From assembly GCA_947629795.1 (NCBI GenBank), contig CANRFC010000018.1, positions 1 to 53,144 of the forward strand: a DNA stretch of 53,144 nucleotides, given 5' to 3'. The stretch's first letter is position 1. The number at the start of each line of letters is the position of its first letter. The notes beneath the pieces are model-generated. The model was given only the letters and a program-made list of their open reading frames with translations, made no database searches and was not told the origin of the DNA. Made by a program: the position numbers and the translations under genes. This DNA comes from an uncultured Oscillospiraceae bacterium (GTDB lineage: Bacteria > Bacillota > Clostridia > Oscillospirales > Oscillospiraceae). Below are positions 1-53,144 of this stretch, one piece after another.

Positions 1-146
1 ATGCCATGGCCGTCAGCGATGAGTGCGATTTTGAGTGCAGACACTTTTTTGAGCAAGGCTATCTGCTGGGGCGGGGTCCAAAGGAGTAGTAGGGGGCAAG
101 CGGCACCGCATGACCGAGCCGGGAGGCAAAACCGGTATGAGTTCTT

Positions 147-225
147 GTAGGGGCCGATGTCCTCATCGGCCCGGCCCTAAGCCTGCAACATATTTCAACG
201 GGCCGGTGAGGACACCGGCCCCTAC
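147..225. repeat. REP/REPIN-like inverted hairpin pair, copy 1
   Basis: Two hairpins lie in inverted orientation. The left stem GGGCCGATG (151-159) pairs with CATCGGCCC (164-172) around a TCCT loop. The right stem GGGCCGGTG (200-208) pairs with CACCGGCCC (213-221) around an AGGA loop. GTAG flanks the outer left edge and CTAC the outer right edge. The A-to-G change in one arm is matched by T-to-C in the other, so the stem is kept. A second copy sits at 48411-48490. Confidence 0.85.
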
Positions 226-288
226 GAGACGGTTGGCGTTCGAGATTCCCCATACAAGCTGTGAAGGGTTTTGTAAGTGCAAAAATCC

Positions 289-317
289 TTGACTTACCGA
301 TCCTTCTATGCTATAAT
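289..317 (+). promoter_or_regulatory. Sigma-A promoter of the str operon
   Basis: TTGACT (289-294), a 17-nt spacer and TATAAT (312-317), with a TGC extended -10. It lies about 65 nt upstream of the L7Ae-like gene start and is the likely promoter for L7Ae-rpsL-rpsG-fusA. Confidence 0.85.
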
Positions 318-381
318 TCCAATTTGCGTGGGTCTCCTCATGGGAGGAGTGCGCCCATTTTTGAAAGGGGAGGCTGCCGGG

Positions 382-627
382 ATGCTCACGGAATTGACAC
401 AGGGGACCAAGGTCGTGGGCGCCAAGCAGGTCAAGCGGGCCCTGGAGGCCGGGACGGCCAGGAAGGTCTTTCTGGCCCGGGACGCCGACCCCCGGATCAC
501 CGATCCCATCGCCGCGCTGTGCGCCGACAGGGGCGTGGAGCAGGAGTGCGAGGGCTCCATGAAGGAGCTGGGAAGGGCCTGCGGCATTGCCGTGGGAGCC
601 ACGGTGGCCGCTCTGGTGGAGGGATGA
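382..627 (+). CDS. L7Ae/L30e-family ribosomal protein (YbxF/RplGB-like)
   Basis: An 81-residue RNA-binding protein of the L7Ae/L30e/S12e/Gadd45 family. Bacterial members bind kink-turn RNA, and B. subtilis YbxF associates with ribosomes. Visible family features are the N-terminal GAKQVKRALE helix, the FLARDADP strand-loop and the C-terminal GRACGIAVGATVAAL segment. The open frame extends 35 codons upstream, but the ATG at 382 follows an AAAGGGGAGG Shine-Dalgarno, and the upstream part overlaps the promoter, so 382 is the start. Its place directly before rpsL is the classic Firmicute order. Confidence 0.9.
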   Translation: MLTELTQGTKVVGAKQVKRALEAGTARKVFLARDADPRITDPIAALCADRGVEQECEGSMKELGRACGIAVGATVAALVEG

Positions 628-677
628 GGTCATCCATTCCGGGATATACTCTGCCGGATACCCCATGTTTCGGTTTT

Positions 678-705
678 AACGGGATAATTTGACCGTTATC
701 CTGTT
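678..705. promoter_or_regulatory. Inverted repeat upstream of rpsL
   Basis: AACGGGATAA (678-687) and TTATCCTGTT (696-705) form an inverted repeat with one G-T pair and an 8-nt loop. It lies between the L7Ae-like gene and rpsL. There is no T-run, so it is more likely an mRNA hairpin or protein-binding site than a terminator. Function unknown. Confidence 0.45.
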
Positions 706-743
706 AAAATATAAAGTCCACCAATGAAGAAAGGAGGAAAACC

Positions 744-1166
744 ATGCCTACGTTTAACCAGCTCGTTCGGAAGGGTCGCCAGCAGGCCAGCTTCAAGTCC
801 AACTCCCCCGCTATGCAGGTGGGTCTGAACACCTTGAAGAATCGGGAGACCGATCTGCCTTCTCCTCAGAAGAGAGGCGTGTGCACCGCTGTGCGTACCT
901 CTACCCCGAAGAAGCCCAACTCCGCTCTGCGGAAGATCGCCCGTGTGAAGCTCACCAACGGTTACGAGGTCACCGCCTATATCCCCGGCGTCGGCCACAA
1001 CCTGCAGGAGCACTCCGTGGTCATGATCCGCGGCGGCCGTGTCAAGGACCTGCCCGGTGTGCGTTACCACATCATCCGCGGCAAGCTGGACACCCAGGGC
1101 GTCTCCGGCCGGATGCAGGCCCGTTCCAAGTACGGCGCCAAGCGGCCCAAGGCGGGCAAGAAATAA
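744..1166 (+). CDS. rpsL: 30S ribosomal protein S12
   Basis: Protein S12 sits at the decoding centre of the 30S subunit and influences accuracy; streptomycin-resistance mutations map to it. The 140-residue product begins [11 protein letters not shown] after the initiator Met, contains the conserved [11 protein letters not shown] loop with its unmodified lysine, and ends in the usual basic tail. A strong AAAGGAGG Shine-Dalgarno precedes the ATG. It is second in the str operon, after the L7Ae-like gene. The stop codon lies inside a perfect hairpin (1161-1187), which is unusual. Confidence 0.98.
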
Positions 1167-1187
1167 TTTTCCGAAGGAAAATTATTT
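1161..1187. other. Perfect 12-bp hairpin spanning the rpsL stop codon
   Basis: AAATAATTTTCC (1161-1172) and GGAAAATTATTT (1176-1187) are perfect inverted complements with a 3-nt loop. The rpsL TAA (1164-1166) lies in the 5' arm. No T-run follows, so it is not an ordinary terminator. It may stabilise the mRNA 3' end or mark a processing site (inference). Confidence 0.6.
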
Positions 1188-1262
1188 CCGGACATGGCGC
1201 GCCGGAACGCCGCGCATTATAAATGACGCTCCGATGAAACACGCGAAGAATCAGAAACGCGC

Positions 1263-1393
1263 GTAAGCGCAAGGCAGTTGTCCTTGCGAAAGCGCTTACC
1301 TATATACATGGGTAACGTTTTCCGCGGGGCACTGAAAGACAAGAGGCACTTGTCTTTACACGGAGGCCCGGCTGCCCCATCATGCGGGGCGGC
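1263..1393. other. Multi-hairpin rpsL-rpsG spacer
   Basis: The 280-nt spacer contains three further hairpins. One is a GTAAGCGC/GCGCTTAC stem with an inner AAGG/CCTT stem (1263-1299). The second is a perfect AAAGACAAG/CTTGTCTTT stem (1335-1343 with 1349-1357). The third is a GC-rich stem over about 1371-1393. The spacing is long for two ribosomal genes of one operon, and I do not recognise a known riboswitch or protein-binding leader in it. Confidence 0.45.
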
Positions 1394-1446
1394 ATCAGGT
1401 TTTCGAGTACCTATGAAATCATTCCTATATGAAGGAGGGAAGCAAA

Positions 1447-1917
1447 GTGCCCAGAAGAGGAAATGTACCCAAGCGGGAAGTCCTCCCCGATCCCATTTAC
1501 AACTCCGTCCTGGTGACCAAGCTGGTCAACAGCATCATGCTGGACGGGAAGAAGGGCGTGGCCCAGAAGGTGGTCTACGGCGCCTTTGACATCGTCAAGG
1601 AGAAGACCGGCAAGGAGCCCCTGGACGCCTTTACCACCGCCATGGAGAACGTCATGCCCTCCCTGGAGGTCAAGGCCCGCCGTGTGGGCGGCGCCACCTA
1701 TCAGGTGCCTATGGAGGTCCGTCCCGAGCGGCGGCAGACCCTGGCTCTGCGCTGGATCACCACCTATTCCCGCTCCCGCAGCGAGAAGACCATGAAGGAG
1801 CGGCTGGCCGGCGAGATCATGGACGCCTGCAACGGCGTGGGCGGCGCGGTGAAGAAGCGCGAGGATATGCACAAGAACGCTCAGGCCAACCAGGCCTTCG
1901 CCCACTATCGCTGGTAA
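1447..1917 (+). CDS. rpsG: 30S ribosomal protein S7
   Basis: S7 is the primary 16S rRNA-binding protein that nucleates the 30S head and contacts E-site tRNA. The product is 156 residues, the normal bacterial length. An ATG at 1429 opens the frame earlier, but bases 1432-1440 are the AAGGAGGGA ribosome-binding site, so the true start is the GTG at 1447, giving the family-typical start [15 protein letters not shown]. The conserved [16 protein letters not shown] helix is present. It is followed 21 nt later by fusA. Confidence 0.97.
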
Positions 1918-1938
1918 CACCGAGGAGTTAGAGAGATT

Positions 1939-4044
1939 ATGCCGAGAAAAGTTACTCTGCAGAATACGCGCAACATCGGTATCATGGCACACATCGACGC
2001 CGGCAAGACCACGACCACCGAGCGTATTCTCTACTACACCGGCGTCAACTACAAGATCGGCGAGACCCATGACGGCACCGCCACCATGGACTGGATGGCC
2101 CAGGAGCAGGAGCGCGGCATCACCATCACCTCCGCCGCCACCACCTGCTATTGGAAGGGCACCAAGAACCAGTTCCCCCAGACCCGGATCAACATCATCG
2201 ACACCCCGGGCCACGTGGACTTCACCGTGGAGGTGGAGCGCTCCCTGCGTGTGCTGGACGGCTCTGTGACCGTCCTGTGCGCCAAGGGCGGCGTGGAGCC
2301 CCAGTCTGAGACGGTGTGGCGTCAGGCCGACCACTACAAGGTCCCCCGGATGATCTACGTCAACAAGATGGACATCATGGGCGCCGACTTCTACAACGTG
2401 CTCAACATGATCCACGACCGGCTCAAGTGCAATGCCGTGCCCATTCAGCTCCCCATCGGTAAGGAAGAGACCTTCAAGGGGATCATCGACCTGATCGAGA
2501 TGGACGCCGACGTCTACTACGACGAAATGGGCAAGGACATGCGGGTGGAGCCCATCCCCGAGGACATGGTGGAACTGGCCAAGGAGTACCGCTCCAAGAT
2601 GCTGGACGCCATCGCCGACGTGGACGACGAGATCATGGAGCTGGTCCTGGAGGAGAAGGAAGTTCCCCAGGAGATGATCCGCAAGGCCCTTCGCCGGGGC
2701 ACCATCGAGAATCTGCTGGTCCCCGTGACCTGCGGCACCTCGTACAAGAACAAGGGCGTGCAGAAGCTGCTGGACGCCATCGTGGACTATATGCCCTCCC
2801 CCGTGGACATCCCCGCCATCAAGGGCACCCTGCTGGATGGGGAGACCGAGGACGAGCGTCCCGCCGATGACTCCGCCCCCTTCTCCGCCCTGGCCTTCAA
2901 GATCGCCACCGACCCCTTCGTGGGCCGTCTGGCCTTCGTCCGGGTGTACTCGGGCAGCCTGACCACCGGTTCCTCGGTGCTCAACGCCACCAAGGACCAG
3001 CGGGAGCGCATCGGCCGCATCCTTCAGATGCACGCCAACCACCGGGAGGATATCGAGGAGGTCTATTCCGGCGATATCGCCGCCGTCATCGGTCTGAAGA
3101 ACACCACCACCGGCGACACCCTGTGCGATGAGAAGCACCCCATCATCCTGGAGTCCATGGAGTTCCCCGACCCGGTCATCCGGGTGGCCATCGAGCCCAA
3201 GACCAAGGCCGGCCAGGAGAAGATGGGCATCGCCCTGATGAAGCTGGCCGAGGAGGACCCCACCTTCAAGACCTGGACCGACGAGGAGACCGGGCAGACC
3301 ATCATCGCCGGCATGGGCGAGCTCCACCTGGAGATCATCGTGGACCGGTTGCTCCGGGAGTACAAGGTGGAGGCCAACGTGGGCGCGCCCCAGGTGGCCT
3401 ACAAGGAGACCATCAAGAAGGTCACCGAGCAGGAGACCAAGTACGCCCGCCAGTCCGGCGGTAAGGGCCAGTACGGCCACGTGCGCATCACCGTGGAGCC
3501 CAACGAGCCCGGCAAGGGCTACGAGTTCCTCAACGAGATCACCGGCGGCGTCATCCCCAAGGAGTTCATCCCCGCCGTGGATCAGGGCATCCAGGGGGCC
3601 ATGCAGGCCGGCGTGCTGGCCGGCTACCCCGTGGTGGACGTGAAGGTCCATCTGACCTACGGCTCCTACCACGAGGTGGACTCCTCCGAGATGGCCTTCA
3701 AGATCGCCGGTTCCATGGCCTTCAAGGAGGCCATGCGCAAGGCCGATCCCGTGCTGCTGGAGCCCGTGATGAAGGTGGACGTCACCGTCCCCGACGAGTA
3801 CCTGGGCAATGTCATCGGCGACCTCACCGCCCGCCGGGGCATGATCCAGGGCCAGGAGAGCCGTCCCGGCGCCACCCAGGTGGACGCCCTGGTGCCTCTG
3901 GCCAACATGTTTGGCTACGCCACCGACCTGCGCTCCTCCACCCAGGGCCGCGGCCAGTACGCCATGGAGCCCCACAGCTACGTGGAGATCCCCAAGAGCA
4001 TCGCCGACAAGATCATTGCCGAGCGGGGCCGCAAGGAAGACTAA
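1939..4044 (+). CDS. fusA: Translation elongation factor G
   Basis: EF-G is the GTPase that drives tRNA-mRNA translocation and, with RRF, ribosome recycling. The 701-residue protein is full length. It has the G1 loop AHIDAGKTT near residue 17, the switch [10 protein letters not shown] segment, NKMD for guanine recognition, then domains II to V, with the GKGQYGHV loop of domain IV and the RGMIQGQE region of domain V. A GAGGAG ribosome-binding site precedes the ATG. It belongs to the str operon between rpsG and tuf. Confidence 0.98.
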
Positions 4045-4059
4045 TTTGTATTTTAGGTG

Positions 4060-4088
4060 TTGCTTTTTTCCCGCTGATACGGTAAAAT
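4060..4088 (+). promoter_or_regulatory. Sigma-A promoter of tuf
   Basis: TTGCTT (4060-4065), a 17-nt spacer and TAAAAT (4083-4088) lie in the fusA-tuf spacer. This gives tuf its own transcription start, consistent with the higher demand for EF-Tu. Confidence 0.7.
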
Positions 4089-4154
4089 AGTCTCACCGAT
4101 TTTTCCCAGCAAAATCTGAACACAAAATGTGTATCACAAGGAGGATAAACGAAC

Positions 4155-5357
<1,203 letters not shown>

Positions 5358-5370
5358 TCATCGCCTCTTG

Positions 5371-5402
5371 AGAGGACCGGCCGCTGGCCGGTCCTCTTTT
5401 TA
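5371..5402 (+). terminator. Rho-independent terminator of tuf, first
   Basis: AGAGGACCGGCC and GGCCGGTCCTCT form a perfect 12-bp stem with a short loop, followed by TTTTTATT. It lies 14 nt after the tuf stop codon. Confidence 0.92.
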
Positions 5403-5415
5403 TTATGGGAGGGCT

Positions 5416-5445
5416 GAGACCGGCCGCCGGCCGGTCCTCTTTTTC
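5416..5445 (+). terminator. Second, tandem terminator of tuf
   Basis: GAGACCGGCC pairs with GGCCGGTCCTC, followed by TTTTTCTT. The sequence is nearly identical to the first terminator, so it looks like a tandem duplication that backs up termination of the very strongly transcribed str operon. Confidence 0.85.
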
Positions 5446-5474
5446 TTGCCTATCGGGGGAAATCATGGTACAAT
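5446..5474 (+). promoter_or_regulatory. Promoter upstream of the MscS gene
   Basis: TTGCCT (5446-5451), a 17-nt spacer and TACAAT (5469-5474) with a TGG extended -10. The -35 starts directly in the tail of the second tuf terminator. A near-identical 23-nt block with another TGTGGTACAAT lies 69 nt downstream. Confidence 0.6.
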
Positions 5475-5557
5475 AGCCACAAATGGCTATGTACTTTGAT
5501 CAAATGAATGTACCACAACGCCGCTGCGCGGCTGTGGTACAATAGCCACAAGTGGCT
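5466..5557. repeat. 23-nt direct repeat flanking a strong hairpin
   Basis: The block at 5466-5488 recurs at 5535-5557 with one mismatch. Each copy holds an extended -10-like TGGTACAAT followed by a small palindrome (ATAGCCA/TGGCTAT in the first copy, AGCCAC/GTGGCT in the second). Between them is a hairpin, GTACCACA (5510-5517) with TGTGGTAC (5533-5540), plus an inner GCCGC/GCGGC stem. This could be a duplicated promoter/operator for the MscS gene (inference). Confidence 0.6.
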
Positions 5558-5584
5558 GCAACAGACAAAGATGAGGTGAGCGCG

Positions 5585-6418
5585 ATGCCCGCTGTGGATA
5601 CCGAGACCGCCCAGGAGACTCTGAGCTTTCTGGAGAAGGTCATGAGGAACTTTTCCTGGGAAACTGCCGCTATGGTACTCTTCCTGCTGGTGGCCAGTGT
5701 GGTCATCATCAAGTTTCTCCTGCGCCTGGCTGACAAGGCCATGGAGCGGGGCAAGCTGGAGCGGGGAGCCCGGAAGTTCCTCGCCTCAGGGCTGAAGGTC
5801 CTGCTGTGGCTGGTGGCCATCTGCGCCATCCTGGGCTACATCGGCGTGCCCATGACCTCCCTGGTGGCGGTGCTCAGCGTCCTGGGCCTGGCAGTCTCCC
5901 TGGCGGTCCAGGGGCTGCTGAGCAACCTGGCGGGGGGCATCATGCTCCTGTCCGCCCGGCCCTTCTCTGCCGGGGATTTCGTGGAGGCCGGCGGGGTCAG
6001 CGGCACGGTGCAGGAGGTGGGGCTGGTGTACACCAAGCTCACCACCGTGGACAACAAGGTGGTCCACGTGCCCAACGGGGACATCTCGTCCAAGACCATC
6101 GTCAACTATTCCGGGGCGGAGAAGCGCCAGGTGGAGTGGAAGTTGTCAGTGAGCTACGACGCCGACGCCCAGGCGGTGCGCCGGGCCATCGCCCAGGTGC
6201 TGGGGGACCATCCCCTGACCCATTCCACCCCCGAGCCCCTCATCCGGGTGTTCAGCTACAATGACAGCAGCGTGGAGTGGCTGGTCCGCTGCTGGTGCGC
6301 CACCGGGGATTACTGGACGGTGTACTTCGACTTTTTGGAGCGCATCCGCCCCGCCTTCGACGCTGCGGGGGTGGAGATGACCTACCCCCACGTGAACGTG
6401 CATATGATGGAAAAATAA
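5585..6418 (+). CDS. Small-conductance mechanosensitive channel, MscS family
   Basis: A 277-residue membrane channel expected to open under membrane tension and release solutes on hypo-osmotic shock. Three membrane segments lie near residues 27-47, 68-90 and 93-122. The last is the Gly/Ala-rich pore helix (SVLGLAVSLAVQGLLSNLAGG) typical of MscS TM3. The cytoplasmic beta and alpha/beta domains follow. A GTG at 5552 also opens the frame, but GAGGTGAG ends 4 nt before the ATG at 5585, so I use that start. Single-gene unit between the tuf terminators and a shared terminator at 6424. Confidence 0.93.
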   Translation: MPAVDTETAQETLSFLEKVMRNFSWETAAMVLFLLVASVVIIKFLLRLADKAMERGKLERGARKFLASGLKVLLWLVAICAILGYIGVPMTSLVAVLSVLGLAVSLAVQGLLSNLAGGIMLLSARPFSAGDFVEAGGVSGTVQEVGLVYTKLTTVDNKVVHVPNGDISSKTIVNYSGAEKRQVEWKLSVSYDADAQAVRRAIAQVLGDHPLTHSTPEPLIRVFSYNDSSVEWLVRCWCATGDYWTVYFDFLERIRPAFDAAGVEMTYPHVNVHMMEK

Positions 6419-6423
6419 GAAAA

Positions 6424-6450
6424 GGGCCGACATCCGGGGGATGCCGGCCC
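6424..6450. terminator. Bidirectional terminator between MscS and DUF4830 genes
   Basis: GGGCCGACATCC and GGATGCCGGCCC pair over 12 positions with one mismatch. On the minus strand the hairpin is followed by TTTTCTTATTTTT, a good terminator for the DUF4830 gene. On the plus strand the tail is weak. Confidence 0.75.
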
Positions 6451-6464
6451 TTGCCCACTGGGTC

Positions 6465-6935
6465 CTATTCCGGCATGGCCAGGCCGTGGAGGAGGTTTTC
6501 ACCGAAGATCTCGCCGCCGATGACGGTGTTCTTGCAGATCAGCAGGTGGGCCTGCACCCCCTGGATCCCGCCGGGGTAGTTGAGTACGTCGTAGGTATAG
6601 CGCTTGATGCGCTTGCCGGCGTATTTGGTGAGGTCGAAGCCCTGCTGGGCCTGGAGGTCCAGATATTTGTCGTACTCCGGCCCGAACTCCTCGGGTATGG
6701 CCAGCTCCTCCACCGCCGACTCCTCCGCCGGGGTGAGCCAGCCCCACTGAGCCAGGTAGTCGGCCCGGTCCTCCGCCGTCTTGACCCCCTTGGGGCTGAT
6801 CTCCACGCTCACCGCCTGGCCCCTGGTGCTCAGCGCCAGGGCGGAGAGGAGCACCCCGCACACCACCAGCGCCCCCAGGAGGGTGAGGGCCACCTTTTTC
6901 CGATTCAATCTCGCCGTGAAAACAAACACCGCCAT
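6465..6935 (-). CDS. Membrane-anchored DUF4830 protein
   Basis: 156 residues with an N-terminal membrane anchor (about 13-36) and an extracytoplasmic domain. The domain carries the DUF4830 pattern: YLAQWGW, then IPEEFGPEYDKY, LQAQQGFDL, KRYTY and VIGGEI near the C-terminus. Function of the family is unknown; it is common in Clostridia. A much longer open frame continues upstream on this strand but is antisense to the pseudouridine synthase and regulator genes. The ATG at 6935 follows an AAAGGGG ribosome-binding site. Confidence 0.82.
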   Translation of the reverse strand: MAVFVFTARLNRKKVALTLLGALVVCGVLLSALALSTRGQAVSVEISPKGVKTAEDRADYLAQWGWLTPAEESAVEELAIPEEFGPEYDKYLDLQAQQGFDLTKYAGKRIKRYTYDVLNYPGGIQGVQAHLLICKNTVIGGEIFGENLLHGLAMPE

Positions 6936-7007
6936 CGCCCCTTTCTCGCTTTGTTCCCATGTGTATGGCGGGGGAGCTTGGCCTATGATGAAAAAAGGAG
7001 GAGCGCC

Positions 7008-7745
7008 ATGGAGCGCCTGGACAAAATTTTGGCCGGCACCGGCCGGTGGTCCCGGAGGGAGGCCCAGGAGCTCATCCGGTCCGGCCGGGTGACGGTGGAC
7101 GGGGCGGTGTGCCTGCGCCGGGAGGATAAATTCCCGGAGGACGCCTGCTTCCAAGTGGACGGGGAGGTCATTTCCGGGGAAAAGTTCACCTACCTGATGC
7201 TCAACAAGCCCGCCGGGCTGGTGTCGGCCACCGACGACCCCCGGGAGCGGACGGTGCTGGAGCTGCTGCCCGGGCACCTGCGGCGGGTGGGGCTCTTTCC
7301 CGCGGGGCGGCTGGACAAGGACACGGTGGGCCTGCTGCTGCTCACCAACGATGGGGCCCTGGCCCACGCCCTGCTCTCGCCGAAAAAACACGTGGACAAG
7401 GTCTATTATGTGGAGGTAGAGGGCCTCTGGGAGACCGAAGATCAGGCCGTTTTTCGCCGGGGCATGACCCTCGCCGACGGGTATCAGTGCCTCCCCGCCG
7501 ACCTGGAACCCACCGGGCCCGACCGGGCCCTGGTCACCCTCCGGGAGGGCAAGTACCACCAGATCAAGCGGATGTGTGCCGCCCGGGGCAAGCCGGTGAA
7601 GTTCCTCAAGCGGCTGCGGTTCGGGCCCCTGGTCCTGGACGAGGGCCTGGAGCCGGGGGCCTGGCGGCCCCTGACGCCGGAAGAGGTGGAGGCACTCCGG
7701 CAGGCGGAGAGCGGGGAGAGCGGGAGTCCCGGGGAGAGCAGATGA
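7008..7745 (+). CDS. 16S rRNA pseudouridine synthase, RsuA family
   Basis: 245 residues. An N-terminal S4 RNA-binding domain (ERLDKILAGTGRWSRREAQ..., about 1-60) precedes the pseudouridine synthase core with the catalytic GRLDKDTVGLLLLTNDG motif near residues 102-118, where the Asp is the nucleophile. The later KYHQIKRM motif is characteristic. Length and the short linker fit RsuA (16S U516) rather than RluB. AAAGGAGG precedes the ATG at 7008. The product ends in a Ser/Gly/Glu-rich tail. It lies divergent from the DUF4830 gene and upstream of the PucR gene. Confidence 0.92.
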   Translation: MERLDKILAGTGRWSRREAQELIRSGRVTVDGAVCLRREDKFPEDACFQVDGEVISGEKFTYLMLNKPAGLVSATDDPRERTVLELLPGHLRRVGLFPAGRLDKDTVGLLLLTNDGALAHALLSPKKHVDKVYYVEVEGLWETEDQAVFRRGMTLADGYQCLPADLEPTGPDRALVTLREGKYHQIKRMCAARGKPVKFLKRLRFGPLVLDEGLEPGAWRPLTPEEVEALRQAESGESGSPGESR

Positions 7746-7809
7746 TTTTTGGGCCATCCCTCTAAATTTTCTGATTCGGCATTTTCCACAAATTTTTTCA
7801 CCTTTCCTA

Positions 7810-7838
7810 TTGAAAAGGGAGAAAAAAGCCGTTATAAT
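7810..7838 (+). promoter_or_regulatory. Sigma-A promoter of the PucR/CdaR gene
   Basis: TTGAAA (7810-7815), a 17-nt spacer and TATAAT (7833-7838), 64 nt before the start codon. It likely serves the regulator and possibly the ftsEX block after it. Confidence 0.88.
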
Positions 7839-7901
7839 AGAGAACGTAAATGCGCATATAACCGTGCCCTTGGACGGGAGAGCAAGTGAGGAGGCAGTCA
7901 G

Positions 7902-9008
7902 ATGGCCAACAGGATCTTTCAGAGTGTCGTCTTGCAGATGAAGGAAGGGACCGACCGGGTGATCGGCGTGATCGATGCCGAGGGCACTGTGGTGGCCTGC
8001 GACGAGCAGGCCTTGGTAGGGGACCGCTGGATCGGCGTGGTGGACCCCCTCAATGCCGCCGAAGGGGGCATGATCCGCTTTGAGGGCCGGACCTTCCGGG
8101 CCCTGACCAGCTGGGGCGCCCAGTTTGACTACGCCTGCTTCGTGCAGGGGGAGGACGAGACTGCCCAGAGCCTGTGCTGCCTGGCCACCGTGGCCTTCAA
8201 CGGCGCCAAGCAGAACTACGAGGAGAAGCACGACAAGGGCACCTTCGTGAAGAATATCATCTCGGACAACATCATGCTGGGGGATATCTACGTCCGGGCC
8301 AAGGAGCTCCACTTTGTCTGCGAGGTGCCCAGAGGGGTCTTCCTGGTCCGCCAGCCGGAGCCCGCCGACCCCGCCATGATCGACACCATCCAGACCCTTT
8401 TCCCCGACAAGCAGACCGATTTCGTCCTCTCCATCAGCGAGACCGACGTGGCGGTGATCAAGCAGGTCCCCGAGAACACCGAGGGCAAGAAGCTGGACAA
8501 GATCGCCCAGCAGATCGAGGACACCCTGGCCGAGCAGCTGGAACTCAAGACGGTCATCGGCATCGGCTCGGTGGTGGGGAACATCCGGGATCTGGCCCGC
8601 TCCTACAAGGAGGCCCAGATGGCCATCGAGGTGGGCAAGGTCTTCGACACCGAGCGCACTGTCATCAACTACGACAACCTGGGCATCGGGCGGCTGATCT
8701 ATCAGCTTCCCACCACCCTGTGCGAGATGTTCCTGCGGGAGGTCTTCAAGAAGAACCCCATTGACGCCCTGGACCAGGAGACCCTGTTCACCATCAACAA
8801 GTTCTTTGAGAACAACCTCAACGTCTCCGAGACCGCCCGGAAGCTCTTTGTCCACCGGAACACCCTGGTCTACCGCCTGGAGAAGATCAAGAAGCTCACC
8901 GGCCTGGACCTGCGGGAGTTCGACGACGCCATCACCTTCAAGGTGGCCCTGATGGTCAAAAAGTACCTGGTCTCCCGGGGGCATCGACAACTAACCTACC
9001 TTTTCTGA
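7902..9008 (+). CDS. PucR/CdaR-type helix-turn-helix transcriptional regulator
   Basis: 368 residues. The C-terminal 60 residues are the PucR-type HTH (NLNVSETARKLFVHRNTLVY followed by RLEKIKKLTG), found in regulators of purine or sugar-diacid use. The N-terminal 100 residues look like a sensory alpha/beta domain (VIGVIDAEGTVVACDE), and the central segment resembles the GGDEF-like middle domain of the CdaR family. Ligand unknown. It has its own promoter and lies 103 nt before ftsE with a palindrome pair between them, so control of the ftsEX block is possible but not shown. Confidence 0.85.
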   Translation: MANRIFQSVVLQMKEGTDRVIGVIDAEGTVVACDEQALVGDRWIGVVDPLNAAEGGMIRFEGRTFRALTSWGAQFDYACFVQGEDETAQSLCCLATVAFNGAKQNYEEKHDKGTFVKNIISDNIMLGDIYVRAKELHFVCEVPRGVFLVRQPEPADPAMIDTIQTLFPDKQTDFVLSISETDVAVIKQVPENTEGKKLDKIAQQIEDTLAEQLELKTVIGIGSVVGNIRDLARSYKEAQMAIEVGKVFDTERTVINYDNLGIGRLIYQLPTTLCEMFLREVFKKNPIDALDQETLFTINKFFENNLNVSETARKLFVHRNTLVYRLEKIKKLTGLDLREFDDAITFKVALMVKKYLVSRGHRQLTYLF

Positions 9009-9039
9009 AAGAGACCGGATACACACAGAAGAGTAACAA

Positions 9040-9091
9040 CGATTGACAATCGAACCGGGGCGGGTGACCGCCAAGCGGCGATTGTCAATCG
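9040..9091. promoter_or_regulatory. Pair of complementary 13-bp palindromes before ftsE
   Basis: CGATTGACAATCG (9040-9052) and CGATTGTCAATCG (9079-9091) are each palindromic around one central base and are exact reverse complements of each other. They can bind a dimeric regulator as two operators or fold as one 13-bp hairpin. No T-run follows. They sit between the PucR gene and ftsE. Confidence 0.6.
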
Positions 9092-9111
9092 CTTTATGAG
9101 GAGCAGAGACA

Positions 9112-9804
9112 TTGATACGCCTTTTAGACATTCAAAAAACCTATGACAACGGCACCAAGGCCCTGAAGGGCATCTCTCTGCGCATCGACGACGGGGAGTT
9201 TGTCTTTCTGGTGGGGCCCTCGGGCTCAGGGAAGTCCACCATCATCAAGCTCATCACCGGGGAGGTCAAGCCCTCGGGGGGGAAGCTGATGGTCAACGGC
9301 TTCAATCTGGGGGATATCCGGCCCGGCCAGGTGCCCTACATGCGCCGCACCCTGGGGGTCATCTTTCAGGATTTCCGCCTGATCGAGAAGAAGACCGTCC
9401 GGGAGAACCTGACCTTCGCCATGCGGGCAGTGGGGGCCTCTCCCCGGGAGATCCGCAAGCGCATCCCCTACGTGCTGGACCTGGTGGGCCTGAGCCGCAA
9501 GGAGGACCGCTATCCCTCCCAGCTCTCGGGCGGCGAGCAGCAGCGGGTGGCCATCGCCCGGGCTCTGGTGAACAATCCCCAGATGATCATCGCCGACGAG
9601 CCCACGGGCAATCTGGATCCCCAGATGTCCCTGGAGATCATGATGCTGCTGGAGAAGATCAACGAGCTGGGCACCACCATGCTGGTGGTCACCCATGAGC
9701 GGGAGCTGGTGGACCGCTTCTCCAAGCGGGTGGTGGCCATCGAGAACGGCCGGATCATCAGCGACGAGACAGGCGGGTATTATAACAATGAAGAGACGAT
9801 TTGA
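9112..9804 (+). CDS. ftsE: Cell division ATP-binding protein FtsE
   Basis: ABC ATPase that works with FtsX to transmit a division signal across the membrane to peptidoglycan hydrolases. 230 residues with Walker A GPSGSGKST (35-43), Q-loop QDFRL, signature LSGGEQQR, Walker B MIIADEP and the H-loop THE. The start is TTG at 9112, 8 nt after a TGAGGAG ribosome-binding site; the next residues IRLLDIQKTY match the family N-terminus. The end overlaps ftsX by 17 nt, so translation is probably coupled. Confidence 0.96.
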   Translation: MIRLLDIQKTYDNGTKALKGISLRIDDGEFVFLVGPSGSGKSTIIKLITGEVKPSGGKLMVNGFNLGDIRPGQVPYMRRTLGVIFQDFRLIEKKTVRENLTFAMRAVGASPREIRKRIPYVLDLVGLSRKEDRYPSQLSGGEQQRVAIARALVNNPQMIIADEPTGNLDPQMSLEIMMLLEKINELGTTMLVVTHERELVDRFSKRVVAIENGRIISDETGGYYNNEETI

Positions 9805-10687
9805 CATAGGGTACTACCTCTCCGAGGGCTTCCACTCCATCTTTACCCACGGGCTCATGTCCTTCGCGGCGGTGTTCATGATCGTGGCCTGCCTGCTCAT
9901 CATGGGCTCCTTCTCCCTGGTGGCCCTCAATCTGGAGAAGAAGATGGGGGACCTGGAGGCCGACAACCAGTTTTTGGCCTTCGTGGACGAGACCTACACC
10001 CGGGACCAGGCCGTGGCCCTGGGCGAGCAGATCAGGGCGGTGCCCAACGTCTCCTCGGTGAAGTTCATCACCAAGGAGGAGGCCAAGGCCGCCAACGACG
10101 CCAAGTACGCCGAGGAGGACCACGGCGACCTCTTTGCCGACCTGCCCCCCGAGGTCTTCCGGGACCGGTACGCCGTCCATATGGTGGACATCTCCCAGCT
10201 CCAGGCCACCGTGGACGCGGTGGAGGCGGTGGAGGGTATCGACGGCCACCAGGCCGCCGTGGAGGTCTCTGAGGGCCTGGTGATGGTGCGCAACGTGGCC
10301 GCCGGGGTGGCCGCCATCCTCATCGTGCTGCTGCTTCTCATCTCCCTGTTCATCATCTACAACACCATCAAGCTGGGCACCTTCACCAGAAGAGAAGAGA
10401 TCGCCATCATGAAGATGTGCGGCGCCACCAACGGCTTTGTCCGGGGGCCCTTCATCTTCGAGGGAATGATCCTGGGCCTGTTCGGGGCGGTGGTGGCCTT
10501 CTTCGCCCAGTGGGGCGTGTATGAGCTCATTGTCCGGGCCATCGACACCCAGCAGACCATCCAGCTCCTGCAGGCCATCCCCTTCGGCGAGATCTGGCCC
10601 CGGGTGCTGGGGACCTTCGCCGCCACCGGGTTCGTAGTGGGCACCGGCGGCTCGGTGTTGGCCATCCGGAAGTTTTTGCAGGTATAG
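9788..10687 (+). CDS. ftsX: Cell division membrane protein FtsX
   Basis: Permease-like partner of FtsE, 299 residues. The first membrane helix (about residues 19-44) is followed by an extracytoplasmic domain of about 120 residues and three further helices in the C-terminal half, ending in the FtsX/MacB-type domain. The open frame begins 31 codons earlier, inside ftsE, but the ATG at 9788 gives the usual short basic start KRRFDIGYY. Next in the operon is an M23 hydrolase with a coiled coil, the expected target of FtsEX activation. Confidence 0.95.
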   Translation: MKRRFDIGYYLSEGFHSIFTHGLMSFAAVFMIVACLLIMGSFSLVALNLEKKMGDLEADNQFLAFVDETYTRDQAVALGEQIRAVPNVSSVKFITKEEAKAANDAKYAEEDHGDLFADLPPEVFRDRYAVHMVDISQLQATVDAVEAVEGIDGHQAAVEVSEGLVMVRNVAAGVAAILIVLLLLISLFIIYNTIKLGTFTRREEIAIMKMCGATNGFVRGPFIFEGMILGLFGAVVAFFAQWGVYELIVRAIDTQQTIQLLQAIPFGEIWPRVLGTFAATGFVVGTGGSVLAIRKFLQV

Positions 10688-10735
10688 GGGCGAGAGCCGC
10701 TGTTCCCGGCAGTCATGACCGATAAGGAGACGACT

Positions 10736-12013
10736 ATGGCAAATCAGACCCAAAACAAAAAGCATAGGAAAAAGATCGACTGGCGCCGGGTCTTCGTGGG
10801 CGTCCTGGCCGCCATGCTGGCCCTGGCCCTCATCCTTCCCCTGGTGGGGAATCTGGGCACCCTGGCCCGGGCAGTGAGCCAGAGCGAGCTGAAAGACCAG
10901 ATCTCCTCCCTGAAGGGGGACGCCGCCGCCGCCACGGCCCGGAAAAAGGAGCTGGAGGACCAGCTCAAGGCCATTGAGAGCGACAAGGCCCAGGCCCTGA
11001 AGAAGAAGCAGCTCCTGGACCAGCAGCTCGCCGCCATCGACGAGGAGGTGGCCAACACCCAGAGCCAGATCGACACCTACACCACCCTCATCTCCCAGCA
11101 GGAGGAGGCCCTGGCGGTGGCCCAGGTGAAGGAGGCCGACGCCTATGAGCGCTTCTGCCAGCGGGCCAGGGCCATGGAGGAGGCGGGAGACATCTCCTAC
11201 CTGTCCGTCCTCTTTCAGGCCGACAGCTACGCCGACCTGCTGGACCGGATGGCCATGGTGGACGAGATCGTGGCCTACGACAATTCGGTGGTAGAGGCCC
11301 TGGCCGCGGCCCGCTCTGAGGTGGAGGCCACCCTGGCCGACCTGAGCGAGACCAAGGCCGGTCTGGATGAGCAGAAGGCCCTCCTGGACACCCAGCGCGC
11401 CGAGCAGGCCGAGAAGGTCAAGCAGGCCCAGGCGGTCTTCGACGAGCTGAAAAAGGAGGCCAGCGCCGCCGAGGCCCTGGTGGCTGCCGAGGAGGCCGAG
11501 GAGAAGAAGATCGCCGCCCAGATCGCCGCCAAGCAGAAGGAGCTGGACAAGCTCATCGCCGAGCAGAAGATCACCTTCACCACCGGCTCGGGCTACGCCT
11601 ACCCTCTGCCCTCGGGCTACACCACCATCACCTCCAAGTTCGGTCCCCGGACCCATCCCCTCACCGGGAAGTATAACGTCCACACCGGCATCGACATCGC
11701 GGCCGCCGGAGGCACCCCTGTCTACGCCGTCCAGGGCGGCGTGGTGGCCATCTCGGCCTACGCTCCCAGCTCCTACGGAGAGTATGTGGTCATCAACCAC
11801 GGAGGCGGCGTGGTCACCCTCTATGCCCACATGCAGCGGGGCTCCCGCAAGGTGAAGGAGGGGGACATCGTCAAACAGGGCCAGACCCTGGGCCTGGTGG
11901 GCATGACCGGCTCGGCCACCGGTAACCACCTCCACCTGGAGTACAAGGTCAACGGCGTGCGCAAGGATCCCAAGACCCTCTTCCCCAGCGTGAAATTTAC
12001 CATTTGGGACTGA
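10736..12013 (+). CDS. Coiled-coil M23 peptidoglycan hydrolase (EnvC/PcsB-like partner of FtsEX)
   Basis: 425 residues: one N-terminal membrane anchor (about 19-44), a long coiled coil rich in Ala, Glu, Lys and Gln (about 45-275), and a C-terminal LytM/M23 domain. The zinc ligands appear intact: H316 and D320 in HTGID and H400 in HLH, with H398 and H365 also in place. It may therefore be catalytic, unlike E. coli EnvC and NlpD, whose LytM domains are degenerate. An ATG at 10715 is in frame, but AAGGAG precedes the ATG at 10736. Directly follows ftsX. Confidence 0.92.
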   Translation: MANQTQNKKHRKKIDWRRVFVGVLAAMLALALILPLVGNLGTLARAVSQSELKDQISSLKGDAAAATARKKELEDQLKAIESDKAQALKKKQLLDQQLAAIDEEVANTQSQIDTYTTLISQQEEALAVAQVKEADAYERFCQRARAMEEAGDISYLSVLFQADSYADLLDRMAMVDEIVAYDNSVVEALAAARSEVEATLADLSETKAGLDEQKALLDTQRAEQAEKVKQAQAVFDELKKEASAAEALVAAEEAEEKKIAAQIAAKQKELDKLIAEQKITFTTGSGYAYPLPSGYTTITSKFGPRTHPLTGKYNVHTGIDIAAAGGTPVYAVQGGVVAISAYAPSSYGEYVVINHGGGVVTLYAHMQRGSRKVKEGDIVKQGQTLGLVGMTGSATGNHLHLEYKVNGVRKDPKTLFPSVKFTIWD

Positions 12014-12021
12014 ATATCCAT

Positions 12022-12051
12022 GGCGGGAGGGGAAGGAAACCCCCTCCCGCC
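12022..12051 (+). terminator. Hairpin after the M23 hydrolase gene
   Basis: GGCGGGAGGGG (12022-12032) and CCCCTCCCGCC (12041-12051) form a perfect 11-bp stem. The following TCTGTTACTT is only moderately T-rich, so termination may be partial, allowing read-through to the S41 gene. Confidence 0.6.
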
Positions 12052-12093
12052 TCTGTTACTTACCGCAATTTCCCTCTGAAGGAGGAATTTCCC

Positions 12094-13248
12094 ATGCTGA
12101 AACGGCGCTTTCACGGCGTGCATCTGATCCTCACTGCCCTGGGCGGGGCGGCTCTGGCCTGTCTCATCCTGGGATTGCTGGTGGGCCCCCAGGCCCTCAC
12201 CGTTCTGGAAGGCCTGGGCGCGGTGCGCACCGCCTTCGTGGGGGACTATGACCCCGACGCCGCCCTGGATACCGCCATGGAGGGCCTGGTCTACGGCCTG
12301 GGGGACCGGTGGAGCTACTACCTCACCGCCGAGGGCTACGAGGCCCAGAAGCAGAGCCGGAGCAACACCTATGTGGGCATCGGCGTGGTGGTGCGCTATA
12401 CCGACGAGCGGGGCCTGCTCATCGACACCGTCCGCGCCGGCGGTCCCGCCGAGGAGGCGGGGCTGGAGCCGGGGGAGATCATCACCGCCGTGGACGGGAC
12501 CTCCGTGGCCGGAGACGCCCGCTATGACGCCACCGGGCTCATCCAGGGGGAGAAGGGCACCGACGTGGTCCTCACCCTTCTCGCCCCCGACGGGAGCGAG
12601 CGGGAGGTCACCGTCACCCGGGCGCCCATCGAGACCGAGCCGGTGAAGAGCGAGATGCTGGAGGGGAAGGTGGGCTACGTCTCCCTCTCTGACTTCCACA
12701 GCCGCACCGCCGACCAGCTCAACGCCGCCGTGGACGAGCTGGTGGAGCAGGGGGCGGAGGCCCTGGTGTTCGACATGCGCAACAACGGCGGGGGATACGT
12801 GGACGAGATGACCGCCATGCTGGACCATCTCCTGCCCGAGGGGGTCATCTTCCGCAGCGAGAGCAAGGCCGGCGTGGAGCATGAGGTGAAGTCGGACGCC
12901 AACTGCGTGGACCTGCCCATGGCGGTGCTGGTCAATTCGGGCAGCTACTCCGCCGCCGAGTTCTTTGCCGCCGAGCTCCAGGAGGCCGCCGGGGCCAGGA
13001 TCGTGGGGGAGCCCACCTCGGGCAAGGGCTATTCCCAGCAGACCATCCCCTTGCCCAACGGCGGGGCCCTGAACCTCTCCACCGCCCGGTACACCACGGG
13101 CAGCGGGGTCTCCCTCATCGGCACGGGGGTCACCCTGGACCGGGAGGTCCGCCTCACCGAGGAGGAGAACGCCCTGCTGGCCGCGGAGGTCCTGGACAAG
13201 GGGGAGGACCCCCAGCTCCAGGCCGCCCTGGCGCTGCTGGCCGGGTGA
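12094..13248 (+). CDS. S41-family carboxy-terminal processing protease
   Basis: 384 residues with an N-terminal membrane anchor (about 11-31), a PDZ domain (about 90-170) and a protease core. The Ser/Lys dyad is visible as S286 in the SGSYSAAE motif and K311 in TSGKGYSQ. Such CtpA-like enzymes trim extracytoplasmic proteins. Its place after ftsEX and the M23 hydrolase matches the common ftsE-ftsX-M23-S41 order of Firmicutes. The open frame extends 30 codons upstream through the preceding hairpin, but GAAGGAGG places the start at 12094. Confidence 0.94.
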   Translation: MLKRRFHGVHLILTALGGAALACLILGLLVGPQALTVLEGLGAVRTAFVGDYDPDAALDTAMEGLVYGLGDRWSYYLTAEGYEAQKQSRSNTYVGIGVVVRYTDERGLLIDTVRAGGPAEEAGLEPGEIITAVDGTSVAGDARYDATGLIQGEKGTDVVLTLLAPDGSEREVTVTRAPIETEPVKSEMLEGKVGYVSLSDFHSRTADQLNAAVDELVEQGAEALVFDMRNNGGGYVDEMTAMLDHLLPEGVIFRSESKAGVEHEVKSDANCVDLPMAVLVNSGSYSAAEFFAAELQEAAGARIVGEPTSGKGYSQQTIPLPNGGALNLSTARYTTGSGVSLIGTGVTLDREVRLTEEENALLAAEVLDKGEDPQLQAALALLAG

Positions 13249-13269
13249 GCCCGGCCGGGGAGTTCACCC

Positions 13270-13298
13270 TTGACAGACGGCCCTAAAATACATATAAT
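13270..13298 (+). promoter_or_regulatory. Sigma-A promoter of greA
   Basis: TTGACA (13270-13275), a 17-nt spacer and TATAAT (13293-13298): both hexamers match consensus exactly. Transcription would start near 13305, leaving a leader of about 78 nt. Confidence 0.92.
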
Positions 13299-13316
13299 AC
13301 GTTTACTTGATGAAAA

Positions 13317-13348
13317 GGGGCCCCGGCAGGCCCGCGGGCCCCATTTTT
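13317..13348 (+). terminator. Attenuator-like hairpin in the greA leader
   Basis: GGGGCCC (13317-13323) pairs with GGGCCCC (13336-13342), followed by ATTTTT (13343-13348). It lies between the consensus promoter and the greA start, so transcripts would meet an intrinsic-terminator-like structure after about 40 nt. E. coli greA is also controlled by a leader terminator. Confidence 0.65.
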
Positions 13349-13382
13349 CCACCCTCAGTTCAACAAGGAAAGGTGACGACAC

Positions 13383-13859
13383 ATGGCAAAGCAGTATAAG
13401 CTGACCCCCAAACGCCTTCAGGAGCTCCAGGACGAGCTGACCTATCTGAAGACCACCCGGGAGAAGGAGGTGGCCGCCCTTTTGAAGGAGGCCCGGTCCT
13501 TCGGCGACCTGAGCGAGAACAGCGAGTATGACGAGGCCAAGAACGAGCAGGGCAAGCTCTACTCCCGCATCGCCGAGGTGGAGGCTGTGCTGGCCAACTA
13601 CGTGCTCATCGAGGAGCAGGAGTTCGCCGCCGACGCGGTGAGCCTGGGCAGCGTGGTGAAGGTGCTGGACGAGGAGTTCAGCGAGGAGTGCGTGTATCAT
13701 CTGGTGGGCTCCCAGGAGGCCGACCCCATGAACGGCAAGATCTCGGAGGACTCCCCCTTCGGCAAGGCCCTGATGGGCAAGGTCATCGGCGACGAGGTCA
13801 CCGTAGAGGCCCCCATGGGCGCCCTGAAGTACAAGATCCTGGGCATCGAGAAGAAGTAA
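13383..13859 (+). CDS. greA: Transcription elongation factor GreA
   Basis: GreA enters the secondary channel of RNA polymerase and stimulates cleavage of backtracked transcripts. The 158-residue product has the N-terminal coiled coil (about 10-75) with the acidic tip motif DLSENSEYDEAK, which carries the catalytic acidic residues, and the C-terminal FKBP-like domain (SPFGKALMGK). The AAGGAAAGGTGA ribosome-binding site precedes the ATG. The gene sits 27 nt before lysS, a common Firmicute pairing. Confidence 0.97.
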   Translation: MAKQYKLTPKRLQELQDELTYLKTTREKEVAALLKEARSFGDLSENSEYDEAKNEQGKLYSRIAEVEAVLANYVLIEEQEFAADAVSLGSVVKVLDEEFSEECVYHLVGSQEADPMNGKISEDSPFGKALMGKVIGDEVTVEAPMGALKYKILGIEKK

Positions 13860-13886
13860 AGAAGTCGAAAATTAGGAGAGATAGTA

Positions 13887-15386
13887 ATGGCTGAGCAGCA
13901 AAGCAGCAACGCCCCGGAGAAGGAGCTCTCTGAGCTTCTGCGCCTTCGCCGGGAGAAGCTCACCGCCTTGCAGGAGGCGGGGGAGGACCCCTTCCGGCAG
14001 ACCCGGTTTGCCTGGGACCACACCTCGGCGCAGATCAAGGAAAACTTTGACGCCCTGGAGGGCAAGGCCGTGAAGGTGGCCGGCCGTCTCATGTCCAAGC
14101 GGGGCATGGGCAAGGTCTCCTTCTGCGACCTCCAGGACCGGGACGGCCGCATCCAGCTCTACGCCCGGCAGGACGAGATGGACGAGGCAGTCTATAAGAA
14201 GTTCAAGAAGTTTGACATCGGCGACATCGTGGGCGTGGAGGGCGAGGTCTTCCGCACCCAGCGGGGAGAGATGAGCGTCCGGGCCCGGAACATCACCCTG
14301 CTGAGCAAGTCCCTGCTCCCCCTGCCCGAGAAGTTCCACGGCCTGCAGGACAAGGAGCTGCGCTACCGCCAGCGGTATGTGGACCTCATCGTGAACCCCG
14401 AGGTGAAGCGGAACTTTGTCATCCGCTCCCAGTTCGTCAAGCACGTCCGGGACTTCCTGGATGCCCGGGGCTTCATGGAGGTGGAGACGCCGGTGCTCAA
14501 CACCATCCAGGGCGGCGCCACCGCCCGGCCCTTCGTCACCCACCACAACACCCTGGATATCGACATGTACCTGCGCATCGCCACCGAGCTGCCCCTGAAG
14601 CGGCTCATCGTGGGCGGTATGGACCGGGTGTATGACCTGGGGCGCATCTTCCGCAACGAGGGCATGGACCCCAAGCACAACCCGGAGTTCACCACCGTGG
14701 AGCTCTACCAGGCCTATGCCGACTTCAACGACATGATGGACCTGTTCGAGGGACTGCTCTCCTCCGCCGCCCAGAAGATCCTGGGCACCTATGAGGTGGA
14801 GTGGCTGGGGGAGAAGATCTCTTTGGCTCCCGGCTGGCCCCGCCTGCCTATGCACGAGGCGGTGAAGCAGTACACCGGTCTGGACTTCATGGCGGTGCCC
14901 GACGACGCCCAGGCCGTGGCCCTGGCCAAGTCCATCGGGGTGGAGCTGCCCGGGACCAAGGAGCCTACCTGGGGCAACGCCCTCTACGAGGTCTTTGACC
15001 AGAAGGTGGAGGAAAAGCTGATCCAGCCCACCTTCATCACCATGCACCCGGTGGACGTCTCGCCGCTGGCCAAGCGGTCCCCCGAGGATCCCCGGCTCAC
15101 TGAGCGCTTCGAGCTGTTCATCTGCCGCTCCGAGATGGGCAACGCCTTCTCCGAGCTCAACGACCCCATCGACCAGCGCCAGCGCTTCCAGAAGGAAGTG
15201 GAGGCCCGGGCCAAGGGGGATGACGAGGCGGGCATGATGGACGAGGACTATATCACCGCCCTGGAGTACGGCATGCCCCCCACGGGCGGCCTGGGCATCG
15301 GCATCGACCGCTGCGTCATGCTCCTCACCGGCGCCGACTCCATCCGGGACGTGATCCTGTTCCCCACCATGAAGCCTATCGATTGA
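13887..15386 (+). CDS. lysS: Lysyl-tRNA synthetase, class II; 3' end remodelled by island insertion
   Basis: Charges tRNA-Lys with lysine. 499 residues: an OB-fold anticodon-binding domain (about 60-145) followed by the class II core with motif 2 ([15 protein letters not shown]) and motif 3 ([15 protein letters not shown]). TAGGAGAG precedes the ATG. The last codons read PTMKPID-stop. The far end of the adjoining island, at 19717-19743, again encodes PTMKPLDK-stop, so the original 3' end seems to have been displaced 4.3 kb downstream and replaced by the island's copy. Confidence 0.97.
15362..15376 (+). other. Putative attL core inside lysS
   Basis: CCCCACCATGAAGCC matches CCCCACGATGAAGCC at 19717-19731 in 14 of 15 positions. 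It is the codons for PTMKP at the lysS 3' end and marks the left end of the AT-rich island. Confidence 0.65.
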
Positions 15387-15780
15387 GAAACCCTGTAATC
15401 CCAGTGGTTTCAAGGTTTTCAGAGACGTGGTTTCATTGTTTTACCCCAGATACTACCCCATTTCATTTGAAAGATTAGTATTGTTAAAATTATGTTGCAT
15501 TAGAATATGCAATAAATATGCAGTGAAGTCGTATAATTAGAATTGTTTTGAGTAGGAAACCCACTTAGGCATAGCCTGGGTGGGCTTTCCGCTATAAAAT
15601 AAATAAAAGGATAATGAGTGAGATAGTGTAGGGGCATGTGGACATTCTTAGAAAAGCAAAAAAGTAAATTTCAATCAAAAAAAGGAGTTTTTCTCTTGCT
15701 CTCAATATAATTATATGGTACAATTTTAATACTCATATACAAATATGATCCGACTGGATCGAAGAAGAGGGTATCAATAA
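15387..15780. other. Gene-free left end of the island
   Basis: No gene is supported. The stretch holds the sub-terminal repeats (15401-15463), a hairpin at 15555-15590 whose arms include GGAAA/TTTCC, CCCAC/GTGGG and AGGC/GCCT, and the promoter of the first island operon at 15696-15724. It is strongly AT-rich from about 15440 on. Confidence 0.7.
15696..15724 (+). promoter_or_regulatory. Promoter of the first island operon
   Basis: TTGCTC (15696-15701), a 17-nt spacer and TACAAT (15719-15724) with a TGG extended -10, 56 nt before the start codon at 15781. Confidence 0.75.
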
Positions 15781-16326
15781 ATGGGCAAGGATGGGAGTAC
15801 TCAGGCGAAGCCACTATGTAGCCCTGATTTATGTGCTTGCAGGGGAGAAAAATGTAACTATGTACATAAGCAATACGGCCTTAATAAGTGGGTGTTTCGT
15901 CTAATCCTTTTTACAATTTTTCTTGGCATTATTGTTCCATTTGCCACAGAGGCTATTTTGCCGATATTTTTTCAGATTGAACCTTCTGGCTTGAATACGT
16001 GGAACCAATTTGTAAGCATTATCCTTGGAATAATTGCAACAGTTTTGAGTATAGTATCTATCATTATGGGGTTTAAGAATTACGAGGATACGCTTGCGGT
16101 TCAAGAAAAATACATGGAGGCATTGCAAAAAATAAGTAATATGGCGCAGGATCTCACACAGGTGAGAGATGAAGTAAAACGAATGGCGGCATTGCGGAGG
16201 GATGTTGAGGACGTTGAGGTTCCTTCTTCTAAAGTGTCTAAGATTGAATGGGAGGAAGAACCGAAGGAGGCTCCCGCAGATGCACAGAAGTCAGATCCTG
16301 TACCAAGCAAACCTATCGAGGGATGA
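15781..16326 (+). CDS. Hypothetical two-helix membrane protein with Cys cluster and coiled coil
   Basis: 181 residues, family not recognised. The N-terminus has four cysteines (C13, C18, C20, C25) in a C-x4-C-x-C-x4-C pattern that could bind metal. Two membrane helices follow (about 38-64 and 76-98), then a probable coiled coil (about 105-145) and an acidic, Pro-rich tail. The short loop between helices suggests a hairpin with both ends on one side of the membrane. First gene of an island operon; the next gene starts 27 nt later. A membrane-bound sensor or effector is possible, but nothing proves it. Confidence 0.75.
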   Translation: MGKDGSTQAKPLCSPDLCACRGEKCNYVHKQYGLNKWVFRLILFTIFLGIIVPFATEAILPIFFQIEPSGLNTWNQFVSIILGIIATVLSIVSIIMGFKNYEDTLAVQEKYMEALQKISNMAQDLTQVRDEVKRMAALRRDVEDVEVPSSKVSKIEWEEEPKEAPADAQKSDPVPSKPIEG

Positions 16327-16353
16327 ACTCTAAGGAGGAGGTAGGCAATTAAA

Positions 16354-16836
16354 ATGTGCATGAAAAATATGAATGCAACTATGCTGATGTGTTTGTCTGT
16401 TAAGAACCAGAATGGGGGCATTGATTCTTTTGAGCATATTTTTGATAGTATAATTCCCGGTAGGGAAGAGAATCAATATTTTATTGATGGAATGAATGTT
16501 GTCATTGATGCTTCAATTATTTTTGGAGATTCAGATGGTGAGGATTGTATAAAACTAAATCAAGAATATGAGTATATGGTAAGGCTTACTCATGTGGAAA
16601 GTGGATTGGGGATTCCACTATATACATTCAAATTGGCGATTCCTAAGGATGAGTTGCGGACTTGGTGTAAGAATTTCTATGAATTAAAACGAGTAATTAA
16701 ACTACCAAGAATTTATCTTCCTAAAGGCCTTGGAAATTATGCATTAAAGTTGTTAGTGCGGCCAGTTGAACTTGGAAGTGATGCTGGCTGGACAACACAG
16801 ACAATTCATAGTTTAGTAATTGGAGATGCAAATTAA
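16354..16836 (+). CDS. Hypothetical beta-rich protein of the island
   Basis: 160 residues, no recognised catalytic motif and no signal peptide. Alternating hydrophobic strands (NVVIDASIIFGDSDG, YEYMVRLTHVESGLGIPLYT, ALKLLVRPVEL) suggest a compact beta-sandwich. The general plan recalls DUF6941-type proteins, but this is a weak impression. AAGGAGGAGG lies 12 nt before the ATG, a rather long spacing. The second gene of the operon begun at 15781 and followed by a strong terminator, so the two products probably act together. Confidence 0.7.
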   Translation: MCMKNMNATMLMCLSVKNQNGGIDSFEHIFDSIIPGREENQYFIDGMNVVIDASIIFGDSDGEDCIKLNQEYEYMVRLTHVESGLGIPLYTFKLAIPKDELRTWCKNFYELKRVIKLPRIYLPKGLGNYALKLLVRPVELGSDAGWTTQTIHSLVIGDAN

Positions 16837-16902
16837 TATAAATTAGAAAAGGCAATTGATTGAGAGCCAGGTTTATGTTTTGTGCGAGATGATTGAAAGA
16901 AT

Positions 16903-16947
16903 AAAGCGCTATTGTGGCAATCAGCCATAATAGCGCTTTGCTTTTTT
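16903..16947 (+). terminator. Terminator of the first island operon
   Basis: AAAGCGCTATTGTGGC (16903-16918) pairs with GCCATAATAGCGCTTT (16924-16939) through 16 positions including one G-T pair, with a 5-nt loop and a downstream T-run (16942-16947). It is a sequence homologue of the terminator at 18397. Confidence 0.9.
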
Positions 16948-16977
16948 GCTTTTTTCGGAGTATAGATAAAAAAGTAT

Positions 16978-17006
16978 TTGCATTAAGCAGATAGGCGCAA
17001 TATAAT
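16978..17006 (+). promoter_or_regulatory. Promoter of the EEP gene pair
   Basis: TTGCAT (16978-16983), a 17-nt spacer and TATAAT (17001-17006), 54 nt before the ATG at 17061. It makes the EEP pair a separate transcription unit. Confidence 0.8.
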
Positions 17007-17060
17007 TAAAGTATCGAGAATTGTCGATTTTTGGAAATCCAATTTTGAGATCGTGATACT

Positions 17061-17876
17061 ATGGTGGTGGGAGTATTGCAAATAATGTTTTGGAATTTGA
17101 AGAAAAACGCTAATGAAAATCTCATTGCAGATATTATTGAAGAACAAAACATAGATATTGCATTATTTGCAGAGTATTTATCTACAGATTTTAGCACAGT
17201 GACAGACATTCTGGGTGATGAATATCGGTACTGCGTTGGGTATGGTGGTTGCGAAAAAATATCTTTATTGGCTAGGACGAGCATACAGGTATCGGTTCGT
17301 CGTGAGCAGAACAGATATGTGATTTATACATGCGAAGTTGATGGAGATAAGTTTATAATTGCAGGAGCCCATCTTCCGGCAAATCCGCACAGTGGCCCAG
17401 AAGAGAGAAAAATTGTTATCCGTGATCTCATTCAAGATGTTAATATGCTTGAAAAAGAGATGAAACATTATAATACGATTATTATTGGAGACTTTAATGC
17501 GAGTCCTTTTGATGATGAGTTAGTAGCAAAAGATGCGTTTAATGCTGTGCTGTACAAGGGAGTTATTATGCAGCAAGAAAGTGTTACAGTTGAAGGCAAA
17601 AAATACCGAAGATTTTATAATCCTATGCTAGATTATATTTCAGAGAAGAATGAAATCTATGGCTCATTATATTATTCTTCAGGTGCTACGACGCTGTATT
17701 GGTATTGCTATGATCAAATAATTGTGAGAAAGCCGCTAGTTGAGCGAATACGAGATATATCGTATTGCCGCAAAATAAAGAGCAGACGGCTGATTAAAGA
17801 TGTTGCACCAGATAAAAGTATTAGCGATCATCTCCCGCTACTTGTTGAAATTGAAAGGGGTGTGTGCAATGCGTGA
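17061..17876 (+). CDS. Endonuclease/exonuclease/phosphatase (EEP) superfamily protein
   Basis: 271 residues with the whole metal-dependent phosphoesterase motif set: WN at 11-12, the metal-binding E38 in FAEY, H104 in AGAHLP, D144 and N146 in IIIGDFNAS, YDQIIV near 218, and D256/H257 in SDHLP. The enzyme should cleave phosphodiesters or phosphate monoesters; the substrate (DNA, RNA, nucleotide or lipid) cannot be told. No signal peptide. The ribosome-binding site before 17061 is poor; an ATG at 17085 preceded by GTGGGAG is an alternative start that keeps every motif. It overlaps the next gene by 8 nt. Confidence 0.87.
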   Translation: MVVGVLQIMFWNLKKNANENLIADIIEEQNIDIALFAEYLSTDFSTVTDILGDEYRYCVGYGGCEKISLLARTSIQVSVRREQNRYVIYTCEVDGDKFIIAGAHLPANPHSGPEERKIVIRDLIQDVNMLEKEMKHYNTIIIGDFNASPFDDELVAKDAFNAVLYKGVIMQQESVTVEGKKYRRFYNPMLDYISEKNEIYGSLYYSSGATTLYWYCYDQIIVRKPLVERIRDISYCRKIKSRRLIKDVAPDKSISDHLPLLVEIERGVCNA

Positions 17877-18378
17877 TTTGTGGCCTGATTTTGAAAACTG
17901 TTCGATAGAAGCAAATAACTCAATTGAGATTTTGCGCAACCAAGCGAGAGAGATTAGTAAAAAAACGGGGAAGGCTGTCAAAGCAACATTTTCAAAATTG
18001 GAATACAAACAAGGGCCGCTGGCAGCGTCAGTTGCAATGAAGCAAGTGATTGGCGCATTGAGTTCGACCACATATGAAGAATTGTTGGATGAAGAACTCC
18101 AAGGGAAAGAAGATGCAAATAAAATTTTTTCAGTTACCAGATACAAGTTTGAAATATATAATGATGAATATCGATTTCGCCTTTTTGTACTAGAAAACAG
18201 AGAGGTATTTCCTGTGCGCCTTATAATTGATGATGGAATATGTGAAGAAATAGGGTATAAGAACCGTTCGGATATCATGAGCAATGAACAATTGGAGGAT
18301 GTTCTTCAGGAAATATTTTGCAGTTCAAAGGTTCGGTCAATAGTTATACGGATGATTCAGGCTAAGACAACGGAGTAG
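17869..18378 (+). CDS. Hypothetical partner of the EEP protein
   Basis: 169 residues, not recognised. The N-terminal 65 residues are predicted helical (NNSIEILRNQAREISKKTG), and the C-terminal part alternates strands and helices (YKFEIYNDEYRFRLFVLE, then VFPVRLIIDDGI). No membrane segment or catalytic motif is visible. The frame continues upstream, but the ATG at 17869 follows GAAAGGGG and overlaps the EEP gene end by 8 nt, so the two genes are translationally coupled. The tight coupling suggests a complex or a toxin-like/immunity-like or sensor/effector relationship (inference). Confidence 0.72.
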   Translation: MRDLWPDFENCSIEANNSIEILRNQAREISKKTGKAVKATFSKLEYKQGPLAASVAMKQVIGALSSTTYEELLDEELQGKEDANKIFSVTRYKFEIYNDEYRFRLFVLENREVFPVRLIIDDGICEEIGYKNRSDIMSNEQLEDVLQEIFCSSKVRSIVIRMIQAKTTE

Positions 18379-18396
18379 GTAGAGAGATTAAAAAGA

Positions 18397-18438
18397 AAAG
18401 CACTATTGTGGCAACCTGCCACAATAGTGCTTTATTTT
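18397..18438. terminator. Terminator of the EEP pair, shared with the HTH gene
   Basis: AAAGCACTATTGTGGC (18397-18412) pairs perfectly with GCCACAATAGTGCTTT (18418-18433), followed by ATTTT. It serves the plus-strand EEP pair and, by symmetry, may also end the convergent HTH gene, whose stop codon lies at 18432-18434. Compared with 16903-16939 the stem shows compensatory base changes. Confidence 0.88.
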
Positions 18439-18647
18439 ACTGCAGTTTGATTAGGCGTGTGCTGCATGATGTCCTCTACCTGGCAATCAAGGATCTCACA
18501 AAGATCATCAATAGTGGCCACGGTGACATTGCGGTTTTGTTTGAGGGAGTCGAGGGTACCCCGGCTAAACCCATAGTCCTTTAGGAGCGAATAAGTTGAA
18601 ATACCCTTCCGCTTCATCGTCTCCCAAAGAGGAGCATAAGTGATAAT
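18432..18647 (-). CDS. Small XRE/Cro-type HTH regulator with probable ATT start
   Basis: 71 residues. The helix-turn-helix covers about 13-50 (GISTYSLLKDYGFSRGTLDS), and the end DLCEILDCQVEDIMQ is typical of short Cro/CI-like proteins in Clostridia. The open frame reaches an ATG at 18734, but a minus-strand TATAAT lies at 18677-18672, so that ATG would be upstream of the transcript. GGGAGGTG (18661-18654) is 6 nt before an ATT codon at 18647, giving the family-typical start ITYAPLW. A GTG at 18656 is an alternative. Divergent from the lipoprotein gene, with an operator-like palindrome between them. Confidence 0.75.
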   Translation of the reverse strand: MITYAPLWETMKRKGISTYSLLKDYGFSRGTLDSLKQNRNVTVATIDDLCEILDCQVEDIMQHTPNQTAVK

Positions 18648-18693
18648 AGCGACCACCTCCCTCTGGTCACTATTATATTTTCTGCCACCCCTC

Positions 18694-18722
18694 TTGAATA
18701 TTCCCGATATACCGGGTATAAT
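18694..18722 (+). promoter_or_regulatory. Promoter/operator of the island lipoprotein gene
   Basis: TTGAAT (18694-18699), a 17-nt spacer and TATAAT (18717-18722). The spacer and -10 carry the palindrome ATTCCCG-N6-CGGGTAT, which would place a repressor dimer on the promoter. The divergent HTH gene is the obvious candidate regulator. Confidence 0.75.
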
Positions 18723-18754
18723 GGGAGCACTCAATGAAGGGGAGTCACTTAATT

Positions 18755-19435
18755 ATGAAAAGTAGAAAAATTCGGCGTACAGTTTTATTTCCTTTAGTCC
18801 TGTCATGCTGCCTAACACTGATGTGTTCGTGTGGGGAGGCGAATAGTGGCGGGACGGCTGCAACCCAAACGCCGCAGCCAGGCAAGGAAGTGACAGCGAT
18901 CATACTTTCTTCCGAAACTATCGAAATAACAGTAGGTGATACCTATCAGATGACATATATGGTTCTTCCTGATGGAGCAGCAGATCAAACATTGGCCTGG
19001 AAGTCTACTGATGAGGCAAAAGTGATTGTGGATGAGGTGGGCATCATTACCGCAGTTGAAGAGGGGCAGGCGAATATAATTGTTTCAACTGAGAATGGTG
19101 TGTACGCCACGTGTAAAGTGACTGTAAAAGAGCCATCTGCTTATGATAGGCTGGATGAAGATGAAAAGGAATTGGTAGATGCGCTGCTGGCAGGAATAGA
19201 TAAGTTTTATGATCCTGGATCGGTTAGCCTTAAATATGCTTATCATCATGGCACTGGAGATTCTTGGGCAATAACGGTGTCTGCACAGAATCAGATGGGT
19301 GGGTACAGTGAAAAGGATTACAATTTGTATGAGGATGGAAGACTGGAAGAGCCAGTTTTTAATCATGTGCGTATGCCGGGGAATTATTATGACCTTGATT
19401 TAGTGAACGAAGCTATCAAGGAATGTACCAATTAG
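18755..19435 (+). CDS. Lipoprotein with bacterial Ig-like (BIG2) domain
   Basis: 226 residues. The signal peptide ends in a lipobox-like LMCSC at about residues 23-27, the mature protein starting at the last Cys. After a Gly/Thr/Pro linker comes a BIG2-type Ig fold (about 48-126) with the marks ITVGDTYQMTY, LAWKSTDEAK and GIITAVEEGQANI. A C-terminal domain of about 95 residues, rich in Tyr and Asp, is not recognised. The ATG at 18755 follows AAGGGGAG; an earlier in-frame ATG at 18734 lies too near the -10. Probable surface-exposed cargo protein. Confidence 0.85.
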   Translation: MKSRKIRRTVLFPLVLSCCLTLMCSCGEANSGGTAATQTPQPGKEVTAIILSSETIEITVGDTYQMTYMVLPDGAADQTLAWKSTDEAKVIVDEVGIITAVEEGQANIIVSTENGVYATCKVTVKEPSAYDRLDEDEKELVDALLAGIDKFYDPGSVSLKYAYHHGTGDSWAITVSAQNQMGGYSEKDYNLYEDGRLEEPVFNHVRMPGNYYDLDLVNEAIKECTN

Positions 19436-19440
19436 CAAAA

Positions 19441-19481
19441 AAAAACTCCGCTCAGGGCTGTGGCCCGGGGCGGAGTTTTAG
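19441..19481 (+). terminator. Terminator of the island lipoprotein gene
   Basis: AAAACTCCGC (19442-19451) pairs with GCGGAGTTTT (19470-19479) with an inner GGGC/GCCC stem. The A-run before and T-run after make it usable in both directions. Confidence 0.88.
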
Positions 19482-19716
19482 CAAGTCGTTTAGATGCCGA
19501 TTGAAATTGACAAAATGAATGGAATGGTATATCATGAATAATCAGTTGGAGAGGCGTACGCTGAAGACAGCCTTTCTACTACCCCAAATTCTACCCCATT
19601 TGCCTACAACAAGACGGCACATGACGAAACAAGACGAAAGGCAAAATCCAGTGGTACCAAGGAGTTCAGCATATGATGAAACATGATAAAGCAAGACGAA
19701 CCCCACCTGCAAAAAT

Positions 19717-19731
19717 CCCCACGATGAAGCC
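19717..19731 (+). other. Putative attR core, displaced lysS 3' end
   Basis: CCCCACGATGAAGCC, 14 of 15 identical to 15362-15376. Read on to 19743 in the lysS phase it gives PTMKPLDK and a TAA stop, which is a better family-like lysS C-terminus than the present PTMKPID. Confidence 0.65.
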
Positions 19732-19755
19732 CCTGGACAAGTAAAGACCCTTCCG

Positions 19756-19785
19756 GAAAGACGCCCTCGGGGCGTCTTTCCTTTA
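19756..19785 (+). terminator. Terminator, probably the original lysS terminator
   Basis: GAAAGACGCCC (19756-19766) and GGGCGTCTTTC (19770-19780) form a perfect 11-bp stem with a 3-nt loop. It lies 12 nt after the displaced lysS stop and is GC-rich like the flanking chromosome. Confidence 0.8.
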
Positions 19786-19885
19786 CCCTCCGGCCCGGCG
19801 GGGAAAAACTTATTGCAATCCGTCCCGGGGGGTGTTATCCTTATAACAAACTGGACCCATCCATTGCCAGGGAGGAGGCCACCCT

Positions 19886-21268
19886 TTGCTGGAACGGCTT
19901 TTTCGCTTCATCCGGGACCGTTTTATCCGCTCCCGCCGCCTCAACGCCACCCGGCTGGTGGCCCTGTCCTTCGGGGCCATCATCCTGGTGGGAACGCTGC
20001 TGCTCACCCTGCCCATCGCCGCCCGCAGCGGGGAGAGCCAGGGGTTCTTCACCGCCCTGTTCACCGCCACCTCGGCCACCTGTGTCACCGGGCTGGTGGT
20101 GGCCGACACCGCCCTGACCTGGTCGCCCTTCGGCCAGGCGGTGATCCTGCTGATGATCCAATTGGGCGGCCTGGGCTTCATGACGGTCATCACCCTCATC
20201 TCCCTGGCGGCCCACCGGCGCATCGGCCTGTCCGAGCGGCTCTTGATCGTCTCCACCCTCAACCTCAACGAGCTGGACGGGGTGGTGCGGGTGGTGCGCC
20301 ACGCCCTGATGGGCACCGCCCTCTTCGAGCTGGCGGGGGCCGCCCTGCTGGCGGTGCGGATGATCCCCCGCTTCGGCCTTTTCCGGGGCCTCTGGCACGC
20401 CCTTTTCCACTCGGTTTCCGCCTTCTGCAACGCCGGTTTTGACCTCCAGGGGGCCGATTCGGGCCCCTTCTCCAGCCTGGCCGGCTACGCCGACGACCCC
20501 CTGGTCCTGCTCACCACCGCCGCCCTCATCATCGTGGGCGGCCTGGGCTTCTTCGTGTGGGAGGACATCCTGAAGAACAGGAGCTGGAAAAAGCTGACCC
20601 TCTACTCCAAGCTGGTCCTGGCCATCACCGCCGCCTTGCTGATCTTCGGCACGGTGTTCTTCCTCCTCAACGAGAGCTCCAACTCCGCCACCCTGGGGGC
20701 CATGACGGCGGGGGAGAAGGGGCTCAACGCCTTCTTCCAGTCGGCCACCCTGCGCACCGCCGGCTTCAACGTGCTGGACCAGGGGGCCCTCCGGGACGAC
20801 TCCCAGGTGATGAGCTGCATCCTCATGCTCATCGGCGGTTCCTCGGGCTCCACCGCCGGCGGCATGAAGACGGTGACCGCCTGGGTGCTCCTCATGGTCC
20901 TCTTCACCGGCCTGCGGGGCCGCTCCTCCATCGTCTTCCGGGGCCGGACCCTGCCCACCCACCGGGCGGTGAGCGCCGTGACCCTCTTCCTCATGGTCCT
21001 GCTCCTCTTCCTGGGCGGGTCCATGATCCTCACGGTGATGGACGGCGTGCCCTTCCTCCCCGCGGCCTTCGAGACCGCCTCGGCCCTGGGCACCGTGGGG
21101 CTCACTACCGGCTTGACCCCGGGGCTCTCCCGGGCATCCCAGGTGCTGCTCATCCTCTTCATGTACACCGGCCGGGTGGGGGTGCTCTCCTTCTCCATCG
21201 GCTTTCTGACCCGCCCCAAGGACACCCTGGACATCCGCTATCCCGAGTTCAGCATCATGGTAGGCTGA
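19886..21268 (+). CDS. ktrB: Ktr/Trk-type potassium uptake membrane subunit
   Basis: Membrane subunit of a K+ uptake system, 460 residues, with four M1-pore-M2 repeats. The four selectivity-filter segments are visible as TSATCVTGL, SAFCNAGF, SATLRTAGF and ASALGTVGL, each with its conserved Gly. The intramembrane loop GGSSGSTAGGMKT is also typical. The start is the TTG at 19886, 7 nt after GGAGGAGG; no ATG is suitably placed. ktrA follows 19 nt later. Confidence 0.94.
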   Translation: MLERLFRFIRDRFIRSRRLNATRLVALSFGAIILVGTLLLTLPIAARSGESQGFFTALFTATSATCVTGLVVADTALTWSPFGQAVILLMIQLGGLGFMTVITLISLAAHRRIGLSERLLIVSTLNLNELDGVVRVVRHALMGTALFELAGAALLAVRMIPRFGLFRGLWHALFHSVSAFCNAGFDLQGADSGPFSSLAGYADDPLVLLTTAALIIVGGLGFFVWEDILKNRSWKKLTLYSKLVLAITAALLIFGTVFFLLNESSNSATLGAMTAGEKGLNAFFQSATLRTAGFNVLDQGALRDDSQVMSCILMLIGGSSGSTAGGMKTVTAWVLLMVLFTGLRGRSSIVFRGRTLPTHRAVSAVTLFLMVLLLFLGGSMILTVMDGVPFLPAAFETASALGTVGLTTGLTPGLSRASQVLLILFMYTGRVGVLSFSIGFLTRPKDTLDIRYPEFSIMVG

Positions 21269-21287
21269 CACGACAAGGAGGACATCT

Positions 21288-21947
21288 ATGAAGACATTTG
21301 TGGTCATCGGCCTGGGCCGCTTTGGCACCGCCATCGCCACCGAGCTGGCATCCCTGGGCCATGAGGTGCTGGCCATCGACGCCTCGGAGACCAACGTCCA
21401 GCGGGTGGCCGACCAGGTCACCCACGCCGTCATCGCCGACGCCCGGGACGCCGCCGTCCTCAAGGCCCTGGGGGTGCGCAACTACGACTGCGCCATCGTG
21501 GCCCTGGGCAGCGACGTGGGCAACTCCGCCCTGGTCACCCTCAACCTCAAGGAGCTGGGGATGAAGCAGGTCATCTGCAAGGCCCAGAGCCACGTCCACC
21601 GCAAGGTGCTGGAGAAGATCGGCGCCGACCGGGTGGTCTTCCCCGAGCATGAGATGGGGGTCAAGCTGGCCCAGGGCCTCTCCTCTTCCAACGTCCTGAA
21701 TTTCATCGAGCTCTCCGACGACTTCTCCATCGTGGAGCTCTCCGCCCCCGCCTCCTGGCGGGGCAGGACCATCATGGCCCTGGACGTGCGCAACAAGTTC
21801 CACGTGAACATCATCGCTATCCGCCCCGCTGACCACGCCGAGGCCCTGAACGTGGCCCCCGGCGGCGGCTACGCCATCCGGGAGGGGGACAACGTGGTGG
21901 TCCTGGGCCGCAGCGAGGACGTCAACGCCCTTCATGAGGTGAAGTAG
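21288..21947 (+). CDS. ktrA: Ktr/Trk-type potassium uptake regulatory subunit (RCK)
   Basis: Cytoplasmic regulatory subunit that gates KtrB in response to nucleotides. 219 residues with one RCK_N Rossmann domain (GLGRFG near residues 8-13, acidic ID near 29-30) and one RCK_C domain (about 135-219). A single N/C pair is the KtrA arrangement, while E. coli TrkA has two. AAGGAGGA precedes the ATG. Sits between ktrB and the SpoU gene, which starts 2 nt after its stop. Confidence 0.94.
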   Translation: MKTFVVIGLGRFGTAIATELASLGHEVLAIDASETNVQRVADQVTHAVIADARDAAVLKALGVRNYDCAIVALGSDVGNSALVTLNLKELGMKQVICKAQSHVHRKVLEKIGADRVVFPEHEMGVKLAQGLSSSNVLNFIELSDDFSIVELSAPASWRGRTIMALDVRNKFHVNIIAIRPADHAEALNVAPGGGYAIREGDNVVVLGRSEDVNALHEVK

Positions 21948-21949
21948 TC

Positions 21950-22702
21950 ATGGAGACCATCACCAGCCGCCAGAACCCCCTCTTTCAGACCATCCGCAAG
22001 CTCAATTCCTCCGCTGCCTTCCGCCGGCAGAAGGGCCTTTTTGTCTGCGAGGGCCCCAAGCTGCTGGAGGAGGCGGTGAAGTGGGGGACGGAGATACACA
22101 CCGTCGTGGTATCCCAGGGCTACCCCGGCCCTCTGCCCCCGGCGGAGCGGACGGTGGAGACGCCCCCCGATGTGCTCTCCTCCCTGTGCGACACCCGCAC
22201 CCCCCAAGGGGTGCTTTTCACCTGTGCCCTGCCCGACACCGCCCGCCCCCTGGAGCCCACGGGCAGGCGGTATCTGGTGCTGGACGGCGTTCAGGACCCA
22301 GGCAATCTGGGCACCATCTGGCGCACCGCCGACGCCCTGGGCTGTGACGGGCTCATTCTGGTCCAGCTCTGCGCCGACCCATTTTCCCCCAAGGCGGTGC
22401 GCGCCACCATGGGGGCCTGCTTCCGTCTGCCGGTCTGGCAGACCGGCCTTGCGGAACTGGAGCGCTTCTGCGCCCGGGCGGGGCTTCCCCTCTACGCCAC
22501 CGCCCTCCGGGAGGACACCGAGGACGTGCGCAGCGTGGACTTGAAGCACGCCGCCGTGGTCATCGGCAGCGAGGGCCGGGGCGTTTCGGCGGAGATGCTC
22601 GCCCTGTGCCAAAAGACCCTGAAGATCCCCATGGAGGCCCGGTGCGAGTCCCTCAACGCCGCCGTGGCGGCCGCCGTGGTCCTCTGGGAGGGGTACCGGT
22701 AA
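21950..22702 (+). CDS. SpoU-family (TrmH) RNA 2'-O-methyltransferase
   Basis: SAM-dependent enzyme expected to methylate ribose 2'-OH in rRNA or tRNA. 250 residues: an N-terminal L30e-like substrate-binding domain (about 1-95), then the knotted SPOUT core with motif 1 (DGVQDPGNLGTIWRTADALG), motif 2 (VIGSEGRGV) and motif 3 (KIPMEARCESLNAAVAAAV). The exact nucleotide target cannot be assigned. It begins 2 nt after ktrA, so it shares that transcript. Confidence 0.92.
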   Translation: METITSRQNPLFQTIRKLNSSAAFRRQKGLFVCEGPKLLEEAVKWGTEIHTVVVSQGYPGPLPPAERTVETPPDVLSSLCDTRTPQGVLFTCALPDTARPLEPTGRRYLVLDGVQDPGNLGTIWRTADALGCDGLILVQLCADPFSPKAVRATMGACFRLPVWQTGLAELERFCARAGLPLYATALREDTEDVRSVDLKHAAVVIGSEGRGVSAEMLALCQKTLKIPMEARCESLNAAVAAAVVLWEGYR

Positions 22703-22746
22703 CCGGGCCGGGAAACACCTGCCCATGAAAAAAGGAGGTCCTGACT

Positions 22747-24009
22747 GTGGCAAACCTGAACTATTTCCTCTGGCTCACCACCCGCAAGGGCTTCCAGCCC
22801 GCCGAGACCTGGGCGGTGCTCCAGTTCTTCGGGACCCCCGAGCGGGCCTATTACGCCGCCCCCGAGGAGTACGACCTGCTGGGTCTCCCCGCGGGGAAGC
22901 AGGCCGCCCTGTTGGACAAGGACCTCTCGGAGGCCGAGGACATTTTGGCCCAGTGTGAGCGCCTGCACATCAACATCATGACCATCCAGGACGCCGACTA
23001 CCCCGAGCGTCTGGGCCAGATCGACGACCCGCCCTGCGTCCTCTACTGGAAGGGCCGGCCCCTCCGCCTGGATGACGCCCTCACCGTGGGGGTGGTGGGC
23101 ACCCGTTCCTGTACGCCCTACGGGGAGGAGATGGCGGGGAAGCTGGGCCTGGAGCTGGCCCGGGCCGGCTGCACTCTCGTCTCGGGCATGGCCGAGGGCA
23201 TCGATGCCGCGGGCATCCGGGGCGCCCTCCAGGCCGGGGGCACGGTGGTCAGCGTCCTGGGCGGCGGCATCGACGTGGTCTATCCCAAGCAGCACCGCTG
23301 GCTCTACCAGGACGTGATGGCGGCGGGCACCCTTCTCTCGGAGTACCCGCCGGGGACCGAGCACGCCGGTTTCCACTTTCCCATCCGCAACCGCATCCTC
23401 AGCGGATTGTCCCTGGGGGTGGCCGTGGTGGAGGCGGGGGAGCCCAGCGGCGCCCTCATCACCGCCCGGCTGGCCCTGGACCAGAACCGGGAGGTCTTTG
23501 CCTTCCCCGGCCCCGCCAACGGCCCGGCCAGCGTGGGGACCAACCGCCTCATCCAGCGGGGCGAGGCCAAGCTCATCCTCTCGGTGGGAGATATCCTGGA
23601 GGAGCTCGCTCCCCTCTTCCCCGGCCGGGTGAAGCTCCAGGAGCCCATGGACGAGGAGGAGGCCGCCCAGCGCCTGGCGGCAGTCCGGCCCCTGCCCCGG
23701 GGCCCGGAGCGCCGCCGCGCCGCCCCCAAGGCCGAGAGAGAAAAAACCGAAAAAGAGGAAAAAGAGGTTGACAAGACCCCACAGCGGGCATATATTTCTT
23801 TGTCAGACGACCCCGAGGCCTTCACCGACGACGAGCGCGCCGTCCTCCTGGCCCTCCGGGATAAGCCCCTGACGGCGGACGAACTCACCGAGGCGGCCCA
23901 GATCCCCGCCCGGCGGGCTCTGTCGGCCCTGACCATGCTCCAGGTCCGCTCCCTGGTGGAGGAGCGGACGGGCAAGCGGTTTTACGCCTGTGTCATCCTG
24001 ACTCCGTAA
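22747..24009 (+). CDS. dprA: DNA processing protein DprA
   Basis: Protects incoming single-stranded DNA and loads RecA in natural transformation. 420 residues with an N-terminal SAM-like helical region, the Rossmann (LOG-like) core with GTRSCTPYG, SGMAEGIDAAG, GGGIDVVYP and EYPPGTEH, a charged Lys/Glu linker (about 325-345), and a C-terminal winged-helix domain (about 355-420). The start is GTG at 22747 after AAAGGAGG. Next to topA, as in many Firmicutes. Confidence 0.95.
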   Translation: MANLNYFLWLTTRKGFQPAETWAVLQFFGTPERAYYAAPEEYDLLGLPAGKQAALLDKDLSEAEDILAQCERLHINIMTIQDADYPERLGQIDDPPCVLYWKGRPLRLDDALTVGVVGTRSCTPYGEEMAGKLGLELARAGCTLVSGMAEGIDAAGIRGALQAGGTVVSVLGGGIDVVYPKQHRWLYQDVMAAGTLLSEYPPGTEHAGFHFPIRNRILSGLSLGVAVVEAGEPSGALITARLALDQNREVFAFPGPANGPASVGTNRLIQRGEAKLILSVGDILEELAPLFPGRVKLQEPMDEEEAAQRLAAVRPLPRGPERRRAAPKAEREKTEKEEKEVDKTPQRAYISLSDDPEAFTDDERAVLLALRDKPLTADELTEAAQIPARRALSALTMLQVRSLVEERTGKRFYACVILTP

Positions 24010-24051
24010 GCCCCTTCCTCCCGCCGAGGGAGAGAAAAGGAGACATTTTCC

Positions 24052-24081
24052 TTGCAAAATCCGCCAAAATTGTGCTATGCT
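24052..24081 (+). promoter_or_regulatory. Promoter of topA
   Basis: TTGCAA (24052-24057), an 18-nt spacer and TATGCT (24076-24081) with a TGC extended -10. The -10 overlaps the first in-frame ATG of the topA frame (24077), which excludes that codon as the start. Confidence 0.6.
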
Positions 24082-24118
24082 GATAGGACGCGAAAGAAAT
24101 CAGACGTGGAGTGATATT

Positions 24119-26413
24119 GTGGCAGCAACAAAAAAGACCGACCAGAGCCTGGTGATCGTGGAGTCCCCCGCCAAGGCCAAGACCATTACCAAATACCTGG
24201 GCCCCGGCTACGAGGTGAAGGCCTCCATGGGCCACGTCCGGGACCTGCCCAAGAGCAAGCTGGGGGTGGATGTGGACCACGGCTTCGCCGTGGACTACCA
24301 GCCCATCTCGGGCAAGGAGGACGTCATCAGCGACCTCAGGCGCGCCGCCAAGAAGAGCCAGAAGGTCTTCCTGGCCACCGACCCTGACCGGGAGGGGGAG
24401 GCCATCTCCTGGCACCTCAAGGAGCTGCTGGACCTGCCCGACGAGTCCACCTACCGGGTGACCTTCAACGAGATCACCAAAAAGGTGGTCAGCGAGTCCA
24501 TTGCCAAGCCCCGCCAGATCGACATGGACCTGGTCAACGCCCAGCAGGCCCGGCGCATCCTGGACCGGGTGGTGGGCTATGAGATCTCCCCCTTGCTGTG
24601 GAAGAAGATCCGCCGGGGCCTGTCCGCCGGACGGGTCCAGTCTGTGGCCGCCCGCCTGGTGTGCGAGCGGGAGGAGGAGATCCGGAACTTCCAGAGCGAG
24701 GAATACTGGACCCTGGACGCCGACCTTGCCCGTGTCAAGCCCAACGTGGGCAAGTTCACCGCCCAGTTCTACGGCCGGGACAAAAAGGAGGACCTCCGCT
24801 CGGAAGAGGAGGTCCAGGCCGTCATGGACGCGGTGAAGGACGCCCCCTTCACCGTCACCTCGGTGAAACGCCAGGACAAGACCCGCAACCCGGCGCCCCC
24901 CTTCACCACCTCCACCCTCCAGCAGGAGGCCAGCCGCAAGCTGGGCATGGCCCCCCGGCGGACCATGTCCATCGCCCAGCAGCTCTACGAGGGCGTGGAC
25001 ATCACCGGTGAGGGCACCGTGGGCCTTATCACCTATATGCGTACCGACTCTCTCCGCCTGTCCGACGAGGCCACCGCCGCCGCCAAGGAGTTCATCCTGG
25101 GCCGTTACGGCAAGGAGTACTACCCCGGCAAGGCCCGGGTCTACAAGGCCAAGGCCGGCGCCCAGGACGCCCACGAGGCCATCCGCCCCTCCAACGTCTC
25201 CCTCACCCCCGAGGACGTGAAGAAGGACCTGACCGCCGAGCAGTTTCGCCTCTACAAGCTGATCTGGAGCCGCTTCCTGGCCTGCCAGATGGCCTCTGCC
25301 GTCTATGACAGCGTCACCATTGAGTGCGTCAGCGCCAAGTGCCGCTTCCGGGCCAACCACGCCGCCCTGAAGTTCTCCGGCTACACCGCCGTCTACGTGG
25401 AGGGCAAGGACGAGGACGAGGATGCCGCCCAGTCCCCCCTGCCCGACCTGAAGGAGGGCGAGACCCTGGACCTGAAGGCCCTCAAGCCCCAGCAGCACTT
25501 CACCCAGCCCCCCGCCCGGTATACCGAGGCCAGCCTTATCAAGGCCCTGGAGGAGAAGGGCATCGGCCGCCCCTCCACCTACGCCCCCACCATCTCCACC
25601 ATCGAGAGCCGGGAGTACGTGGTCAAGGAGGGCAAGTACCTGCGCACCACCCCCCTGGGAGAGGTGGTCACCCAGGTGATGAAGGAGAAGTTCCCCGACA
25701 TCCTGGACTACGACTTCACCGCCCAGATGGAGGGGCGCCTGGACGAGGTGGAACAGGGCAAGCAGGACTGGAAGAGCGTCCTGGGGGACTTCTACGGCGA
25801 CTTTTCCGCCGAGCTCAAGGCCGCCGAGGAGACCATGGGCGAGCGCATCAAGGTCCCCGACGAGGTCTCCGAGGAGGTCTGCCCGGTGTGCGGGCGGCAC
25901 CTGGTGTTCAAGTCGGGCCGCTTCGGCCGCTTCCTGGCCTGCCCCGGCTGGCCCGAGTGCTCCTACACCCAGCCCATCGTGGAAGTCATGCCCGGCAAGT
26001 GTCCCCGCTGCGGCGGCCGGCTGATGAAGCGCACCGGCCGGAGCAAGAAGACGGGCAAGCAGTTCACCTACTACGGCTGCGAGTTCAACATCATCCGGGA
26101 GGGCAACCCCCACGAAAAGTGCGACTTCATGACCTTCGACGTGCCCGTGGAGCAGCCCTGTCCCACCTGCGGGCAGACCATGTTCAAGCTCTCGGGCAAG
26201 GGGGCCCGGAAGCCCTTCTGCATCAACCCCGACTGCCCCAGCTTCCTCCCCGAGGACCAGCGGGGCTACTATAAGAAAAAAGAGAGCGCCGCCGGGGACA
26301 AAAAGCCCGCGGCCAAGAAGACTGCGGCCAAGAAGACTGCGGCCAAGAAACCCGCAGCCAAGAAGACCACGACCAAAAAGCCCGCCGCCAAGAAGACGGC
26401 GAAAAAGGCATGA
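24119..26413 (+). CDS. topA: DNA topoisomerase I with basic repeat tail
   Basis: Type IA topoisomerase that relaxes negative supercoils. 764 residues from the GTG at 24119. The Toprim domain starts with VIVESPAKAKT (catalytic Glu at about 15), the active-site Tyr is Y306 in GLITYMRTDS, and three C-terminal four-Cys zinc ribbons (CPVC, CPRC and CPTC types) cover about 585-690. The last 40 residues are a Lys/Ala/Pro tail of repeated AAKK units, longer than in model Firmicute TopA and like the processivity tails of actinobacterial TopA. The stop overlaps the trmFO start (ATGA). Confidence 0.96.
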   Translation: MAATKKTDQSLVIVESPAKAKTITKYLGPGYEVKASMGHVRDLPKSKLGVDVDHGFAVDYQPISGKEDVISDLRRAAKKSQKVFLATDPDREGEAISWHLKELLDLPDESTYRVTFNEITKKVVSESIAKPRQIDMDLVNAQQARRILDRVVGYEISPLLWKKIRRGLSAGRVQSVAARLVCEREEEIRNFQSEEYWTLDADLARVKPNVGKFTAQFYGRDKKEDLRSEEEVQAVMDAVKDAPFTVTSVKRQDKTRNPAPPFTTSTLQQEASRKLGMAPRRTMSIAQQLYEGVDITGEGTVGLITYMRTDSLRLSDEATAAAKEFILGRYGKEYYPGKARVYKAKAGAQDAHEAIRPSNVSLTPEDVKKDLTAEQFRLYKLIWSRFLACQMASAVYDSVTIECVSAKCRFRANHAALKFSGYTAVYVEGKDEDEDAAQSPLPDLKEGETLDLKALKPQQHFTQPPARYTEASLIKALEEKGIGRPSTYAPTISTIESREYVVKEGKYLRTTPLGEVVTQVMKEKFPDILDYDFTAQMEGRLDEVEQGKQDWKSVLGDFYGDFSAELKAAEETMGERIKVPDEVSEEVCPVCGRHLVFKSGRFGRFLACPGWPECSYTQPIVEVMPGKCPRCGGRLMKRTGRSKKTGKQFTYYGCEFNIIREGNPHEKCDFMTFDVPVEQPCPTCGQTMFKLSGKGARKPFCINPDCPSFLPEDQRGYYKKKESAAGDKKPAAKKTAAKKTAAKKPAAKKTTTKKPAAKKTAKKA

Positions 26414-27711
26414 CTCCGGTCACCGTCATCGGTGCGGGCCTGGCCGGCTGCGAGGCCGCCTGGCAGCTGGCCCGGCGGGGCATCCCGGTGGAGCTGCGGG
26501 AGATGAAGCCCCAAAAATCCACCCCCGCCCACCACTCCCCGGACTTTGCCGAGCTGGTCTGCTCCAACTCCCTGCGCTCCGACCAGCTGGAGAACGCCGT
26601 GGGGCTTTTGAAGGAGGAACTCCGCCGCCTGGACAGCCTCATCCTGCGGTGCGCCGACGCCCACCGGGTGGAGGCGGGAGCCGCCCTGGCGGTGGACCGC
26701 ACCGCCTTCTCCGCCGCCGTCACCGAAGCCATCCGCAGTCACCCCCTCATCACCGTGGTGGAGGGGGAGGTCACCGCCATCCCGGAGGGCCCGGTGATCA
26801 TCGCCGCCGGCCCCCTGGCCTCCGACAGCCTGGTGGCGGCCATCCGGGAGCGGTTCCCGGACAGCGCCACTCTCAACTTCTTTGACGCCGCCGCCCCCCT
26901 GGTCTCCTTCGAGTCCATCGACATGACCCAGGCCTGGTTCGCCTCCCGGTACGACAAGGGCACGGCGGACTACATCAACTGCGCCCTGGACCGGGAGGAG
27001 TACCTGGCCTTCTGGCAGGCGCTGCGCACGGCGGAGGAGGCCCCGGTCCACGGCTTTGAGGACTCGGGGGTCTTCGAGGGCTGCATGCCCGTGGAGGTCA
27101 TGGCCCGCAGGGGAGAGGACACCCTTCGCTACGGCCCCCTGAAGCCCAAGGGCCTCCGGGACCCCAGGACGGGCAGGACCCCCTACGCCGTGGTCCAGCT
27201 CCGCAAGGACAATTCCCAGGGCAGCGTCTACAACCTGGTGGGCTTCCAGACCCACCTGAAATGGCCCGAGCAGCGCCGGGTCTTCTCCATGATCCCCGCC
27301 CTGAAAAACGCGGAGTTCCTCCGCTACGGGGTGATGCACCGCAACACCTACCTGAAGTCCCCCGGCTTCCTGGACCGCTATTACCGGGTCATCCAGGCCC
27401 CCCAGGTCATGTTCGCCGGCCAGATCACCGGGGTGGAGGGCTACGTGGAGTCCACCGCCAGCGGCGCCCTGTGCGCCATCGAGCTGGCCCATCGCTTACA
27501 GGACAAGCCCCCGGCGGACTTCCCCCGGGAGACCGCCATAGGCGCCCTGGCCCTCTACGTCAGCGACGTCAGCGTCACCGACTTCCAGCCCATGAACGTG
27601 AACTTCGGCATCATGCCCCCCTGGCCCGAGCGCATCAAGGGCAAGCGGGAGAAGAACGCCCTCATCTCCCGCCGGGCCCTGGAGGTCCTGTCAGAGCTGG
27701 ACTTTGCATAA
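26410..27711 (+). CDS. trmFO: tRNA (uracil-54-C5)-methyltransferase, folate/FAD-dependent
   Basis: Makes ribothymidine at position 54 in tRNA with methylenetetrahydrofolate as carbon donor and FAD. 433 residues, normal length. The FAD-binding motif GAGLAGCEAA is near the N-terminus, with the GidA-like marks ELVCSNSLRSD and FAGQITGVEGYVES downstream. It overlaps topA by 4 nt and is followed 12 nt later by plsX. Confidence 0.96.
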   Translation: MTPVTVIGAGLAGCEAAWQLARRGIPVELREMKPQKSTPAHHSPDFAELVCSNSLRSDQLENAVGLLKEELRRLDSLILRCADAHRVEAGAALAVDRTAFSAAVTEAIRSHPLITVVEGEVTAIPEGPVIIAAGPLASDSLVAAIRERFPDSATLNFFDAAAPLVSFESIDMTQAWFASRYDKGTADYINCALDREEYLAFWQALRTAEEAPVHGFEDSGVFEGCMPVEVMARRGEDTLRYGPLKPKGLRDPRTGRTPYAVVQLRKDNSQGSVYNLVGFQTHLKWPEQRRVFSMIPALKNAEFLRYGVMHRNTYLKSPGFLDRYYRVIQAPQVMFAGQITGVEGYVESTASGALCAIELAHRLQDKPPADFPRETAIGALALYVSDVSVTDFQPMNVNFGIMPPWPERIKGKREKNALISRRALEVLSELDFA

Positions 27712-27723
27712 GGAGAGAATGCT

Positions 27724-28773
27724 ATGAAGATCGCCATCGACGCCATGGGGGGCGACAACGCCCCCCGCTGCAACGTAGAAGGGGCCCTCCAGGCCGCAAA
27801 GGACCTGGGGGTGACCTGCATCCTGGTGGGACAGGAAACGGCCGTCCTGGCCGCTCTGAAGGACCTGGGACACACATCCCCGCCTCCCGGTGTGGAGATC
27901 GTCTCTGCCTCTGAGGTGGTGACCATGGAGGACGACCCCGCCACCGCCTTCAAGCGGAAGAAGGACTCCTCCCTCACCGTGGGCCTGGAGCTGGTGCGGG
28001 ACGGCAAGGCCGACGCCTTTGTCTCCGCCGGCTCCACCGGGGCCCTCCTCTCCGGGGCCACTCTGCTCACCAAGCGCATCCGGGGCATCCGCCGGGCCGC
28101 CCTGGCCCCCCAGATCCCCACCCCCAACGGCGGCGCCATCCTCATCGACGCCGGGGCCACCGCCGAGTGCACCCCCGAGTACCTGCTGCAGTTCGCCTTC
28201 ATGGGCTCCTACTACGCCCGGCGCTTCCTGGGCAAGTCCGAGCCCACCGTGGGCCTGCTCAACATCGGCGCCGAGGAGTCCAAGGGCACCGACCTCCAGC
28301 GCCAGACCTTCGCCCTGCTGCAAAAGGCGGGGGAGGAGGGCCGCATCCGCTTCACCGGCAACGTGGAGGCCCGGGACGCCGTGCTGGGTGCGGTGGACGT
28401 CATCGTCGCCGACGGCTACGCCGGCAACATTTTCCTCAAGACCCTGGAGGGCACCGCCCTCTTCCTGTCCAAGGAAATGAAGAAGATGTTCAAGAAGAAC
28501 GCCGTCACCAAACTCTCCGCCCTCCTGGTCTCCGGGGGCATCCAGGACTTCAAGAAGCTCATGGACTCCCGTGAGGTGGGGGGCACCCCCCTGTTGGGCA
28601 TCTCCAGGCCGGTGATCAAGGCCCACGGCTCCTCCGATGGGTACGCCATCCGGAACGCCGTGGCCCAGGCCGCCAGATTTGCCTCCTCGGGCATCATCGA
28701 GGATATCACCGAGAACGTGGCGTTCATGCGCCTGCCCACCGCCCGGGAGATCGCCGCCGGGGAAACGACCTGA
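27724..28773 (+). CDS. plsX: Phosphate acyltransferase PlsX
   Basis: Converts acyl-ACP to acyl-phosphate, the first step of phosphatidic acid synthesis in Firmicutes. 349 residues with IAIDAMGGDNAP at the N-terminus, SAGSTGALL, and TPNGGAILIDAGA. AAGGAGAG precedes the ATG. No fapR lies upstream, unlike in Bacillus. acpP and rnc follow under a separate promoter, linking lipid synthesis genes to the rnc-smc-ftsY block. Confidence 0.96.
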   Translation: MKIAIDAMGGDNAPRCNVEGALQAAKDLGVTCILVGQETAVLAALKDLGHTSPPPGVEIVSASEVVTMEDDPATAFKRKKDSSLTVGLELVRDGKADAFVSAGSTGALLSGATLLTKRIRGIRRAALAPQIPTPNGGAILIDAGATAECTPEYLLQFAFMGSYYARRFLGKSEPTVGLLNIGAEESKGTDLQRQTFALLQKAGEEGRIRFTGNVEARDAVLGAVDVIVADGYAGNIFLKTLEGTALFLSKEMKKMFKKNAVTKLSALLVSGGIQDFKKLMDSREVGGTPLLGISRPVIKAHGSSDGYAIRNAVAQAARFASSGIIEDITENVAFMRLPTAREIAAGETT

Positions 28774-28831
28774 CGGACCCCGCCGGAAAGGGTCAAAAAA
28801 TCTTTTTATCAAGAAACCGTATGAAAACCTC

Positions 28832-28860
28832 TTGACAGGCCGGAAGATATTGCCTATTAT
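28832..28860 (+). promoter_or_regulatory. Promoter of acpP-rnc
   Basis: TTGACA (28832-28837), a 17-nt spacer and TATTAT (28855-28860), 40 nt before the acpP ATG. Confidence 0.85.
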
Positions 28861-28899
28861 CATAGTGCCCCATCAATATCCCAAAGGAGAGCGAAAGTC

Positions 28900-29133
28900 A
28901 TGATTTTCAAGAAAGTTGCTCAGCTCCTGGCAGAGCAGTTTGGCCTGGATATGGAGGACATCACCGAGGACACCGTCCTGGCCGACCTGGGCGCCGACTC
29001 GGTGGACCTGGTGGAGCTGTCCATGAACCTGGAAGAGGAGTTCGGCATCGGCGAGATGAGCGAAGAGGACCTGGGCAAGATCTCCACCATGGGCGACCTG
29101 GTCAACTACATCCAGGCCCAGCTGGACGCCTGA
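28900..29133 (+). CDS. acpP: Acyl carrier protein
   Basis: Carries growing fatty acyl chains on a phosphopantetheine arm. The 77-residue acidic helical protein has the attachment motif LGADSVDLVEL, with Ser34 as the modified residue. AAAGGAGAG precedes the ATG. Its TGA overlaps the ATG of rnc by one base. The acpP-rnc-smc order is common in Firmicutes. Confidence 0.96.
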   Translation: MIFKKVAQLLAEQFGLDMEDITEDTVLADLGADSVDLVELSMNLEEEFGIGEMSEEDLGKISTMGDLVNYIQAQLDA

Positions 29134-29798
29134 TGGAGACTCTGGAATCCAAGCTGGGCTACCGGTTCAAGGACCGTTCCCTGCTGGAAAACGCTCTCAC
29201 CCACTCCTCCTACGCCAATGAGGCCCATTCCCCCATGGGCAGCAACGAGCGCCTGGAGTTCCTGGGCGACTCCATCTTGGGCATGGTCACTGCCGATTAT
29301 CTCTTCCAAAAGCACCCCGACGAGCCCGAGGGGGACCTGACCCGCATCCGGGCCTCCCTGGTGTGCGAGGAGAGCCTGGTGGAGGTGGCCGAGGTCCTGG
29401 GCCTGGGCGCCTACCTGAAACTGGGCAAGGGGGAGGAGACCGGCGGCGGCCGGGAGCGGCCCTCCATCCGGGCCGACGCCGTGGAGGCGGTGCTGGCCGC
29501 GGTCTATCTGGACGGCGGCCTGGACGAGGCCCGGAAGATCGTCCAGCGCTTCATCCTGGACAAGGAGACCGAGAAGAGCGAGAGCCGGGACTACAAGACC
29601 GCCCTCCAGGAGCTGGTCCAGCGCACCCCCGGCAAGACCATCTCCTACCGCCTGGTGGAGGAGACCGGCCCCGACCACTGCCGCAGCTTTGTTATGGAGG
29701 TGTGGGTGGACGGCCGGAGCCAGGGCCGGGGCCAGGGCCGCAGCAAAAAAGAAGCCGAGCAGATGGCCGCCAAGGCTGCCATCGCCAGGCTGAAATAA
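29133..29798 (+). CDS. rnc: Ribonuclease III
   Basis: Cleaves double-stranded RNA in rRNA precursors and structured mRNAs. 221 residues: the N-terminal nuclease domain has the signature ERLEFLGDSILG with the catalytic acidic residues, and the C-terminal dsRNA-binding domain (about 155-221) ends in KKEAEQMAAKAAI. It starts on the last base of the acpP stop codon, so the two are coupled. A perfect terminator follows. Confidence 0.96.
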   Translation: METLESKLGYRFKDRSLLENALTHSSYANEAHSPMGSNERLEFLGDSILGMVTADYLFQKHPDEPEGDLTRIRASLVCEESLVEVAEVLGLGAYLKLGKGEETGGGRERPSIRADAVEAVLAAVYLDGGLDEARKIVQRFILDKETEKSESRDYKTALQELVQRTPGKTISYRLVEETGPDHCRSFVMEVWVDGRSQGRGQGRSKKEAEQMAAKAAIARLK

Positions 29799-29801
29799 AC
29801 C

Positions 29802-29834
29802 AAAACCCCAGCGGTCAGCTCCGCTGGGGTTTTC
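29802..29834. terminator. Terminator between rnc and the convergent Lit-like gene
   Basis: AAAACCCCAGCGG pairs with CCGCTGGGGTTTT around a 6-nt loop. A-run on one side and T-run on the other make it bidirectional. Confidence 0.93.
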
Positions 29835-29912
29835 ATATTCTGCGGCAAACAGAAGAGGGCGGGACGGCGGCCAGGCCATTCGGGGATGCGAAGTGCCGGA
29901 TCGTGGGCCGGC

Positions 29913-30599
29913 TCACAGCCGTCTGGCCGCCTCGTAGGCGGTCTTGGGGTCCCGGCAGTGGCGCAGGGCGGGGAGGAGGACCAGGGCGGCCTGGATGACC
30001 AGGGTGAGTTCGGCCACCAGGGCGGCGGTGCGCAGCCAGAACTCCTCGGGGAGGATGAGGATGATCTCATCGGTGCGGTAATCAAAGATCCAGTTTTCTT
30101 TGCCGGGGAAAAACAGGTGGTGGAAGGCGGTGAACAGTCCGTCAAAATCCACATAGGCCCAGGTCCCGAAGAGGAGGAGCAGGAGCAGAGTGGTGAGCAG
30201 AGCCCAAAAAGCGGGGGTCCGGCGCAAAAAACGGTGGGGTAGAAACCCGTTTTTCCCCAGGATGAACAGGGCCAGGAGGACCACTGCGGACACCGTTAAA
30301 ATGACGAAATCCAGCCGGAAGAGCACCCGGCAATCGGCGAAGTGGGCGGCGTTGCTTGCCGACCATTTCAGCGCTCCCGCACCGAATTCTCCCCCTTTTA
30401 CCAGGAAATCCATCACATTATCGAAGGCTTGGCGGATGGTCTCCAGGTCGAAGCCGGTGCGCTCGGGCAGCTCCAGGACCACCGCCTGACGGTAGTACCA
30501 TCCCCGCCACAGGATGGGCACCGCCACCGCCGCCGACAGGGAGAACAAAATCGAGAACAAATACGCGATAAAAGATAGGATTTTGGACGGCTTCCTCAT
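29913..30599 (-). CDS. DUF1461/TIGR01906 integral membrane protein (Lit-like)
   Basis: 228 residues with four membrane helices (about 11-35, 100-123, 132-150 and 195-215). Family marks are the extracytoplasmic AAHFADCRVLF segment with its conserved His/Asp and the FHHLFFPGKENWIFD motif. Members of this family include Lit, which moves an acyl chain within the lipoprotein N-terminus to make the lyso form. The two conserved His here fit, but the activity is inferred. A longer frame exists upstream; the ATG at 30599 follows AAGGATGAG. Confidence 0.82.
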   Translation of the reverse strand: MRKPSKILSFIAYLFSILFSLSAAVAVPILWRGWYYRQAVVLELPERTGFDLETIRQAFDNVMDFLVKGGEFGAGALKWSASNAAHFADCRVLFRLDFVILTVSAVVLLALFILGKNGFLPHRFLRRTPAFWALLTTLLLLLLFGTWAYVDFDGLFTAFHHLFFPGKENWIFDYRTDEIILILPEEFWLRTAALVAELTLVIQAALVLLPALRHCRDPKTAYEAARRL

Positions 30600-30697
30600 A
30601 TATTTCTCATCCTTTTTATCTGTTTTACTATGAGACAGATCCCGACCACCCACGGCCAAACCGGGATGGGTCGGTCTGAAAATGAAGCTCTTTTTGC

Positions 30698-31474
30698 CTA
30701 CTTTTTCTCTCGGGGAAAAGTGGGGGATAATGTGATCAAAACCTGGCTGGGAAGGTAGAAAAACCACATTCCCACCCTGGAAAAGTCCTCAAACAGCCCA
30801 AGGTTCCACGCTCCCACGCACACGTCGCAGCCCACAAAGAGCAGCAGCCCCCATGCAAACCGCCGCAAGTCCTTCTCTCCCAAGCCTTTCCGGCCACACA
30901 GGGCAAAGGCTTCGGCGCAGTTGACGCACAGGTTGGAGAAGTAAAAAAGGGTGGGGAGAAGGACGGGGGAGACCGCCGCCGCGAGGGAGGACAGGAGGAA
31001 GCCCAGGAAGGCGGGGAGGTGGAAGACCGTGCCCTCCGGCGGCTGGGCGAAGGCGGTGAGCCCGGCGGAAAAGGCCCAGCCGATGAGGACCAAGAGAAAA
31101 AGGCACAGCGCCAGAGCGGCCAGCCGCAGAGGGAGGCCCCAACGGCTGAACGCCTTGCCCCGCAAGAGATAGAGCCGATAGGCGTAGAGCAGCTGCACCG
31201 CGATAAAGATACCCACGCCGGCCCTCTGGTCGCTCATATCCCGGTTGAGCAGGAGCAAAAACACGTCGGCACACACTGTCAGGGTGAGGGCGGCGGCCAC
31301 CAGTTTGCCGTCAGGGGTGCGGGCCCCGGTCCAGGCGGTGACGCCGCACAGGCAGATGGCGGCGAACTTCACCCAAGTGCTGTCCGCCATGCCGGTCAGG
31401 TCCAGAAAAAGAAAGGTCAGCCACAGGGCCCCGGCCAGGGCGGGAAAGACCTTTTCCCGGTAGGTTTCCGTCAC
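30698..31474 (-). CDS. YhhN-like membrane protein (lysoplasmalogenase family)
   Basis: 258 residues, about eight hydrophobic helices, cytoplasmic start VTETYREKVFP. The helix pair with CADVFLLLLNRDM and AVQLLYAYRLYLL resembles the YhhN/TMEM86 family, some members of which hydrolyse the vinyl-ether bond of lysoplasmalogens. Assignment rests on this motif and topology and is moderate. The frame runs 86 codons further upstream, but AAAAGGGGG sits 5 nt before the GTG at 31474. Divergent from smc. Confidence 0.68.
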   Translation of the reverse strand: MTETYREKVFPALAGALWLTFLFLDLTGMADSTWVKFAAICLCGVTAWTGARTPDGKLVAAALTLTVCADVFLLLLNRDMSDQRAGVGIFIAVQLLYAYRLYLLRGKAFSRWGLPLRLAALALCLFLLVLIGWAFSAGLTAFAQPPEGTVFHLPAFLGFLLSSLAAAVSPVLLPTLFYFSNLCVNCAEAFALCGRKGLGEKDLRRFAWGLLLFVGCDVCVGAWNLGLFEDFSRVGMWFFYLPSQVLITLSPTFPREKK

Positions 31475-31493
31475 CAACACCCCCTTTTTGGGT

Positions 31494-31523
31494 ATGATAC
31501 CACAGGAAAGGGCGGTTTGTAAA
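31494..31523 (-). promoter_or_regulatory. Promoter of the YhhN-like gene
   Basis: On the minus strand TTTACA (31523-31518) or TTACAA (31522-31517), a spacer of 17-18 nt and TATCAT (31499-31494) with a TGTGG extended -10. Start codon at 31474. Confidence 0.55.
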
Positions 31524-31665
31524 TACTGGACGGAAATGGAGCGGTGCGGCCGCGGCCGGGGGGAGTGGCGGGGCGGACTGCCGGGGGCCGGAGGGCGGGG
31601 AGAGACGCAGGAGATCTGGCGGCCGGAAAGCTTGGAAAATTGTGGGCGGAAGGGGGCAAAACCGT

Positions 31666-31694
31666 TTGCAAATGGGCGGGAAAAATGATACAAT
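31666..31694 (+). promoter_or_regulatory. Promoter of smc
   Basis: TTGCAA (31666-31671), a 17-nt spacer and TACAAT (31689-31694) with a TGA extended -10, 51 nt before the smc start. Confidence 0.75.
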
Positions 31695-31745
31695 AACTTG
31701 ATATGTCGTCCCGCGATCTTTACTACCGACAACGAGGTGCTTGCT

Positions 31746-34700
31746 TTGTACTTAAAAGCGCTGGAAATTCAAGGCTTCAAGAGCTTTCCCGACAAGACGG
31801 TGCTCTCCTTCGGAGAGGACATCACCGCTATTGTGGGACCCAATGGCTCCGGAAAATCCAATATCTCCGACGCCATCCGCTGGGTCATGGGGGAGCAGTC
31901 CACCCGGGCCCTCCGGGGGGGCAAGATGGAGGACGTCATCTTCGGCGGCACCGCCAAGCGCAAGCAGCTTGGCTTTGCCGAGGTGTCCCTGGTGCTGGAC
32001 AATACCGAGCACATCTTCCCCCATCTGGAGGAGAGCGAGGTCATGGTCACCCGGCGGTATTACCGCTCGGGAGAGAGCGAATACTACATCAACCGCCGCA
32101 GCGTGCGCCTGCGGGACGTCAACGAGCTGTTCATGGACACCGGTCTGGGCCGGGAGGGCTACTCCATCATCGGCCAGGGCAAGATCGACGAAATTTTGTC
32201 GGTCAAGTCCTCCGACCGGCGAGAGGTCTTTGAGGAGGCGGCGGGCATCTCCCGCTACCGCCACCGCAAGGAGGACGCCGAGCACAAGCTGGAGCGCACC
32301 GAGGAGAACCTGGTGCGCATCAACGACAAGATCGGGGAGCTGGAGCTCCAGGTGGAGCCCCTGAAGGTCTCCGCGGAGAAGGCAAAAAAATTCCTCATCC
32401 TCCGGGATGAGCTGCGCGCCCTGGAGATCTCCCTGTGGCTGGAGCAGCTGGAGCGCATCCGGACCAGCTCCATCAAGCTGCTCTCCGACTACGAAAACGC
32501 CGTGCGGCAGAAGGAAGAGGCCCAGGGCGAGGTGGAGAAGCTCTACGCCCAGGTGGAGGCCATTTCCGAGCAGATGCGCCAGAAGGAGATGGACGTGGAG
32601 GGCATCCGCTTTGAGATGATGGGCCGGCAGGCCGACGCCAACGAGTGTGAGAACGCCGTGGCGGTGCTCAAGGCCAACATCCGGAACAACCTGGAGAACA
32701 CCGACCGGCTCCAGCGGGAGCTGGAGGCCCAGCAGGGCCGGGCGGGGTCCATCGAGGCCCAGATCGGCCAGCGGCGGGAGCGGCTGGAGCAGATCGCCCG
32801 GGAGGCCCAGGCCCTCAGTGAAAAGCTCTCCGCCAAGCAGGCCCAGGCCGACGAGCTGGGCAAGAGCGCCGGCATCCTGGCCGGGGAGATGGAGACCCTG
32901 CGGCAGAAGGAGGCGGTGGAGACCGCCTCAGCTGCCGAGGCCAAGGCCCTCCTCTCCGCCCTGGCCGCCGCCGCCCAGGAGGTCATGGACCGGGACGCCG
33001 CGGTGCGCCAGGAGCTTGCCGCCGGGGAGGAGCGCCTGGAGGAGGTCACCGCCGAGCGGAAGGGGGCCCGGGAGGAGCTGGACCAGGCCAAGGAGGACCG
33101 GGACTCCATCAAAAATATCATCAGCGGCTACGCCCTGCGGCTGTCCAGCCGGAACCAGAAGCTCCAGGCCGCCGAGGAAAAGCACGTGAAGCTCCAGATG
33201 GACGCCAACGCCCTGGAGCAGCGCATCCATATGCTCGCCGAGATGGAGAAGCTCTACGAGGGCTACTCCAAGGCGGTGAAGCTCATCATGGGGGAGGCCC
33301 AGCGGGGCCAGATGAAGGGCATCCTGGGCCCGGTGGCCGGCCTTCTCCGGGTGGAGGGGCAGTACACCGTGGCCATCGAGACCGCCCTGGGCTCCGCCAT
33401 GCAGAACATCGTGGTGGAGCGGGAGGAGGACGGCAAGAACGCCATCCAGTACCTGAAGCGCCGGGATGCGGGCCGGTGTACCTTCCTGCCCCTGAACGCC
33501 ATCCGCCCCGCTGAGTTCAAGGAGAACGGGGTGGAGGACGAGCCCGGCTTTGTGGGCATGGGCGACGAGCTCATCTCCTGCGGAAAGAAGTACGAGACGG
33601 TGTTCTCCTACCTGCTGGGGCGCACCGTCATCGCCGAGGACATGGACACGGCCATCGCCATGGCCCGGCGGCACGGCCACCGGATGAAGATCGTCACCCT
33701 GGACGGCCAGGTCCTCAACCCCGGCGGGTCCATGACCGGCGGCTCGGCCTCCAAGACGGCGGGCATCCTGTCCCGCCAGGGGGAGCTGGAGCGGCTCCGG
33801 GAGCAGCAGGCGGGGCTGAATGAAAAGCTCGCCGCCGCCGGCAAGGAGCTGGAGGAGGCCAAGCGGGAGGTCACCGGCGCCCAGTATGAGATGGACGCCG
33901 CCCAGGCCCAGCAGCGCCAGCATGAGGACGACATCCTGAAGCTGGAGGAGCGGGTGAGCCACCTGGAACAGGCGGTGGCCGACCAGGAGCGGCACCGGGA
34001 CGAGCTCAAGGGGGAACTGGAGAGCCTGGCCCAGCGGGCAGAGCGCACCGAGACCGACACCGAGAACGCCCGGAAGCGCATCGAGGAGCTGGAGGGCTCC
34101 GCCGCCGCCCTGCGCTCTCAGGCCGAGGCCAAGGTCCAGGGCCAGAACGAGCTGCGGCTGAAAAATGAGACGGTCAACGCCCAGATGGCCGGGCTCAACG
34201 CCCAGATAGCCGCCCTGGACGCCGAGCGGGACGCCTCGGACAAGGCCCTCCGGGAGCTGGAAGAGCTCCGGGCCGACATGGTGGGAGACCGGGCCGACCG
34301 GGAGGAGCGCATCGCCCAATTGAAGGCCCAGAACGACGAGCTCAGCGCCCAGATCGCCGAGAAGGAGCAGACTTTGCAGGCCATCAAGGCCGAGTCCGCT
34401 GCCAAGCAGGCCGATATCGCCCGCCTCAACCGGGAGAAGCTGGACCTGGAGGGGGAGCGGACCAAGGCCGACAAGGCCAGCCGGGACAAGAACTCCGAGC
34501 TCCTCAACATGGAGCGGGAGGTCAGCGTGCTGGAGCAGAAGAAGGTCTCGGCCGAGATGGAGGAGAAGCAGATCCTGGATAAGCTCTGGGAGACCTACGA
34601 GCTCTCCCACGAGGCGGCCAAGGCCCAGCGGGTGGAGCTGGAGAGCGTCCCCAAGGCCCAGCGGCGGGTGGGGGAGCTCAAGCGCTCCATCGCCGCCCTG

Positions 34701-35318
34701 GGGAACATCAACCTGGACGCCATCGACGAGTTCCAGCGGGTCAACGAGCGCTACACCTACTTCTGCGACCAGCGGGGGGATGTGGAGACCGCCAAGGCCG
34801 ACCTGGAGAAGATCATCGCCGACGTGACCAAGGAGATGGAGAATATCTTCGCCGAGCAGTTCGGCAGGATCAACGAGGCCTTCCAGCAGACCTTCCTGGA
34901 GCTCTTCGGCGGCGGCAAGGCCACCCTGGAGCTGGAGGACCCCGACGATATCCTCAACTGCGGCATCGAGATCAAGGTCCAGCCCCCGGGGAAGAGTCTG
35001 AAGATCATCACCCTGCTCTCCGGCGGGGAGAAGGCCTTCGTGGCCATCGCCCTCTACTTCGCCATCCTGAAGGTCCGGCCCACCCCCTTCGTGGTGATGG
35101 ACGAGATCGAGGCCGCCCTGGACGACGCCAATGTGGCCCGGTTTGCCCGGTACATGCGGGGGATGTGCGATAAGACCCAGTTCATCGTCATCACCCACCG
35201 CCGGGGCACCATGGAGGAGGCCGACGTGCTCTACGGCGTGACCATGCAGGAGCAGGGGGTCAGCCGCATTTTGACCATCAACCTCAACGACGTGGAGAGG
35301 GAGCTGAATATCAAATGA
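31746..35318 (+). CDS. smc: Chromosome segregation protein SMC
   Basis: ATPase that compacts and segregates the chromosome with ScpA/ScpB. 1190 residues: Walker A GPNGSGKSN (31-39), two long coiled-coil arms around a hinge (about 515-650, with ILGPVAGLL and GGSMTGGSA), then the C-terminal head with signature LLSGGEKAF (about 1089) and Walker B VVMDEIEAALDD (about 1115). The frame opens earlier, but GAGGTG 6 nt before the TTG at 31746 gives the family start YLKALEIQGFKSF. Overlaps the next gene by 4 nt. Confidence 0.97.
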   Translation: MYLKALEIQGFKSFPDKTVLSFGEDITAIVGPNGSGKSNISDAIRWVMGEQSTRALRGGKMEDVIFGGTAKRKQLGFAEVSLVLDNTEHIFPHLEESEVMVTRRYYRSGESEYYINRRSVRLRDVNELFMDTGLGREGYSIIGQGKIDEILSVKSSDRREVFEEAAGISRYRHRKEDAEHKLERTEENLVRINDKIGELELQVEPLKVSAEKAKKFLILRDELRALEISLWLEQLERIRTSSIKLLSDYENAVRQKEEAQGEVEKLYAQVEAISEQMRQKEMDVEGIRFEMMGRQADANECENAVAVLKANIRNNLENTDRLQRELEAQQGRAGSIEAQIGQRRERLEQIAREAQALSEKLSAKQAQADELGKSAGILAGEMETLRQKEAVETASAAEAKALLSALAAAAQEVMDRDAAVRQELAAGEERLEEVTAERKGAREELDQAKEDRDSIKNIISGYALRLSSRNQKLQAAEEKHVKLQMDANALEQRIHMLAEMEKLYEGYSKAVKLIMGEAQRGQMKGILGPVAGLLRVEGQYTVAIETALGSAMQNIVVEREEDGKNAIQYLKRRDAGRCTFLPLNAIRPAEFKENGVEDEPGFVGMGDELISCGKKYETVFSYLLGRTVIAEDMDTAIAMARRHGHRMKIVTLDGQVLNPGGSMTGGSASKTAGILSRQGELERLREQQAGLNEKLAAAGKELEEAKREVTGAQYEMDAAQAQQRQHEDDILKLEERVSHLEQAVADQERHRDELKGELESLAQRAERTETDTENARKRIEELEGSAAALRSQAEAKVQGQNELRLKNETVNAQMAGLNAQIAALDAERDASDKALRELEELRADMVGDRADREERIAQLKAQNDELSAQIAEKEQTLQAIKAESAAKQADIARLNREKLDLEGERTKADKASRDKNSELLNMEREVSVLEQKKVSAEMEEKQILDKLWETYELSHEAAKAQRVELESVPKAQRRVGELKRSIAALGNINLDAIDEFQRVNERYTYFCDQRGDVETAKADLEKIIADVTKEMENIFAEQFGRINEAFQQTFLELFGGGKATLELEDPDDILNCGIEIKVQPPGKSLKIITLLSGGEKAFVAIALYFAILKVRPTPFVVMDEIEAALDDANVARFARYMRGMCDKTQFIVITHRRGTMEEADVLYGVTMQEQGVSRILTINLNDVERELNIK

Positions 35319-35572
35319 AGAGCCGGAGCCTGCGGGAGAAGAAAAGCATCCTCCAGGGGGCCCTCTGGGTCTTTGCGGGGCTGATGCTCCTGTCCGTGCT
35401 GTCCCGTTCTTGGCTGGTCATCGGGCTGGGAGCGGCGGTGGGGGCGGTTTTCTGCATCCTGTTCTGGCGGTGGTGGCGGTGCCCTCACTGCGGGAAGAGC
35501 CTGGCCCGGTTAGGAGAGCAGGGGGACTTCTGCACCCGCTGCGGCGAGGCCATCGACTGGGACAAAAAGTGA
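35315..35572 (+). CDS. Small membrane protein with C-terminal zinc ribbon
   Basis: 85 residues: basic N-terminus, two short membrane helices (about 11-48), then a zinc ribbon with CPHC and CTRC knuckles spaced by 15 residues. Its ATG overlaps the smc stop (ATGA), and ftsY follows 18 nt later, so it is co-expressed with the SMC and SRP-receptor genes. Function unknown. Confidence 0.82.
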   Translation: MKSRSLREKKSILQGALWVFAGLMLLSVLSRSWLVIGLGAAVGAVFCILFWRWWRCPHCGKSLARLGEQGDFCTRCGEAIDWDKK

Positions 35573-35590
35573 GACCGGAGGGAAACGCGC

Positions 35591-36490
35591 ATGGGCTTTT
35601 TTGAGAAGATCCGCCAGGGGCTGAACAGGACCCGGGAGAACATCGGGCACTCCTTTGACCAGCTCTTTGCCGGGGAACTGAACGACGATTTCTACGACGA
35701 GCTGGAGGAGACCCTGATCCTCTCGGACATGGGGGCAGAGACCGCCCTGGAGGTCAGCGACGAGTTGCGCCGCCGGTGCAGGGAGGAGAAGATCAAGACC
35801 GCTGCCGAGGCCCGGGACGTGCTGAAAGAGGTCCTTATTGAGATGCTGGAGGTGGGGGACGCCGGCCTGGCGCTGGAGAACACCCCCGCCGTGGTCCTCT
35901 TCATCGGGGTCAACGGGGTGGGGAAGACCACCACCATCGGCAAGCTGGCCGCCCGGCTCAAGGCAGAGGGCAAGCGGGTGCTGCTGTGCGCCGGGGACAC
36001 CTTCCGGGCCGCCGCCGCCGACCAGCTTGAAATTTGGGCGGGCCGGGCCGGGGTGGAGATCGTCCGCCAGCACGAGGGGGCCGACCCCGCCGCCGTGGTC
36101 TTTGACGCCATGAGCGCCGCCAAGGCCCGGAGGGCCGACGCGGTGCTGGTGGACACCGCCGGGCGGCTCCACAACAAGCAGAACCTGATGAACGAGCTGG
36201 GGAAGATCTCCCGGGTCATCGACCGGGAGCTGCCGGGAGCCAGCCGGGAGACCTTGCTGGTGCTGGACGCCACCACCGGGCAGAACGGGCTCATCCAGGC
36301 CCGGCAGTTCAAGGAGTCCGCCGGGCTCACCGGGGTGGTGCTCACCAAGCTGGACGGCACCGCCAAGGGGGGCATCGTCATCGCCATCGCCAAGGAATTG
36401 GGCGTGCCGGTGAAGTTTGTGGGCGTGGGCGAGGGCGTGGACGACCTGACCCCCTTCGACGCCAAGGAGTTCGTGGAGGCACTGCTGTAA
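35591..36490 (+). CDS. ftsY: Signal recognition particle receptor FtsY
   Basis: GTPase that docks SRP-ribosome complexes at the membrane. 299 residues: N domain (helical, about 1-90), then the G domain with P-loop GVNGVGKTT (106-114), DTFRAAAADQLE, DTAGRLHNK and TKLDGTAKGG. There is no long acidic A domain, as usual in Firmicutes. Downstream of smc as in Bacillus. rph begins 14 nt later. Confidence 0.96.
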   Translation: MGFFEKIRQGLNRTRENIGHSFDQLFAGELNDDFYDELEETLILSDMGAETALEVSDELRRRCREEKIKTAAEARDVLKEVLIEMLEVGDAGLALENTPAVVLFIGVNGVGKTTTIGKLAARLKAEGKRVLLCAGDTFRAAAADQLEIWAGRAGVEIVRQHEGADPAAVVFDAMSAAKARRADAVLVDTAGRLHNKQNLMNELGKISRVIDRELPGASRETLLVLDATTGQNGLIQARQFKESAGLTGVVLTKLDGTAKGGIVIAIAKELGVPVKFVGVGEGVDDLTPFDAKEFVEALL

Positions 36491-36503
36491 GGAGGAAACC
36501 GAA

Positions 36504-37220
36504 ATGTCCCGTATTGACGGAAGAAAAAATGACGAGCTGCGGCCCATAGAGATCATCCCCGGCATCAACAAATTTGCCGAGGGGTCCTGTCTCATCCGCT
36601 GCGGCAATACCCATGTGCTGTGCTGCGCCAGCGTGGAGGAGCGCACCCCGCCCCACGTCCCCGAGGGGGAGGGCTGGGTCACCGCCGAGTACTCCATGCT
36701 CCCCCGGGCCAACCGGGAGCGTTCCAAGCGGGATATCGCCAAGCTGAAGCTCTCCCCCAGGAGCGCGGAAATTCAACGGCTGGTGGGCCGGTCCCTCCGG
36801 GCCTGTGTGGACAGGAAAAAGCTGGGGGAGCGGACCGTCACCGTGGACTGCGACGTGCTCCAGGGGGACGGCGGCACCCGCACCGCCAGCGTCACCGGGG
36901 GCTTCGTGGCCCTGTCTCTGGCCCTCTACAAGCTGGTGCAGGAGGGGGTTTTGACGGAAATGCCTCTCATCGACTGTGTCGCCGCCGTATCGGCGGGCAT
37001 TGTGGACGATGAGCTGCTGCTGGACCTGTGCTACGAGGAGGATTCCGCCGCCCAGGTGGACCTGAACTGCGTGATGACCGGCTCGGGGAAGCTGGTGGAG
37101 CTCCAGGGCACCGGGGAGGGCAGGGCCTTCACCATTGAGGAGCAGCGAGCCCTGGTGGACCTGTGCGCCAAGGGCATCAAAGAGATCCAGGCTATTCAGA
37201 AAAAGACGTTGGAGGGGTAA
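36504..37220 (+). CDS. rph: Ribonuclease PH
   Basis: Phosphorolytic 3'-5' exonuclease that trims tRNA 3' ends. 238 residues with the N-terminal RIDGRKNDELRP motif, the phosphate-binding GDGGTRTASVTGG segment and the acidic active-site residues in DCDVLQGDGG. AAGGAGGA precedes the ATG. Followed by a small membrane protein gene, rdgB and yhbY in one run. Confidence 0.95.
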   Translation: MSRIDGRKNDELRPIEIIPGINKFAEGSCLIRCGNTHVLCCASVEERTPPHVPEGEGWVTAEYSMLPRANRERSKRDIAKLKLSPRSAEIQRLVGRSLRACVDRKKLGERTVTVDCDVLQGDGGTRTASVTGGFVALSLALYKLVQEGVLTEMPLIDCVAAVSAGIVDDELLLDLCYEEDSAAQVDLNCVMTGSGKLVELQGTGEGRAFTIEEQRALVDLCAKGIKEIQAIQKKTLEG

Positions 37221-37223
37221 AAA

Positions 37224-37508
37224 GTGACACAATTTTTTGAGATGGTGATGCTTCTTTGTTTTGGAGCCTCTTGGCCCTTCAATATCCTTCGTTCCTATCG
37301 TTCCCGAACGGCCAAAGGGAAGAGCCTGGTTTTCTCGGTGCTGGTCATGGTGGGCTATATCAGTGGACTGTTGGGCAAGTTCCAGAGCGGCAACATCACC
37401 TATGTGGTAGCCTTCTATGTGCTGGACCTGGTCATGGTGGGGATCGATTTTGTCCTGACCCTCCGGAACCGGGCCCTGGACAGGGCGGAGGAGGCGGCAA
37501 AGGCATGA
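37224..37508 (+). CDS. Small PQ-loop/SemiSWEET-like membrane protein
   Basis: 94 residues with three membrane helices (about 4-22, 34-50 and 58-80). The stretch FGASWPFNILRSYRSRTAKG, with a Pro at the end of helix 1 and a basic turn, resembles the PQ-loop/SemiSWEET half-transporter plan, although the exact PQ pair is absent. GTG start at 37224 after GGAGGGG. It sits between rph and rdgB and its stop overlaps the rdgB start. Substrate unknown. Confidence 0.72.
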   Translation: MTQFFEMVMLLCFGASWPFNILRSYRSRTAKGKSLVFSVLVMVGYISGLLGKFQSGNITYVVAFYVLDLVMVGIDFVLTLRNRALDRAEEAAKA

Positions 37509-38095
37509 AGATGGTCCTTGCCAGCAAGAACGCTCACAAGCTCGCCGAGATGGCGGCCATCCTCTCCCAGGTGGGCATCGAGGTGGTACTGGAGTCCGAC
37601 GTGGGCGCCGACGTGGAGGTGGAGGAGACCGGGACCACCTTCGAGGAAAACGCGGCGCTGAAGGCCAAAGCAGTGATGGAGGCCACCGGCCTGCCCGCCA
37701 TCGCCGACGATTCGGGGCTGTGCGTCACCGCCCTGGGGGGCGGCCCGGGAGTGTTCTCCGCCCGCTACGGCGGAGAGGGTCTCACCGACAAGGACCGCTA
37801 TGAGCTGGTGCTCTCCGGCCTGTCGGGACAGATCGACCGCAGCGCCAGGTTCGTCTCCTGCATCTGCTGCGCCTTCCCCAACGGGGATACGGTCACCGCC
37901 CGGGGAGAGTGCCCGGGGCTCATCACCTACGCGCCCAGGGGAGAGGACGGGTTCGGCTACGACCCCATCTTCCTGGTGCCTGAGAAGCGCAAGACCTTCG
38001 CCCAGATGACCGCGGAGGAGAAGAACGCCATCTCCCACCGGGGGGTTGCCCTGCAAAAATTCAAGGTGGAATTGGAGAAATACCTCAATGGCTGA
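37505..38095 (+). CDS. rdgB: XTP/dITP diphosphatase (RdgB/HAM1 family)
   Basis: Hydrolyses non-canonical purine triphosphates to monophosphates, keeping inosine and xanthosine out of nucleic acids. 196 residues with LASKNAHKLAEM at the N-terminus, TFEENAALKA, ADDSGLCVTALGG, GFGYDPIF and ISHRGVAL. The frame starts earlier out of the rph region, but the ATG at 37505 gives the family N-terminus and overlaps the previous stop. Overlaps yhbY by 8 nt. Confidence 0.95.
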   Translation: MKMVLASKNAHKLAEMAAILSQVGIEVVLESDVGADVEVEETGTTFEENAALKAKAVMEATGLPAIADDSGLCVTALGGGPGVFSARYGGEGLTDKDRYELVLSGLSGQIDRSARFVSCICCAFPNGDTVTARGECPGLITYAPRGEDGFGYDPIFLVPEKRKTFAQMTAEEKNAISHRGVALQKFKVELEKYLNG

Positions 38096-38396
38096 CTTGA
38101 CAAGTAAGCAGCGGGCCCAACTGCGGGCCCTGGCAAATGCCCTGGAGCCCATTGTCCACATCGGCAAGGGGGACCTGGGAGAGAACCTGGTCCAACAGGC
38201 CGACGAGGCCCTGGAGGCCCGGGAGCTGGTGAAGTGCCGGGTGCTGGAGACCTCCCTTCTGAGCCCCAAGGAGGCTGCCCAGGCGCTCTCCCAGGCCACC
38301 CGCAGCGAGGTGGTCCAGGTCATCGGCACCAAGTTCATCCTCTACCGTCCCAGCCACAAAAAGGACAAGAAGGACAAGATCATCCTGGTGAAATAG
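38088..38396 (+). CDS. yhbY: YhbY/CRM-domain ribosome assembly RNA-binding protein
   Basis: 102-residue CRM-domain protein of the YhbY/YqeI family, which associates with pre-50S particles. Visible marks are LTSKQRAQLRALA, a GKGDL loop (a GxxG RNA-binding loop) and the C-terminal strand VIGTKFILYRPS with a Lys-rich tail. The start at 38088 overlaps rdgB by 8 nt. Next is nadD, as in the Bacillus yqeI-nadD-yqeK cluster. Confidence 0.92.
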   Translation: MADLTSKQRAQLRALANALEPIVHIGKGDLGENLVQQADEALEARELVKCRVLETSLLSPKEAAQALSQATRSEVVQVIGTKFILYRPSHKKDKKDKIILVK

Positions 38397-38465
38397 CAGC
38401 TATCCCACACTTTTCGTAAGAGACGCCGCCCCGGACCGGAGGCGGAAAACAAAGGAGTGGTCGGT

Positions 38466-39662
38466 ATGCGCATCGGCATCTACGGAGGGACCTTCGATCC
38501 GCCCCACCTGGGGCACAGCTCGGCAGCCAAGGCTGCCGCGGAGGCGCTGGAGCTGGACAGGCTCCTCCTTGTCCCCGCCAAGGTCCCGCCCCATAAGCGG
38601 CTCTCGGAGAACAGCGCCTCCCCGGAGCAGCGGCTGGAGATGACCCGCATCCTGGCCGACGGCCTTCTCCCCCAGGGCAGGGCCCAGGCCGACGGCCTGG
38701 AGCTGGCCCGGGAGGGGATGAGCTACACCTCGGACACCCTCCGGGAGATGAAGGCGCGCTATCCCGACGATGAGCTGTGGCTGCTGATGGGCACCGATAT
38801 GTTCATGACCCTCCAGGACTGGCATGAGCCGGAGGTCATCCTGTCCCTGGCGGGGGTGGCCGCCTTCCGGCGCAGCGGGGAGGACAGCCCGCAGGCTATG
38901 GAGGCCCAGGCCGCCCGCCTGCGGGAGGACTTCGGGGCCCGGGTGCGCCTGGTGGAGCTCCCCCGGATCCGGGAGGTCTCCTCCACCCAGGTCCGTCAGG
39001 CTCTGGCCAAGGGTGAGGCTCCGGAGGTGCCCCTGCCGGTGTACGGCTATATTCTTCGGGATCAACTTTATGGAACAAATGCCGATCTGAAACGTCTAAC
39101 GGATGATGAACTCAGAGCCTGCTCTCTGTCCATGGTCTACGCCAAGCGCCACGCCCACATCCTGGGGGTGGAAAAGACGGCGGTGGAGCTGGCGGAGCGC
39201 TGGGGGGCCGACCCCGAACTGGCCCGGCGGGCGGGCATCCTTCATGACTGTACGAAATATTTGAACCTGGAAGAGCAGTTGCAAATCTGCCGGAAATATG
39301 GTATCGTATTGGACGATTTGGAGCGGGAGAGCGCCAAGCTCCTCCACTCCAAGACCGGCGCCGCCCTGGCCAGGTATGTCTACGGCCAGCCGGAGGAGGT
39401 ATACTGGGCCATCTTCTGGCACACCACCGGCAAGGCGGATATGAGCCTATTGGAAAAGATCGTGTACTTAGCCGACTACATGGAACCCAACCGGGACTTC
39501 GACGGCGTGGACAAGCTGCGCAAGCTGTGTTACACCGACCTGGACGCCGCCCTGGCCCTGGGACTGGATATGAGCATCGCCGACCTCACCGAGCGTGGGG
39601 TCCCCATCCACAAAAATACCCAGGGAGCCAGAGACTGGCTGACCCGCCACGGGAAAGGATAA
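38466..39662 (+). CDS. nadD: NadD-YqeK fusion: nicotinate-nucleotide adenylyltransferase plus HD hydrolase
   Basis: 398 residues holding two enzymes that are separate in Bacillus. Residues 1-200 are NadD, which makes deamido-NAD: GGTFDPPHLGH near the N-terminus and VSSTQVRQAL near 180. Residues about 212-398 are YqeK, an HD-domain protein (HAHILGVEKTA, then ILHDCTKYLN with the HD pair, and YLADYMEPNRDF); family members split diadenosine tetraphosphate. The start is the ATG at 38466; a GTG at 38457 lies inside the AAAGGAGTGG ribosome-binding site. Codons are AT-richer around the junction at 39050-39110. Confidence 0.95.
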   Translation: MRIGIYGGTFDPPHLGHSSAAKAAAEALELDRLLLVPAKVPPHKRLSENSASPEQRLEMTRILADGLLPQGRAQADGLELAREGMSYTSDTLREMKARYPDDELWLLMGTDMFMTLQDWHEPEVILSLAGVAAFRRSGEDSPQAMEAQAARLREDFGARVRLVELPRIREVSSTQVRQALAKGEAPEVPLPVYGYILRDQLYGTNADLKRLTDDELRACSLSMVYAKRHAHILGVEKTAVELAERWGADPELARRAGILHDCTKYLNLEEQLQICRKYGIVLDDLERESAKLLHSKTGAALARYVYGQPEEVYWAIFWHTTGKADMSLLEKIVYLADYMEPNRDFDGVDKLRKLCYTDLDAALALGLDMSIADLTERGVPIHKNTQGARDWLTRHGKG

Positions 39663-39672
39663 TCGGACGCCT

Positions 39673-41277
39673 ATGAGCCAAAATAGAGAGACAAAGGGCG
39701 GCAAGCGCCTGCAAAAGACCCAGGGCACGGCCAAAAAGACGGCCGCGCCCAAAAAGGCCGCTCCGGCCAAGAAGGGGAGGCCCGGCGCTGCCCCGGCGGG
39801 GAAGAGGAGCTTTTTTCAGAGCAGGATCTTCTTCGCTCTGACCATCATCGCCGCCATCATTGTGGCCGCCTTCATCTTCTGGGAGCTCTTCTCGGCGCCC
39901 CCCAAGGTGCCCCCTGTGGACTTGCCCCCGGAGGTCACCACCACCGTGGACCCCAACACCGGCGCCGAGGTGGAGGTCACCATCGAGCCCACCGGCACCC
40001 CTCGGCCCGACCAGCGCAAGGAGTTCTATACCTTCCTGCTGGTGGGCCAGGATACCTACGGCGGCGGCAATACCGACACCATGATGCTGGCGGCCTACAA
40101 TGTGCCTGAGCAGACCCTGCATGTCATGAGCCTGCCCCGGGACACCTATGTCAACTACAACGGAAATAAAGTGCTCCTCAACTCGGTCTACAACCGGGCG
40201 GGAGGCAAGAAGAAGTCCGATGTGGCCATCGCCGCCCTGAAGAAAGAGGTGGGCGATCTCACCGGCGTGTATCCCAACTACTATGTGATCATCCAGTGGG
40301 AGGCTCTGGGCGAGCTGGTGGACGCCATCGACGGGGTGGACTACGAGGTCCCCGCCCGGATGTATTACAACGACCTGTCCCAGAACTTCAAGATCGACCT
40401 CCAGCCCGGCATGCAGCACATGAACGGCAGCAAGGCCATGCAGCTGGTGCGCTGGCGGAAGAACTCCGACGACAAGGGCAACTCCTTCGGCGGCTACTCC
40501 AACGGCGACCTGGGCCGCATCCAGACCCAGCAGAGCTTTATGAAGGCGGTCATCAAGAAGTGCCTCCAGCCCACGGTGCTGCTGCCCAACCTGACCTCCT
40601 ATATCGACATCTTCCAGAAGAATGTGGTCACCGACCTGTCCGCCTCCGACCTGACCTACTTTGTGAAATCCGCTGTGGGCGGGCTGAACATGGACAATGT
40701 GGAATTTGTCACCATGCCCAACCGGGGCGCGGGAGACGCCCACCTGGTGCCCGTGGCCGATGAGCTGCTGGAGCTTGTCAACGAGAAGTTCAACCCCTAT
40801 GACGAGCCCATCGTCCGCTCTGAGCTGGACATCGTCACCTCCAGCGCCAGCACCAAGCCCAACACGGGGACCGGGACCATCCACACCACCGCGCCCTCGG
40901 CCAAGCCCTCGACGACGCCCAAGCCCACCACGTCGGCCAAGCCCTCGGTCAAGCCCACAGAGAGCCCTGACCCGGAGGAGAGCCCGGAGGAGAGCAGCGA
41001 CGTGCTCCTGCCCCCTGACGCCACGGGTACGGTCAAGCCCTCCGGCTCACCCAAACCCTCGGGTTCCCCCAGACCTTCGGGTTCCCCCAGGCCCACCAGC
41101 TCGGCGCGGCCCACCTCGTCGGCCAGGCCTACCCACAGCGAGCCTCCGGCGGAGAGCGAGACCCCGGAGCCCACCCCCTCGGCCAGGCCCACCGCCACCC
41201 CCAAGCCGGAACCCACCCCGGAGCCCACTCCGGAACCCACCCCCGACGACGCGCCCCTGCTTCCTCCGGGGGCCTGA
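39673..41277 (+). CDS. LytR-CpsA-Psr family protein with long Pro/Ser/Thr tail
   Basis: LCP enzymes attach phosphate-linked polymers such as teichoic acids to peptidoglycan. 534 residues: a Lys/Ala-rich cytoplasmic N-terminus (1-50), one membrane helix (about 53-75), the LCP domain (about 115-290) with LPRDTYV and the RWRKNSDDKG...DLGRIQTQQ segment carrying conserved Arg/Asp residues, then a 140-residue low-complexity tail of [12 protein letters not shown] and PEPTPEP units. The tail probably spans the wall. Situated between nadD-yqeK and rsfS, as in Bacillus relatives. Confidence 0.93.
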   Translation: MSQNRETKGGKRLQKTQGTAKKTAAPKKAAPAKKGRPGAAPAGKRSFFQSRIFFALTIIAAIIVAAFIFWELFSAPPKVPPVDLPPEVTTTVDPNTGAEVEVTIEPTGTPRPDQRKEFYTFLLVGQDTYGGGNTDTMMLAAYNVPEQTLHVMSLPRDTYVNYNGNKVLLNSVYNRAGGKKKSDVAIAALKKEVGDLTGVYPNYYVIIQWEALGELVDAIDGVDYEVPARMYYNDLSQNFKIDLQPGMQHMNGSKAMQLVRWRKNSDDKGNSFGGYSNGDLGRIQTQQSFMKAVIKKCLQPTVLLPNLTSYIDIFQKNVVTDLSASDLTYFVKSAVGGLNMDNVEFVTMPNRGAGDAHLVPVADELLELVNEKFNPYDEPIVRSELDIVTSSASTKPNTGTGTIHTTAPSAKPSTTPKPTTSAKPSVKPTESPDPEESPEESSDVLLPPDATGTVKPSGSPKPSGSPRPSGSPRPTSSARPTSSARPTHSEPPAESETPEPTPSARPTATPKPEPTPEPTPEPTPDDAPLLPPGA

Positions 41278-41295
41278 GAAAAGGAGAAACTGCCT

Positions 41296-41658
41296 ATGAC
41301 ACCCAAAGAGACCGCCCTGCTGCTGGCCAAGGCCCTGGACAGCAAGAAGGGCAAGAGCATCAAGGTCCTGGAGACCGGCCATCTCACCACCCTGGCTGAC
41401 TACTTCGTGCTCTGCTCGGCCACCTCCACCACCCAGATCAAGGCCCTGTCCGACGCCTGTGAGAAGGCCATGAAGGAGCAGGCCGGGGAGCTCCCCCATC
41501 ACATCGAGGGGCACCGGGGCGGGACCTGGCTGCTGTTGGACTTCTCCGCCGTGGTGGTCCACATCTTCGACGAGGAGGCCCGGGAGTTCTACGACCTGGA
41601 ACGCCTCTGGAGCGACGCCAGAGAGGTGGACCTGAGCGGCATACTGACAGAGGATTGA
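41296..41658 (+). CDS. rsfS: Ribosomal silencing factor RsfS
   Basis: Binds L14 of the 50S subunit and blocks joining with 30S in stationary phase or starvation. 120 residues with the family core LTTLADYFVLCSATSTTQIK and GGTWLLLDFSAVVVHIF. AAAAGGAGAAA precedes the ATG. It closes the yhbY-nadD-yqeK-LCP-rsfS run and is followed by a perfect 17-bp hairpin. Confidence 0.95.
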   Translation: MTPKETALLLAKALDSKKGKSIKVLETGHLTTLADYFVLCSATSTTQIKALSDACEKAMKEQAGELPHHIEGHRGGTWLLLDFSAVVVHIFDEEAREFYDLERLWSDAREVDLSGILTED

Positions 41659-41693
41659 AACAAGGGTGCGGCGCCGGGCGCCGCACCCTTGTT
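41659..41693 (+). terminator. Very stable hairpin after rsfS
   Basis: AACAAGGGTGCGGCGCC is followed almost at once by its exact complement GGCGCCGCACCCTTGTT, giving a 17-bp stem. The next bases (CTGCCGTTTCCC) are not a clear T-run, so termination efficiency is uncertain. Confidence 0.75.
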
Positions 41694-41758
41694 CTGCCGT
41701 TTCCCTTTTCCAAATGGAGAGATACAAATGAGAAAATATAAAAAAAGAAGGTAAAACC

Positions 41759-42454
41759 ATGAAAAAGCTCGCCCTTGCCCTGTGCCTGTGCCTGCTCCCG
41801 GCCTGCGCCGCCCCTGCTCCGGAGGCCACTCCCACCCCCGCCCCGGCGGCAGAGGTCACGGCCACGCCCAGCCCGGAGCCCACGGCGACGCCGGAGCCCA
41901 CTCCCGACCCCTATGCCTGGCTGAGCGACCCCGACGAGACCGACCGCTATGCCACCCTGGCCGACTTTGACCACATCCCCCTGGACCAACTGCCCCAGGA
42001 GCTGCGGGACAGCCTGGAGCTGACGGAGGAGACCGATCTGGAGGGGATGTACACCCCGGAGTGGGGGACCTACCGGATCTATACCGCCCCCGGCCTGGAG
42101 CTGTGCACTGTGGCGCCCTCGGCGGCCTATCTGGCCTACCGGGCGGAGACCTACCTGGAGGAGTACCCCGATGAGGCGGCCCTGCAGGCGGATATGGAGG
42201 GCGAGGAAGGCCGGGAGTGGCTGTGCAACGTGACCATCACCGGCGGCGACTACGCCACCCTCACCGGCCTGAAGGTGGGCATGAGCGTCCAGGAGGCCGA
42301 GGCGCTGGGCTATCCCCTGGAGGAGCAGGACAAGGACAGCTATACCGCCGGCGCGGGCCACAGCCTGAGCGTGACGGCGGAGAACGGCGTGGTCACCCAG
42401 CTGGCCGGTTCCTGGGGCCTGGGCCGTTACATCGGCAAATTCTTCGAGCTGTGA
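41759..42454 (+). CDS. Hypothetical lipoprotein
   Basis: 231 residues. The signal peptide ends in the lipobox LPAC (Cys16). A Pro/Thr/Glu/Ala linker (about 17-50) leads to an extracytoplasmic domain of about 180 residues with no recognised family, which includes LEGMYTPEWGTYRIYTAPGL and GLKVGMSVQEAEALGYPLEE. The last segment has the look of a short repeat of a domain that measures small structural changes (GMSVQEAEALG), as in BLIP/SmpA-like folds, but this is speculative. Single-gene unit with a good terminator. Confidence 0.8.
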   Translation: MKKLALALCLCLLPACAAPAPEATPTPAPAAEVTATPSPEPTATPEPTPDPYAWLSDPDETDRYATLADFDHIPLDQLPQELRDSLELTEETDLEGMYTPEWGTYRIYTAPGLELCTVAPSAAYLAYRAETYLEEYPDEAALQADMEGEEGREWLCNVTITGGDYATLTGLKVGMSVQEAEALGYPLEEQDKDSYTAGAGHSLSVTAENGVVTQLAGSWGLGRYIGKFFEL

Positions 42455-42490
42455 CCCCGGTTTCGACTCCGGGGTCTGAAACAGCAATAC

Positions 42491-42521
42491 GCCCCGCCGG
42501 GCTTCCGGCGGGGCATTTTTT
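42491..42521. terminator. Terminator between the lipoprotein and glycosyltransferase genes
   Basis: GCCCCGCCGG (42491-42500) and CCGGCGGGGC (42505-42514) form a perfect 10-bp stem followed by ATTTTTT on the plus strand. It ends the lipoprotein transcript and may also slow polymerase leaving the convergent gene. Confidence 0.9.
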
Positions 42522-43698
42522 ACTGTCTTGCGGCCTTTTCAATGACCCGGGCGGCCTCGGGGGCGCCGCCGCAGCGGCGCAGGTCCTCCGAGAGGGCCCG
42601 AGCGGCTTTGCGGAAGCTCTCCTCTCCCAGGAGCCGGTCCAGGGCGGCGCCGATGGCCTGGGGGGTATCGCTCTCCAGGAGCAGCCCCGCCCCCAGCTCC
42701 CTCACCCGGGCGGCCACCCCGGCCTGCTCGGGGGTCTGGGGGAAGAGGAGGAGGGGCACGCCGTACCACAGGGCCTCGCTGACGCTGTTCATGCCGCAGT
42801 GGGTGAGGAACCCATCCGCGGCGGCAAGCACAGCCATCTGGTCCACCCTCCGCTGGACCGAGACATTGGGGGGCAGGGGGCCCAGAGCCTCCGGGTCCAC
42901 CTGCTCCCCCACCGAGAGGATGGCCCGCCAGGGCCGCCCGGTCAGGGCAGAGAGGCAGTTTTTGTAGAAGTCGGGCCGCTTGTTCACCACGGTGCCCAGG
43001 GAGAGATAGACCGTGGGCAGAGGGGAGGGGGGCAAGGGCTCCCCGGCAGGCCGCATGCTGGGGCCCACGAAGTGGTATTTGTCCGAAAAAGTGTCAGCAC
43101 AGGGCTGGAAGGCGGGGGAGGTGTAGACGATGGTCTCGGTGTCGTTGTCGTTGGCGATGATGTCCAGCACGCTCTTCACCGGATACCCCTTGGCCCGCAG
43201 CTTTGCCAGGCTCCTGTTGATCTTGGGCAGCGCCTTCAGCAGCGGCCACAGCCCGGCTCCCTGGCTGCCCTTCATCACCTGGGAGGACGCCCGGTTGAAG
43301 GCGAAGGTGGTGGTGGAGGACACAAAGGGCACCCCCAGCTTCCGGGCGATGAGCTTGCCCCAGAAGGCCATGGAGTCGGCCACGATCACGTCGGGCTCCA
43401 GCGCCTCCATGTCCCGGAGGACGGCGTCGTCCAGGGCCAGGGTCATGTCCACGATGAGCCGGGTGGAGAAGGCCAGGTCCTTGCCCACCCGCTCCCCGTC
43501 CTCGGGGGTGAGGTCCGTCTGGGGGTCATAGGCGTCACAGGGGACAAAGACCGCTCCGGCGGCGCGGATGGCCTCCTCCATGGAGGAATAGGAGTAGTAC
43601 CAGACCTGATGCCCCCGGGCGATGAGCTCCTTTACCACCCCCAGGGTGGGGTTGGTGTGTCCGTGGGCCGGGATGCAGAAAAAGACGATCTTACTCAT
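42520..43698 (-). CDS. MGT-family (GT1) glycosyltransferase
   Basis: 392 residues with the two-Rossmann GT-B plan. The N-terminal half starts SKIVFFCIPAHGHTNPTLGV, the acceptor-side motif of the macrolide glycosyltransferase/UGT family. The C-terminal half has VYLSLGTVVNKRPDFY and the nucleotide-sugar motif THCGMNSVSEALWYGVPLL. Such enzymes glycosylate small hydrophobic molecules and can inactivate macrolides; acceptor unknown here. The ATG at 43698 overlaps the upstream AbrB-type gene by 8 nt, making a two-gene cassette. Confidence 0.9.
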   Translation of the reverse strand: MSKIVFFCIPAHGHTNPTLGVVKELIARGHQVWYYSYSSMEEAIRAAGAVFVPCDAYDPQTDLTPEDGERVGKDLAFSTRLIVDMTLALDDAVLRDMEALEPDVIVADSMAFWGKLIARKLGVPFVSSTTTFAFNRASSQVMKGSQGAGLWPLLKALPKINRSLAKLRAKGYPVKSVLDIIANDNDTETIVYTSPAFQPCADTFSDKYHFVGPSMRPAGEPLPPSPLPTVYLSLGTVVNKRPDFYKNCLSALTGRPWRAILSVGEQVDPEALGPLPPNVSVQRRVDQMAVLAAADGFLTHCGMNSVSEALWYGVPLLLFPQTPEQAGVAARVRELGAGLLLESDTPQAIGAALDRLLGEESFRKAARALSEDLRRCGGAPEAARVIEKAARQ

Positions 43699-43903
43699 CC
43701 GCTCCACCCCGGAGTACCAGCTCCAGCAGCTCGTTGAGGGTCCCCTTGGGCGGAAGGGCCACGCCCTGCTTGGGGTCGGCCAGCAGCAGCAAGGTGTCCC
43801 CCGGCTGGATGCCGAACATCTTCCGCACCTCCTTGGGGATGACGATCTGGCCCTTGGCGCCCACCGTGACGGTGCCGGCGTATCTTTCATCAGGTCCGTT
43901 CAT
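43691..43903 (-). CDS. AbrB/SpoVT-type DNA-binding protein
   Basis: 70 residues with the swapped-hairpin AbrB fold signature VGAKGQIVIPKEVRKMFGIQPGDTLLLL. AGGAGG precedes the ATG. A perfect 11-bp-arm palindrome covers its promoter -10, so autorepression is likely, and the coupled glycosyltransferase would be under the same control. Partner in a toxin-antitoxin pair is an alternative role for such proteins, but no toxin gene adjoins it. Confidence 0.9.
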   Translation of the reverse strand: MNGPDERYAGTVTVGAKGQIVIPKEVRKMFGIQPGDTLLLLADPKQGVALPPKGTLNELLELVLRGGADE

Positions 43904-43920
43904 ATTTGAACCTCCTAAAA

Positions 43921-43945
43921 GTATGATTTGTATAACAAATCATAC
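43921..43945. promoter_or_regulatory. Perfect palindromic operator of the AbrB-type gene
   Basis: GTATGATTTGT (43921-43931) and ACAAATCATAC (43935-43945) are exact inverted repeats around ATA. The right arm contains the minus-strand -10 (43939-43944), so a bound dimer would block polymerase. Confidence 0.8.
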
Positions 43946-43967
43946 CACAGAACGAAAAAGAAGTCAA
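43939..43967 (-). promoter_or_regulatory. Promoter of the AbrB-glycosyltransferase cassette
   Basis: Minus-strand TTGACT (43967-43962), a 17-nt spacer and TATGAT (43944-43939) with a TGTGG extended -10. The -35 lies in the 3' arm of the preceding azlCD terminator. Confidence 0.85.
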
Positions 43968-43986
43968 GCCCGGGCGGGCTTGACTT
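43956..43986 (-). terminator. Terminator of the azlCD transcript
   Basis: On the minus strand AAGTCAAGCCCG and CGGGCTTGACTT pair over 12 bp around 2 nt, followed by CTTTTT. It ends the long minus-strand run upstream. Confidence 0.85.
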
Positions 43987-44001
43987 CCAAAAAGGCCGGG
44001 C

Positions 44002-44328
44002 TCAGAACACCAACTGCACCAGGAGCATGTAGACCACGGTGCCCCCGGCGATGGACAGGAGCATCTGTCGTTTCCACAGGTGGAGGGCGGCCACCACCGC
44101 GATGGCAATGGCCTCGGGCAGGCCGTGGGAGCCGGCGAGAAGGCTGACGTTCTTCAGGCAGTAGACCACCAGCAGGCCGAAGACCGCCGGGGGGAGGACC
44201 TTGCCGATGTACTGGATATACCGGGGGGTGGGCCGGCCGGGGGTGAAGATGAGGAAGGGGAGGAACCGGGTGAGCATGGTGCCCAGCACCACCAGGGCGA
44301 TGGTGATGACTTGCTGCGTGAGGGTCAT
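44002..44328 (-). CDS. azlD: Branched-chain amino acid exporter small subunit AzlD
   Basis: 108 residues, about four hydrophobic helices. Family marks are [14 protein letters not shown] and [20 protein letters not shown]. With AzlC it forms an exporter of branched-chain amino acids and their analogues. The open frame begins upstream inside azlC, but the ATG at 44328 overlaps the azlC stop and gives the normal AzlD length. Confidence 0.93.
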
Positions 44329-45029
44329 GCCGGGGCCTCCTCTCTGTCCAGCCTGCCCCGCAGGAGGGTGAAGGCCGCCAGGATGGCCGCCATGGACGGG
44401 ATGATGAAGGCTTCGGCGCCGAAGACCGCCAGGCACAGCAGGCTGAGCCCCAGACCCAGCAGGGAGCTGATGTGGTCGTCCTCCTTGAGCCAGTTTTCCA
44501 GGAAGATGACCACGAACATGGCGGTCATCACAAAGTCCAGGCCCTGGGTGTTGATGGGGAGCAGGGCGCCGAAGAGTCCGCCCAGGGAGGCCCCGGTCAC
44601 CCAGTAGATCTGATCCAGGGCGGTGACGAAGAAGTAGAACCAGCCCCGGTCCACCCCCTGGGGGATCTGGGCGGAGCAGTTCACCGAGAAGGTCTCGTCA
44701 CACAGGCCGAAGATGAGGTAGGGCTTGATCTTCCCCAGGCCCTTGTACCGCTCCAGCATGGACAGGCCGTAGAAGAGATGCCGGGCGTTGATGGTGAGGG
44801 TGAGCACCAGGGCCTGGAGGGGGTCGAAGGCTCCCAGGAGCAGATTGCCCGCCACGAACTCCATGCTGCCGGCGAAAACGGTAAGGCTCATGGCGATGGG
44901 GTACAGGGCGGAAAAGCCCAGGGAGCGCATATACACGCCATAGGTGACGCCTAGGAACAAAAACCCGGTGAGGATGGGGATGGTATAGGGGAAGGCGGCC
45001 CGAAGGGCCGCCTTTTTCGTGTCGTTCAC
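44325..45029 (-). CDS. azlC: Branched-chain amino acid exporter large subunit AzlC
   Basis: 234 residues with about eight helices. Diagnostic segments are [33 protein letters not shown] and [17 protein letters not shown] prefer the GTG at 45029, 9 nt after GTGAGG; a GTG at 45044 adds five residues but has a poorer ribosome-binding site. It overlaps azlD by 4 nt and lies just downstream of the VanX-like gene. Confidence 0.92.
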
Positions 45030-45058
45030 AGAGGTACGCCTCACTTTCCGCAGGGGGG

Positions 45059-45766
45059 TCAGTTATCGCAGACAGGGCAGAAGCCGTAGATGGGGGTGTG
45101 GCCGGTGCGGGCGGCCCACTGGCGCTCGCCGTAGGCAAAGTGCCACCACTCGCTGGCGTAGTTCACCAGCCCCACAGAGGCCATGAGATGATAGAGGATA
45201 CGGCGGTTGTCCCGGGCTGTTTCCAGCCCGGCCGGGCAGCTGCCCTCCAGGGCGCGGGTGTGGGCCAGAGCGGTGAAATCGTCAAAGCCGGTGCCCATGT
45301 CCAGGGGTATGCCGCCCCGGCACAGGGTCAGGTCCACCGCTCCCCCGGTGGCGTGGGGAGAGGGCCGGTCCAGCCGCTTGACGGGGATGGCCACGAACTC
45401 GTCCAGGACCTCATCCAGCTCCCGGGGGCTGAGCTCGGGCCGCTGCCGGACCACCGCCGCCCGGAATTGGTCGTAGAGGGCCCGCTGGACGCTGAGGGGC
45501 CGCAGGGCGTCAAAGAGCAGGAGGGACCAGTCCTTGGGCAGGATGTCCGCCGCCTGGGCCAGCTTGCGGGCCACGGTCTCCCGCAGAAGGGGCCGCTCCA
45601 GGGCTCCGGGGAGACCCTGGAGGCGGTAACTGCCCCGATAGGCAATTTGGGAGGACAATGTGGTGGGGTCCAGAAGCCCCTCGCCGCACTCGGCGGGGCT
45701 GGGGATGTTCTCCCAGTCATAGTCGGGCTCAGGGGGGATGGGCTTAAAAAACGCGCCGGGGAACAT
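45059..45766 (-). CDS. VanX/DdpX-like D-Ala-D-Ala dipeptidase (peptidase M15D)
   Basis: 235 residues. Zinc ligands and the catalytic residues fit the family: H138 and D145 in SPHATGGAVDLTL, E206 and H209 in SEWWHF, and the structural R89 in DALRPL. Such enzymes cleave the dipeptide D-Ala-D-Ala, either for recycling or in vancomycin resistance. No vanH, ligase or VanRS-like regulator is nearby, so peptide scavenging or wall recycling is more likely. The ATG at 45766 follows GGTGGAG. It starts 2 nt after the GNAT gene. Confidence 0.9.
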   Translation of the reverse strand: MFPGAFFKPIPPEPDYDWENIPSPAECGEGLLDPTTLSSQIAYRGSYRLQGLPGALERPLLRETVARKLAQAADILPKDWSLLLFDALRPLSVQRALYDQFRAAVVRQRPELSPRELDEVLDEFVAIPVKRLDRPSPHATGGAVDLTLCRGGIPLDMGTGFDDFTALAHTRALEGSCPAGLETARDNRRILYHLMASVGLVNYASEWWHFAYGERQWAARTGHTPIYGFCPVCDN

Positions 45767-45768
45767 GG

Positions 45769-46440
45769 TCACTCCACCTGGAACCAGCTGGAGGCCAGGG
45801 CGGTGCGGGTGAAGCCCAGGCCCTCGTAGAGGGCCAGGGCGGCGGGGTTGGCGGTGGAGACCCGGAGGGTGCACTTGTCCATCTTCTTCATCCCCTCCAG
45901 GAGGATGAGCAGCAGGTCCCGGCCGTAGCCCTGGCGCCAGAGCTCCGGTTCGATGGCCAGATAGACCAGCTCGGGGACCTTCTCGGACAGGTCCACCTCG
46001 TAGGCGCCCACCACCTTGTCGCCGTCCAGGGCCAGGCCGCAGCGGTGGTTCTGCTTGCGCACGTCGGCGGCGGTGACGGTGGCGGCGTTGGGCACCTCCC
46101 GGAAGGCGCGGTTGACCAGCTCCACCCACAGCTTGTCGTCCGAGGAGCGCTTCAGGGGCCTGGTGGTCAGCCTGCGCTGGGGCTGGGGCAGGTCGGCGAT
46201 GGGGCGCTCCATCCAGATCATGTCGTGGACGTGGGTGAGCCGCCACACTCCCACGGGGCCGTTGTGCAGAGGCTCTCCCTCGGGGAGGGAGGTGGCCCAC
46301 ACCCGCTGGGGGGACGCCTTTTTCAGCTTGTCCATGCCCTTGCTCAGGGCCTCGCCCAGCCGGTCCTCCGGGCAGTCCCGGAGGATGATGTAGGCGGTGC
46401 CTTTTACGGGGATCTCCCGCTGGATCACTTCCAATACCAT
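45769..46440 (-). CDS. GNAT-family N-acetyltransferase
   Basis: 223 residues. The C-terminal half (about 95-223) is a GNAT fold with the acetyl-CoA loop EPELWRQGYGRDLLL and the last strand-helix NPAALALYEGLGFTRT. The N-terminal 90 residues are an extra alpha/beta segment of unknown role. Acceptor unknown. AAGGAGGT precedes the ATG. It sits between the M24 peptidase and VanX-like genes in one tight minus-strand run. Confidence 0.86.
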   Translation of the reverse strand: MVLEVIQREIPVKGTAYIILRDCPEDRLGEALSKGMDKLKKASPQRVWATSLPEGEPLHNGPVGVWRLTHVHDMIWMERPIADLPQPQRRLTTRPLKRSSDDKLWVELVNRAFREVPNAATVTAADVRKQNHRCGLALDGDKVVGAYEVDLSEKVPELVYLAIEPELWRQGYGRDLLLILLEGMKKMDKCTLRVSTANPAALALYEGLGFTRTALASSWFQVE

Positions 46441-46452
46441 GGTGGGACCTCC

Positions 46453-47514
46453 TTACAGGATGATGAGCTCCTTGGGGGAGTGGGTGATGTCGGTGCGGCC
46501 GTCCCGGTCCATGCGGACCACGTCCTCGATGCGCACGCCGAACTGGCCGGGGATGTAGATGCCCGGCTCGGCGGAGACCATGGCCCCCACGGGCATGGGG
46601 GTGGTGTCCCGGGTGTTGGCGTTGGGGGACTCGTGGATCTCGATGCCCACGCTGTGGCCGTAGCCGTGGCCGAAGAAGCGGCCGTAGCCCGCCTCCTCGA
46701 TGACCTTGGCGGCGGTCTTGTGGATCTCCACCCCGGGGACCCCGGCTTTTGAGGCCGCGATCCCCGCCTTTTGGGCCGCCAGGACGGTCTCATAGACCCG
46801 CTTTTTGTCCTCGTCGATGGCCCCTACGGCCACGGTGCGGGTCATGTCGGAGCAGTAGCCCAGATATTTGCACCCGAAGTCCATGGTGACGAACTCGCCG
46901 GACTGGACCTTCCGCTCGCCGGGGATGGCGTGGGGCTTGCTGCCGTTGGGGCCGGAGGCCACGATGGGGTCGAAGGAGACCTTGTCCGCCCCCCGGCGGA
47001 GCATCTCATAGACCAGCTTGGCGGCGATCTCGGCCTCGGTGACGCCGGGACGGACGAAGTTCAGGATCTCGGCAAAGGCGGCGTCGGTGATCTCCTGGGC
47101 CTTCACCATGCGGGCGAACTCCTCCTCGTCCTTGGAGGCGCGCAGGCCGGTGATGAGACCGTTGGCGGGGACCAGCTCAGCGTGGAGCTCCTTTTTCAGG
47201 CTGTTATACTGGGACAGGGACATGTAGCCGTCCTCGATGCCCAGGGTCTTGATGCCGTGGGCGTCAATGAACTCGTTGAGCAGGGCGGTGTAGTTCCGGG
47301 CGTGGTCCACCATGCACACCTCGGCATCCACCGAGGCGTTGGCCACCTCGATATACCGGGAGTCGGTGATGTAGCGGGATTTCTCGGCGGTGAGGATGGC
47401 GTAGCCCTCACCGTGCATGCCCACGGCGTAGAACTCGCCGGGCTCGGAGGATACCAGCATGGCGTCGATGTGGAATTCAGGCAGCTTGGCGGCGATCTGG
47501 GACAGGTGGTTCAT
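46453..47514 (-). CDS. M24-family aminopeptidase (Xaa-Pro peptidase-like)
   Basis: 353 residues: N-terminal creatinase-like domain (about 1-125) and a C-terminal pita-bread domain. The five metal ligands are visible: the Asp in VTMDFGC, the Asp in YCSDMTRTV, the His in GHGYGHSVG, the Glu in SAEPGIYI and the Glu in VRIEDVV. It should remove N-terminal residues before proline. AAGGAA precedes the ATG at 47514. Part of the minus-strand run between the TIM-barrel and GNAT genes. Confidence 0.93.
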   Translation of the reverse strand: MNHLSQIAAKLPEFHIDAMLVSSEPGEFYAVGMHGEGYAILTAEKSRYITDSRYIEVANASVDAEVCMVDHARNYTALLNEFIDAHGIKTLGIEDGYMSLSQYNSLKKELHAELVPANGLITGLRASKDEEEFARMVKAQEITDAAFAEILNFVRPGVTEAEIAAKLVYEMLRRGADKVSFDPIVASGPNGSKPHAIPGERKVQSGEFVTMDFGCKYLGYCSDMTRTVAVGAIDEDKKRVYETVLAAQKAGIAASKAGVPGVEIHKTAAKVIEEAGYGRFFGHGYGHSVGIEIHESPNANTRDTTPMPVGAMVSAEPGIYIPGQFGVRIEDVVRMDRDGRTDITHSPKELIIL

Positions 47515-47538
47515 GGAGATGACTTCCTTTCTTCTGTT

Positions 47539-48387
47539 TCAAAAGTGGGAGAGATACAGGGATCTCATGGTCAGGGCGTCGTCGGTCTGGGTGCCGGCGG
47601 ACTCGCAGATGAAGGTGGGAGACCAGCCCCGGCGGGCGATCTCGGCCATGAGGGGGGCCGGGTCGGGGCCGAAGCCGCCGTTGTCGGCAAAGGTGCGGTG
47701 GCACTTCTCGCCCCCCTTGGGGGTGAACTCGATCTGGGAGAAATGGGAGTGGAAGGTCCTGACCCGCTCTGGGCCCAGGGCGGCTTCCATCTGGTCCAGT
47801 ATGGCTTTGCAGGCGGCTTCTCCCGTCAGCTCCCCCAGGGAGCGGGCGTAGAGATGGCCGAAGTCCACACAGGGGATGAGCCGGTCATCCAGAGCACATA
47901 ATTCCAGCACCTCGGCCAGGTCCCCCAGCTGTCCCAGCTTGCCCATGGTCTCGGGGCACAGGGCGATGTGGCCGTAGCCCTCCCCCTCCCAGGCCTTCAG
48001 GACCTCCTGCATGGAGGCCAGGGCGATGTCCAGGGCCTCCCTTCTGGTGCGCTTCATCAGGGCCCCGGTGTGGACCACCACCCGGGTGGCCCCCATCCAG
48101 TCTGCCGCCCGGCAGGCGTCCAGGATGTAGCCCACGGTCTTTTTCAGGCTGTCCGGATCGGGGTTGGCCAGGTTGATGAAGTAGGGGGCGTGGAGGGACA
48201 GGCGGATGCCTTGCTCCGCGGCGGCCTGGCCCAGCTTGCGGGCGGTGGCCTCTCCCACGTTGACCCCCTTGCCGCACTGGTATTCGTAGCAGTCCAGGCC
48301 GATCTCGGCGAGCCAGCGGGGGGCGTCCACTGAGGACTTGTAGGGAAAGGCGTCGGCGTTGCCGGCGGGGCCGAAGAGGGCGGGCAT
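47539..48387 (-). CDS. AP endonuclease family 2 (Nfo-like) TIM-barrel protein
   Basis: 282 residues resembling endonuclease IV and related xylose isomerase-like barrels. Metal-binding positions fit HAPYFINLA, VVHTGAL, CPETMGK, CVDFGHLYA, HSHFSQIEF and the C-terminal CESAG. Endonuclease IV cuts DNA at abasic sites, but many relatives act on other substrates, so the exact role is open. The ATG at 48387 follows AAAGGAGATGA; the frame continues a further 13 codons upstream into the REP region. Confidence 0.85.
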   Translation of the reverse strand: MPALFGPAGNADAFPYKSSVDAPRWLAEIGLDCYEYQCGKGVNVGEATARKLGQAAAEQGIRLSLHAPYFINLANPDPDSLKKTVGYILDACRAADWMGATRVVVHTGALMKRTRREALDIALASMQEVLKAWEGEGYGHIALCPETMGKLGQLGDLAEVLELCALDDRLIPCVDFGHLYARSLGELTGEAACKAILDQMEAALGPERVRTFHSHFSQIEFTPKGGEKCHRTFADNGGFGPDPAPLMAEIARRGWSPTFICESAGTQTDDALTMRSLYLSHF

Positions 48388-48410
48388 AGGGTCATCTCCT
48401 TTTTGCACAC

Positions 48411-48490
48411 GGGTCGATGAGGACATCGGCCCCTACGAAAAGATATTACGTTTGTTAAAACCGTAGGGGCCGATGTCCTCATCGGCCCGG
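48411..48490. repeat. REP/REPIN-like inverted hairpin pair, copy 2
   Basis: First hairpin GGGTCGATG/CATCGGCCC with an AGGA loop (48411-48432, one G-T pair); second hairpin GGGCCGATG/CATCGGCCC with a TCCT loop (48467-48488). The CTAC and GTAG tags face each other, the reverse of copy 1. It separates the YqeG and TIM-barrel genes. Confidence 0.85.
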
Positions 48491-48503
48491 CCCTTTACCT
48501 TCC

Positions 48504-49004
48504 TTATCGGCCCGGTTTGGAACGGCCCAACCACCGGAAGGGAGTTTCGGCGGCGTAGCGCAGGATGCGCCCGGGGTTTTTCCCCCAGGCCATGGGTTTG
48601 ACCAGCACCGTGGCGATCCCCGCCCGGTTGCCGCCCCAGACGTCGGTGAAGATCTGGTCGCCCACCATGAGGGCTTCCTCCGGCCTGCAGCCGGTCTGCT
48701 TCAGGGCTTCCCGGAAGCCCTTGGTCCCCGGCTTGCCCGCGTGGCGGACGCAGCCGATGCCCAGGGCGGCGCAGAAGTCGGGGCAGCGCCGGCTCTTCCG
48801 GGAGTTGGACACCACAAACAGGGCGATGCCCTGGGCCTCCAGGGCCTCCTTCCAGGCCCGAAGGGCGGGGGAGGGGAGGGCCTCTTCGTAGGGGGTCAGG
48901 GTGTTGTCCAGGTCGGCCAGGACGGCCTTGACGCCGGCGGCGGCCAGGGCCTGGGGGTCCAGGTCGTAGATGCTCTCCAGCACTCGGGTGGGGACCAGGG
49001 ACAA
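48504..49004 (-). CDS. YqeG-family HAD-IIIA phosphatase
   Basis: 166 residues with the HAD motif ADLDNTLTP (nucleophile Asp), VVSNSRKS, KPGTKGF and MVGDQIFTDV. The family is widespread in Firmicutes; the substrate is unknown, although relatives include phosphatidylglycerophosphate phosphatases. An ATG at 49046 opens the frame, but it has no ribosome-binding site, while GGAGG lies 7 nt before the TTG at 49004, which gives the family-like start SLVPTRVLESIYDLD. Divergent from the gene at 49093. Confidence 0.9.
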   Translation of the reverse strand: MSLVPTRVLESIYDLDPQALAAAGVKAVLADLDNTLTPYEEALPSPALRAWKEALEAQGIALFVVSNSRKSRRCPDFCAALGIGCVRHAGKPGTKGFREALKQTGCRPEEALMVGDQIFTDVWGGNRAGIATVLVKPMAWGKNPGRILRYAAETPFRWLGRSKPGR

Positions 49005-49092
49005 GGGATCGCCTCCGCTCACGTCTTTTTTTGAGAATACAGCCATACAATTATAACACAAGTCAGGAGGGAAGGACAAGGGGGAGTTTCCA

Positions 49093-49857
49093 ATGGCGCA
49101 AGCGCGGTTCCTGGCGGTGCGGCCGGGGCGCATCCACGATGCCGGGGGGCGGGGCGTGCCCCTGGCCCACCTGGCCTACCGGGTGGGGGAGGGGCCCCAC
49201 CTCTTTCGGGCAGGGGGTCCGGTGACCCCCCACGGGGGATGGATGGTGATGGACTGCCCCCAGTACGCCGGGGGCGGCGAGGCCCGCCAGCTCTGCCAGG
49301 AGCTGGTGCGGGAGTGCGCCGCCCGGCGGTTCACCGGGGTGGTGTGCGACTTCCGGGGGACCTACCGCCGGGGGCTGGAGGGGGTGTGCGCCCAGGTGGC
49401 CGAGACCTGCGCCGGCCGGGGGATGGTGTGCTGCGTCCGGGAGGAATACGGCCTGGCTGCCCCCTCCGCCAGGGTGCTCCTGCCCACCGCCCTCTCCGGG
49501 GGCTCCCTGGAGGAGCGGCTGGGCCAGGCCACGGAAAAATTCGGCCGGCGGCTGTGCCTGTGGGTGGAGCGCGCCGCCGAAGATTTCCTGTTGCCCTCCC
49601 CCACGGGGAGCGGGCGGACCCTGACCCGGGAGGAGCTGGAGCGCCTGCGCTCGGAACGGGGTGGGAGCGTCTTCTTCGACCACGACCTGTGCGCCCACTA
49701 TTTTACCTATATGGCGGGAGGGGAGGGGCATTTCGTCCTCTTTGACGACGCCGGAAGCATCTGCAAGAAGCTCCGCCTGGCCCAGGAGCTGGGGGTGGAG
49801 AGCGCCATCCTGCCCTTCGACCAGGTGGACGACATCCTGGGAGAGCTGCTGGAGTAG
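49093..49857 (+). CDS. Hypothetical protein, possible degenerate TIM barrel
   Basis: 254 residues, no signal peptide or membrane helix. Regular strand-helix alternation (WMVMDCPQY, GVVCDFRGTYRRG, LCLWVERAAED, HFVLFDDAG, ESAILPFDQVDDILGELLE) suggests a TIM barrel of the glycosidase/YaaH-like kind, but the usual DxxDxDxE catalytic line is not present. Very Arg/Gly/Cys-rich composition. GGGAG precedes the ATG. Ends in a strong bidirectional terminator shared with rpsU. Confidence 0.75.
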   Translation: MAQARFLAVRPGRIHDAGGRGVPLAHLAYRVGEGPHLFRAGGPVTPHGGWMVMDCPQYAGGGEARQLCQELVRECAARRFTGVVCDFRGTYRRGLEGVCAQVAETCAGRGMVCCVREEYGLAAPSARVLLPTALSGGSLEERLGQATEKFGRRLCLWVERAAEDFLLPSPTGSGRTLTREELERLRSERGGSVFFDHDLCAHYFTYMAGGEGHFVLFDDAGSICKKLRLAQELGVESAILPFDQVDDILGELLE

Positions 49858-49861
49858 GGCA

Positions 49862-49896
49862 AAAAGATCCCGTGTCCATAGGACACGGGATCTTTT
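49862..49896. terminator. Bidirectional terminator between the hypothetical gene and rpsU
   Basis: AAAAGATCCCGTGTCC (49862-49877) pairs perfectly with GGACACGGGATCTTTT (49881-49896) around ATA. The flanking A- and T-runs serve both convergent genes. Confidence 0.95.
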
Positions 49897-49905
49897 GATC
49901 GGCGT

Positions 49906-50088
49906 TTACCAATACTTTTTACGATTCTTCCGGGCGGCCTCAGACTTCTTGCGACGCTTGACGCTCGGGCTTTCGTAATGCTCGCGCTTGCGGACCTCGG
50001 CAAGGACGCCCGACTTGGCGCAGCTACGCTTAAAACGCTTCAGCGCGTTCTCCAGGGACTCGCCCTCTTTGACGCGGATTTCCGACAT
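49906..50088 (-). CDS. rpsU: 30S ribosomal protein S21
   Basis: 60 residues, highly basic: [20 protein letters not shown] followed by a Lys/Arg-rich helix and the end RKNRKKYW. S21 assists translation initiation near the anti-Shine-Dalgarno region. An ATG at 50142 extends the frame, but the start at 50088 matches the family and follows GGAGGGAGGGGAAAG. Single-gene unit with its own consensus promoter. Confidence 0.97.
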
Positions 50089-50165
50089 TGACTTTCCCCT
50101 CCCTCCGAAGCGGCGGCTGTGGACCCGCCGCGAAAGGGCCACATGGATATGGCTTTAACAGTAGC

Positions 50166-50194
50166 ATTATACTCGCGCAAGGCGAAAATGTCAA
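50166..50194 (-). promoter_or_regulatory. Promoter of rpsU
   Basis: Minus-strand TTGACA (50194-50189), a 17-nt spacer and TATAAT (50171-50166). Both hexamers match consensus. It lies immediately after the leuS stop codon region. Confidence 0.92.
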
Positions 50195-50212
50195 GCAGGA
50201 ATTGCGCTGGAC

Positions 50213-52639
50213 TTATTTTCCAGGCTTGACGATGAAGTTCACCAGCTTGCCGGGAACGTGGATGGTCTTGATGACCTCCATGCCGGTGAGGAATTTCTGC
50301 ACGTTGGGCACGGCCTTGGCGGCGGCTTCGATGGCGGCGTTGTCGCTGTCCGCCGGGACCTCCACGGTGCCCCGGAGCTTGCCGCCCACCTGCACGGCGA
50401 TGGTGGCGGTGGCCGAGAGGGTCTTGGACTCGTCATAGGCGGGCCAGGCCATCTGGCAGGCCATCTTTCCCTCCTTGGCGGCGAAGCCCAGGGTCTCCCA
50501 GAGCTCCTCGGTCATGTGGGGGGCGAAGGGGTTGAGGAGCTGGAGCAGGACCTGGTAGTCCCCCTTGGTGCAGCCATTGGCGTAGAAGTCGTTGACCAGG
50601 GCCATGAGGGTGGCGATGGCGGTGTTGAACTTCATGGCGTCAATGTCGTCGGAGACCTTCTTGATGGCCTTGTGGATGGCGCTCTCGTTGGCGGCGGAGT
50701 AGCCCTCTCCGTCCTTTGCCTGCTCGGCCAGGTTCCACACCCGGTCCAGGAAGCGCTTGCAGCCCTTCACCGCGTTGTCGCTCCAGGCGGCGGCCTTCTC
50801 AAAGTCGCCGATGAACATGATATAGGTGCGCATGGTGTCGGCACCGTAGGCGGCGATGACGTCATCGGGATTGACCACGTTGCCCCGGGACTTGCTCATC
50901 TTCTCGCCGCCCTCGCCCAGGATCATGCCGTGGCTGGTGCGCTTGGCGTAGGGCTCCTTGGTGGGCACCGCCCCGATGTCGTAGAGGAACTTGTGCCAGA
51001 ACCGGGAGTAGAGCAGATGGAGGGTGGTGTGCTCCATGCCGCCGTTGTACCAGTCCACCGGGGACCAGTAATCCATGGCCTCCTTGGAGGCGATGGCCTT
51101 GTCGTTATTGGGGTCCATATACCGCAGGAAGTACCAGCTGGAGCCCGCCCACTGGGGCATGGTGTCGGTCTCCCGTTTGGCCGGGCCGCCGCAGCAGGGG
51201 CAGGTGGTGTTCACCCAGTCGGTCATCTTGGACAGGGGGCTCTCGCCATCGTCGGTGAGCTCATAGCTCTCCACATCGGGCAGGAGCAGGGGGAGCTGAT
51301 CCTCGGGAAGGGGCACCCAGCCGCACTTGTCGCACTTCACCATGGGGATGGGCTCGCCCCAGTAGCGCTGGCGGGAGAAGACCCAGTCCCGGAGCTTGAA
51401 GTTGGTCTTGCTCCGGCCGTAGCCCGCCTCCTGGACGTGCTGCTTCATGGCGGGGATGGCCTGCTTGACGGTCATGCCGTTGAGGAAGCCGGAGTTGACC
51501 ATGATGCCCGTGTCGTCCTTGAGGATGAAGGCCTCCTTGGTGATGTCGCCGCCCTTGACCACCTCGATGATGGGCAGGCCGAACTTGGTGGCGAAATCCC
51601 AGTCCCGCTGGTCGTGGCCGGGCACGCCCATGACGATGCCGGTGCCGTAGCCCATGAGGACGTAGTCGGAGACAAAGATGGGCACCTGCTTGCCGGTGGC
51701 GGGGTTGACGGCCTCGATGCCCTCCAGGCGCACGCCGGTCTTGTCCTTGTTGAGCTCGCTGCGCTCGAAGTCGGACTTCCGGGCGGCCTCGGCCTGATAG
51801 GCCTCCACCTCGTCCCAGTTCTTGATCTGGTCCTTCCACTTCTTCAGGTACGCGTGCTCCGGGGACATGACCATGTAGGTCACGCCGAAGAGGGTGTCGC
51901 ACCGGGTGGTGTAGACGGTGAGGGTATCCCCGTTGGTGGCCTGGAAGTCGATCTCGGCACCCTCGGAGCGGCCGATCCAGTTCTTCTGCTGGATCTTCAC
52001 CCGCTCAATGAAGTCCAGGCCGTCCAGGTCGTCGATGAGCCGGTCGGCGTACTGGGTGATCTTCAGCATCCACTGACTCTTCTCCTTGCGGATGACCGGG
52101 GAGCCGCACCGCTCGCAGACCCCCTCCACCACCTCTTCGTTGGCCAGCACGCACTTGCAGGAGGTGCACCAGTTCACGGGCATGGTGGCCTTGTAGGCCA
52201 GGCCCTTCTTCCAGAGCTGGAGGAAGATCCACTGGGTCCACTTGTAGTACGCCGGATCGGTGGTGTTCACCTCCCGGTCGTAGTCGAAGGAGTAGCCCAG
52301 AGCCTGGAGCTGCTGCCGGAAATGATCAATGTTGTCGTGGGTCACCTTGGCAGGGTGGATGTGATTCTTGATGGCGTAGTTCTCGGTGGGCAGACCGAAG
52401 GCGTCATACCCGATGGGGAAGAGGACGTTATAGCCGTCCATCCGCTTTTTCCGGCACACCACGTCCATGGCGGTGTAGGGCCGGGCGTGGCCCACGTGGA
52501 GGCCCTGACCGGAGGGGTAGGGGAACTCTACCAGGCCGTAAAACTTGGGCTTGGAGCCCCCGGTGACGGCGGCGAAAGTCTTCTCGTCCCGCCACTTCTT
52601 CTGCCACTTGGGCTCGATCTTGGCAAAATCGTATTTCAA
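50213..52639 (-). CDS. leuS: Leucyl-tRNA synthetase
   Basis: Class I synthetase, 808 residues. The HIGH-type motif is HVGH (48-51) within [16 protein letters not shown], the CP1 editing domain covers about 220-420, a zinc-ribbon-like CxxC module ([10 protein letters not shown] region) lies before it, and KMSKSRGN is near residue 578, followed by the anticodon-binding helical domain. The ATG at 52639 gives the usual [13 protein letters not shown] start. A tRNA-Leu gene lies divergently 175 bp away. The leader is too short for a T-box. Confidence 0.97.
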
Positions 52640-52679
52640 AATCTATCACGCTTTCCTGCATTTTTGGAAATTCCCAACT

Positions 52680-52708
52680 ATTATAAAGGAAAACCTGTGG
52701 GATTGCAA
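52680..52708 (-). promoter_or_regulatory. Promoter of leuS
   Basis: Minus-strand TTGCAA (52708-52703), a 17-nt spacer and TATAAT (52685-52680), only about 40 nt before the start codon. Confidence 0.85.
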
Positions 52709-52761
52709 CCCCCGCCGACAACGAAACCACAAAAAATGCGGGGAGAGGGCGAAAAAAAGGG

Positions 52762-52790
52762 TTGACAACCCCTGACGGGTATGGTAATAT
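52762..52790 (+). promoter_or_regulatory. Promoter of tRNA-Leu
   Basis: TTGACA (52762-52767), a 17-nt spacer and TAATAT (52785-52790) with a TGG extended -10, 23 nt before the tRNA. Confidence 0.8.
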
Positions 52791-52813
52791 AATTCCTGCG
52801 CCGAGCGCACCAT

Positions 52814-52900
52814 GCACGAGTGGTGGAATTGGTAGACTCGCTGGCTTCAGGTGCCAGTGCTCGCAAGGGCGTGTGGGTTCGAGTCCCACCTCGTGCACCA
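52814..52900 (+). tRNA. tRNA-Leu, anticodon CAG
   Basis: 87 nt with encoded CCA. The acceptor stem GCACGAG pairs with CTCGTGC. D-loop TTGGTAGAC, anticodon stem CTGGC/GCCAG around TTCAGGT (anticodon CAG, reads CUG), a long class II variable arm (TGCTCGCAAGGGCGTG) and T-arm GTGGGTTCGAGTCCCAC are all present. The CUG-reading tRNA fits the heavy CTG codon use in this GC-rich genome. Confidence 0.97.
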
Positions 52901-52901
52901 C

Positions 52902-52938
52902 GTCGCCGCAAGCGTTTCACGCTTGCGGCGACTTTTTT
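52902..52938 (+). terminator. Terminator of the tRNA-Leu gene
   Basis: GTCGCCGCAAGCG (52902-52914) pairs perfectly with CGCTTGCGGCGAC (52920-52932), followed by TTTTTT. Confidence 0.95.
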
Positions 52939-53144
52939 CAAACGTCACCGCGGGCCCGATCCGCTGCGGCTTTCGGGAAGTCTCCCGATTTGAGGGCTCT
53001 GGAGATCGACAGCGCCGCCGGCGGTGCCGGGCGGCCTTTTCCCACTTTGGGGGAAAGCTTGCACGCTGATTTAGGTCAGTTTACAAGGAACTACACGCAG
53101 ACCGTGAAACGGGCTGCTGACAACAAACGGCGGTATGCTCCCGG
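52939..53144. other. Right edge, no gene seen
   Basis: GC-rich stretch after the tRNA terminator. I see no convincing coding frame, RNA gene or promoter; it may hold the upstream region of a gene outside the window. Confidence 0.5.

Follow-up and report, generated by a model that had tools for sequence, protein, structure and literature searches.

The window analysed here, a stretch of 53,144 nt from an uncultured Oscillospiraceae bacterium, is confirmed to carry a foreign island (positions 15377-19716) that sits precisely in the lysS 3' end and is bounded by 16-nt core repeats. It is very probably a small non-autonomous integrative element, CIME-like (cis-mobilizable) or an integrase-less hitchhiker, for which a lysS-specific integrase acted in trans or has since been deleted. 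Its attachment ends are those of the phages and conjugative elements found at lysS; since it has such ends but no recombinase of its own, it probably arrived through a borrowed or since-lost enzyme. The kind of element is already known, and its present mobility is unproven. The features of the locus are the following, in window coordinates:

13887-15386, + strand: lysS (LysRS), with its final codons (KPID) at present coming from the island; relatives in the genus are full-length and 80-90% identical
15361-15376, + strand: attL core TCCCCACCATGAAGCC, in the lysS 3' end, from repeat and genome pattern searches
15401-15422 and 19648-19669, + strand: left and right copies of the CCAGTGGT repeat (22 nt, 82%)
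15442-15463 and 19580-19601, + strand: left and right copies of the TACCCCA arm pair (22 nt, 91%)
15545-15600, + strand: terminator-like hairpin within the left end (z -5.6)
15781-16326, + strand: cargo 1, membrane protein of 181 aa weakly resembling SLATT proteins (SLATT_1, 5.9e-6, under the curated cut-off)
16354-16836, + strand: cargo 2, protein of 160 aa without a family match in Pfam, PHROGs, PADLOC or NCBIfam
16896-16954, + strand: repeated terminator-like hairpin, copy 1 (z -7.7), 76% identical to the copy at 18390
17061-17876, + strand: cargo 3, 271-aa protein resembling EEP-family nucleases/phosphatases (PF03372, 1.6e-7)
17869-18378, + strand: cargo 4, partner protein of 169 aa whose frame overlaps that of cargo 3; start codon picked by eye
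18390-18448, + strand: repeated terminator-like hairpin, copy 2 (z -6.0)
18432-18734, - strand: cargo 5, 100-aa Cro/C1-type regulator (PF13443, 7.6e-16)
18734-19435, + strand: cargo 6, 233-aa protein, lipoprotein-like by eye, with an Ig-like (Big_2) domain (PF02368, 1.3e-10)
19437-19486, + strand: terminator-like hairpin (z -5.9)
19580-19700, + strand: attR region, aligned ungapped with that of G295; contains repeats of the ACAAGACG type as well as the right-hand copy of CCAGTGGT
19716-19731, + strand: attR core TCCCCACGATGAAGCC, from repeat and genome pattern searches
19717-19744, + strand: displaced original lysS 3' end (..MKPLDK stop); relatives end in PLDK, PLD or PL
19745-19790, + strand: lysS terminator-like hairpin, stranded beyond the island (z -4.5)
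19886-21268, + strand: trkH, the gene after lysS at empty sites

The AT-rich island that a preliminary description had placed at the lysS 3' end is upheld by its G+C content (0.393 versus 0.645 in the remainder of the window), by the core pair and by empty sites in relatives. The 15-nt direct repeat matching at 14/15 in that description is the same repeat as the 16-nt core, of which the two copies are identical at 15/16 positions. The pattern CCCCACNATGAAGCC has exactly two matches in the 2.86-Mb genome, the two cores themselves, and 0 matches were obtained there on the other strand or with a reversed control pattern; the window holds no further site within 0-1 mismatch of the 16-mer, and the one tRNA gene found in it is at 52814. 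The distal copy reads ATG AAG CCC CTG GAC AAG TAA (KPLDK) and is followed by a stable hairpin and then by trkH, while the present lysS ends in KPID. The displaced KPLDK is the original lysS end, and the earlier claim that the distal copy encodes a better C-terminus agrees with the PL, PLD and PLDK ends of relatives. The empty sites predicted for relatives were found in five genomes of the same genus (G001, G006, G009, G013 and G014), where trkH lies 76-93 nt after lysS. Among the 12 readable lysS ends of the genus none is KPID, all being (K/R)PL, KPLD, KPLDN or (K/R)PLDK, which contradicts the case of a KPID end present whether or not the island is there. G011, with just one core between lysS and trkH, was left out of the count, and G010 and G015 were excluded both from the lysS inserts and from the empty sites: 1.9 and 2.7 kb separate lysS and trkH there, and the gene directly after lysS is ferredoxin-like (by eye).

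Six plausible open reading frames occupy the island, and the absence of a visible integrase among them was corroborated: searches of Pfam, PHROGs, PADLOC and NCBIfam, at the thresholds applied, matched none of them to a recombinase. Neither tblastn with the lysS integrase clade nor its profile gave an integrase trace in the island, the best tblastn match (E 0.29) being weak and no better than that of the flank control (0.10), and no relaxase, conjugation or mobilisation gene was matched with the protein-family sets and the clade. The cargo is rare: cargo 1 is present in its own genome only among 365 family genomes, and cargo 3 in 2 of 400, its own counted. In G162 a relative of cargo 4 (30% over 105 aa) follows a relative of cargo 3. 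Rare cargo and low G+C are consistent with recent gain. The plasmid search returned one partial EEP match for cargo 3, on a Rhizobium plasmid, and none for cargo 1; no phage record resembled the island DNA, no EEP relative was found in viral contigs by a search reaching close relatives only, and no solved structure matched the cargo by sequence. Cargo 4 was modelled from an alignment of two rows, but the structure had a mean pLDDT of 42 and was set aside as poor. The repeated hairpins at 16896 and 18390 fold as terminator-like stems. The cargo comprises an EEP-type protein with its conserved partner, a regulator, a lipoprotein and a membrane protein that is weakly SLATT-like; its role is probably, as a guess, defence or maintenance.

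The related sub-terminal repeats reported inside both ends are present as the two 22-nt pairs, of which the TACCCCA pair likely represents integrase arm sites. The repeat search listed 49 families of short repeats, some of them chance, and the weight of the sub-terminal repeats therefore lies in their recurrence in other genera. Three other genera have the window subtype, with its TACCCCA arms, at lysS (G295, G130 and G151). The G295 island at lysS, 3.2 kb long, encodes an RnlAB toxin-antitoxin but lacks an integrase, and its attR is identical to that of the window at 94/121 positions (78%; score 107 versus at most 30 in 2000 shuffles). In G130 a prophage remnant of 5.3 kb keeps both ends together with phage lysis genes and the C-terminal 258 residues of a lysS-type integrase; this shows that decay by deletion also happens. 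Among the arm-sharing relatives G130 and, by its integrase, L239 look phage-like. G151 combines a full tyrosine integrase with the arms, and thus supplies a recombinase-bearing element with these arms, of the sort that had been anticipated at lysS; its attR shares a stretch of 35 nt only with that of the window, which counts against the favoured explanation. In L138, a sheep-rumen MAG, two tandem integrase-free units with sulfite-reductase-type and racemase-type genes lie at lysS, and in these as in G295 clade tblastn and profile found no integrase trace. Such integrase-free sister units are consistent with mobilisation in trans.

The lysS 3' end is an integration hotspot in the family. A clade of tyrosine integrases adjoins lysS, with 30 matches from 26 of 400 genomes, on both ICE-like and phage-like elements, and the lysS core is found in 26 of the 30 loci (L197 and L219 share one site, as do L209 and L221; the core has one mismatch in L197, L209, L210, L219 and L221), the loci without it being L200, L212, L215 and L222. 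These integrases form one tree group of 31 rows (support 100/100); the tree, which has 52 rows after removal of identical sequences and of L187, a duplicate of L193, contains five flagged long-branch meetings. Among the best 80 lysS loci of the matches listed, with at least 10 kb of downstream DNA in 44 and at least 1.5 kb in 61, six have lysS-type integrases, and L084 has a 70-aa piece; tandem elements occur in G008 and L138. The preliminary description regarded protein-coding genes as less usual targets than tRNA genes; as a target lysS is less unusual than this implied, having been reported for ICEs in streptococci in passages of PMC4701971. As a separate and less expected observation, some lysS elements bear a LysRS tRNA-binding domain (~150 aa) that travels with the element. 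These tails are 92% identical, versus 75% for the host LysRS bodies; two of three are open, and a search for the far ends of the elements that carry tails in G131 and G045 did not find them.

By the mechanism proposed, the enzyme that inserted the island would have been a lysS-specific tyrosine integrase, from a temperate phage or an ICE, with the exchange placed in the AC-N-ATG part of the core, and the lysS frame would have been restored by the island's own end, KPID replacing KPLDK. The integrase may have been provided in trans by another element, or been present in the parent and then deleted. An enzyme of this type could still free the island from its site or move it in company with an adjacent tandem element. 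No helper element with the window attR was found in its own genome or the searched collections, which counts against this explanation: two attR patterns gave 0 exact hits each in viral contigs, and a pattern allowing up to 2 mismatches matched only the own genome among 394 genomes of the order, G295 not being among them. Nor was an excised form or a transfer observed. Pfam gave 13 phage-integrase matches in the own genome, all of them on contigs other than that of the window, and no integrase near the G151 type was found there (4 of 12 candidates scored). The nearest, L006, belongs to the lysS clade on a long branch and is 35% identical to the G151 integrase; it was rejected as a helper, being Tn916-like by eye, with no lysS core in its locus.

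That the repeat is due to chance and the genes are ordinary AT-rich intergenic ones has practically no probability: short two-copy repeats are common, which is its sole support, whereas the core is unique in the genome, empty sites exist, and the same core, arms and attR recur in other genera. Movement in trans at present, as a satellite-like cassette of lysS phages and ICEs, has close to an even chance; conserved ends around unrelated cargo in different genera and lysS integrases on several element classes favour it, and the missing helper and the lack of direct signs of excision speak against it. Slightly lower, yet appreciable, is the chance of a dead remnant, in which a complete lysS prophage or ICE with its own integrase was reduced by deletion to two ends and some cargo and has not moved since. 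Such a remnant would look identical to the observed island, G130 is a case of this kind, and CIMEs are described as arising through deletion in parts of PMC7563491; the lack of integrase traces in the window, G295 and both L138 units, and the unrelated cargo beside a well-kept attR in the window and G295, argue against it.

A wider reading, speculative and rather unlikely, is that the lysS 3' end of Oscillospiraceae serves as a cassette dock, where integrase-less att-flanked cassettes (the window, G295 and the two L138 units) would be reshuffled in trans by lysS integrases from a common phage and ICE pool, in a CALIN/integron-like manner, each insertion rewriting the LysRS C-terminus from a few residues up to the ~150-aa tRNA-binding domain. 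If so, the mobile pool would also reshape an essential translation enzyme. The results define an integration hotspot and an integrase clade for a large family of gut bacteria; islands without a recombinase, missed by integrase-first element finders, can be delimited via their ends; and the element-borne, exchanged tRNA-binding domain makes it testable whether mobile DNA alters an essential host enzyme.

Among known classes, the island agrees with CIMEs in its attL and attR flanks and in the lack of integrase, conjugation and mobilisation genes in the libraries and clade searched. The own integrase and relaxase of an ICE or IME were not found, nor were the structural, packaging or replication genes with integrase of a prophage or PICI-like element, the sole matches being to weak, unnamed families and, in cargo 6, to the Ig-like domain. 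Streptococcal CIMEs, for which sections of PMC7563491 give 1.2-13 kb for the classical forms, likewise consist of cargo between att sites, with neither integrase nor conjugation genes, and occupy the 3' end of a housekeeping gene; they are described there as ICE- or IME-derived and belong to another host family, whereas the closest arm-sharing relatives of the window include phage-like elements. Streptococcus ICEs at lysS, in the portions of PMC4701971 concerned, share the site in the lysS 3' end and insertion by a tyrosine integrase, their direct repeats measuring 13-17 bp, but are ICEs or decayed ICEs, unlike the window, which has no integrase or conjugation gene. The Dehalococcoides ssrA islands without an integration module, as portrayed in part of PMC3146451, are similarly integrase-less at a site common to integrase-bearing islands, but involve a serine recombinase and a tmRNA gene. 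CALINs, which lack the integron integrase, work alike in that cargo with recombination sites is mobilised in trans, according to extracts of PMC11389934; they depend on attC sites and the integron integrase, whereas the window has a single chromosomal att site.

Two copies of a 16-nt core, differing at one position, bound the AT-rich stretch at the lysS 3' end (15361-15376 and 19716-19731), and the core pattern CCCCACNATGAAGCC has no further match in the whole 2.86-Mb genome; the end repeat claimed in the preliminary description is real and specific, and two more repeats were located inside the ends, where sub-terminal repeats had been proposed. The island has a G+C content of 0.393 versus 0.645 in the remaining window, and the present lysS C-terminus reads KPID, while the distal copy specifies KPLDK and precedes a stable hairpin and then trkH, in agreement with the suggested displaced lysS end and terminator. 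Empty sites, which the same description had expected in relatives, were found among 16 same-genus genomes (own included), 11 of which carry lysS and trkH on a single contig; G003, where lysS is not clear, and G002, G007, G011 and G012, with the genes on separate contigs, were left out of the count. The lysS-trkH gap is 76-93 nt in five genomes (G001, G006, G009, G013 and G014), about 300 nt, with a small ferredoxin-like gene, in G004 and G005, and 1.9 and 2.7 kb in G010 and G015; the window has 4.5 kb and G008 161 kb. KPID, which could have been the ending of all strains, occurs in none of the 12 readable same-genus lysS ends. Given these short gaps and the lack of KPID in relatives, the AT-rich stretch is an insertion, and the distal KPLDK is the original lysS end.

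The sub-terminal arm pattern, TACCCCA-(0 to 15)-TACCCCATTT, was matched 11 times, in 7 of the 400 family genomes, and the arms adjoin lysS cores at both ends in the window's genome, G295, G130 and G151 (the last with its ends on separate contigs); no lysS core was seen beside the arms in G140, G017 or G200. In G151 an integrase lies beside lysS with matching TACCCCA arms, a recombinase-bearing element of the kind that had been sought. In G295, of another genus, the arms are 3.2 kb apart, and 94 of 121 ungapped positions agree between its attR and the window's (score 107, versus at most 30 in 2000 shuffles). The 5.3-kb G130 island retains 258 C-terminal residues of a lysS-type integrase, together with another recombinase. 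Clade tblastn and profile searches detected no integrase trace in the window island, in the G295 island or in the tandem units of L138, a sheep-rumen MAG locus.

Regarding the cargo, gene 3 encodes an EEP-family protein and forms with gene 4 a pair also seen in G162; of the 400 family genomes searched, 2 have gene 3, the own one among them. Gene 1, present in 1 of 365 (own included), has SLATT matches under the curated cut-off and a non-significant PADLOC match (E 0.078). The cargo of the G295 island comprises an RnlB-type antitoxin and an RnlA-type protein containing an RNase H domain, plus a regulator and a protein of 223 aa that matches no Pfam family; our guess that the window cargo serves defence or maintenance is made a little likelier by this RnlAB-type pair. 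Each cargo gene pair is followed by one of two near-identical terminator-like hairpins (16896-16954 and 18390-18448; 76% over 59 nt), with paired stem changes, and the two pairs possibly have a common origin.

The G151 integrase (424 aa) shares 38-78% identity with the lysS-adjoining integrases of L095, L104, L125, L130, L159 and G008, and has 30 matches in 26 of 400 family genomes (E <= 1e-90), with the lysS core present at 26 of the 30 loci, some with one mismatch or a shared site. In a tree of 52 integrases, the lysS-type ones, which presumably resemble the Tn916 integrase, fall in a 31-row group with 100/100 support, which includes, on a long branch, an integrase of the window's own genome (L006). 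At L159:11477-14900, a 3.4-kb element bounded by two lysS cores contains an integrase and, by eye, a small excisionase-like gene, and looks like a minimal lysS element, autonomous for integration. A protein of about 195 aa is a conserved neighbour 3' of the lysS integrase in G151, L095, G130 and L239, and is HNH-type by PHROG in L239:
L175:8152-8727, integrase neighbour in G151
L095:11868-12461, integrase neighbour
L173:10880-11464, integrase neighbour in G130
L239:801-1379, integrase neighbour in the phage-like contig

On the G008 contig, which equals that of Pseudoflavonifractor sp. Marseille-P3106, the 161 kb separating lysS from trkH (C20:756858-917520; L069-L077) hold three lysS cores, two terminal and one inner, the latter flanked on either side by a tyrosine integrase, the two facing each other. 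By Pfam, both the 47-kb and the 113-kb part encode a coupling protein together with a VirB4-like protein, and the 47-kb part also encodes a relaxase and an EF-G-like protein of ribosomal-protection type, the VirB4 and ribosomal-protection assignments being interpretations of the matches; the composite comprises two tandem conjugative-type elements. The 5860-nt IMG/VR contig L239 (IMGVR_UViG_3300035498_001334) encodes a lysS-type integrase, present as its C-terminal part (70% identity with the G151 enzyme), with an HNH-type protein, an amidase and an endolysin, and shares a PHROG with one G130 island gene. This phage-like content indicates that lysS integrases are carried by phage-like elements as well as ICEs. 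The contig lacks a terminal repeat, and its lysS core, with element-like sequence on either side, is either an attP or a tandem junction.

The ends also bear on the crossover point. In G295, attL reads CCCGACG-ATGAAACC and attR CCCGACC-ATGCGCCC, which places the exchange left of the codon following ATG, and in G130 they read CCCGACG-ATG and CCCCACG-ATG, which places it right of the fourth base; judged from these sequences, the exchange probably falls within the stretch common to both, AC-N-ATG. The N is unlike between ends (window C/G, G295 G/C, G008 A/G, L159 A/T), and such a mismatch would suit a Tn916-type integrase, since the 6-bp coupling sequence of Tn916 comes from the donor and may mismatch the target (PMC12084037).

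Some lysS genes extend about 150 aa past MKP(L/T) with a tRNA-binding domain (PF01588 match tested for two tails), including those of L210 (G045) and L138 and the following:
L104:11483-11956, LysRS tail (Flavonifractor; same as L202)
L074:14779-15252, LysRS tail in the G008 composite
The LysRS bodies of L104 and L210 are 75% identical over 270 aa, versus 92% for their tails; the G008 and L210 tails share 98% identity, and the displaced G008 host end is short (KPL). With a G+C content of 0.48-0.49, versus 0.60-0.64 in the L104 and L210 bodies, these three tails appear to travel with elements. Most of the 22 tail rows listed (one genome twice: L104, L202) show no G+C contrast, and tails may be native in many hosts too. 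L138:11497-20335 holds, at lysS, a tandem of two units (about 4.4 and 4.0 kb) that lack an integrase, with cargo including sulfite-reductase-type and alanine-racemase-type proteins; the tail at the far core is open, and the middle core is tail-like but not open.

In the literature searched, mostly outside subscription journals, no description was found of lysS islands in Oscillospiraceae or of element-borne LysRS domains. The window island is an att-flanked insertion without integrase at a busy lysS hotspot, and it may still be mobile. lysS is an ICE target in streptococci (PMC4701971), where CIMEs are also described (PMC7563491), ssrA islands without integrase are known in Dehalococcoides (PMC3146451), and CALINs are cassette arrays without an integron integrase (PMC11389934); the island represents a familiar type of element, in a setting that is new.
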